In this document: positions 1 through 31,015 of the stretch, piece by piece | Position numbering within the stretch: the first letter of the stretch is position 1 | Layout of the letters: every line of letters begins with the position of its first letter | DNA from: a virus | DNA: 31,015 nt | Virus record (IMG/VR): IMGVR_UViG_3300046009_008727 | Location: 1 to 31,015 of that record | Direction: 5' to 3' (one strand) | Position numbers and translations under genes: made by a program | The notes under the pieces: model-generated | What the model saw: the letters and a program-made list of their open reading frames with translations, nothing else | Database searches by the model: none | Told to the model about the DNA's origin: nothing

Positions 1-337
1 CTAATCTACCAATTTTGCTATCTAAATCTAGTAGTTCTTTGGCTGAACTGTAGCTGTTGGTAGTCTCACATAAACAGTACAGAATAGCGTTTGTTTTTGA
101 CGTAAAATCGTGGATTAGCTGATCGTTGCTGTGTACTTGCCAACTTTTCCTGGACTTTCCTGTAACTGTATATTTTCCTACATAAAACCCGTAGTCTCCA
201 ATTTGGATCACTACGGGTTGATTTACAAATTTTTTAAGTTCTTTTTTAGTCCAATTAATTATGTAGTTAGCAGCATGGTTAACTAATCGGTTTTCGTTTT
301 TACTTAATTTTTTTCTTGAATGTGATTTTGCCTTCAT
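1..337 (-). CDS. Conserved phage protein, 3' end outside window (partial)
   Basis: Reading the minus strand from an ATG at 337 gives 112 codons open to the window edge, so the C-terminus is missing. The product begins MKAKSHSRKK and is basic at its N-terminus. It then has an aromatic beta-rich stretch (GDYGFYVGKY, followed by a SWQVHS element) and a segment with ILYCLCE. I recall similar uncharacterised proteins of T4-like phages with a 'GFxVGxY... ...HDF...A..YCL' pattern, but I know no function. The first 38 bases overlap the end of the preceding 69-aa gene. The product is too polar to be a membrane protein. The start is the first ATG; no strong ribosome site is visible. Confidence 0.6.
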   Translation of the reverse strand, partial: MKAKSHSRKKLSKNENRLVNHAANYIINWTKKELKKFVNQPVVIQIGDYGFYVGKYTVTGKSRKSWQVHSNDQLIHDFTSKTNAILYCLCETTNSYSSAKELLDLDSKIGRL

Positions 338-509
338 GTTTAAATCTAGTTAGGACGTCTTTGTTTACTAAACTATTTGCTACAATTTTTTCTCGTTCAG
401 TTAATTCTCTTTTTTTTATTTTGTCGCTTGTACTAAATTTTCCCAGTAAATCTGATTCTTCATTAGTTAACGATATTGATATTTTATTTAACAGTTCTAC
501 TATTTTCAT
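300..509 (-). CDS. Small charged hypothetical protein (69 aa)
   Basis: This short, lysine- and glutamate-rich protein begins MKIVELLNKI and ends in a run of lysines (FKKKIK). I do not recognise the family. A central ELTEREKIVANSLVNKDVL segment is predicted by eye to be helical. It follows the coiled-coil membrane protein gene with only a 3-bp gap and overlaps the next partial gene by 38 bases, so it most likely shares the late transcript started at the TATAAATA box at 898-905. The antisense frame over the same bases is also open but looks like a shadow. Confidence 0.55.
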   Translation of the reverse strand: MKIVELLNKISISLTNEESDLLGKFSTSDKIKKRELTEREKIVANSLVNKDVLTRFKHEGKITFKKKIK

Positions 510-512
510 TTT

Positions 513-803
513 TTATTTCATTATAAAATGAACAATGGTTGTTATTAAACCAGTGAGTAGTGCTACTCCAAATGCTGTGCCGATAGTTATAATTGTGCCC
601 TGAGCTTTTTCGGTGGCACTGGTATCCTTGTTTTGAGATGTAACATGGCTTTGTGCCATAAGTGTTGTTCGTATGACAATAATATGTTCTTCCAGTTTGT
701 CCATACGTTCTTCCAGATTATCTAATTTCTGTTCCAACGCACGGTACCTTTCAGCGCATAAATCCACGTGCGCTCCAAGGTCTGTTCTTTCGCTAATGGC
801 CAT
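513..803 (-). CDS. Coiled-coil protein with C-terminal membrane segment (96 aa)
   Basis: Residues about 18-45 form a heptad-rich coiled coil (RYRALEQKLDNLEERMDKLEEHI). This is followed by a polar linker and one hydrophobic C-terminal segment (about residues 70-93, ITIGTAFGVALLTGLITTIV). This build resembles XhlA/holin-accessory-like proteins and other small phage membrane proteins, but no family was confirmed. A perfect late promoter box (898-905) lies 95 bases upstream of the ATG, which fits late expression and a role in lysis or the virion. The ribosome site is weak (AATAAGAAAATG). A role in lysis is inference only. Confidence 0.65.
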   Translation of the reverse strand: MAISERTDLGAHVDLCAERYRALEQKLDNLEERMDKLEEHIIVIRTTLMAQSHVTSQNKDTSATEKAQGTIITIGTAFGVALLTGLITTIVHFIMK

Positions 804-897
804 TTTCTTATTATTCTTTCGTGAAAAATAAAGGGTTCTGAATTAATGCCTAAATATGCCATGAGTTTGAGCCTAAATTGCGCCAGTGAATCCAATA

Positions 898-905
898 TAT
901 TTATA
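898..905 (-). promoter_or_regulatory. T4-type late promoter box
   Basis: The minus strand reads TATAAATA, an exact match to the T4 late promoter core used by the gp55/gp33/clamp-dependent RNA polymerase. It is oriented toward the coiled-coil membrane protein gene starting at 803. Confidence 0.6.
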
Positions 906-1347
906 GACTCAGTCTTCCAGCCATAAAACATATGTTTTTAATTGATCCATAAGGATAAAAAATAGGAAGTATAAATCGAGCTGTTTCTTGTAATCCGCAA
1001 ATAATTGGTACTTGAGCAAAATCTTGATCTAAATGCCCAACTGGGTCGTTGTTGTAAGTAAATACATCGGATGCCTCAACGCCAAAAGAAAATATCCATA
1101 CTAGATGTTTGGTATTGAAAAATATATCTCCAAAAACAGTTCCCTCGTCGATTTCTAACTCTTTTCTATAGGGACCGTCGATAAGTTGGGGTTGAGCTTT
1201 TAAGCCAATGCACTGTAAAACAGTTTCCCAGTTTCTTTGTTGATTACGTTCTAACTCCTTATCCGCTGTGTGTCTTATAACACCAGTGGCAGTTATATCA
1301 ACTAAAGTAGCGCAGGTATAAAAATGCATACAGATATTTATAGTCAT
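901..1347 (-). CDS. Conserved phage protein of unknown function (148 aa)
   Basis: The product has a recognisable conserved T4-like phage pattern: NQQRNWETVLQ near residue 35, FGDIFF and WIFSFGVE in the middle, and VPIICGLQETARFILPIFYPYG near the end. I recall this as a conserved hypothetical family in marine T4-like phages and know no function. The start is uncertain. The ATG at 1347 has no clear ribosome site and directly follows the T-run of a terminator. A TATAAATA box lies inside codons 2-5, which would put the transcript start near a second in-frame ATG at 1329 (MHFYT). The coding frame itself is convincing. Confidence 0.7.
   Translation of the reverse strand: MTINICMHFYTCATLVDITATGVIRHTADKELERNQQRNWETVLQCIGLKAQPQLIDGPYRKELEIDEGTVFGDIFFNTKHLVWIFSFGVEASDVFTYNNDPVGHLDQDFAQVPIICGLQETARFILPIFYPYGSIKNICFMAGRLSL
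1335..1342 (-). promoter_or_regulatory. T4-type late promoter box inside the 5' end of a gene
   Basis: The minus strand reads TATAAATA, immediately downstream of a terminator. The same terminator-then-late-box order is found at 1782-1826. If used, transcription would begin around 1329, on the in-frame ATG at 1329. Confidence 0.45.
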
Positions 1348-1375
1348 AAAAAAAGCAGACCTAAGTCTGCTTTTT
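1348..1375 (-). terminator. Rho-independent terminator after the 116-aa protein gene
   Basis: On the minus strand the stem GCAGAC/GTCTGC encloses a four-base loop (TTAG) and is flanked by an A-run on one side and a T-run on the other, so it could work in both directions. It follows the gene ending at 1393. The stem is the same as in the terminator at 1798-1826. Confidence 0.85.
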
Positions 1376-1392
1376 GTTGCACCAAAAATTAA

Positions 1393-1743
1393 TTACGATA
1401 CTACAAAGCTAGTACCATCAGTTACAGTCGCACTACCTAGGTTGACTGAACCTTTCTTGGTACCAATAGCCTGTAGTGCTGTTTGTAAGGCACTTGCAGC
1501 TGGTGCATTTACACCATCACAGATGATACTTATAATACCGCTAGTTGCATGAGCAAAGTATGCTAGTACTGGTGGGAAAGCTTGAATAATTGCTTCATAA
1601 GCTTCGTTAGCTGCGTCATCTTCAGCTGACAAGTTAACACCAGCATCAATAACATAAAGTTTAACACTTTGACCAGGAACAATTAAAGTTCCAGTTGTGC
1701 CTGCATAAAAATAACCTGCACTACGATCTAATCCAATTGCCAT
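1393..1743 (-). CDS. Small probable late structural protein (116 aa), paralogue of the 142-aa neighbour
   Basis: The protein is rich in Ala, Gly, Ser and Val, begins MAIGLDRSAG, and has no signal peptide or membrane helix. Its middle (VNLSAEDDAA, VLAYFAHATSG, then a QTALQAIGT element) resembles in order and spacing the middle of the 142-aa protein encoded at 1840-2268 (ANLAAELDD, SVLAYQVDSSG, QVSIRALGG). The two are probably diverged copies. The gene has its own late box (1782-1789), a strong ribosome site (AAGGAG, 5-7 bases before ATG) and its own terminator, so it is a single-gene unit. That arrangement fits an abundant late virion protein. The function is inferred only from context. Confidence 0.7.
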   Translation of the reverse strand: MAIGLDRSAGYFYAGTTGTLIVPGQSVKLYVIDAGVNLSAEDDAANEAYEAIIQAFPPVLAYFAHATSGIISIICDGVNAPAASALQTALQAIGTKKGSVNLGSATVTDGTSFVVS

Positions 1744-1781
1744 TTTATTTCTCCTTAATAGTTTGCGTTACCGCATGTTAA

Positions 1782-1789
1782 TATTTATG
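1782..1789 (-). promoter_or_regulatory. T4-type late promoter box (one mismatch)
   Basis: The minus strand reads CATAAATA, one base from the TATAAATA consensus. It lies 39 bases upstream of the ATG at 1743, the same position as the perfect box before the neighbouring paralogue. Confidence 0.6.
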
Positions 1790-1797
1790 GCGGTCAT

Positions 1798-1826
1798 AAA
1801 AAAAGCAGACCGAAGTCTGCTTTTTT
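1798..1826 (-). terminator. Rho-independent terminator after the 142-aa protein gene
   Basis: The stem GCAGAC/GTCTGC with loop TTCG is flanked by an A-run and a T-run. It directly follows the gene ending at 1840 and directly precedes the late promoter of the next gene. The UUCG-type loop should be very stable. Confidence 0.88.
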
Positions 1827-1839
1827 GTGCTTAATTAAA

Positions 1840-2268
1840 TTAAGCTAGTTTAATACCGCCAGTTGATGTAACTGCTGCTAGTGCAGGGAATACATTACCG
1901 CGTGAACCAATATTACCACCCAATGCACGAATAGATACTTGTAGATCTGAATCACTCCATGAACTACGCTCAACTATTACGCTCAATTGAGCAGTTGATC
2001 CTGAACTGTCAACTTGATATGCTAGAACTGAAGCATTGGTTGAAATTACTTTCATTAGTGTTTCAACTGCGCCAACTACCCCAGCACCACTTGGGTCATC
2101 TAGTTCAGCTGCTAAGTTAGCAGTTACCCCTAGTGTGGTGATTTTGTATGCTGTGATAGGCGATGCAATACCAGTGTTAATAATTGCTGCATTAGCAAAA
2201 CTCTGACCTGATCCTACGTTGTTTACACCGGCTGTACTACCGTGTACTCTTGTGACTCCGATTGGCAT
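1840..2268 (-). CDS. Small probable late structural protein (142 aa)
   Basis: The product begins MPIGVTRVHG and is rich in Ala, Gly, Ser, Thr and Val, as expected for a beta-rich virion protein. It has no membrane segment and no enzyme motif that I can see. It looks paralogous to the 116-aa protein just downstream, sharing an 'xNLxAExDD ... SVLAYxxxSxG' pattern. A perfect late box (2309-2316) lies 41 bases upstream of the ATG. The ribosome site TTAAGGAG is strong, and a tight hairpin terminator follows the stop. A head-decoration or tail-associated role is possible but is inference. Confidence 0.7.
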   Translation of the reverse strand: MPIGVTRVHGSTAGVNNVGSGQSFANAAIINTGIASPITAYKITTLGVTANLAAELDDPSGAGVVGAVETLMKVISTNASVLAYQVDSSGSTAQLSVIVERSSWSDSDLQVSIRALGGNIGSRGNVFPALAAVTSTGGIKLA

Positions 2269-2308
2269 TTTATTTCTCCTTAAATATTTGCGTGTTATCG
2301 CATATCAA

Positions 2309-2316
2309 TATTTATA
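2309..2316 (-). promoter_or_regulatory. T4-type late promoter box
   Basis: The minus strand reads TATAAATA, a perfect late core 41 bases upstream of the start of the 142-aa gene. The following leader resembles the leader of the 116-aa gene. Confidence 0.75.
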
Positions 2317-2320
2317 CCAA

Positions 2321-3433
2321 TTAGCCCATTTTAGCGAAATTAGCTGCACTAAACACTTGTCTGTCAACTATTTTTACAAGTCCAGACGCAGTTGGAAATA
2401 TAAAGCCTTCACCAGCCGGCTGTCCATTTACATATTCTTTTATCCCGGTAACCTGTGCTGCTAATTGTTGAGCTAGGTTTTGTTTATAGGCATAAATGCT
2501 ATTCCAAATAGCTTTGAGTCCGCTATAGCCCAAACTTTCTACAATTTCGCCTTGTTTGTTCTGCCCAAACAATATACCGTTGTATTCAGGACCTACCAGG
2601 ATATTGTATTGTTTTGCGCTAATTTGATTTTGCAACCAATCGTGCAATTCTTGATTGGTTTGTCCGGTAATGCGTTTATTAAAATATGTTTTAATTTTAT
2701 CTCGTACAGTCTGTGGCAGCTGAGACATCAATTCATCAACTGCTGCTCCATACTTTTCAACCGCGGTGGTAGCAGCTCTTTCTAGTTGTACTGGCGTTTT
2801 TAAACTAAATTTATTTCCAGCAGTTGGATTTATGATTGCCACACCGCCAGGCACATTACGCAAACCTTGGCCATTCCATTGCACTGGTTCTGCACCTATC
2901 TCTTTAAAGTATTGATGAACAACTACACCACCAACGCTTTGTCCTATAATTTTACCCAATGGACTATTTACGTCAACTTGATATTCTACCAAATTTGGTT
3001 TAAACGCATACACGCCTTTTTGTGGTTGCAATGCACCAGCATACATTAAATCTGCCCAGAAAAAACCAGGACCTGTAACCGCTTGATCGAGCCCTGGCCA
3101 TAATGCTGCTGCTGCGTCGTATAAACTACCACGTAAACCACCTGATGCCTTTTGTGCATCGTATTGCTGCCATTCTTCGGGACTGGTTACAAGCACACCG
3201 CGATCGAACATATATTTGTCTGCCATGCCCAATCTACCATCTGGCATTCTACCAAATATGATAGCAGGATATCCGTCCCATTTTATTGTAAGATTAGCTG
3301 GGTTGGCTATCACTGCCTTCAAACTTTGTATTTGTTGTTGAGCTGCAGAGCTGCCGTTAAAGATAGCATCTTCTGGATGCGGTGTGCGGCCAGTGATTGC
3401 TTCTTCTATATATGTTATAAACTCAAGTAGCAT
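2321..3433 (-). CDS. Nucleotidyltransferase/ligase-like conserved phage protein (370 aa)
   Basis: Residues 51-54 read K-W-D-G inside LTIKWDGYPAII, which matches motif I (KxDG) of the ATP-dependent DNA/RNA ligase and mRNA-capping superfamily, where the Lys is adenylated. Near the C-terminus, GEGFIF (E342-G343) and a later LVKIVD (K354) resemble motifs IV (EGxVx) and V (xK) of the same superfamily. I recall a conserved family in T4-like marine phages with KWDGAPA and EGFVF that is not functionally characterised. The start is the ATG at 3433, which overlaps the TGA of the preceding gene by one base (TGATG), so translation is likely coupled. Nucleotidyl transfer is an inference; a dead ligase fold used structurally is an alternative. 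Confidence 0.75.
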   Translation of the reverse strand: MLLEFITYIEEAITGRTPHPEDAIFNGSSAAQQQIQSLKAVIANPANLTIKWDGYPAIIFGRMPDGRLGMADKYMFDRGVLVTSPEEWQQYDAQKASGGLRGSLYDAAAALWPGLDQAVTGPGFFWADLMYAGALQPQKGVYAFKPNLVEYQVDVNSPLGKIIGQSVGGVVVHQYFKEIGAEPVQWNGQGLRNVPGGVAIINPTAGNKFSLKTPVQLERAATTAVEKYGAAVDELMSQLPQTVRDKIKTYFNKRITGQTNQELHDWLQNQISAKQYNILVGPEYNGILFGQNKQGEIVESLGYSGLKAIWNSIYAYKQNLAQQLAAQVTGIKEYVNGQPAGEGFIFPTASGLVKIVDRQVFSAANFAKMG

Positions 3434-3681
3434 CAACTATCATTCCTGAAACGTCTGATGCCTCGGCTAAACTTGTTAGGATCTTGCGATCTTATACTGT
3501 TTAATAATCTGCGTTCAAGCTCATCGGCTTGCTCTACGGTATAGTTTTCTTTGATATAGTTAAGTAAATTGATAGCACCTTGGATAACGTGGCCAGCACG
3601 ACTTTCCACTAAATTTTCCCTGTCTTTACTAACAGGCATATGAGCAAGTTCATCAAGGATACTACGAGTACGTTTTTGCAA
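3433..3681 (-). CDS. Conserved small phage protein with TTG start (82 aa)
   Basis: The product begins (M)QKRTRSILDEL. It is mostly helical and charged, with an RLLNSIRSQDPNKF segment near the end. I recall a conserved T4-like cyanophage family of similar size and sequence with unknown function. The start is a TTG at 3681. It is supported by GGAG at 3688-3691, six bases upstream, and by the next ATG being 14 codons in, after conserved-looking sequence. A CATAAATA late box lies at 3701-3708. Its stop overlaps the start of the ligase-like gene, so the two form a late pair. Confidence 0.7.
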   Translation of the reverse strand: MQKRTRSILDELAHMPVSKDRENLVESRAGHVIQGAINLLNYIKENYTVEQADELERRLLNSIRSQDPNKFSRGIRRFRNDS

Positions 3682-3692
3682 AGTCTACTCCG

Positions 3693-4673
3693 TTATTGGG
3701 TATTTATGAAATTAGCTAGCTCCGGAAACGTCCGTATCCAGTTGGTTTTTCTGCGACTATCGCACTGGTTTAAAAATTCTATTATTTGAGGCAAGCGCAA
3801 ATTAGCACCTTCTAAGGAAAATAATCCAGTTGCAGCTTGTTGTCTGTGTTCGATAGGGTCTGTTACTCTATTGGAGTGGAAATTTGATTTGAGCCAGGCA
3901 TTAATATTTTCTAAGTTGAAATAATTTAACACTCCAACTGTAGTATTAACTGCAAACATGCAATTTACTGGGCAATTGTCAACGTACCACTTTAAATTGG
4001 AACTAACAGATTCCCAATTGGCTGGATATCTTTGGTACTCGAATCTCTCGCCAATATCATCAATACTAAAATCTAACAGAACCAATTTAAATTGAGCCCA
4101 CAGATCTAATAACTCTTGATTAGGTATTATTGTACCATTTGTATTGTAGTTTATTTGCACTTCGTGTTTTTGTTCTATTGCTTTTAGAAATTCAACATGC
4201 TCCTTACTTAGTAAAGGTTCTCCCCCATTAAAATGTATAAATTTTAATTTACTAATATCAATATTTGTCCAAAATTTATTAACTACCTGAGGTTTATTTT
4301 TTATTTCCAATTCTTGCTTCCACGCACTGCTGTTATGCGGGCCGCAAATTACACAAGCCAGGTTACAAGTGTCTCCGGTCCAATAATCAATTCTAATTAA
4401 CTCTGTGTCTAGATTGTCGTATCCATTATCTTTATACCATTGATTGCTTCCCATACGCCTACTAGGTAAATTATTTTGTTCTGTTTTGTTACATTCAGAA
4501 CACTCAGAAGGAAACTCATTTTGTAACCAAATTTTTCTAATTTTATCTAAGTAAGCATCATTGATATCTATGGTGTTAACTATTTTTGTTGGTGATATAC
4601 AGCACGGGGATATTCTTAGATTATTATCCCGAATCTCTATATTAATATTCTTAAACGAATCAATACATTTCAT
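3693..4673 (-). CDS. Radical SAM protein 1 with N-terminal CxxC (326 aa)
   Basis: C103-x3-C107-x2-C110 (CNLACVIC) is the radical-SAM [4Fe-4S] motif, followed by GPHNSSAW and the SAM-binding GGEP at 150-153. N-terminal cysteines C24-C25 (PCC) and C58-x2-C61 could bind an auxiliary cluster, as in twitch/SPASM-type enzymes, although here they precede the core. Such enzymes cleave SAM reductively to a 5'-deoxyadenosyl radical. The substrate here is unknown. The protein shares FEYQRYP and a C-terminal FPELANF with the proteins at 4751-5794 and 8991-10391. It stands divergent to the former with a 77-bp gap. No precursor peptide is obvious nearby. Confidence 0.85.
   Translation of the reverse strand: MKCIDSFKNINIEIRDNNLRISPCCISPTKIVNTIDINDAYLDKIRKIWLQNEFPSECSECNKTEQNNLPSRRMGSNQWYKDNGYDNLDTELIRIDYWTGDTCNLACVICGPHNSSAWKQELEIKNKPQVVNKFWTNIDISKLKFIHFNGGEPLLSKEHVEFLKAIEQKHEVQINYNTNGTIIPNQELLDLWAQFKLVLLDFSIDDIGERFEYQRYPANWESVSSNLKWYVDNCPVNCMFAVNTTVGVLNYFNLENINAWLKSNFHSNRVTDPIEHRQQAATGLFSLEGANLRLPQIIEFLNQCDSRRKTNWIRTFPELANFINTQ
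3701..3708 (-). promoter_or_regulatory. T4-type late promoter box (one mismatch)
   Basis: The minus strand reads CATAAATA, inside the last codons of radical SAM protein 1. It would start a short leader carrying the GGAG site of the TTG-initiated 82-aa gene. Confidence 0.5.
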
Positions 4674-4750
4674 TTTGTTCTGAGTTTTATTGTGTTATAT
4701 TTAGTGGACTTATTTTTTCAAATTAGTTAACAAAAAAGTTAGTTAAATAA

Positions 4751-5794
4751 ATGATGAATGATTATTTTTGTGTTTTGCCTTTTTTTGGAGCAGAATACCG
4801 CCATCAGGAAGAATTCACTCCATGTTGCTTACTTGATTTGTCTAAACAAACAATCGAATCTGTTAGAGAGGAAATGCTCAAAAAAAAGAGGCCAGAAGCT
4901 TGTAAAAAATGTTGGAGACTGGAGGACATTGGGCACGAAAGTGATCGTCAAATTAAAAATAAATCATTTGATTTTTATAGTGACACAGATATTAACATTA
5001 TTGAAAAAAATTGCACTGAACAGAAATTTAGCAAGAAAATAATTAAAATATATACATCAAATCTGTGTAACAGCACTTGTTTTACCTGCGGACCTACAAA
5101 TAGCACTGCCTGGAACGCATTAGAAAAAAAACAAATTCCTTTAACAAAAATAAACAAATCACAATTAGATTTTGATTATGCCAATATTACTATGTTGTCT
5201 TTTGTTGGCGGAGAACCGTTGTACGAAAAAACTAATTTTGAGATTTTAAACGAACTACTTAATCACAATAATAATAGTTGTTTTATATCATTTGTTACAA
5301 ACGGATCAGTACCTCTTACTGATGACCAAATTAACATTTTATCAAAATTTAAAAATTTAAACATTTGTTTGAGTATCGACGGTATAGAATCAAGATTTGA
5401 ATACATGCGATTTCCTTTACAATGGGATAATCTACTTTCAAATATTAAATTATTTCAAGATCTTGGTATAAACATTAGTGCCAGTTATACTATCAGTAAT
5501 TTAAATTTATTTTATTACTCCGAAACAGTCAATTGGTTCAAAGAACAATGTATCCCGCACAATCATATTCTGGTTAGTTCTCCATTATATTTGAACCCTG
5601 GCAATCTAAATGAAAAACAAAAAACAAAAATATTAGAAAATAACTTAACTCACGTCAATAGTATTAAAGAATTTTTAAACAGCGGAACGTATTCTGATAT
5701 GCTTTATACTCAATTTATTCAAGAAGTTCAGAGACAAGATCTATTAAAAAAAATTAATATTAATGATTATATGCCAGAATTAAAAATATTTTAA
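4751..5794 (+). CDS. Radical SAM protein 2 with N-terminal CxxC (347 aa)
   Basis: This is one of only two plus-strand genes in the window. C106-x3-C110-x2-C113 (CNSTCFTC) is the [4Fe-4S]/SAM motif, followed by GPTNSTAW; GGEP is at 153-156. As in its paralogues there are N-terminal cysteines, PCC (C25-C26) and C51-x2-C54 (CKKC). FEYMRFP in the second half matches FEYQRYP of radical SAM protein 1. The gene is very AT-rich (the 60 bases at 5221-5280 hold 14 G+C) and ends flush against the convergent helicase gene. It therefore looks like an inserted cassette. I see no ribosome site or clear promoter. The start could be the second ATG (4754). Substrate unknown. Confidence 0.85.
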   Translation: MMNDYFCVLPFFGAEYRHQEEFTPCCLLDLSKQTIESVREEMLKKKRPEACKKCWRLEDIGHESDRQIKNKSFDFYSDTDINIIEKNCTEQKFSKKIIKIYTSNLCNSTCFTCGPTNSTAWNALEKKQIPLTKINKSQLDFDYANITMLSFVGGEPLYEKTNFEILNELLNHNNNSCFISFVTNGSVPLTDDQINILSKFKNLNICLSIDGIESRFEYMRFPLQWDNLLSNIKLFQDLGINISASYTISNLNLFYYSETVNWFKEQCIPHNHILVSSPLYLNPGNLNEKQKTKILENNLTHVNSIKEFLNSGTYSDMLYTQFIQEVQRQDLLKKININDYMPELKIF

Positions 5795-7222
5795 TTATTC
5801 GGTTTTAGTTTTTAGACTTGCAAGCATTTGCTTGAGTTTTGTACTGTCAACACTGGCTTGTACAGGTTTATCCATTTCATACCCCGGTTTAGGTTTAGCT
5901 GCAATCATAGGGCTGCTTGTTGAAGCTGTAGTTTTGATTTGATCCATAATCTGATTGCTAGTACGGAAGCCCTGGCCACCATTTTCACTTTGTGCATCTT
6001 CGCCAGGGTCAGTGATACGTAGGCTTTCAATATTGAACTCAAGATCAACTTTTTGTCCTACTCCTGAACTACTACGAGTTTTCATTAACTGTATCTGATA
6101 CCTACCGCGCTCACGCATGTTACGACTTGTAAAGATACCAAACACATTATCTGCTGTGTTAATTTTACTAATACCGCCCGAGATATGACTGTGATCAAAT
6201 TCAATTTCTTCAACAGCCGATCTGTTCAACTGCGAAGCAGTAATCATCAGTATGTTGAATTCTCTGGCCAAATTACGTAATTCTTCTGAAACATACTTGT
6301 CTTTAACAAACAAATCACTAGGGCTAACTTTTGCACTAACCGGCATAACAAGATCAAGATAATCAACCATGATAAAGTCTGTTTTCTGACCTGTCTGTAT
6401 TTCTAGTTCTTTGAGATAGGCACGAATATGATTCACATTGCTTTGTGCTGGCATGTACTTGATACGCAATTTACCCGACTTTTTGCCTACCATGCGTATC
6501 TTCATTTCCAGTGTGTCTAAATCCCGAAAGATTTCTTTTGTGCTACAGTTTGCAACCATCGCATCCATACGCATTGCACACAACTCTTCACTAAGCTCAA
6601 GTGTAAGGAAAACACCGTTAAGTCCGGCAGTGATCCAGTTAATAGCAATGTTCTGCATAAACAAACTTTTGCCCGAGCCCGAGCCGCCAGCAAAGATGTT
6701 TAGTTCTCCTCTGTTCATGCCGCCGAACAATCGTTGATCCATAGTAGGCCAGCCTGTGCTTACTTGACCATTGTTTGATTTGATCTTCATCAATCTAGCA
6801 CGAGGATCATCAAAATAGTCTGTGCCCATGTCTTTGGTAAGACTGATTTGAACAGCATCTTTGATCAATTTTTCAACAGGATCAAAATCTCCATTCTCGA
6901 TCATATCTGCTGCTTTTAGAATTGCACGTTCTAATTCTTGTTTACGACTAAACCCTTCGAACTCTTCTAAGAACCAGTCATAGTGGCCTTCTCTTAGTTC
7001 CGGAACTTCTCTTAATTCTATGCTAGTAGCAGCTTGTATCTGTTCTCTGGTAGGCAATGTCTTATGGTCATCGCTGTGTTTCTTAATAAACTTCGCAGCT
7101 TCTCTCAGACTGCGATCAAAGTTTTCTGCATTATAAATGTTCTGCACACGCACGTATGTTTCTGCGTCTTGCAGCATCATTTCTAAAAATAGTTTTTGTA
7201 CTTCTGTATTATAATCTTTCAT
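5795..7222 (-). CDS. 41: T4 gp41-like replicative DNA helicase
   Basis: This is a DnaB/gp41-family hexameric helicase of 475 aa. The N-terminal domain (about 1-130) is followed by a RecA-type core with Walker A GGSGSGKS (179-186), a Walker B-like FIMVDYLD with D287 and D290, and an SQLNRS segment after it (sensor-like glutamine). The C-terminal ~70 residues form a low-complexity Ser/Thr/Pro/Lys-rich tail. Its start overlaps the primase stop (ATGA), so helicase and primase are translationally coupled, as suits the T4 gp41/gp61 primosome working on the lagging strand. Its stop abuts the end of the convergent radical-SAM gene. Confidence 0.93.
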   Translation of the reverse strand: MKDYNTEVQKLFLEMMLQDAETYVRVQNIYNAENFDRSLREAAKFIKKHSDDHKTLPTREQIQAATSIELREVPELREGHYDWFLEEFEGFSRKQELERAILKAADMIENGDFDPVEKLIKDAVQISLTKDMGTDYFDDPRARLMKIKSNNGQVSTGWPTMDQRLFGGMNRGELNIFAGGSGSGKSLFMQNIAINWITAGLNGVFLTLELSEELCAMRMDAMVANCSTKEIFRDLDTLEMKIRMVGKKSGKLRIKYMPAQSNVNHIRAYLKELEIQTGQKTDFIMVDYLDLVMPVSAKVSPSDLFVKDKYVSEELRNLAREFNILMITASQLNRSAVEEIEFDHSHISGGISKINTADNVFGIFTSRNMRERGRYQIQLMKTRSSSGVGQKVDLEFNIESLRITDPGEDAQSENGGQGFRTSNQIMDQIKTTASTSSPMIAAKPKPGYEMDKPVQASVDSTKLKQMLASLKTKTE

Positions 7223-8250
7223 AGTGTACTATATAGTTTTTTCTTTTTAAGTTCAATTTTAAGTCGACTTGATTCTTTACCAGCAAGTATACTTTTTATA
7301 ACAAATAATTTTCCATAGTTGACAACAGCTTCATTTATGTCCTTGCAATTTTCTTGCCATACCGGAAAGCTAACAGTCCATCCTGCTTCAATGGCACGGT
7401 CAATTAATTTACGTCCTGCACGATCTCTGTCGGGTACAACAATAACCTCACGTTGCAATCTATCAATTTGATCAACCTGTATGTCAGATACTTCCGATCC
7501 ACTCAGTGCAACACCATCTACACTCATTGCATCAAATGGTCCTTCACAAACAATTACAAATTTCCAATTTGATTGTTGCTGATCTAAATTAAACACGAAA
7601 TCTGCAGGATGACTTGACCAGTATTTTGGTTTTATTCCATTTACTATTGATCTACTGGTATAGCCCACTATTTCATTTTTGTAGTAATAGGGAATAACGA
7701 TTCTGCGATGTAGGTTATATGCCTCTTCCGGCGTCCAGTAGAATTTGTATTTGTCTAAATCAATTGATCTACGATGAACATATTCTATTGCTGCTAGTAA
7801 TTCAGCGGGTACATTGTTGTAATCACCTATGTTATAAAAATTAGCAAGTTCGACAATGTTTTTTGCATGATCTGGCAGTGATCTTGCATCATATTTTATT
7901 TCTTCATCTGGTTCTTTGGCTAATTCTTCTGGATCAATTATTTCTCGTAATCTTACAGCTTCGATTACTAATCTCCGAACAGTTAAATCATCAGCTCCTA
8001 ACCACGATAAAAGTTTTCTAAATTTAAAACTTAAATGTCTACCTGGTATAAAACTTGCTTTGTAACCACAGTTAAAACAATGGTAGGAAATTTGTCCATT
8101 ATTGGTTTTTATGCCACCACGACCTCTTGTGTCAGCAGTTTCTCCATTATGTGAACAACAAACTGCGTTAAAACTCGTCCAACCGTTTTGACCAGTTTTT
8201 CGACGAACAGGAAGTAACTGGTTAACAGCTTGTTGAATAGAGTCTAACAT
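7219..8250 (-). CDS. 61: T4 gp61-like DNA primase
   Basis: The N-terminal zinc-binding domain has C31, C32, H34, C58 and C61 (VCCSHNG ... YHCFNCGY). The TOPRIM catalytic domain has E236 (VCEGPFDA) and D274/D276 (VPDRDRAG), the metal-binding residues of DnaG-type primases. The protein makes RNA primers for lagging-strand synthesis together with the gp41-type helicase encoded immediately downstream with an ATGA overlap. The length (343 aa) equals that of T4 gp61. The ATG at 8250 has no ribosome site. A TTGATA-17-TAAAAT promoter ends six bases before it, so the messenger may be leaderless. The basic C-terminus (LKIELKKKKLYSTL) is AT-rich. Confidence 0.93.
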   Translation of the reverse strand: MLDSIQQAVNQLLPVRRKTGQNGWTSFNAVCCSHNGETADTRGRGGIKTNNGQISYHCFNCGYKASFIPGRHLSFKFRKLLSWLGADDLTVRRLVIEAVRLREIIDPEELAKEPDEEIKYDARSLPDHAKNIVELANFYNIGDYNNVPAELLAAIEYVHRRSIDLDKYKFYWTPEEAYNLHRRIVIPYYYKNEIVGYTSRSIVNGIKPKYWSSHPADFVFNLDQQQSNWKFVIVCEGPFDAMSVDGVALSGSEVSDIQVDQIDRLQREVIVVPDRDRAGRKLIDRAIEAGWTVSFPVWQENCKDINEAVVNYGKLFVIKSILAGKESSRLKIELKKKKLYSTL

Positions 8251-8256
8251 ATGATA

Positions 8257-8285
8257 ATTTTAACAGATTTAATTTTGAATATCAA
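8257..8285 (-). promoter_or_regulatory. Sigma70-like promoter for primase-helicase
   Basis: The minus strand shows TTGATA (8280-8285), a 17-base spacer and TAAAAT (8257-8262). The predicted transcript start falls on the primase ATG. The region is AT-rich, so a chance match is possible. Confidence 0.45.
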
Positions 8286-8994
8286 ATTTGTTATAATCAA
8301 TATTAATTACCGAATCTACTATTTTATCGTAGCTATCAATTACTTGTTCTATTTCAGATTTAAAGATTTCTGCGTTTTTATCATTTATGTGCCCAACTCT
8401 ACCACAGGTCAAAGGCATTATTCCTGGACTGTTAGTTTCTTTGTTTGATAACGTTTCAAAGGCAAAGTCTAATAAAACGCCTTTTGAAAAATGCTTCAAC
8501 GCAATGTCTTTTGATAATTCAGTGTTTGGTATAAAAATAAATTTTATATCAGGGTATAACTCGGGCAAATTCAAAACTTTTTCAATTAATAATTCATGCA
8601 CATAGCAGCAAAATTCGTGGCTGTAAATATGATCGAAGTATAGTTTTGTTGCAAGTTCTATGTCATCTACTTTGAGTTCATTCTTTAAATTTTCGATTTT
8701 ACGTTTTTCTGCTACTGAAAAAAATACTTCTTGATTAGTTTCGTTATTATGATAAATCCTATTTTCCCAAGTAAAGGTCCATATGGCAATGTCAATTAAA
8801 TTAGTGTTTGATTGAATAAATTTGTTCCATTTATCTATAGCATGATATTGACTGGATCCACTTACACCAGAATTTACTGCTTTCCAATTATTGTCTTCGA
8901 TAAGTCTTCTTGACCATGGTTTCCACTCTCTTGGTGTTTCGTCAAACTTCCAATGAAGGTCAATATAACTATCTCCAAAAAAGCCTATGTTCAT
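8269..8994 (-). CDS. SGNH/GDSL-type hydrolase-like protein (241 aa)
   Basis: The protein opens MNIGFFGDSYID, which is block I of SGNH hydrolases with the candidate nucleophile S9. NSGVSGSSQY near residue 45 fits the block II glycine. TFTWENR near residue 95 may take the block III position, and RVGHINDKNAEIF near the C-terminus supplies a candidate catalytic His. SGNH enzymes are esterases, lipases or O-acetyl hydrolases. No signal peptide is visible, so action inside the cell or on the virion is more likely than secretion. The start overlaps the stop of radical SAM protein 3 (ATGA), linking the two in one operon. The substrate is unknown, and a non-catalytic role is possible. Confidence 0.7.
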   Translation of the reverse strand: MNIGFFGDSYIDLHWKFDETPREWKPWSRRLIEDNNWKAVNSGVSGSSQYHAIDKWNKFIQSNTNLIDIAIWTFTWENRIYHNNETNQEVFFSVAEKRKIENLKNELKVDDIELATKLYFDHIYSHEFCCYVHELLIEKVLNLPELYPDIKFIFIPNTELSKDIALKHFSKGVLLDFAFETLSNKETNSPGIMPLTCGRVGHINDKNAEIFKSEIEQVIDSYDKIVDSVINIDYNKFDIQN

Positions 8995-10391
8995 AATGAA
9001 TTGTACCAGTCTGCCAGTCTTGGAAAAGTCTCTACAAAATTTTTATTACGCCGTTTATCATATTGTACAAAAAAGCTTTTAAAATCTCTCGCTAATTCAT
9101 CAACATCAAAAACCTTATGGCTTTTATCATAGTCATCTTCATTTTTGAAACTTTTCTCTTCTTCCTTGTGCGGCACTTCTGCTTCTCTTACATATTTGAT
9201 AAATCTTTCGATGTTTACTAAATCATACTCAGCAAACCATTTATAATTATTTTGGTCGTCCATATATGATTGTAATTCGTTAGCATACTGTTCTCTTAGA
9301 TTTTTAGGTAGAATAATTAAACTCTGAAAGGTAGGAAATCTTACCGGTGTAATACTGAATCTAATTCTTTCTTTGTCATTTACTGAGACTTTTTGTTCTT
9401 TAACCCAATTTAAATAATCTAAAAATCCATCTACTGCCTGTGCATTGACTGTGCCCATTATGAACAATGGTTCAAGTCTTTTACTATTTTTTGCCAATTC
9501 AAAGTTGGTAACAAAATTTTCCCATATTAAACCGTCCCTTATGTATTCGCCTTTTTCTTTATAGGCTTCTCCGCTGGTAATTATTTCAAACTTGTAAGGA
9601 ATTTTTTCTATTTTGTCTAAAAACTTGTGCATCAAGGACGGATCATATCCTAAGTTACTACAAATACTAATTTTAGTATTTTCATTGGCACGGAATTTTC
9701 CTGACTCTAACATTCCTAAAAAGTCCCACAAGTAACCACTCATGAAGGGTTCACCACCGGTAATTTTAAGAGTTTTTACTGAATCAGCTAATCCTTGTTC
9801 CCACCATTTAAAAAAAGCATTTATATATGGATTGTTGGACCCATAGTCGAATCCATCTTCGTCGTATCCTAAATGTACAAAATGTTCTCTTACGTCGGTA
9901 GGTAATCTAACATAAGGTCCATTATTTTTTAAATCTTTTACCCAAGTTGTACTTGCACCTGGCCAACAATAACTACAGGCCATTTGACATGTTCTGTCAA
10001 ATGCAATTTCAAGATAATCTGGATTTATATCTTGATCCCACGGTGTATTAAATGCACGTTGTAAATCATCATCTGTTGAATGTTTACTAAGCCATACTCT
10101 ATCTCCAAGATTATCAGGATGTAGTTCTTCGTAAGTCCAACAATATTGACAATTCAAAGGCTTTTTGCCTTCTTGCATCATTTTACGTTCTTGTTTTTTA
10201 ACTTCTGTATTGTGTAAGGCGCTAGGATTGCGTTCTAATTCTTCTAACGGTATTTGGTGTCCTGGGTTGTGATGACAACTTGCAGTACGACCCGATCTTA
10301 ACCAAACAGTAGAGTTATACCATTTTGCCCCGCAAAAACTTGCACTTTTCGTGTCTAATACACGACGTTTCCAATCTTCGATTTTTTCCAT
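8991..10391 (-). CDS. Radical SAM protein 3 with N-terminal CxxC (466 aa)
   Basis: C135-x3-C139-x2-C142 (CQMACSYC) is the radical-SAM cluster motif, followed by WPGASTTW; TGGEP is at 211-215. C39 and C81-x2-C84 (NCQYCW) repeat the N-terminal cysteine layout of the other two radical-SAM proteins of the window. It is the largest of the three, with about 100 extra residues. These include an acidic/lysine-rich stretch before the C-terminal ETFPRLADWYNSL, which matches the FPELANF end of protein 1. The gene is coupled to the SGNH gene downstream by an ATGA overlap and lies just downstream of the desaturase gene. I recall this family in marine T4-like phages. No substrate is known to me. Confidence 0.85.
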   Translation of the reverse strand: MEKIEDWKRRVLDTKSASFCGAKWYNSTVWLRSGRTASCHHNPGHQIPLEELERNPSALHNTEVKKQERKMMQEGKKPLNCQYCWTYEELHPDNLGDRVWLSKHSTDDDLQRAFNTPWDQDINPDYLEIAFDRTCQMACSYCWPGASTTWVKDLKNNGPYVRLPTDVREHFVHLGYDEDGFDYGSNNPYINAFFKWWEQGLADSVKTLKITGGEPFMSGYLWDFLGMLESGKFRANENTKISICSNLGYDPSLMHKFLDKIEKIPYKFEIITSGEAYKEKGEYIRDGLIWENFVTNFELAKNSKRLEPLFIMGTVNAQAVDGFLDYLNWVKEQKVSVNDKERIRFSITPVRFPTFQSLIILPKNLREQYANELQSYMDDQNNYKWFAEYDLVNIERFIKYVREAEVPHKEEEKSFKNEDDYDKSHKVFDVDELARDFKSFFVQYDKRRNKNFVETFPRLADWYNSL

Positions 10392-10407
10392 AGTATGTTT
10401 TAAAAAA

Positions 10408-11124
10408 TTATTTAACTTTTGCTAATTTAATTGATTGTAAAACTTGAATGTAGAACCAACCAATATCAAATTCAAACCAACGCCTACTAAACTTTGGATT
10501 GGCTGGATCTAAATGATGATTGTTGTGCAGTTCTTCTCCGCCAATATAAAAGGCTATAGGGGTGAGGTTTCTAGATTGGTCTGCAGTTTCTCCATTGCGA
10601 TAACCCCACCAGTGTGCCAGTCCATTTATAATACCGGCTGCGTGGAAAGGTATCCATATCATTTGCACCAACCATATTAGTACGCCTGCCCAACCAAATA
10701 AAATCGCATTTAAGGCCAACATAATCATAAAACCTAGGTTATGATGTCTGGTATAAAAAAGTTCTAGTTGATCTTTTGGTGTTCCGGCACCATACTTGAT
10801 AACAAAGTTTGGATCTTTGGTGGCTTCATGATATAGACTCCATCCGCCAAATATCAAGCGCCATATTCCAAACACATGAGGACTGTGTGGATCACCTTCT
10901 ACATCAGTGCTTTGATGATGTTTGCGATGCACTGCTACCCAGGCTTTAGTGGTCATGCCAGTTGTGAGCCAAACCCAAAAGCGAAAGAAGTGATTAAGAG
11001 CAGGATGAAACTCTACTCCTCTATGTGCTTGTGATCTATGAAGGTATAGTGTAACGCTGACAATAGTGATGTGAGTGAGTAGGAGGGCGATCACCAGACC
11101 CTGCCAAAAGGAAATGTCTATCAT
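10408..11124 (-). CDS. Membrane fatty-acid desaturase (delta-9/acyl-CoA type)
   Basis: The three histidine boxes of the membrane di-iron desaturases are complete: H29-x4-H34 (HRSQAH), H66-x2-H69-H70 (HRKHH) and H200-x2-H203-H204 (HNNHH), with an extra H171 in GLAHWWG. Hydrophobic stretches lie at about 9-28, 43-57, 131-150 and 150-170. The family inserts a double bond in acyl chains using O2 and electrons from an external donor. At 238 aa it is shorter than typical bacterial enzymes (around 300 aa) and has no fused cytochrome b5 or ferredoxin, so it would need the host's electron supply. It probably alters host membrane lipids during infection. It sits 7 bp downstream of the 2-oxoglutarate oxygenase gene. 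Confidence 0.9.
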   Translation of the reverse strand: MIDISFWQGLVIALLLTHITIVSVTLYLHRSQAHRGVEFHPALNHFFRFWVWLTTGMTTKAWVAVHRKHHQSTDVEGDPHSPHVFGIWRLIFGGWSLYHEATKDPNFVIKYGAGTPKDQLELFYTRHHNLGFMIMLALNAILFGWAGVLIWLVQMIWIPFHAAGIINGLAHWWGYRNGETADQSRNLTPIAFYIGGEELHNNHHLDPANPKFSRRWFEFDIGWFYIQVLQSIKLAKVK

Positions 11125-11131
11125 GCTGTAT

Positions 11132-11581
11132 TTACTTTAAATTAAAGGCTACACTTATTCTATAATCAGTACTGCGATTGGGTAAAACTCTGTGTGCTAG
11201 ATTGCCGGCAAACTGTATAAAATCTTCAGCGGCAGGATAGAACACTTGGTATTCTTCGTGGCGTCTAAACTCTATGCCACCTGAGTTTTCAGGCGTTTGT
11301 ACATACAGCACAGCAGAATGAGTATATGGACTGTGACTGTGCCAACGATATTCGTCACCGGGTTCACCACAGTTGAACCACCACTGATCTATGCGTAATG
11401 GTGCTACTGCTGTGGCCACACGATCAAATGTTGGTTGAAACCAGGTATAAGGATTGTCTCTCATTCTAGCCCCGTGCCAGGTGCCCAATGCTCCGCCACG
11501 TCCGTGATCTAGTTCTCGGAATAACCGTACAACTTCTTGAGCCACAACAGGATCCACAGCTATCCTACCCTGAGTGAACAT
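11132..11581 (-). CDS. 2-oxoglutarate/Fe(II)-dependent oxygenase-like protein (149 aa)
   Basis: The double-stranded beta-helix signature of phage 2OG-Fe(II) oxygenases is visible: WHSHSPYTHSAVLYV (H81, H83), then FYPAAEDFIQF, then H130 in LAHRVLPN as the distal iron ligand, and R141 in DYRISVAFN as the 2-oxoglutarate-binding Arg. Such enzymes hydroxylate proteins, nucleic acids or small molecules. T4-like marine phages often carry several of unknown substrate. The ATG overlaps the stop of the LamG-like fibre gene (TAATG), so it is translated together with the tail-fibre genes. That suggests, but does not prove, a role in modifying a fibre or virion protein. Confidence 0.82.
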   Translation of the reverse strand: MFTQGRIAVDPVVAQEVVRLFRELDHGRGGALGTWHGARMRDNPYTWFQPTFDRVATAVAPLRIDQWWFNCGEPGDEYRWHSHSPYTHSAVLYVQTPENSGGIEFRRHEEYQVFYPAAEDFIQFAGNLAHRVLPNRSTDYRISVAFNLK

Positions 11582-12501
11582 TAAACATCCATTGCCCAGT
11601 CAGTGCTAGCGGGGTAGGCAACAAATCTGCTACTGTCAAAATAAATGCTGCCTAGTCCAGGCTGTGTAAATGTAACTGCTGCTCCACCAAACGAACCCGA
11701 CGCAACATTTATAGTCACTATGTGATATAATAGATCAGTACTAGTTCTGTTGGTCACTGTGCCACTAAAATCGTCCGCAGTAGCAGACCAGCCTGCTTGA
11801 ACATTTTCTATATCTGGATATGATGTTTTTAAAAAATACAATGTATCTGGGTTAGATACCGGATACAACGCAGTATAAGGACCTAACGCAGTGAATGGGC
11901 TATCACTAGACCACTGTGGCGGCCCTGCTACACTACCAGTGACCTTGCCGCTAGCAGAATCAGTGAATATTGTTGGAGCAGTATGGGTATTCATTAAGAA
12001 TACACTACCTGTGGTAGCAACTATAGGCGTTGTAGGTGGAGTAAAGTTACCTGTGTATTTGGCTACGCCTTTCATGACGTGTAGGTTGGTGAGATATCCT
12101 TGATACATTCCGGCTCCCATCTCTCCTGTGCCCACATAGAATAGTGAGGAAGAATTCGTTATAAGACTATTAAATGGCACTGAGAAGTACTGTGAGCCGT
12201 TTCTATATCCATAGACTACGCCACTGCTTCGTACAAAAGCCATGTGTTCCCATCCTGCTCCAGCATGAACCTGTGCTACGTTGCCAATCGCAGAGTTATT
12301 AATCCAGTAGAAGTCGCTTGTATGGCTTTCATAACTTATGGCAATACTCTGTGTAGGATATAAACCTATGCTCCACGGACGACTATTCTGACCGTTTCCT
12401 TCAACTTTTTGAAACCACTCTATGGTAAAGTCAGCAGTAGATCCGCCCCCACCGCCTCCACCGCCGGTGCCTGCTGTTAGTAATATCTGTGTAATAGGCA
12501 T
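11581..12501 (-). CDS. LamG-like tail fibre/adhesin protein (306 aa)
   Basis: A short N-terminus (MPITQILLTAG) leads into a run of eight glycines (13-20). Next comes a concanavalin/LamG-like jelly roll: FTIEWFQK, WSIGLYPTQ, WEHMAFVRSSG and GYLTNLHVMKGVAKYTG are typical strands of this fold in phage fibres. The remaining ~130 residues (PYTALYPVSNPDTLYF onward) form a second beta-rich domain. LamG-like folds bind carbohydrates, so a receptor-recognition tip is likely. The gene follows the 1426-aa fibre gene by 9 bp, has an AAGGA ribosome site, and is coupled to the oxygenase gene. Confidence 0.82.
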   Translation of the reverse strand: MPITQILLTAGTGGGGGGGGSTADFTIEWFQKVEGNGQNSRPWSIGLYPTQSIAISYESHTSDFYWINNSAIGNVAQVHAGAGWEHMAFVRSSGVVYGYRNGSQYFSVPFNSLITNSSSLFYVGTGEMGAGMYQGYLTNLHVMKGVAKYTGNFTPPTTPIVATTGSVFLMNTHTAPTIFTDSASGKVTGSVAGPPQWSSDSPFTALGPYTALYPVSNPDTLYFLKTSYPDIENVQAGWSATADDFSGTVTNRTSTDLLYHIVTINVASGSFGGAAVTFTQPGLGSIYFDSSRFVAYPASTDWAMDV

Positions 12502-12510
12502 TGTGAGTCC

Positions 12511-15500
12511 TTAATCTACTGTGACTTGGCCAGTCATAAACCAAGTATTTTCTTCAACCTTGATCAATGTGGCCATGCCTGGACTGTCAAGATCCCAGTA
12601 CTGTGCTGTGTCAACTCCTGGTACTTTGATATCTAGACCGCCGCCATCGCCGTCAATGCTGATAGTGCCGCCACTGTTGTTGATGATCACCACAGTATAT
12701 CCCATAGGCAATGGATTGTCCTGGTGATAAGGCACAGAGATTCTAGTGTCAGAATCTGTAACATAGATATGACGGCCCATGTCTTCTAGGCTGAGTCTAT
12801 GATCCGCACCGTTTGTGATCTTTTTCTGTGGAATCTGCTGTGCTGAACTGGTCTGTCTTGTGCCGTCTGCAAACTCAATGGCACCACCATCCCTGTCACG
12901 AATCTCTTCAAAGGTATGATACACGCTGTCACCATCGCTTGGATCCCACCAGTCGGTAATAAAGGCTGGCTCCCAGACTTCAAATTCGCCTGTGTTGCCG
13001 TTTGGTGAGAATGCTGTGGCTTCTGTTGAGTTGACCTTGTCCACATCATACATGTCTGTCATGACAGTCCAGCCACCGTAGATGCCATCACAGTCTCCGC
13101 TCTTGGGCAGTTTGACCAAGAAACCGTTTTCGTAGTTGTTGTCAAAGGCAGTGGTATAACCTGACACATACAGGTGATCTGCGTCTAGAGTCAAGTTGCG
13201 ACCGTTCTTGAAGTAGTCGTCAAGTGCGGCTCCGTTGTCGCCCACATGTGTGGCCAGGATCTTGCGCCACACCACTTCACCGTAGGTGTTGAACCGGATA
13301 ACCTTGATACAGTTGTTGTACTGACTTTCCATCAAGGCTTCTGCCACTGCATAGATGTCACCATTGGTGTCTATGGCCACTGAGCTGTCGTCACCGCTAG
13401 GAGTTTGTCGTTGCCATTTCACAGCACCTGTGCCATCCAATTTGGTTATCACCGTGGTACCGTTGCCACTGCTTTCGTGTGACACCACCACAACATTGCC
13501 GCGAACTGCCACACTTTTGGCATAACTGGCGTTGTCAATATCAATGTTTAGAGCACGAGTCCATTGATGTGTGCCTTCACTATTGAACTTGCTCACAACT
13601 GCACACCAATCATTGTTTATGTCTGCACCTGCTGCATTATTGCGAGCGATCATTTCGCCTGCGGCATAGATGTTGTTGCTGGCATCCACTGCCACTGAAA
13701 AATAACGCTCAGTGTCGTTGACACCGCCTGCACTGAGCACACGAGTCCATACAGGAGCAAATTCTACATTGGCCGCTGTGCCCACAAACACAAATGCCTC
13801 ACCGCCCAATGACTCTTGTAAAGTCCATGAGCCTGATACATTGCTAAAGTTGGGTGTTTGGTCAGTGGTTCTGATCCACCATGTGGTGGTCTGTGCATTG
13901 CCTGAGAAAGTGTTAAATGTTGTAACAGCACCGTCTGTGGCACTCACAGTTGCAGTCAAGTCGTTTGCAGGAGTGTTACCACCCAACTGTGTGCCAGGAA
14001 CCACTATGGTATCACCTGTGACATAGTTGTTGCCTGCATTGGTAATAGAGAAAGATTGTTCTGTGTACACATTGGCAGCATCGCCGTAGAAGTCAAACAC
14101 CAAGCCTGAACCTGTTTGGTAGTTGGTGCCAGCGGTTAGTCCAGTGACTGTACCACCATTAGGAGCATTGCCTGCGGCTGTGGCACTGGTAATAGTACCG
14201 CTACCATCTACGGCTGTGACTGTAAGTACTAGATCGTTAGCAGGACTTGCTCCCTCAGGAATATAAGTTCCTGGATAGAAAATCTTGTGTCCTGCTTTGT
14301 AGCCTGTGCCGCCTGCTTGTACAGTAACATTACCATAAGTATAAGGACCAGATCCGTCACATACAACATCAACTGTGACTGTGCCGGTACCTTCTTGAAC
14401 TGTACTGGTTAGGTTAGCATAGGTGTTTACACTATTGACAATAACTCTGGTGCCAGTTATATCTGTGCCGCCCACATACCAAGAGAAAGCAGTCGGAGTC
14501 TTACCAGGAATGTTTGAACGATTGAACACCAACAGTCCAGTGGTGCTGACCGCTGTGTTTGCAGTCACTGAATAGCTTTGGTATTCGTCATACTTGCGAC
14601 CCACAACCACGATCTTGCCATCACTGAGGAAGTCTAAATCATATGCTTGTACACCAGAATCTTCACCTGCGTCACGGAAACCAGTGCTGGTGACCACACG
14701 AGCAGTGTCTGGATCAATCTGTAGCAGTAGTGCGCCGTCTTCGTTGCCATAGTATTCTGACAGCACCACAACATGGCCTGTTGTGGGATGGATTTTCACA
14801 GCATTGCATCTGGTATTGTTGCCATTGTCATCGTCAATGAGTCTAACACTCCACAAGATTTCGCCCGCACTGTTGTAGCGAACAACGAAACCATCATTGG
14901 TGTCATCGTCTTGTCCAACCACATACACATCACCTGTGACAGTGTCCACACAGTTGGCACGGATCCATATATCGTCAATGCTGTTGTTGGCAGGACCAAA
15001 CACTGAGAACCAACCAATCTGTGTTTGTGTGAGTCGTACATCACCGTCGTTGGGTATTGTGAGTGTGCCGTCGTTGCCAAACACATACTCATAGGGCGCT
15101 GACCGGGATACCTGCTGTGCCAGTTCGCCATCTGACAAGGTTAATGTTGCAGTGCTCACAGTGACATTGCTGGACAAATCACTCAAGACAATATTACCTG
15201 TTCCCACGATGTCTACCCCAGCTGGAATGGTTATGAACCGGCCAGGAATACGACTGGCTTTGACTGTGAATTTTTCGTTGCCGGATCCCACAGTCATTTC
15301 GCGACCATCTTGATCAATCTGGAAAGTTATGCTTTCCCAGTAGCGAGTATTGTCCCATGTGTCGTCTGCGTCTATCTGCTTGACAGTGACCTGGATGGCC
15401 AACTTGCCGTCAAGGCCAATGCTCATGTTGCGACCGCGATTGTTTGCGTGACCAAAGTTGCCGGGGTAGTTGCCGTCAAAGTCTGCTTGGCCACGACTCT

Positions 15501-16791
15501 CTGCAAATTCATAGCCGTCTGTTTCTATATAGCGTTGCCACAGCACAGCACCTGCGGTAGAATACTTGGCAATGGCCAGAACATTTCTAGCAGTGGTGTA
15601 GTAATCATTGGCCTCTCTAGTGGGATTATCCTGTGCCACAGTGAGTGCGGCCAGATACACATTGCCTGTGCTGTCGCAGTCAATGCCTGTGGCCACTGAT
15701 GCACATGGCCCTGGACCAATTCTACGAATCCACTGTGTCACACCTGCGCTGTTCAGTTTCATCACATGTGCAATGGTCACCGTTGTATTGTTGCCTTCAT
15801 CATGCACAATGTCTTGGTTGCTGTTCACTGACACAAATATGTTGTTTTGGCTGTCTATCACAATGTCGCCACTGGCATAATCTATGCCTTGTTCAGGAGC
15901 AAACAACACCTTGCTCCAGACTTCTGAACCATCAGTGCCATCCAAGCGAACTACCATGGCTGCATTTGTTGATGGACTATTGGCTCGACCCACAATCACA
16001 GGATCGCCACTAGTGGTCACATCCACACCCCATGGAGTGGCGCCAAAGCCAAAGTCCAAGGTTGTGGCCCAGTCCAAGGTGCCGTCTGTGGCACTGACCT
16101 TCATTATCATGCCTATTGTGCCAGTGCCCACATCATCGTCTTCTATGTATTCACTGGTAACAAAAATATCTGTGCCCGACAGCACTATGCCTCCCAATTC
16201 TAACCAACTGTATTGTCCGTCGGTCAAGTAATCTTTCTGCCAAATTATGGTTCCTGAACTGTTGAATTTGATCAACCCAATGCTGTCGGGGCCATCGTTG
16301 TCCACACTGACCGCTACAATAATATTGTCGTCTGAATCTATCACCAGGTCATGTGTTTGTTCGTTATCTACATCTTGGTCAATTTGTTTTTGCCACAGTA
16401 GTGCACCGGTGTCATCAAACTTACTAATGATCAGAATATCATCGTAGCTGTCTGTGTCGTTATTGTAAATCTCACTCACATGCAGAGTCACAATGTTGTT
16501 GTCACTGTCATAGGCCACTGCTGTGCCTTCTACACCGTTGGCGTCGTTGTTGGCGCGATTAACAATGGCAAAGTATTCGATGTTGCCCACTGTGATGGCT
16601 ATGTTGTGATCACTTGTGAGACTGTCGCTGCCACCACTGGCATAGTACAACAGTGTCCAGGCAGTTTCACCATCGCCAATTTTTAATTTATTGGTATCTT
16701 GTTCAAAGCCGGGTTCGCCTAATGCTAATACAGGATTTTCTGCTGTCCAGTTGGCTGCTGTGTCTCTTCTAAATTTAATTCTTGTTGTCAT
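12511..16791 (-). CDS. Giant tail fibre protein with beta-propeller repeats (1426 aa)
   Basis: The N-terminus (RIKFRRDTAANWTAENPVLA... then GEPGFEQDTNKLKIGDG) is the short module common at the start of T4-like phage fibres and related to the Mtd N-terminal domain. A series of blade-like repeats follows, each ending in a W-containing strand (LLWQKQI, IIWQKDY, LDWATTL, EVWSKVL, TQWIRRI, VLWQRYI), typical of seven-bladed/SBBP beta-propellers. A second series (PVWTRVL, HQWTRAL, VKWQRQT, VVWRKIL) lies near the C-terminus. Between them sit a 'FGNDGTLTIPNDG' module and two related 'PANDL' modules. The C-terminus (VVIINNSGGTISIDG ... NTWFMTGQVTVD) resembles a trimeric fibre end. Role: host attachment. 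The ribosome site is AAGGA. Confidence 0.9.
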   Translation of the reverse strand: MTTRIKFRRDTAANWTAENPVLALGEPGFEQDTNKLKIGDGETAWTLLYYASGGSDSLTSDHNIAITVGNIEYFAIVNRANNDANGVEGTAVAYDSDNNIVTLHVSEIYNNDTDSYDDILIISKFDDTGALLWQKQIDQDVDNEQTHDLVIDSDDNIIVAVSVDNDGPDSIGLIKFNSSGTIIWQKDYLTDGQYSWLELGGIVLSGTDIFVTSEYIEDDDVGTGTIGMIMKVSATDGTLDWATTLDFGFGATPWGVDVTTSGDPVIVGRANSPSTNAAMVVRLDGTDGSEVWSKVLFAPEQGIDYASGDIVIDSQNNIFVSVNSNQDIVHDEGNNTTVTIAHVMKLNSAGVTQWIRRIGPGPCASVATGIDCDSTGNVYLAALTVAQDNPTREANDYYTTARNVLAIAKYSTAGAVLWQRYIETDGYEFAESRGQADFDGNYPGNFGHANNRGRNMSIGLDGKLAIQVTVKQIDADDTWDNTRYWESITFQIDQDGREMTVGSGNEKFTVKASRIPGRFITIPAGVDIVGTGNIVLSDLSSNVTVSTATLTLSDGELAQQVSRSAPYEYVFGNDGTLTIPNDGDVRLTQTQIGWFSVFGPANNSIDDIWIRANCVDTVTGDVYVVGQDDDTNDGFVVRYNSAGEILWSVRLIDDDNGNNTRCNAVKIHPTTGHVVVLSEYYGNEDGALLLQIDPDTARVVTSTGFRDAGEDSGVQAYDLDFLSDGKIVVVGRKYDEYQSYSVTANTAVSTTGLLVFNRSNIPGKTPTAFSWYVGGTDITGTRVIVNSVNTYANLTSTVQEGTGTVTVDVVCDGSGPYTYGNVTVQAGGTGYKAGHKIFYPGTYIPEGASPANDLVLTVTAVDGSGTITSATAAGNAPNGGTVTGLTAGTNYQTGSGLVFDFYGDAANVYTEQSFSITNAGNNYVTGDTIVVPGTQLGGNTPANDLTATVSATDGAVTTFNTFSGNAQTTTWWIRTTDQTPNFSNVSGSWTLQESLGGEAFVFVGTAANVEFAPVWTRVLSAGGVNDTERYFSVAVDASNNIYAAGEMIARNNAAGADINNDWCAVVSKFNSEGTHQWTRALNIDIDNASYAKSVAVRGNVVVVSHESSGNGTTVITKLDGTGAVKWQRQTPSGDDSSVAIDTNGDIYAVAEALMESQYNNCIKVIRFNTYGEVVWRKILATHVGDNGAALDDYFKNGRNLTLDADHLYVSGYTTAFDNNYENGFLVKLPKSGDCDGIYGGWTVMTDMYDVDKVNSTEATAFSPNGNTGEFEVWEPAFITDWWDPSDGDSVYHTFEEIRDRDGGAIEFADGTRQTSSAQQIPQKKITNGADHRLSLEDMGRHIYVTDSDTRISVPYHQDNPLPMGYTVVIINNSGGTISIDGDGGGLDIKVPGVDTAQYWDLDSPGMATLIKVEENTWFMTGQVTVD

Positions 16792-16800
16792 GGTTTTTCC

Positions 16801-17001
16801 TTAGGCTGTTCCGCCATCTAATAATCCGTCACGAAGTGCATTGTATTCAAAATCAGCGTCACCGCCGTCCACATAGTGTTCTGCTGTACCTTGTTGTAGT
16901 GCCAGAGCACCGTTCCAATGTGTGCCCATCCAGGTGTATGTTACGCCGTTGATGGCCACATATCGCTGTCCCGGTGTGGGGTCTGTTGGAAAATATATCA
17001 T
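16801..17001 (-). CDS. Small tail-associated protein (66 aa)
   Basis: This short protein begins MIYFPTDPTPGQRYVAINGVTYTWMGTHWNGAL. The GxxYxxNGxTYTWxGxxW pattern is a frequent small module in phage tail-fibre proteins, usually found as a domain within a longer one. Here it is a free-standing gene. It lies between two fibre genes, with a 9-bp gap to the 1426-aa gene. A TAGGAT ribosome site and a late-like AATAAATA box (17021-17028) lie upstream. It may be a fibre connector or assembly factor; that is inference. Confidence 0.72.
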   Translation of the reverse strand: MIYFPTDPTPGQRYVAINGVTYTWMGTHWNGALALQQGTAEHYVDGGDADFEYNALRDGLLDGGTA

Positions 17002-17020
17002 TTGTTGTATCCTATTTTCA

Positions 17021-17028
17021 TATTTATT
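17021..17028 (-). promoter_or_regulatory. Possible late promoter box (one mismatch)
   Basis: The minus strand reads AATAAATA, 20 bases before the start of the 66-aa gene and just past the stop of the 229-aa gene. It could drive the 66-aa and 1426-aa genes separately. Confidence 0.4.
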
Positions 17029-17043
17029 GTGCAGTTTTTAATT

Positions 17044-17733
17044 CTATACTCCAAACCTATTTCTTAGAGCCCTGAAGTTCTGCTGTATTTGCTCCTGTGT
17101 GAGTTTGGTAGTGTATAAAAACATGTTGGCTACATATCCCCAGGGTTGTCCAGCTGTATCGTTAGCACCCCAACCCCAATGTGTGGTTCCTCCTGCTCCA
17201 TATGCTATGGAACTTCCGGCTTGCGAGCCATTTATGTAAAATGTTTGAGATGAATTGTCACCAACCACAGCATATTGAACCCAGACGCCAACCGCACTAG
17301 CAAGGTCGTATCCTGAACTTCTAAATGCAGTGTCCCAATAACCCAATGTGTTTGTTCCATTGGGTACGGTGATTGGTGTGTATTTGGGCGAATTGGTATA
17401 AAGTAATGTTCTAAATGCAGCTGGATTGCCTGCTTCTAGTCTGGCCCATGTGATATATGTATATCCTGAGGTTGGTAATGTAGGACCAGTGCCATTTACA
17501 ACAACTCTACTAGTACCTGTGGTACAATCAAAACATTTAACGCCACTGAGCACGGTATATGTGGCACCAGTTAATGTATTTGTGTATGCGTTACCAGATA
17601 GATCATTGACAGTTGTTCCTGTGCCAGGGTAGCTGGCGGCGTTGTCAGCATCAAGCCATATGGCCAGATTGTTGGTGATAATTGACGCATCGACTACTCG
17701 TGTTCCGTTGAGGCTTACACCTTGGATAATCAT
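17044..17733 (-). CDS. LamG-like jelly-roll tail fibre protein (229 aa)
   Basis: The segment NLAIWLDADNAASYPGTGTT followed by VNDLSGN is the standard opening of a LamG/concanavalin-like domain in phage proteins. Later strands TYITWARLE, WVQYAVVGDNSSQTFYING and ANMFLYTTKLTQEQIQQNF (the closing strand plus helix of the fold) complete it. The ~200-residue domain makes up almost the whole protein. It probably binds a glycan or forms a fibre tip. The gene has an AAGGAT ribosome site and sits between the 1027-aa fibre gene (8-bp gap) and the 66-aa gene. Confidence 0.83.
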   Translation of the reverse strand: MIIQGVSLNGTRVVDASIITNNLAIWLDADNAASYPGTGTTVNDLSGNAYTNTLTGATYTVLSGVKCFDCTTGTSRVVVNGTGPTLPTSGYTYITWARLEAGNPAAFRTLLYTNSPKYTPITVPNGTNTLGYWDTAFRSSGYDLASAVGVWVQYAVVGDNSSQTFYINGSQAGSSIAYGAGGTTHWGWGANDTAGQPWGYVANMFLYTTKLTQEQIQQNFRALRNRFGV

Positions 17734-17741
17734 TTTAATCC

Positions 17742-20700
17742 TTATTCACCTATCCATCTTGCTTGGAACCAAGACCTTGGTTCAAATTGTGATCTTGACA
17801 GTGCAGCCCCACCAACGTTAACAATGTCTATATAATCAGTTGAACCATTGAGATAGATGATTTTTGTTATCTGTTGGACCACTGCATTGAAACTACCGGC
17901 TGCGGCCACAATGCTGTTATTTTTCTTGATTGCCATACTTGCTTCAGTATTTCTATAAACGTCATAACTGGCGGTGATTTCCCAATAACCGGCCTTTTGT
18001 GGTGTGAATGTATATGTGCTTGTGTTGAACCACGCACTTGATACATTGACATTACTGCTTACAACGCTGTATCTACAAGGATCTTCAGTAAAACTACCTG
18101 GTAAGGTGTAAGTTACATTAGCATAGGCTTCAAGCAAATACACTCTGTCCAGCGTGACTGCCGTGCCATTGGCATAGTTCACAGCGAACGTGTTGCCCGG
18201 CAGAACCAGGTTTCCGGCATTGTTGAAGGTCCAGGTGTAGGAGCCTGCTACCAAGTCTACATTGGCACTGGTGCCCTGAACATTGCCTGTGATTGATATG
18301 TTGCCAATAAAGTTTTGTGCTGTGACATTGCCTGTAGAAACAACGTTGCCAGCTATGACATTACCACTAATATAGGCATTACGACTGGCAACCAAGTTTC
18401 CTGATGCACTGATATTGCCTTCGTTGACAGCACTGCCTGTGGTGGCTATTGAGCTGAATCCATATATCCTTGGCGCAGGACTTGCACCAAATGAAGTTAG
18501 ATCACTAAGCACCTGTATCACATTGGCACCTATTGTGCCTGCGGCATCAATGTTCGTAACAATCACATTGCCAACATTCACATCCACATTGCCATGCACC
18601 AGTGGAGCAGAGTAGTCTATTGTGAATCCGCCGGATGTGACACCGTTTACAGCGTAGTCGTATGACAATGAGCCATAGCTGAAATCTCCACTTTCATCGT
18701 TGATGGTGCTGGTTGCAACTGATGTGTTGATACTGGTTATTCCAACAATGGTGCTGAGTATGTTCACACCGTTGGCAAACACCACGCCTTTGTCGTTGGG
18801 GATAATTATATTACCGGTCTTGAGTTCAAAACCGTTGCTGTTGGTTAGTGTTCTTAGACCGTTGTCAGTGTAGACTTCAATGTTTCCTGGTTTGACGCCG
18901 TAGCCGTCTTGACCATTGCGATATACTGTGATGTCTGTGTCTGTGGCCCAGAGTCTAAACTCACCGTCGTTGCTGATTGTTGCGTTGGCACCTATAGTGA
19001 GCACACCATTGGCTTGTAGTGCAACTGTGTATGCACCGTTGACCAAGGCATTGCCTGTACCGCCTGCTCCGCCTGTGTAGGCAGTGGTCTGTGTAGTACC
19101 ATCTGGAAATGATATGTTACCATCTGGGTCAAACAGCCATGTGCGGGATGCCATGCCGCCTGTTGCATTGGTTGTAATGCTAAATCCTGGAGGTGCTCCG
19201 TTGTCGTCAATTCTGATACGAGTATCGTCGCCACCAATGTCAATACTTGCGTTTACTCCTGTTGTACCATAGCTCTCTATGGACATACCATTTGGTAATG
19301 TTACTACACCATCTGGGGCAAATGTCCAGGTTTCGTTGTCACTGGTCAATCTAACACTTGCGGCCGAGATAGACAGCGGAGTGGCGCCTATTTTTGCAAT
19401 GTTGCCAGTGTAATCATCCAAGAAGCTGGCCACTTGGCTATCACCGTACACGCTGTTTATTATGCTCACGCCATTGGCATAGTTGATTCTAGCATCTTCG
19501 TTGAGTGTGATGTTGCCATCCTGACCATAGCCCACCATGTTGCCTGGCACCACTGCGGGGCTGGCATCAATCCAGGTGTCCAAGGCATACACATAGGTAC
19601 GGCCGTCTTCAGTGTTGTACCACAAGGCGCCTTCTGCGCCTGCGGCCACATTGCCCACTGTTACAGGTGCGCTGACACCTGTGTTGTTGGCATAGGTTAC
19701 TTCGCCACTGGTAGGATTGTAGTATAAAATTACATCATCGTATTCTTCTGCACGAATTGGTTTGATGAACAAACCTGATTCGTCTGGGTTGAGTTCGTTG
19801 CCAGTTGCGTTAAGTGTGATGCTGTTGTTTGGAGCAAAGTAATAAGCAGCCTTGGATCCAATCGCAATAGAGTGTAAGCCTTGTGGCTGTTCTGTGTCGT
19901 TCCAGCCAGCTTGATAACCAATGTAAACACCGCCTGGTAGTGCATCGTAGCCTACATCATCATTACCAATTGCGATAACATTGGCCTGTCGGAATCCGCT
20001 ATTGCTTTGACCAATTGATATTGCTGAATCATTGTCTCCGGTGCCTTTATACACCTCAATAAGAGGATCATCATCGTTGCTGCCACTGTTGAGAGTCAGA
20101 CTATAAACAGTGTCTCCGTGGGATGCTGCTTGGTTGCCAACTGAGCTGGTCAGTCCAGCTATGTTGCCACCACCACCTAATACACTTTCACCACTGCTGT
20201 TGACAATGTCTCCACCCAAGGGCAATGTTAGATTACCATCTGTACCAAATGTCCAATTGTGGTTGTTTGCTTGTATGACCAGTTCATCGCCAGGGTTGGT
20301 TCCATTGATCTGGGAAACATTGATAACTGTAGCTCCCACAGTATAAAAAGTTACTGCACTATTGGCATTGAGATCTTGATCAAAAGGATTACCGCCACCG
20401 CCTGACACCACCTCACCACCTACAATTAAATTACCATCAACAAAACTCACCAGCGGATTGCCGTTATAAGTTATGTTACCTGTGGCATCTGTGCTTAGTG
20501 GAACCGAATTAAAATAAATCGTAGCATTGCTGACCCAAAGGTCTTTCCATTGCTGTGTTGCGCTGCCTAAACTGTATGTGACATTCGCACTAGGATTTAT
20601 GTTACCATCAAAACTGGCTAGATAAGATTTAACATTGGCATTACCGTAAGAGCCACCACCGCCACCCGAAACAACAAAGCCACCTGCTGTAACACCGTCG

Positions 20701-20825
20701 TGTATGCGTAAGGTCTTGGCTTGTGTATCAACAGTGACTTCACCATTTATACCTGTATAGGATGCATTTTGTGCAGTATTACCCCGTCTGAATAAAACTT
20801 TTGTTACATTTACATTAGCAGTCAT
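17742..20825 (-). CDS. Large tail fibre protein with C-terminal C1q-like domain (1027 aa)
   Basis: The N-terminus (KVLFRRGNTAQN ... GEVTVDTQAKTLRIHDG) is the fibre-start module also present in the 1426-aa protein. A Gly-rich linker follows at about residue 55. The body holds repeated beta modules of the form W-x-F-x2-D/A-G-x-L/I/V-x-L/F-P (WTFGTDGNLTLP, WTFAPDGVVTLP, WLFDPDGNISFP, WTFNNAGNLVLP) and long ANV/GNV-rich repeats. The last ~130 residues (SAWFNTSTYTFTPQKAGYWEITASYDVYRN ..., split here) have the strand pattern of a C1q/TNF-like trimeric head. The start overlaps the BppU-like gene (ATGA). Role: trimeric receptor-binding fibre. Confidence 0.9.
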   Translation of the reverse strand: MTANVNVTKVLFRRGNTAQNASYTGINGEVTVDTQAKTLRIHDGVTAGGFVVSGGGGGSYGNANVKSYLASFDGNINPSANVTYSLGSATQQWKDLWVSNATIYFNSVPLSTDATGNITYNGNPLVSFVDGNLIVGGEVVSGGGGNPFDQDLNANSAVTFYTVGATVINVSQINGTNPGDELVIQANNHNWTFGTDGNLTLPLGGDIVNSSGESVLGGGGNIAGLTSSVGNQAASHGDTVYSLTLNSGSNDDDPLIEVYKGTGDNDSAISIGQSNSGFRQANVIAIGNDDVGYDALPGGVYIGYQAGWNDTEQPQGLHSIAIGSKAAYYFAPNNSITLNATGNELNPDESGLFIKPIRAEEYDDVILYYNPTSGEVTYANNTGVSAPVTVGNVAAGAEGALWYNTEDGRTYVYALDTWIDASPAVVPGNMVGYGQDGNITLNEDARINYANGVSIINSVYGDSQVASFLDDYTGNIAKIGATPLSISAASVRLTSDNETWTFAPDGVVTLPNGMSIESYGTTGVNASIDIGGDDTRIRIDDNGAPPGFSITTNATGGMASRTWLFDPDGNISFPDGTTQTTAYTGGAGGTGNALVNGAYTVALQANGVLTIGANATISNDGEFRLWATDTDITVYRNGQDGYGVKPGNIEVYTDNGLRTLTNSNGFELKTGNIIIPNDKGVVFANGVNILSTIVGITSINTSVATSTINDESGDFSYGSLSYDYAVNGVTSGGFTIDYSAPLVHGNVDVNVGNVIVTNIDAAGTIGANVIQVLSDLTSFGASPAPRIYGFSSIATTGSAVNEGNISASGNLVASRNAYISGNVIAGNVVSTGNVTAQNFIGNISITGNVQGTSANVDLVAGSYTWTFNNAGNLVLPGNTFAVNYANGTAVTLDRVYLLEAYANVTYTLPGSFTEDPCRYSVVSSNVNVSSAWFNTSTYTFTPQKAGYWEITASYDVYRNTEASMAIKKNNSIVAAAGSFNAVVQQITKIIYLNGSTDYIDIVNVGGAALSRSQFEPRSWFQARWIGE

Positions 20826-21316
20826 GGCAAGTTTCCACTGTCAATCACAACCTCATTGAGCGCAGGCGTAGGCTCAGTTGTTGAATAATATGCAGGTTTT
20901 ACTTCGAGATCCAATGGCACACCAAAATTATCATCAACGTAAAGTGGACTTTCACTGCTATCCGACACTAAGACTTTTTTTAAGGTTAGCTTATAAATTC
21001 TTTGATCTAAACTGTTTACTGTCGCCGTATCAATTGTAACAGTACCTAAACCCTTTGTGATATCTGTAAAACTTACTGCCAGACTGTAAGCAGTTATTTC
21101 ATTGACAGGGTCTTCAATAGCTAGTTGAACAGTGTATCCTGTCATGTTAACTAGTTTTTGATCTTGATTTCTTATGACAATTTGCAAAGGGTTATCAATC
21201 CCCTGATAAACGGTTATAGGGCGGCTGTACACGACTCTGTTCCTTGGTGAAAATATTGTGGGATCCCAAATTTGGACCTCGACAATATTGGAATATAAAT
21301 AAGCTTGGATTTGCAT
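20822..21316 (-). CDS. BppU-like baseplate/fibre-connector protein (164 aa)
   Basis: The segment PITVYQGIDNPLQIVIRNQD followed by QKLVNMTGYTVQLAIEDP matches the N-terminal beta-sandwich of BppU-type baseplate upper proteins, which anchor receptor-binding proteins to the tail. I choose the ATG at 21316 (MQIQAYLYSN). The frame extends upstream to a GTG at 21349, but that extension runs across a late-like AATAAATA box and the divergent gene. It is the first gene of the tail-fibre operon and overlaps the 1027-aa fibre gene by four bases. The role as adaptor between baseplate and fibre is inferred from fold resemblance and context. Confidence 0.75.
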   Translation of the reverse strand: MQIQAYLYSNIVEVQIWDPTIFSPRNRVVYSRPITVYQGIDNPLQIVIRNQDQKLVNMTGYTVQLAIEDPVNEITAYSLAVSFTDITKGLGTVTIDTATVNSLDQRIYKLTLKKVLVSDSSESPLYVDDNFGVPLDLEVKPAYYSTTEPTPALNEVVIDSGNLP

Positions 21317-21323
21317 TATATTG

Positions 21324-21331
21324 TATTTATT
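21324..21331 (-). promoter_or_regulatory. Possible late promoter of the tail-fibre operon (one mismatch)
   Basis: The minus strand reads AATAAATA, ending 7 bases before the ATG of the BppU-like gene. The surroundings (21324-21340) form an inverted repeat of AATAAAT(A/G) around a central base, between two divergent genes. Confidence 0.45.
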
Positions 21332-21337
21332 GAATAA

Positions 21338-21715
21338 ATGGTTGAACACAACTACGAAGAGTTATTAAATTCCTATCCTTTCTTAACATATTTGATTTAT
21401 GGTGGGAATGAGTATATTGGAGTGATACAAAATCTTGACGAAATTATTACAACGATATACGACTACGGTGCGTTAAAAACTGTGGAGCAGAAGCGTCAGT
21501 TTTTAGAACTAGCAGAAACTTGGTGGTGGGAAAGCAATAGGTTGATACCTATTAATGTGTTTTTAAAAGAGGATTGGACACCGTTCCGTAGTGTTGTCAA
21601 GACCATGAACAGCAAAGATGTGGAAATCAAGTTTGGCCCGCAAGTGAGCCTAAAAGAAATTGCTGCCAAACGCAGCAAAAGAAGAAGTATTACTCTTGTT
21701 CGGAAGCTTGGCTAA
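21338..21715 (+). CDS. Conserved phage protein of unknown function (125 aa)
   Basis: This plus-strand gene begins MVEHNYEELLNSYPFLTYLIYGGNEYIG. It contains ETWWWESNRLIPINVFLKEDW and ends with a very basic KRSKRRSITLVRKLG. I recall the same pattern in a conserved hypothetical family of T4-like cyanophages; no function is known to me. The basic tail could contact nucleic acid. It is divergent from the tail-fibre operon and converges with the DnaE-like gene, overlapping its 3' end by 26 bases. No ribosome site is visible before the ATG. Confidence 0.75.
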   Translation: MVEHNYEELLNSYPFLTYLIYGGNEYIGVIQNLDEIITTIYDYGALKTVEQKRQFLELAETWWWESNRLIPINVFLKEDWTPFRSVVKTMNSKDVEIKFGPQVSLKEIAAKRSKRRSITLVRKLG

Positions 21716-22277
21716 GTAGGTTCATATGCACCATTACAAGTCTCGAATATGCACAACTATGAGACTTTTTGAACGCATAACTTCCATCCTCGGGTTTGTT
21801 CCATATAGTTTTTGCTACTTCTTTCCAGGGTAATCCTATTAGATGTCTCTTTGCAGGTCTTATAATAGCCAAGAACATCATAAGTCTTGTATCTGAATTC
21901 ACTGCTTCGGGCATTCGAATTAGCGTATCGTAATGTGCGCCTATATGAATCAATTTTGCACAAAACTCTGGGTCATACAGTCTATCCCATTCAGGTTCCT
22001 GATTCATTAACTCCTGTAAGTGTTGTTCTGACTTTACTCGCTGATATAACCCTACATTTAAAATATCTACTTTGATGTATCCTAGCTCTTCTGCTTGTTG
22101 ATAATCAAAGCTGGCTTGGCCAGTAAAAGGGTCTTGTGGTATCTCTGTAAAATACACACCTGTGTTATGTTTTGTTATTTTACCGTCACGAATGATACTC
22201 GCAGCAGTATGTTTTACTACAGCAAGAGCTTGATCTCTATTTGCTACATCAATATCAATATCGCTTGAGAATTTCAT
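21690..22277 (-). CDS. Miniature DnaE-like (C-family DNA polymerase palm-like) protein (195 aa)
   Basis: Motifs of the bacterial polymerase III alpha subunit occur in the right order: SSDIDIDVANRDQ (4-16; compare PDFDVDF..KRDQ, with D8 and D10 at the two catalytic Asp positions), KHNTGVYF (36-43; compare KHAGGVVI), SFDYQQAEELGYIKVDILNVG (56-76, split here by the K69/D71 pair; compare QFD...E..GLVKFDFLGL, D71 at the third catalytic Asp), FLAIIRPAKRHLIG (135-148; compare ALFRPGPL) and FKKSHSCAYS (169-178; compare FNKSHSAAY). At 195 aa it is a fraction of DnaE's usual ~1,000-1,200 aa. I recall uncharacterised homologues in T4-like marine phages. Its ATG overlaps the zinc-finger gene's stop. Polymerase activity is unproven. 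Confidence 0.75.
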   Translation of the reverse strand: MKFSSDIDIDVANRDQALAVVKHTAASIIRDGKITKHNTGVYFTEIPQDPFTGQASFDYQQAEELGYIKVDILNVGLYQRVKSEQHLQELMNQEPEWDRLYDPEFCAKLIHIGAHYDTLIRMPEAVNSDTRLMMFLAIIRPAKRHLIGLPWKEVAKTIWNKPEDGSYAFKKSHSCAYSRLVMVHMNLLSQASEQE

Positions 22278-22981
22278 AGCCCTGCCTCTCCAAGAACGTG
22301 TTTACACCACTCTACATCTGCCACAAAATCCTTGAACTTACGATTCCAGTAATCAGGATCAATCCAAGAAATAATAATGGCCAAATGTTCCTGGTTAATA
22401 GACTCCAAAAACTGTACACCGCTATTGCAGTTGTATATAACCCAAGGGCTAATGCGACCAGTGGTAATGTGATAACAAATCCTATTATGATTGCCGTACT
22501 TGAAATAATGGCTATAATCAGCAAGGCCACTATCTCCATTGGCATACTCTTCCATGGTTTGTAGTCCTCGCTCAAGTGCGTCTTGGACAGCTTCTTTTTT
22601 AATATATTCACTTAACCATTCTTCATAAAAACTGTCACGACACCAATGATCAATTTTTTTATTATTCTTTAATAGCCAAGCTGTGTAGCTGTTGCTATTA
22701 ATACAGCGAATATCAACCATGTATCTACCGAACTTAGTAAAAGCTGTATAGTACGGACTTGTAACGAAATCATTGTAGCTTTTAAGCTTTGAACTGCCTT
22801 GTGTAGTTTCATAGAATTGTAGATATGCTCTAAGTCCAAACTGTACCCCCGTTTCTGATTCTTGCTGCCAACGACGCTTGGGTTCACAAAGGTGAGCAGC
22901 TAGAGTGCTTTCCTTTCTGAACAGTCGCTCACAGTATTTACATTTATAGCTCTGATTTAATTCTTCTGTCATCCCAACCAT
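22274..22981 (-). CDS. Zinc-finger protein coupled to the DnaE-like gene (235 aa)
   Basis: C14-x2-C17-x12-H30-x-C32 (CKYCERLFRKESTLAAHLC) forms an N-terminal C2HC-type zinc finger with the F and L hydrophobic positions of a DNA-binding finger. The rest has no motif I can name. Conserved-looking segments include SYNDFVTSPYYTAFTKFGRY, WLSEYIKKEA and WIDPDYWNRKFKDF. The start may be the ATG at 22981 or at 22972; both lie inside the end of the preceding gene. Its stop overlaps the start of the DnaE-like gene (ATGA). The two proteins are probably made in fixed ratio and may act together, with the finger supplying DNA binding; that is inference. Confidence 0.75.
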   Translation of the reverse strand: MVGMTEELNQSYKCKYCERLFRKESTLAAHLCEPKRRWQQESETGVQFGLRAYLQFYETTQGSSKLKSYNDFVTSPYYTAFTKFGRYMVDIRCINSNSYTAWLLKNNKKIDHWCRDSFYEEWLSEYIKKEAVQDALERGLQTMEEYANGDSGLADYSHYFKYGNHNRICYHITTGRISPWVIYNCNSGVQFLESINQEHLAIIISWIDPDYWNRKFKDFVADVEWCKHVLGEAGL

Positions 22982-23408
22982 GTTCGCGAGCCAGTTGCTT
23001 TAAATCTTCTGTGGTATTAATTGCTGCAAGAAGTTCTAGTTCATCTTCTTTAAGTTCTGGATAGAACTGTCGTAAAAATTTTACTGCTTTGTTGTTACTG
23101 CTTTCACGTTTCTTTTGCTTGATCCAATCGTGTCTAAAAGTGCCCATACCCGGGCTTACTGTAGTTGCACTTAGCCACTGTAGTTCAGGATATTTTGCTA
23201 GATCAAAAAAATGTTTGTTTAGATTTTCGTTACAGGATAGCAAATAGTATTGCTGTAGTTCCGAACTGCCCTGAACTGAGCTTCCCCAGCGAATCATGAG
23301 ATACGTACTAAACTTTTTACGTTCTTCGTCTGTTAGATTCTTAAAGAAGTCGCGATCCTTGTTATCAAACACTCGCATTTCGTTTGCAATGTTTAGTTTA
23401 TCTGTCAT
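22944..23408 (-). CDS. Conserved phage protein of unknown function (154 aa)
   Basis: The product has the pattern FDNKDRDFFKNLTDEERKKF, MIRWGSSVQGSSELQQYYL, LQWLSATTVSPGMGTFRHDW, and LKQLAREHGWDDRRIKSEL at the end. I recall this order of segments from hypothetical proteins of T4-like marine phages. I considered a clamp-loader small subunit but cannot support that. It is mostly helical and charged, with no membrane segment. Its ATG overlaps the stop of the 92-aa gene (ATGA), and its last 38 bases overlap the zinc-finger gene. It therefore belongs to the UvsW operon and probably to DNA metabolism. Confidence 0.72.
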   Translation of the reverse strand: MTDKLNIANEMRVFDNKDRDFFKNLTDEERKKFSTYLMIRWGSSVQGSSELQQYYLLSCNENLNKHFFDLAKYPELQWLSATTVSPGMGTFRHDWIKQKKRESSNNKAVKFLRQFYPELKEDELELLAAINTTEDLKQLAREHGWDDRRIKSEL

Positions 23409-23683
23409 ACTGGATGATGAGGTATCTGTTCATCTTGTTTACTAAGTGCATGAACAAGTTTAACACGATCTAGTGCATCTTGTAAAGCAGGGTTTGTCTT
23501 TGCTGCACGATGAATTTCACCCCAAAGTTTTGCTTCTTTAAGTTCCTGTTGTAAATTTTTACGATCGTAATCATAACCAATTAGTATGCGTTCTGTTGTG
23601 CCAAATTTTCTTGCATAAACGGCGCCGTCGGCTCTTTCGTATATGTAAGTTGCTCCAGGATCTAAATTACCAGCATTTTCCAT
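23405..23683 (-). CDS. Conserved small phage protein (92 aa)
   Basis: The first half (DPGATYIYERADGAVYARKFGTTERILIGYDYD) is a beta-rich segment that I recall from conserved hypothetical proteins of T4-like marine phages. The second half is helical (LQQELKEAKLWGEIHRAAKT). No catalytic motif is seen. The start lies 17 bases inside the preceding gene and the stop overlaps the next start (ATGA). Tight coupling suggests a shared role with its neighbours in the UvsW operon; the function is unknown. Confidence 0.72.
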   Translation of the reverse strand: MENAGNLDPGATYIYERADGAVYARKFGTTERILIGYDYDRKNLQQELKEAKLWGEIHRAAKTNPALQDALDRVKLVHALSKQDEQIPHHPV

Positions 23684-24170
23684 AGTCCACTACCTCACTT
23701 TGTCTTGAAATATCTTTTACAAAATAAGCGCATAAAGGTTGTTGTTTTCCTGTTTCTAAAGGTACTGCTAACAATTGCCCGGGTTTAAGTTTAGGAAAAT
23801 ACCATTTGACATCTTGATAGATATCTACAATTTCAATTTTTTCAAATTCAGGTTTGAAACTTGATATAGGATTAAAACAAAAAACACTAAACCCACGATC
23901 ATTTATACTGGTCAAAGGTACAACTTCAAGATCGCCTAAATCTGGTTCCCCTATTAGCACATGCCAATCCACTGGCATTTTAATTATATTGCCTCCTATA
24001 CGTAAAACCAAAGCCGGACTGTTAAAGCTTTCTAAAAAAATTAAAGGAATATAAAAATAGTCCGGCGTTCTCGGATCTGAATTATCTAATACTGCAAATC
24101 TCAAGTCTTCAACTTCATCAGGTATATCATTTAATTCGTATGCCGTATTGTTTAGTGTAAGTATTCTAAT
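23667..24170 (-). CDS. Conserved phage protein with probable ATT start (167 aa)
   Basis: The frame is clearly coding (PDYFYIPLIFLESFNSPALV, KMPVDWHVLIGEPDLGDLEV, LTSINDRGFSVFCFNP, VKWYFPKLKPGQLLAVPLE) and resembles a conserved T4-like marine phage family of unknown function. There is no ATG at the 5' end. The first near-start internally is TTG at 24104, without a ribosome site. Twenty-two codons further up, an ATT at 24170-24168 lies six bases after AAGGAG (24182-24177). It also overlaps the TAG of the upstream gene by one base (ATTAG). The added residues (RILTLNNTAYELNDIPDEVEDL) read like real protein. I therefore annotate an ATT start. Confidence 0.68.
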   Translation of the reverse strand: MRILTLNNTAYELNDIPDEVEDLRFAVLDNSDPRTPDYFYIPLIFLESFNSPALVLRIGGNIIKMPVDWHVLIGEPDLGDLEVVPLTSINDRGFSVFCFNPISSFKPEFEKIEIVDIYQDVKWYFPKLKPGQLLAVPLETGKQQPLCAYFVKDISRQSEVVDYGKCW

Positions 24171-24369
24171 TTTGATCTCCTTGCCATTTCATTAAAAACA
24201 TTGTTAGTTCTGCATCGTCTTTGAAACTTATGGCATTGATGCTTACCTGTTTGCCACAGCCGGTCTGCCAACACCATTTGCCATAGGTGTTAAAATGTCG
24301 CATGGCTTCAAGATCTATAGGTCTTACCCATTTAATACCATCGCCGCGATCTTCAATCGTAAAATTCAT
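24166..24369 (-). CDS. Conserved small protein (67 aa)
   Basis: The product begins MNFTIEDRGDGIKWVRPIDLEAMRHF and contains two cysteines in WCWQTGCGKQ. It could bind a metal, but there is no full finger. The ATG at 24369 overlaps the TGA of uvsW (ATGA); a GTG two codons upstream is also possible. No function is recognised. Its position directly after uvsW in an overlapping operon suggests a helper in recombination or replication. Confidence 0.65.
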   Translation of the reverse strand: MNFTIEDRGDGIKWVRPIDLEAMRHFNTYGKWCWQTGCGKQVSINAISFKDDAELTMFLMKWQGDQN

Positions 24370-25820
24370 TGCCACTCTGCTTTCTCTACCGTAAATGGAT
24401 AGTTGGCTTCTTTGTAAAAAGTTTTACGTTTTGTTAAATGTCTTTTTGCGAACTTGCAAGTAGATGTTATGTCCCAGATTTGAACAAAATCTTTGTCTTC
24501 AGCTTTGCGAATACCTCGCCCAATTGACTGAATAACTCGGACAAAAGACTTACCAGGCTCAAGGAGAACAAGATTAAAAATGCGGGGAATATTAATACCA
24601 ACAGCAGCAACACCGTAGGTAGCGATAATGATTTTGTCTGAAGCTTCTGCCACTTCGTCATAGTGTTCTTTGCGCTCCCCGGCTTTGGTTGCTCCCGACA
24701 CAAACACACTACCTGGTAATCTTTCTGCTAAAGCCTTACCGGCACTTATCCGATCTACCAATATAAGTGTATTGCCCGAATCAACAATAGTACTTATCAG
24801 CCTAGCAATATAATCCAATCTTTCCTTGGTTTCAATCAGATATTTTAACTCGCTTTGATAGTTGGTGTATTCTTTATGATCAACCAACTGCACTACATTC
24901 ACATGACATTGTGCCAAGTGCCCAGCTTCTTGTAGTTCACTGGCACTTAATTGTCCTACTACTGGACCAAGCATACAATTAATACTTTGTCTAGCATAAT
25001 CTTCTTTGGGTATAGTGCCAGTCAATCCCCAACGGATAGGCACTTGTGCAAATGGACCGCTGAGTAGTGTCTTGAGGGCATCCGCTTTGGCTTGATGCAC
25101 TTCGTCTACAATAACTGCTACTACACCTTCCAAGAACTCGCCTATAGTAATTTCAGCTTCGGCGTTCTTGGTAGTCTTTAGCAAGTTGTTGAGACTTTGC
25201 CAAGTGCAAATAGTATGTGTGCGTCCATATTCTTTTCTATCGCCAAAATATACACCTGCATCCAAATCTAAATTAACAAAATCATCTTCAGTTTGTGTTA
25301 CTAGACTTTTGTTGGGTACGATTACAATTGTGCGACCATATTCGCTAACAGCATCGGCCAGTGCGGCTGTGATAATTGTTTTACCTGCACCTGTTGCCAC
25401 TTCTTGTACGCACTGTGGATTAGCTAGAAAACGATTGATGATTTCTGGTTGATAATCTCTAAGTATAATAGGCTCACCGGCTTTGGGATGATTACGAGGC
25501 CATTTTTTATGCTGATATGTATTCTCGTCCACCTGAGCAAACTCAAATGAAGTACGATAACCTCTGGTGTCTTGTATCTCGATATCGTAGCCCTGTTCAT
25601 CTAGATAGGGCAATATTTCAGGAAGCAAATTGATATAAGTAGTACCACCAAGGTTAAAAAATGGAACCTTGCCGTCCCATCGGCCCAGTCTTACACTAGG
25701 CTGATATCTAGCACCTGGTATTTCATATTTGTACTTTTTAACCAGAGCGGTACGGGTATTAAGTTCGAGACCTTCGATCTTGACATTAACTTCGTCTTTG
25801 ATTAATAACTTAGCCTGCAT
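24366..25820 (-). CDS. uvsW: UvsW-like DNA/RNA helicase
   Basis: This SF2 helicase of 484 aa has an N-terminal UvsW-type domain (about 1-110, with RLGRWDGKVPFF), a Q-motif-like LRDYQPEII (120-127), Walker A ATGAGKT (142-148), DEVH (239-242), an LTGT motif III, and motif VI QSIGRGIRK near residue 435. In T4, UvsW unwinds branched DNA and R-loops and helps switch from origin- to recombination-dependent replication. The start overlaps the upstream stop (TAATG), and the stop overlaps the next start (ATGA). It is the second gene of an operon from the promoter at 26990-27018. The length is close to T4 UvsW (about 500 aa). Confidence 0.95.
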   Translation of the reverse strand: MQAKLLIKDEVNVKIEGLELNTRTALVKKYKYEIPGARYQPSVRLGRWDGKVPFFNLGGTTYINLLPEILPYLDEQGYDIEIQDTRGYRTSFEFAQVDENTYQHKKWPRNHPKAGEPIILRDYQPEIINRFLANPQCVQEVATGAGKTIITAALADAVSEYGRTIVIVPNKSLVTQTEDDFVNLDLDAGVYFGDRKEYGRTHTICTWQSLNNLLKTTKNAEAEITIGEFLEGVVAVIVDEVHQAKADALKTLLSGPFAQVPIRWGLTGTIPKEDYARQSINCMLGPVVGQLSASELQEAGHLAQCHVNVVQLVDHKEYTNYQSELKYLIETKERLDYIARLISTIVDSGNTLILVDRISAGKALAERLPGSVFVSGATKAGERKEHYDEVAEASDKIIIATYGVAAVGINIPRIFNLVLLEPGKSFVRVIQSIGRGIRKAEDKDFVQIWDITSTCKFAKRHLTKRKTFYKEANYPFTVEKAEWQ

Positions 25821-26983
25821 TAATTTTTACGTTTAGTGGTATTAACATTATACACTTCTGTAGCAAAGTAAACAACTTTTTCTGCTTGTTGCAATAGAAT
25901 AGTTTTTTCTCCACCGTGCATCATTCCTTGTCCGCTTATTAACAAAGGAATAGGTTGCTGCCAGGTGGCCGAAAATTTATTAAAGTAAATTATTTTTTTA
26001 TTTACTGCGGGCTCTGTTTGTTTTAAGGTTTGCACTTTATAAATATCATCTTCTTCAAAACATCTGTTTACAAAGTTTTTAAGTAATCTATCACTCATAT
26101 CCGGCTCATAAATGTAAATAGGATATCTACCAGTAATGCTGGCATATTTGATTACATCTTCGAACACAGCCATATCGCTGGTAGGTGCAAACTTGGATTC
26201 TTGTGTAGACATTAAATTAGCCACACGCGGTCCATACTGCACAACCATGTCATAAAGCAATAGCTCATCCACTGTGTAACCATAAACAGCAGCATTATCA
26301 ACTAGCAAGTTCAAATTACTAATGTCAAAACCACACCAATTATTAATGGCGTCTATTAGAGAATTAGCAGCATTTGTAATGGTTAGACCTGTATCCTTTT
26401 TAACCAGCTTTATTTCATATGGAGTTTGTTCACAAGCTTCCACCGCCTTTATGTATTGTTTGAACTCTTCGGAAATTTCAAATTGATTATTCTGTGCGAA
26501 ACCATTTGCAGCAATAACGTTAGTTTCAGTTAGAGCCAACTGCCATAATTTATTATCGGCATCAAAACGCCAACGTCCTTGACTAATTTTACTTAGGTCT
26601 CTAAGATCATTTATTAATGAAGTTTCATAAGGAAATTTCAAAGCTATCAAGTCGTTTTCGATGTACAAAAGCCTACGACGATCAATTTGTCTAATACCTA
26701 ATCTAAACTGAGGCGATTCAATTGGGCCAACATCAATATTCTGTTTCTCCAATTGCCTACGGTATTTTAAAATTAATTTAATAGCTAGATCCGCTTGTCG
26801 GTCTGTCAAAGCCTTTCCAGTTTGTGTGGCTTGACTCATGCTAGCTAATATTTGTACATCATAACGAGCTAAACTAACAATAGGAGGTGTACTATCAAAC
26901 AAACCATACATCCTACCAGTCGTTGGATCTCTATCTCCATTGATTACTTCAATATAGTCTTCAACTGATTGAAATTTTCTCAT
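25820..26983 (-). CDS. Uncharacterised protein upstream of UvsW, HARP-like segment (387 aa)
   Basis: I do not recognise a full family. A central segment GRWRFDADNKLWQLALTETN resembles the HARP/pre-SNF2 element that precedes annealing helicases such as SMARCAL1. The C-terminal half has helicase-core-like hydrophobic strands and LLISGQGMMHGGEKTILLQQ (split: LLISGQGMMHGG, then EKTILLQQAEKVVYF), but no Walker A or DExH. It may be a DNA-binding partner or an inactive helicase-like companion of UvsW, to which it is coupled by TAATG. The ATG at 26983 has no ribosome site. A TTGACT-17-TATACT promoter puts the transcript start on it, so it may be leaderless. Confidence 0.72.
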   Translation of the reverse strand: MRKFQSVEDYIEVINGDRDPTTGRMYGLFDSTPPIVSLARYDVQILASMSQATQTGKALTDRQADLAIKLILKYRRQLEKQNIDVGPIESPQFRLGIRQIDRRRLLYIENDLIALKFPYETSLINDLRDLSKISQGRWRFDADNKLWQLALTETNVIAANGFAQNNQFEISEEFKQYIKAVEACEQTPYEIKLVKKDTGLTITNAANSLIDAINNWCGFDISNLNLLVDNAAVYGYTVDELLLYDMVVQYGPRVANLMSTQESKFAPTSDMAVFEDVIKYASITGRYPIYIYEPDMSDRLLKNFVNRCFEEDDIYKVQTLKQTEPAVNKKIIYFNKFSATWQQPIPLLISGQGMMHGGEKTILLQQAEKVVYFATEVYNVNTTKRKN

Positions 26984-26989
26984 TCTATT

Positions 26990-27018
26990 AGTATACTACT
27001 TAGTAAGTTGAAAGTCAA
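26990..27018 (-). promoter_or_regulatory. Sigma70 promoter of the UvsW operon
   Basis: The minus strand shows TTGACT (27013-27018), a 17-base spacer and TATACT (26990-26995). The -35 box shares bases with the T-run of the preceding terminator, so one unit ends exactly where the next begins. Confidence 0.75.
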
Positions 27019-27042
27019 AAAAAAGCCCCACCTAAGCGGGGC
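27017..27042 (-). terminator. Rho-independent terminator after the AAA+ ATPase gene
   Basis: On the minus strand a GCCCC/GGGGC stem (27038-27042 with 27025-27029) encloses an eight-base loop and is followed by eight T. It closes the unit that ends with the ATPase stop at 27090. Confidence 0.88.
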
Positions 27043-27089
27043 AAATTCCGGAAGTAAAAGGAGCTATCAAAAACCCCCGGATCGTCTGC

Positions 27090-28127
27090 TTACGCAGATT
27101 TCATACAAGTCGATTGAGCAAGTGCCTGCCACTTGGTTGGAAAACTCTTGTACAACTGACCAATCTTGATTGCCATACGCAAACTCATTTCACGTAGCCG
27201 GTTCTTGTTGGCGTCCATAAAGTCAATAACCTCGTCCTGTGCTACAGGGCTCAACTCAAGGTCCGCAAACAGTTCACCGGATCTAGCAATTTGCTTGATA
27301 CGTAACACCTTGTCACGCATGGTATCAAGTGTAAGGTCCAGATAGTGGCAGCGTGACTGCAATGCATCCAAGTGATCACGCAGTTTCTGGCTCTTCATCT
27401 TGTCGAACTTCAAGTTAGTAATAAAGATTACACTACCCTTGAACTCAAAACTGTCCGGGATGCCTTCTGAGCGCAGGATACGGCTGTCACTCAACCACGA
27501 AATCTTGCGCTTCTTGCCCGAGTCCAATGCACCTTTCAGCAAGTTAAGGCACACATCGTCCAACAGAATCGAATCGCAATCATCAAACACAATCACACAG
27601 TTGGGATCTGAATACTTGTACAAGGCTTGATACAAGCCAATTGCAGTAGCCGAACCTTTTACAACTTCGGCTCTGAGTCGGCGTCCGGCGATCTGATCAA
27701 ACAAACAAGCCTTTTCAATCTCGGCCTCTACGCCGTAACTCTTGCCCACACCCGGAGGACCCGACACAATCATGGCACGGATGTCACCATTGGTAGCTGC
27801 CTTGGTCATCTCGTGTAGAATCTCAAAACGCTCGGCAATCTCAACCATGCGTTCTTCGTCCGTCTTGCTGTCGTTAACCGCAGCAGCAACATCAGTATCC
27901 AATTCAACAGCTTCGCCTTCAAATTGGTCCGCACCTACAAACTCATAATCACTCATTGCATTAACCTTGACACGGATGTCCTCAGGGAAGCCAGGGAATT
28001 GGCCACCGTTCTTGACAGTAACATAGCCGCCTTTGGCGCCTGCCTTGTATTGTTCTACAAGTTGGAACACACGATTAGATACATCAGTGGTGCGATATGC
28101 ACCAGATTTGATTTTTACAAAACTCAT
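27090..28127 (-). CDS. AAA+ ATPase (345 aa)
   Basis: Walker A GPPGVGKS is at 123-130, Walker B VIVFDDCD at 178-185, a sensor-1-like FITNLK follows the core, and RCHYLDL/LREMSLRMA form the lid. The N-terminal ~80 residues are a separate small domain. The family is seen in T4-like marine phages without a settled role; the fold suggests remodelling of a DNA or protein complex. The start is the ATG at 28127, with AAAGGAG eight bases upstream. A longer frame begins at an ATG at 28169, but this lies upstream of the predicted transcript start and is not used here. The gene has its own promoter and terminator. GC is higher than in the radical-SAM genes. Confidence 0.88.
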   Translation of the reverse strand: MSFVKIKSGAYRTTDVSNRVFQLVEQYKAGAKGGYVTVKNGGQFPGFPEDIRVKVNAMSDYEFVGADQFEGEAVELDTDVAAAVNDSKTDEERMVEIAERFEILHEMTKAATNGDIRAMIVSGPPGVGKSYGVEAEIEKACLFDQIAGRRLRAEVVKGSATAIGLYQALYKYSDPNCVIVFDDCDSILLDDVCLNLLKGALDSGKKRKISWLSDSRILRSEGIPDSFEFKGSVIFITNLKFDKMKSQKLRDHLDALQSRCHYLDLTLDTMRDKVLRIKQIARSGELFADLELSPVAQDEVIDFMDANKNRLREMSLRMAIKIGQLYKSFPTKWQALAQSTCMKSA

Positions 28128-28171
28128 AACAGCTCCTTTGTTAGTTGAATATGTATTGTTATTATTCAAGT

Positions 28172-28200
28172 ATTATAGCAAAAGACAGAATTATGGTCAA
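28172..28200 (-). promoter_or_regulatory. Sigma70 promoter of the AAA+ ATPase gene
   Basis: The minus strand shows TTGACC (28195-28200), a 17-base spacer and a perfect TATAAT (28172-28177). It shares GACCATAATTC and TTTGCTATAATA blocks with the promoter at 28608-28636. Confidence 0.85.
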
Positions 28201-28203
28201 CTA

Positions 28204-28575
28204 TTATGCTGTCAACTTTTCAATTTGGCGAGCAATCTTTTTGGCTGTACTCTTGGCAGGCACCAGCATAAAGGTCTGTGTGTCGCATAAATCCAACTCC
28301 ACAATCTCAAGACCAGTATTCTGGCGTTCTAGTACCTTGTTTACTGCTTCTAGTGCTTTGCGGATACCCACTTCACAAGCCGACAGTTCATCAATTGATA
28401 TATTGTAGAAACCTGCATTCTCCAAAATACCTTCAACTGCACTTTGGTTCTCGTAAGCACTCTCCAAAATTAACGGTGCATCATTGATGATATCAATTGT
28501 GTGACCCAACTCTTCTAGTTCTTCAAACACTTGCTCGGTATCAACTTCACGCATTGCTTTAAATTGGTTATCCAT
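28204..28575 (-). CDS. Small acidic hypothetical protein (123 aa), early
   Basis: This helical, acidic protein begins MDNQFKAMREVDTEQVFEELEELGHTIDI and has a central ENAGFYNISIDELSACEVGIRKALEAV segment. I recognise no family and see no membrane segment. The ribosome site AAGGAG is strong, 8-9 bases before the ATG, and a good promoter (28608-28636) with a palindrome array upstream precedes it. That suggests regulated early expression, typical of phage host-takeover or regulatory proteins; this is inference. The gene ends just before the promoter of the AAA+ ATPase gene, with no clear terminator between. Confidence 0.7.
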   Translation of the reverse strand: MDNQFKAMREVDTEQVFEELEELGHTIDIINDAPLILESAYENQSAVEGILENAGFYNISIDELSACEVGIRKALEAVNKVLERQNTGLEIVELDLCDTQTFMLVPAKSTAKKIARQIEKLTA

Positions 28576-28607
28576 TTGACTCGCTCCTTATTAGTTACTA
28601 TACCAAT

Positions 28608-28636
28608 ATTATAGCAAATGGGTGAATTATGGTCTA
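28608..28636 (-). promoter_or_regulatory. Sigma70 promoter of the 123-aa gene
   Basis: The minus strand shows TAGACC (28631-28636), a 17-base spacer and TATAAT (28608-28613). The -35 box is weaker than in the sister promoter at 28172-28200, and the palindrome array begins three bases upstream of it. Confidence 0.75.
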
Positions 28637-28638
28637 CC

Positions 28639-28694
28639 GTTGCAATTATTGCAACACGAGTTACAATTATTGCAACAGTTGCAATTCAAGCAAT
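28639..28694. repeat. Three near-palindromic 17-bp repeats, probable operator array
   Basis: GTTGCAATTATTGCAAC (28639-28655) is a perfect inverted repeat with 7-bp arms. A copy with one mismatch lies at 28660-28676, and a more diverged copy starts at 28678. They fill the gap between the 87-aa gene and the -35 box of the 123-aa gene's promoter. Spacing of 21 bp then 18 bp (about two helix turns) fits binding of a dimeric regulator on one face of DNA. No T-run follows, so a terminator is unlikely. Confidence 0.65.
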
Positions 28695-28698
28695 GTTG

Positions 28699-28962
28699 TT
28701 AATCTTTTAACGCATGCCAAACTTCTGGATCTGCGCCCAGGTAAATGCGGTATAAAAATTTGTTACGCCATACACTAAAGCTATTGATACGGTTTTCAAA
28801 CCAAATAAGCAGATCGTCCCTGAACCACAATGGGTTAAGTAAAAAGATCACAAGTACCGTAAAGATGGGCGGAAACAGAACAGCTAGTATGGTCCAATGT
28901 GTGATACGCATACGCCACCAGCGTCCGCCTTCAGGAGTCATTGTAACGGTTTGTTTTTTCAT
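28699..28962 (-). CDS. Small single-pass membrane protein (87 aa)
   Basis: The product begins MKKQTVTMTPEGGRWWRMRITHW. It has one hydrophobic helix at about residues 24-43 (ILAVLFPPIFTVLVIFLLNP), followed by a tail rich in Trp, Arg and Phe. The Arg-rich stretch before the helix suggests the N-terminus stays in the cytoplasm. I recognise no family. The ATG at 28962 has no ribosome site, and a TTGTTT-17-TATAAT promoter ends only five bases before it. The transcript is therefore leaderless or translation begins at a later Met (M8 or M18). It follows the aminotransferase gene with its promoter inside that gene's 3' end. Confidence 0.65.
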   Translation of the reverse strand: MKKQTVTMTPEGGRWWRMRITHWTILAVLFPPIFTVLVIFLLNPLWFRDDLLIWFENRINSFSVWRNKFLYRIYLGADPEVWHALKD

Positions 28963-28967
28963 GCTTT

Positions 28968-28996
28968 ATTATACAACAGCCGTAGAATTAAAACAA
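28968..28996 (-). promoter_or_regulatory. Sigma70 promoter of the 87-aa membrane protein gene
   Basis: The minus strand shows TTGTTT (28991-28996), a 17-base spacer and TATAAT (28968-28973). The predicted start of transcription lies on or within the ATG at 28962. Confidence 0.65.
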
Positions 28997-30163
28997 TGCC
29001 TGATTACGCCAATATTCACTGGCCGCTGCTACACCGCTGCCTGGTTCCACTTGTATGCCCGAATCTAACATGGCCATTTCGGCTCCAGCAATAGCAGCCA
29101 TTAGGTGAACTTCGTTCATGTCGCCCAAGTGTCCAATGCGGAATAGTTTTCCTGCGACCTTTGATAATCCTGCACCCAGTGATAAGTTATATCTCTTATA
29201 TGCTCTTGCAATTACATCCGCACCATTGATACCATCCGGCACCATGATAGCTGATACTGTATCTGAATACCATTCAGGACTTTTTGCACAAAGTTCTAGA
29301 TTCCAACCTTGTTGTACTGCGGCTCTGACGCCGCTGGCCAAATAATGGTGACGACGGATAATGTTATCAAGACCTTCTTCCTCAATCATCTTGAGTGATT
29401 CGATCAAGCCGTACAACAAACTCAATGCCGGGGTGTAAGGATAGTAGCCTGTGTTATTACTTGCAAACATGACATCAAGATCAAAATAACTTCTTTTCAG
29501 CTTGGCTGTATGCCTCAATTCTAATGCTTTCATACTTGCACACAGAATACCTAGTCCGGCGGGCAGCATTAGACCTTTTTGTGATCCTGATACTGCCATG
29601 TCAATCTTCCATTCATCAAATCTTAGATCAATACTGGCTAGACTTGATACACAATCTACAAATAACAAAGCAGGATGATTGACGGCATCAAGAACACTAC
29701 GCACACCAGCTACATCCGAGGTTACACCTGTAGCAGTTTCATTGTGACAAACTAAAACAGCCTTGATATTGCGATCCGTATCTGCTGCCAATCTTTCACG
29801 GTAGATATCTAAAGGAACACCAGTACCCCATTCGCAATCTACAATGTCTACTTCTAGGCCAAGCTTTTGACACATGTCAATCCATAAGTGACTGAACTGT
29901 CCAAATCTCGCCGCTAGTACACGGTCTCCAGGTGATAGTGTGTTGGTAAGTGCTGCTTCCCAACAGCCGGTGCCCGAACTTGGAAAAACAAAAGGTATTC
30001 CATTGGTAGCACGAAATACCCGTTTCAATCCTAGGGTAATTTGTTTTGTAATATTTGGGAAGTCCGGGCTTCTATGATCTTCCTGTGATACAACCATAGC
30101 CCTAAGTACACGATCTGGAACATTAGTGGGTCCAGGCACAAATAAAAAATTCCGTCCAGCCAT
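28988..30163 (-). CDS. Serine-glyoxylate aminotransferase (class V, PLP-dependent)
   Basis: This is a full-length class V aminotransferase of 391 aa. It has the N-terminal FVPGPTNVP (8-16), SSGTG (62-66) for PLP phosphate binding, HNETATGVTSD (140-150), D170 in LLFVDCVSS, the PLP lysine K196 in SGSQKGLMLPAG, and the C-terminal RIGHLGDMNE. These match bacterial serine-glyoxylate/alanine-glyoxylate aminotransferases, which convert serine + glyoxylate to hydroxypyruvate + glycine. No truncation or missing key residue is seen. It is a metabolic gene in a phage genome, behind its own strong promoter (30181-30209) and ribosome site AGGAGG. It probably redirects host glyoxylate, glycine and serine flow early in infection. 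Confidence 0.92.
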   Translation of the reverse strand: MAGRNFLFVPGPTNVPDRVLRAMVVSQEDHRSPDFPNITKQITLGLKRVFRATNGIPFVFPSSGTGCWEAALTNTLSPGDRVLAARFGQFSHLWIDMCQKLGLEVDIVDCEWGTGVPLDIYRERLAADTDRNIKAVLVCHNETATGVTSDVAGVRSVLDAVNHPALLFVDCVSSLASIDLRFDEWKIDMAVSGSQKGLMLPAGLGILCASMKALELRHTAKLKRSYFDLDVMFASNNTGYYPYTPALSLLYGLIESLKMIEEEGLDNIIRRHHYLASGVRAAVQQGWNLELCAKSPEWYSDTVSAIMVPDGINGADVIARAYKRYNLSLGAGLSKVAGKLFRIGHLGDMNEVHLMAAIAGAEMAMLDSGIQVEPGSGVAAASEYWRNQALF

Positions 30164-30180
30164 ATTGCCTCCTAGTAGAT

Positions 30181-30209
30181 AGTATATAGTACTATCCGGC
30201 CGTCGTCAA
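30181..30209 (-). promoter_or_regulatory. Sigma70 promoter of the aminotransferase gene
   Basis: The minus strand shows TTGACG (30204-30209), a 17-base spacer and TATACT (30181-30186), followed by a short leader with AGGAGG five bases before the ATG at 30163. Confidence 0.85.
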
Positions 30210-30213
30210 ACTT

Positions 30214-30321
30214 TTATTTAGGTTTCCTTACTGACCAGGTCACATACTGAACTATGGCCATAGACATTAGCACTCCTACTGCTACACCAAAGAAAAATGT
30301 GGTCCAAACTAGTGTTGTCAT
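30214..30321 (-). CDS. Tiny single-pass membrane protein (35 aa)
   Basis: The minus strand encodes MTTLVWTTFFFGVAVGVLMS followed by MAIVQYVTWSVRKPK. It is one long hydrophobic helix with a basic C-terminal end, which predicts a cytoplasmic C-terminus. GGAG lies six bases before the ATG, and the stop is just before the aminotransferase promoter. Codon usage and a clean hydrophobic pattern support a real gene. The function is unknown; small phage membrane proteins can act on host membranes or in superinfection exclusion, but nothing here decides that. Confidence 0.6.
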   Translation of the reverse strand: MTTLVWTTFFFGVAVGVLMSMAIVQYVTWSVRKPK

Positions 30322-30367
30322 CGCAAACTCCAAACAATTAAAACTACGCAGATCATAAACCAAAACA

Positions 30368-30622
30368 TCATTCAACTCCAAAATGTTGTTTTAATCCTGC
30401 TATCATATTATGATAACACATATCTCTGGTGATAGTCCATTGATCGCTGTTTTCGCCACTGGATCGCCGAGACTCAATCTGGTCAAGACAATCCCTAACA
30501 ATCAACTCGGCGAATACTTCGAAATCTTCAGGTCCGCAAGTGTAAATTGTTTCCATTTTTGAATCAGGATCAATTTCAATATGCACAACCTCTTCCATAA
30601 GTTTCCGAATTCGTTCGTTCAT
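30368..30622 (-). CDS. Small conserved phage protein, paralogue of the neighbour at 30789 (84 aa)
   Basis: The product begins MNERIRKLMEEVVHIEIDPD, contains FAELIVRDCLDQIE and ends with LKQHFGVE. Proteins starting MNERI.. with FAELIVREC and KEHFGVE are common, uncharacterised and often multi-copy in T4-like marine phages, as I recall. The start is the ATG at 30622, because it overlaps the TGA of the 57-aa gene upstream (ATGA) and has AAGGA just before it. An ATG at 30637 would extend it by five residues. It is a member of a run of tiny overlapping genes. Confidence 0.75.
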   Translation of the reverse strand: MNERIRKLMEEVVHIEIDPDSKMETIYTCGPEDFEVFAELIVRDCLDQIESRRSSGENSDQWTITRDMCYHNMIAGLKQHFGVE

Positions 30623-30792
30623 TCTTCCTTGCTCCATTCAATTCTTAAAGTAAATGTGCCTAGTTGGAATCCGTATTCGTCTTGTGGAATATCTTTTACC
30701 ATAGGATTAAATCTGGCATCAAACGCTTCAATAACATCCCGTTGCACATCATAGATGCTCTCGCCATCATATTCCTTTTCAAAGATGTTCAT
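30619..30792 (-). CDS. Small conserved phage protein (57 aa)
   Basis: The minus strand reads MNIFEKEYDGESIYDVQRDV, then a segment through FNPMVKDIPQDEYGFQLGTF, ending LRIEWSKEE. The ATG overlaps the stop of the gene at 30789 and the stop overlaps the start of the gene at 30622, both as ATGA. That coupling on both sides supports it as a real gene. It is acidic, with no membrane segment and no family known to me. It sits between two paralogues of another small family. Confidence 0.7.
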   Translation of the reverse strand: MNIFEKEYDGESIYDVQRDVIEAFDARFNPMVKDIPQDEYGFQLGTFTLRIEWSKEE

Positions 30793-31015
30793 TCTTCGAC
30801 TCCGAAATGTTTTTCAATTGGTTTATTCCAATCGGGATCGCCCATATGTTTACGCATGTAATTCACTTCATAGCGACTGTTTGGATAATTTTTATACATA
30901 AAATCAGCACATTCTCGAACAATCAACTCGGCGAACTTTTCGTCAAACATTTCGTTATAATACTTTGTGGACCATTCTGTGGGGTCTTGACTGTTTTCAA
31001 CTTTTTCAAAAGCAT
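30789..31015 (-). CDS. Small conserved phage protein, 5' end outside window (partial)
   Basis: Seventy-four residues are readable before the stop, with the start beyond the window edge. The segment EMFDEKFAELIVRECADFMY and the ending KPIEKHFGVEE match FAELIVRDC and LKQHFGVE of the protein at 30368-30622, so the two are paralogues separated by the 57-aa gene. An insert RKHMGDPDWNK distinguishes this copy. The stop overlaps the next start (ATGA). Function unknown. Confidence 0.7.
   Translation of the reverse strand, partial: AFEKVENSQDPTEWSTKYYNEMFDEKFAELIVRECADFMYKNYPNSRYEVNYMRKHMGDPDWNKPIEKHFGVEE

Follow-up and report, generated by a model that had tools for sequence, protein, structure and literature searches.

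An uncultivated phage with a probable C-terminal part of a two-gene, minimal DNA polymerase III alpha

The 195-residue protein and its genomic setting

The window analysed here is the whole 31,015-nucleotide stretch of IMG/VR record IMGVR_UViG_3300046009_008727, a fragment of an uncultivated phage genome. An open reading frame on its minus strand, a strand that the original prediction had not given, begins with ATG at 22277 and stops at 21692-21690; it is a real gene encoding a protein of 195 aa, which we assign with high confidence as the C-terminal half of a DNA polymerase III alpha (DnaE) core that is divided between two genes. The two parts are called the C-half and the N-half below. The features considered are as follows.

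21690..22277, minus strand: assigned C-half of the two-gene minimal DNA polymerase III alpha, 195 aa, phrog_11778
22248..22262, minus strand: predicted first catalytic motif, codons D6-I-D8-I-D10, aligned with E. coli D401, D403 and D405, invariant in 20/20 relatives
22155..22172, minus strand: KHNTGV, codons K36-V41, matching E. coli K510-H511..G514
22065..22073, minus strand: predicted second catalytic motif, codons K69-V70-D71, aligned with E. coli K553 and D555
21849..21866, minus strand: IIRPAK, codons I138-K143, matching E. coli R639-P640, where the fingers begin
21747..21773, minus strand: predicted fingers motif FKKSHSCAY, codons F169-Y177, aligned with E. coli F756..Y764
22274..22981, minus strand: zinc-finger, all-helical protein, phrog_11058, 235 aa, upstream of the C-half with a 4-base overlap
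21338..21715, plus strand: phrog_11637 gene, convergent with the C-half gene and sharing bases with its 3' end
24366..25820, minus strand: UvsW-like helicase, within the replication gene cluster of the C-half
7219..8250, minus strand: DnaG-like primase
5795..7222, minus strand: DnaB/gp41-like replicative helicase

All five DnaE signatures that the original prediction had picked out by eye are present in the protein, namely SDIDIDV (5-11), KHNTGV (36-41), KVDILNVG (69-76), IIRPAK (138-143) and FKKSHSCAYS (169-178), and on comparison of sequences these DnaE-like motifs go beyond chance. Profile comparison with C-family polymerases, which had been proposed as a check, gave a divided answer. The protein belongs to phrog_11778, annotated ‘DNA polymerase’ (PHROG profile search, E 4e-61), and the phage DnaE profile phrog_405 matches it around the NKSH motif (E 3e-8), whereas the Pfam DNA_pol3_alpha profile (PF07733) stayed below its cut-off (13.5 bits vs 23.9, E 0.057). 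The C-half of phage XacN1 does clear the cut-off of PF17657 (22.2 vs 22), and when the PDB was searched by sequence, with the window C-half by itself or with the profile of its family, no match was significant.

The T4-type replication setting, with UvsW, a DnaG-like primase and a DnaB helicase, is found in the window, and the gene order (UvsW, small proteins, phrog_11058, C-half, convergent small gene, primase, DnaB helicase) is that of the isolates; a convergent gene at the 3' side of the C-half recurs in most related phages. It had been expected that such a phage would possess its own B-family polymerase, and one is indeed carried by 14 of the 16 related records. At the eight of these loci that were read, motif A (DxxSLYPS/T) is present in all eight, and six of them also show motif C (YGDTDS or YADTDS). 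The split enzyme therefore adds to the T4-type replicase instead of replacing it. No B-family polymerase was recognised inside the 31-kb window, itself only a fragment.

The gene directly upstream, phrog_11058, is present in 15 of the 16 related phages, where it often adjoins the C-half, and in 61 phage records, which are nearly the same set as those with the split polymerase. Such a shared distribution is to be expected of any core gene in the clade, and does not in itself make the protein a subunit. Its product joins a zinc finger (C-x2-C ... H-x-C) to an all-helical domain of 200 aa (model pLDDT 89.7); a hidden thumb or clamp-binding domain was considered, and comparison of the model with the PDB gave no convincing match. 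We regard it as a candidate replisome accessory protein.

Several other genes of the window were recorded in passing. Three radical-SAM-type proteins with matches to phrog_14086 (3693-4673, minus; 4751-5794, plus; 8991-10391, minus) are encoded within 7 kb of one another and of the primase-helicase pair. At 10408-11124 (minus) lies a membrane fatty-acid desaturase-like gene that matches the functionally unannotated phrog_35201, with histidine boxes HRSQAH, HRKHH and HNNHH seen by eye, and it is adjoined by a 2OG-Fe(II) oxygenase-like gene (11132-11581, minus; phrog_81). A 391-aa protein at 28988-30163 (minus) resembles class V aminotransferases by eye, with a weak PHROG match.

Homology to the second half of the DnaE core

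The C-half is homologous to the second half only of the DnaE polymerase core, approximately E. coli residues 396-784. An AlphaFold model computed with 36 window-like sequences was confident (pLDDT 92.7, pTM 0.81), and the top six Foldseek matches to it were all bacterial Pol III alpha, at modest E-values (best 0.008). Superposition on DnaE had been proposed as a check; with VIA-align, 189-190 of the protein's 195 residues could be aligned to DnaE chains (E. coli 397-784) with an rmsd of ~4 A. The best seven entries, one of which aligns 176 residues, had Z-scores of 7.0-9.4, and values of 7-9 are little above the background for unmatched models; ranks 1-9 were all C-family (DnaE or PolC, Z 6.2-9.4), and the next, unrelated row stood at 3.8. 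The model thus predicts a palm/fingers fold in the C-half, limited to its second half, and the view of the protein as a reduced C-family homologue with a catalytic aspartate motif is upheld by it.

In a joint alignment of E. coli DnaE with phage DnaE proteins, D6, D8 and D10 of the C-half correspond to D401, D403 and D405, while K69 pairs with K553, D71 with D555, R140 with R639, H173 with H760 and Y177 with Y764. The metal ligands of the C-family are D401, D403 and D555 in E. coli numbering and are absolutely conserved across the family (PMC3919608). By this alignment the metal-binding aspartates of the C-half are predicted to be D6, D8 and D71, a placement that draws on the sequence comparison together with the fold match. 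The original prediction had named D8, D10 and D71. Given the alignment and the known ligands, D8 and D71 appear correct, but the D8/D10 pair sits one step late, with D6 and not D10 as the third ligand.

Across 20 of 20 diverse C-half relatives, down to about 31% identity, D6, D8, D10, H37, G40, K69, D71, R140, P141, H173 and Y177 are identical; in E. coli numbers the invariant positions include D401, D403, D405, H511, K553, D555, R639, H760 and Y764. This constancy bears on the proposal that the protein is a DnaE copy with a regulatory or decoy function in place of catalysis, rivalling host Pol III for partners, for example. The loss of the thumb, clamp-binding and OB domains would suit such a role, as would a metagenomic homologue (L055:1996-2580) in which K69 and D71 are replaced (YMTLALLHV vs YIKVDILNV) and which possibly represents an inactive protein or a sequencing error. 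However, among phages at ~31-50% identity no positions vary less than the catalytic residues of the two halves, and the regions by which DnaE contacts host partners, beta-binding and tau-binding, are precisely the parts that are missing. We found no specific support for a decoy and consider this explanation unlikely.

The N-terminal half and its co-occurrence with the C-half

To our knowledge, every C-family palm contains the GRGS helix, which holds the triphosphate of the dNTP. The GRGS motif is absent from the 195-aa protein, and the idea that this protein is a complete minimal palm accordingly finds no support. A phrog_405 search of 16 related phage genomes recovered a second small DnaE-like ORF in all 16, and it is this distant, separate gene that supplies the motif in 16/16. 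The N-half (phrog_11127) has 161-182 aa (~170), contains GRGS and includes the sequence NNIVWGVGRGSSVASYVLYLIGVHKVNS. N-halves pass the Pfam DNA_pol3_alpha cut-off (35.1 and 34.4 bits vs 23.9), and their invariant residues are R324, E328, G359, G361, R362, G363, S364 and S368 in E. coli numbers. The N-half ends at approximately E. coli residue 393 and the C-half begins at approximately 396, so that the two adjoin without overlap.

These data also bear on whether the 195-aa protein could be a self-sufficient minimal polymerase, as its three predicted catalytic aspartates and its confident fold when modelled alone might suggest; with the GRGS half of the palm missing from it and separately encoded in every related genome tested, we consider this very unlikely.

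A distance of about 11 kb or more separates the N-half gene from the C-half gene. Replication genes surround both halves in related phages, and in PBECO4 the N-half is near a clamp-loader gene. No N-half was found in the 31-kb window, which is an incomplete fragment, and the partner of this particular C-half is for that reason one that we infer from its relatives.

Of 50,697 phage records, 63 contain a relative of the C-half; each of these is a jumbo or large T4-like phage or a fragment of one, and the window protein is 33-49% identical to those of isolates. The N-half is likewise present in 63 records, and at least 61 have both. One 109-kb fragment (PP728206) has the C-half with no N-half listed. 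The sole genome with the N-half only is a 359-kb contig (G007, L118), in which a search for the DnaB helicase and zinc-finger genes, both from the region that usually holds the C-half, gave no match to either; the contig is therefore probably incomplete. Evolutionary distances of the two halves correlate at 0.88, a value that is uninformative by itself with shared phylogeny uncontrolled. A further 84 stretches in IMG/VR encode a C-half relative, and GTDB genomes contain 13 C-half loci (L144-L156) on contigs of MAGs or uncultured bins with highly diverse labels (Verrucomicrobia, Natrialbaceae, Pelagibacter and others); most likely these are jumbo-phage contigs co-binned with hosts. That both parts are truncated and set apart could recall a bacterial dnaE once captured and now decaying, yet at least 61 records, and many metagenomic contigs besides, carry the ORFs intact and with invariant catalytic residues, making decay extremely unlikely.

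A phage-specific ‘split, minimal Pol III alpha’ has been described in group 2.2 jumbo phages by Iyer et al. 2021, Viruses (PMC7824862), as an NTP-binding protein and a Mg/template-binding protein whose genes are distant, with a family B polymerase also present; one-strand synthesis or repair was the role proposed (PMC7824862). The window C-half is the Mg/template-binding protein of that enzyme in a further, uncultivated phage. The group includes RaK2, K64-1, PBECO4, GAP32, PA5oct, Atu_ph07 and XacN1 (phrog_11127 + phrog_11778), with which the window shares the C-terminal protein, its gene surroundings (UvsW, DnaG-like primase, DnaB helicase) and the kind of phage. Unlike these isolates, the window belongs to an uncultivated phage whose N-terminal gene and B-family polymerase would lie outside the 31 kb. 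The split form is thus already published; what we add is the breakpoint at codon level, the conservation of residues, the co-occurrence, a confident model and the near-total loss of the thumb. In the open-access literature, with subscription journals and preprints outside our scope, we found no experiment on the split enzyme and no later treatment of it, and a search for expression data on its genes returned none.

Full-length phage DnaE proteins (phrog_405), such as those of Streptomyces phage Faust and Pseudomonas phage JG024, are C-family enzymes that share motifs with the C-half, but in those phages that were read each is a single chain, 965-1123 aa long. Microbacterium phage Krampus (L133, genes 56 and 57) also has a C-family polymerase in two genes; unlike the split described here, these are adjacent and the break falls between the PHP part and the palm, which stays intact. 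The same breakpoint was looked for in other phages and rejected, JG024, RHph_X66, Bas100 and Faust being single-chain and Krampus split elsewhere.

Lost domains and proposed working of the split enzyme

Like bacterial DnaE, as represented by E. coli Pol III alpha, the C-half has the second half of the palm and the start of the fingers, with counterparts of D401, D403, D555, K553, H511, R639, H760 and Y764. Unlike E. coli DnaE it is one sixth as long, with the palm in two genes and a thumb that is nearly absent: using domain borders that we took from general knowledge of the structure, only 10 of 78 thumb positions align when N-half and C-half are combined. The PHP, beta-binding, OB and C-terminal regions are lacking altogether, and the fingers are mostly lost after their first part. 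The original prediction had listed PHP, OB and most of the fingers as gone, together with the tau-binding region, and each of these is indeed missing. The (HhH)2 domain is also absent, with no HHH_6 profile match in 12 related records while controls were positive. The possibility that the genomes encode yet another piece of DnaE was considered and rejected, as searches with phrog_405, PF17657 and PF14579 gave no further consistent part.

An active site kept while nearly all of the thumb and a large part of the fingers have gone could also point to a two-chain nucleotidyltransferase that performs no templated DNA synthesis, acting instead in end addition or nucleotide signalling. Conversely, the FKKSHxxxY fingers motif and the R-P motif are conserved as in templated C-family enzymes, and the gene neighbours are a primase, a helicase and UvsW. 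Terminal transfer, which had been among the roles first suggested, gained no specific support, and we judge a non-templated enzyme to be distinctly unlikely.

We consider it likely that the 195-aa protein is the C-half of a two-gene minimal Pol III alpha whose halves form one two-metal accessory polymerase. In this model, the C-half would contribute the aspartates D6, D8 and D71 as well as the beginning of the fingers, and the N-half would contribute the GRGS helix, the two binding non-covalently to create, from about 370 residues, a single two-metal site for nucleotidyl transfer. Non-covalent binding is the most likely form of association because neither half carries an intein. It seems reasonably likely that an active enzyme is assembled in this manner. 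The data show the homology, the breakpoint, residue conservation, co-occurrence and the replication setting, from which assembly, catalysis and role are inferred. With its thumb, PHP, (HhH)2, clamp-binding, OB and C-terminal domains gone, such an enzyme would probably be weakly processive, and would be likely to serve as an accessory polymerase (in gap filling, repair or primer extension) alongside an intact B-family replicase; the choice of any single biological role for it is doubtful. The extreme loss of the thumb leaves the grip on the template-primer unexplained by a two-half enzyme. More tentatively, it is possible that two unlinked genes give rise to the smallest C-family DNA polymerase, of ~370 residues, almost thumbless and without a clamp-binding domain, with palm halves joined non-covalently, which would be active as a second polymerase beside the B-family replicase and might grip DNA via replisome proteins such as phrog_11058.

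The C-family polymerases that replicate all bacteria are, as far as we know, of around 1,000 residues or larger. A natural form of ~370 residues, divided within the palm, shows what the catalytic core can do without, and prompts one to ask why phages already equipped with a full T4-type replicase retain a bacterial-type polymerase as a second one. As the halves are small and standalone, their activity, the exchange of subunits and their role are directly testable.

A minor observation concerns the C-half of Pseudomonas phage Cassandra (L083:4995-5594), which ends in a tail, ...EPDPFKLFS, that resembles a short sliding-clamp-binding peptide; most relatives have no such tail.
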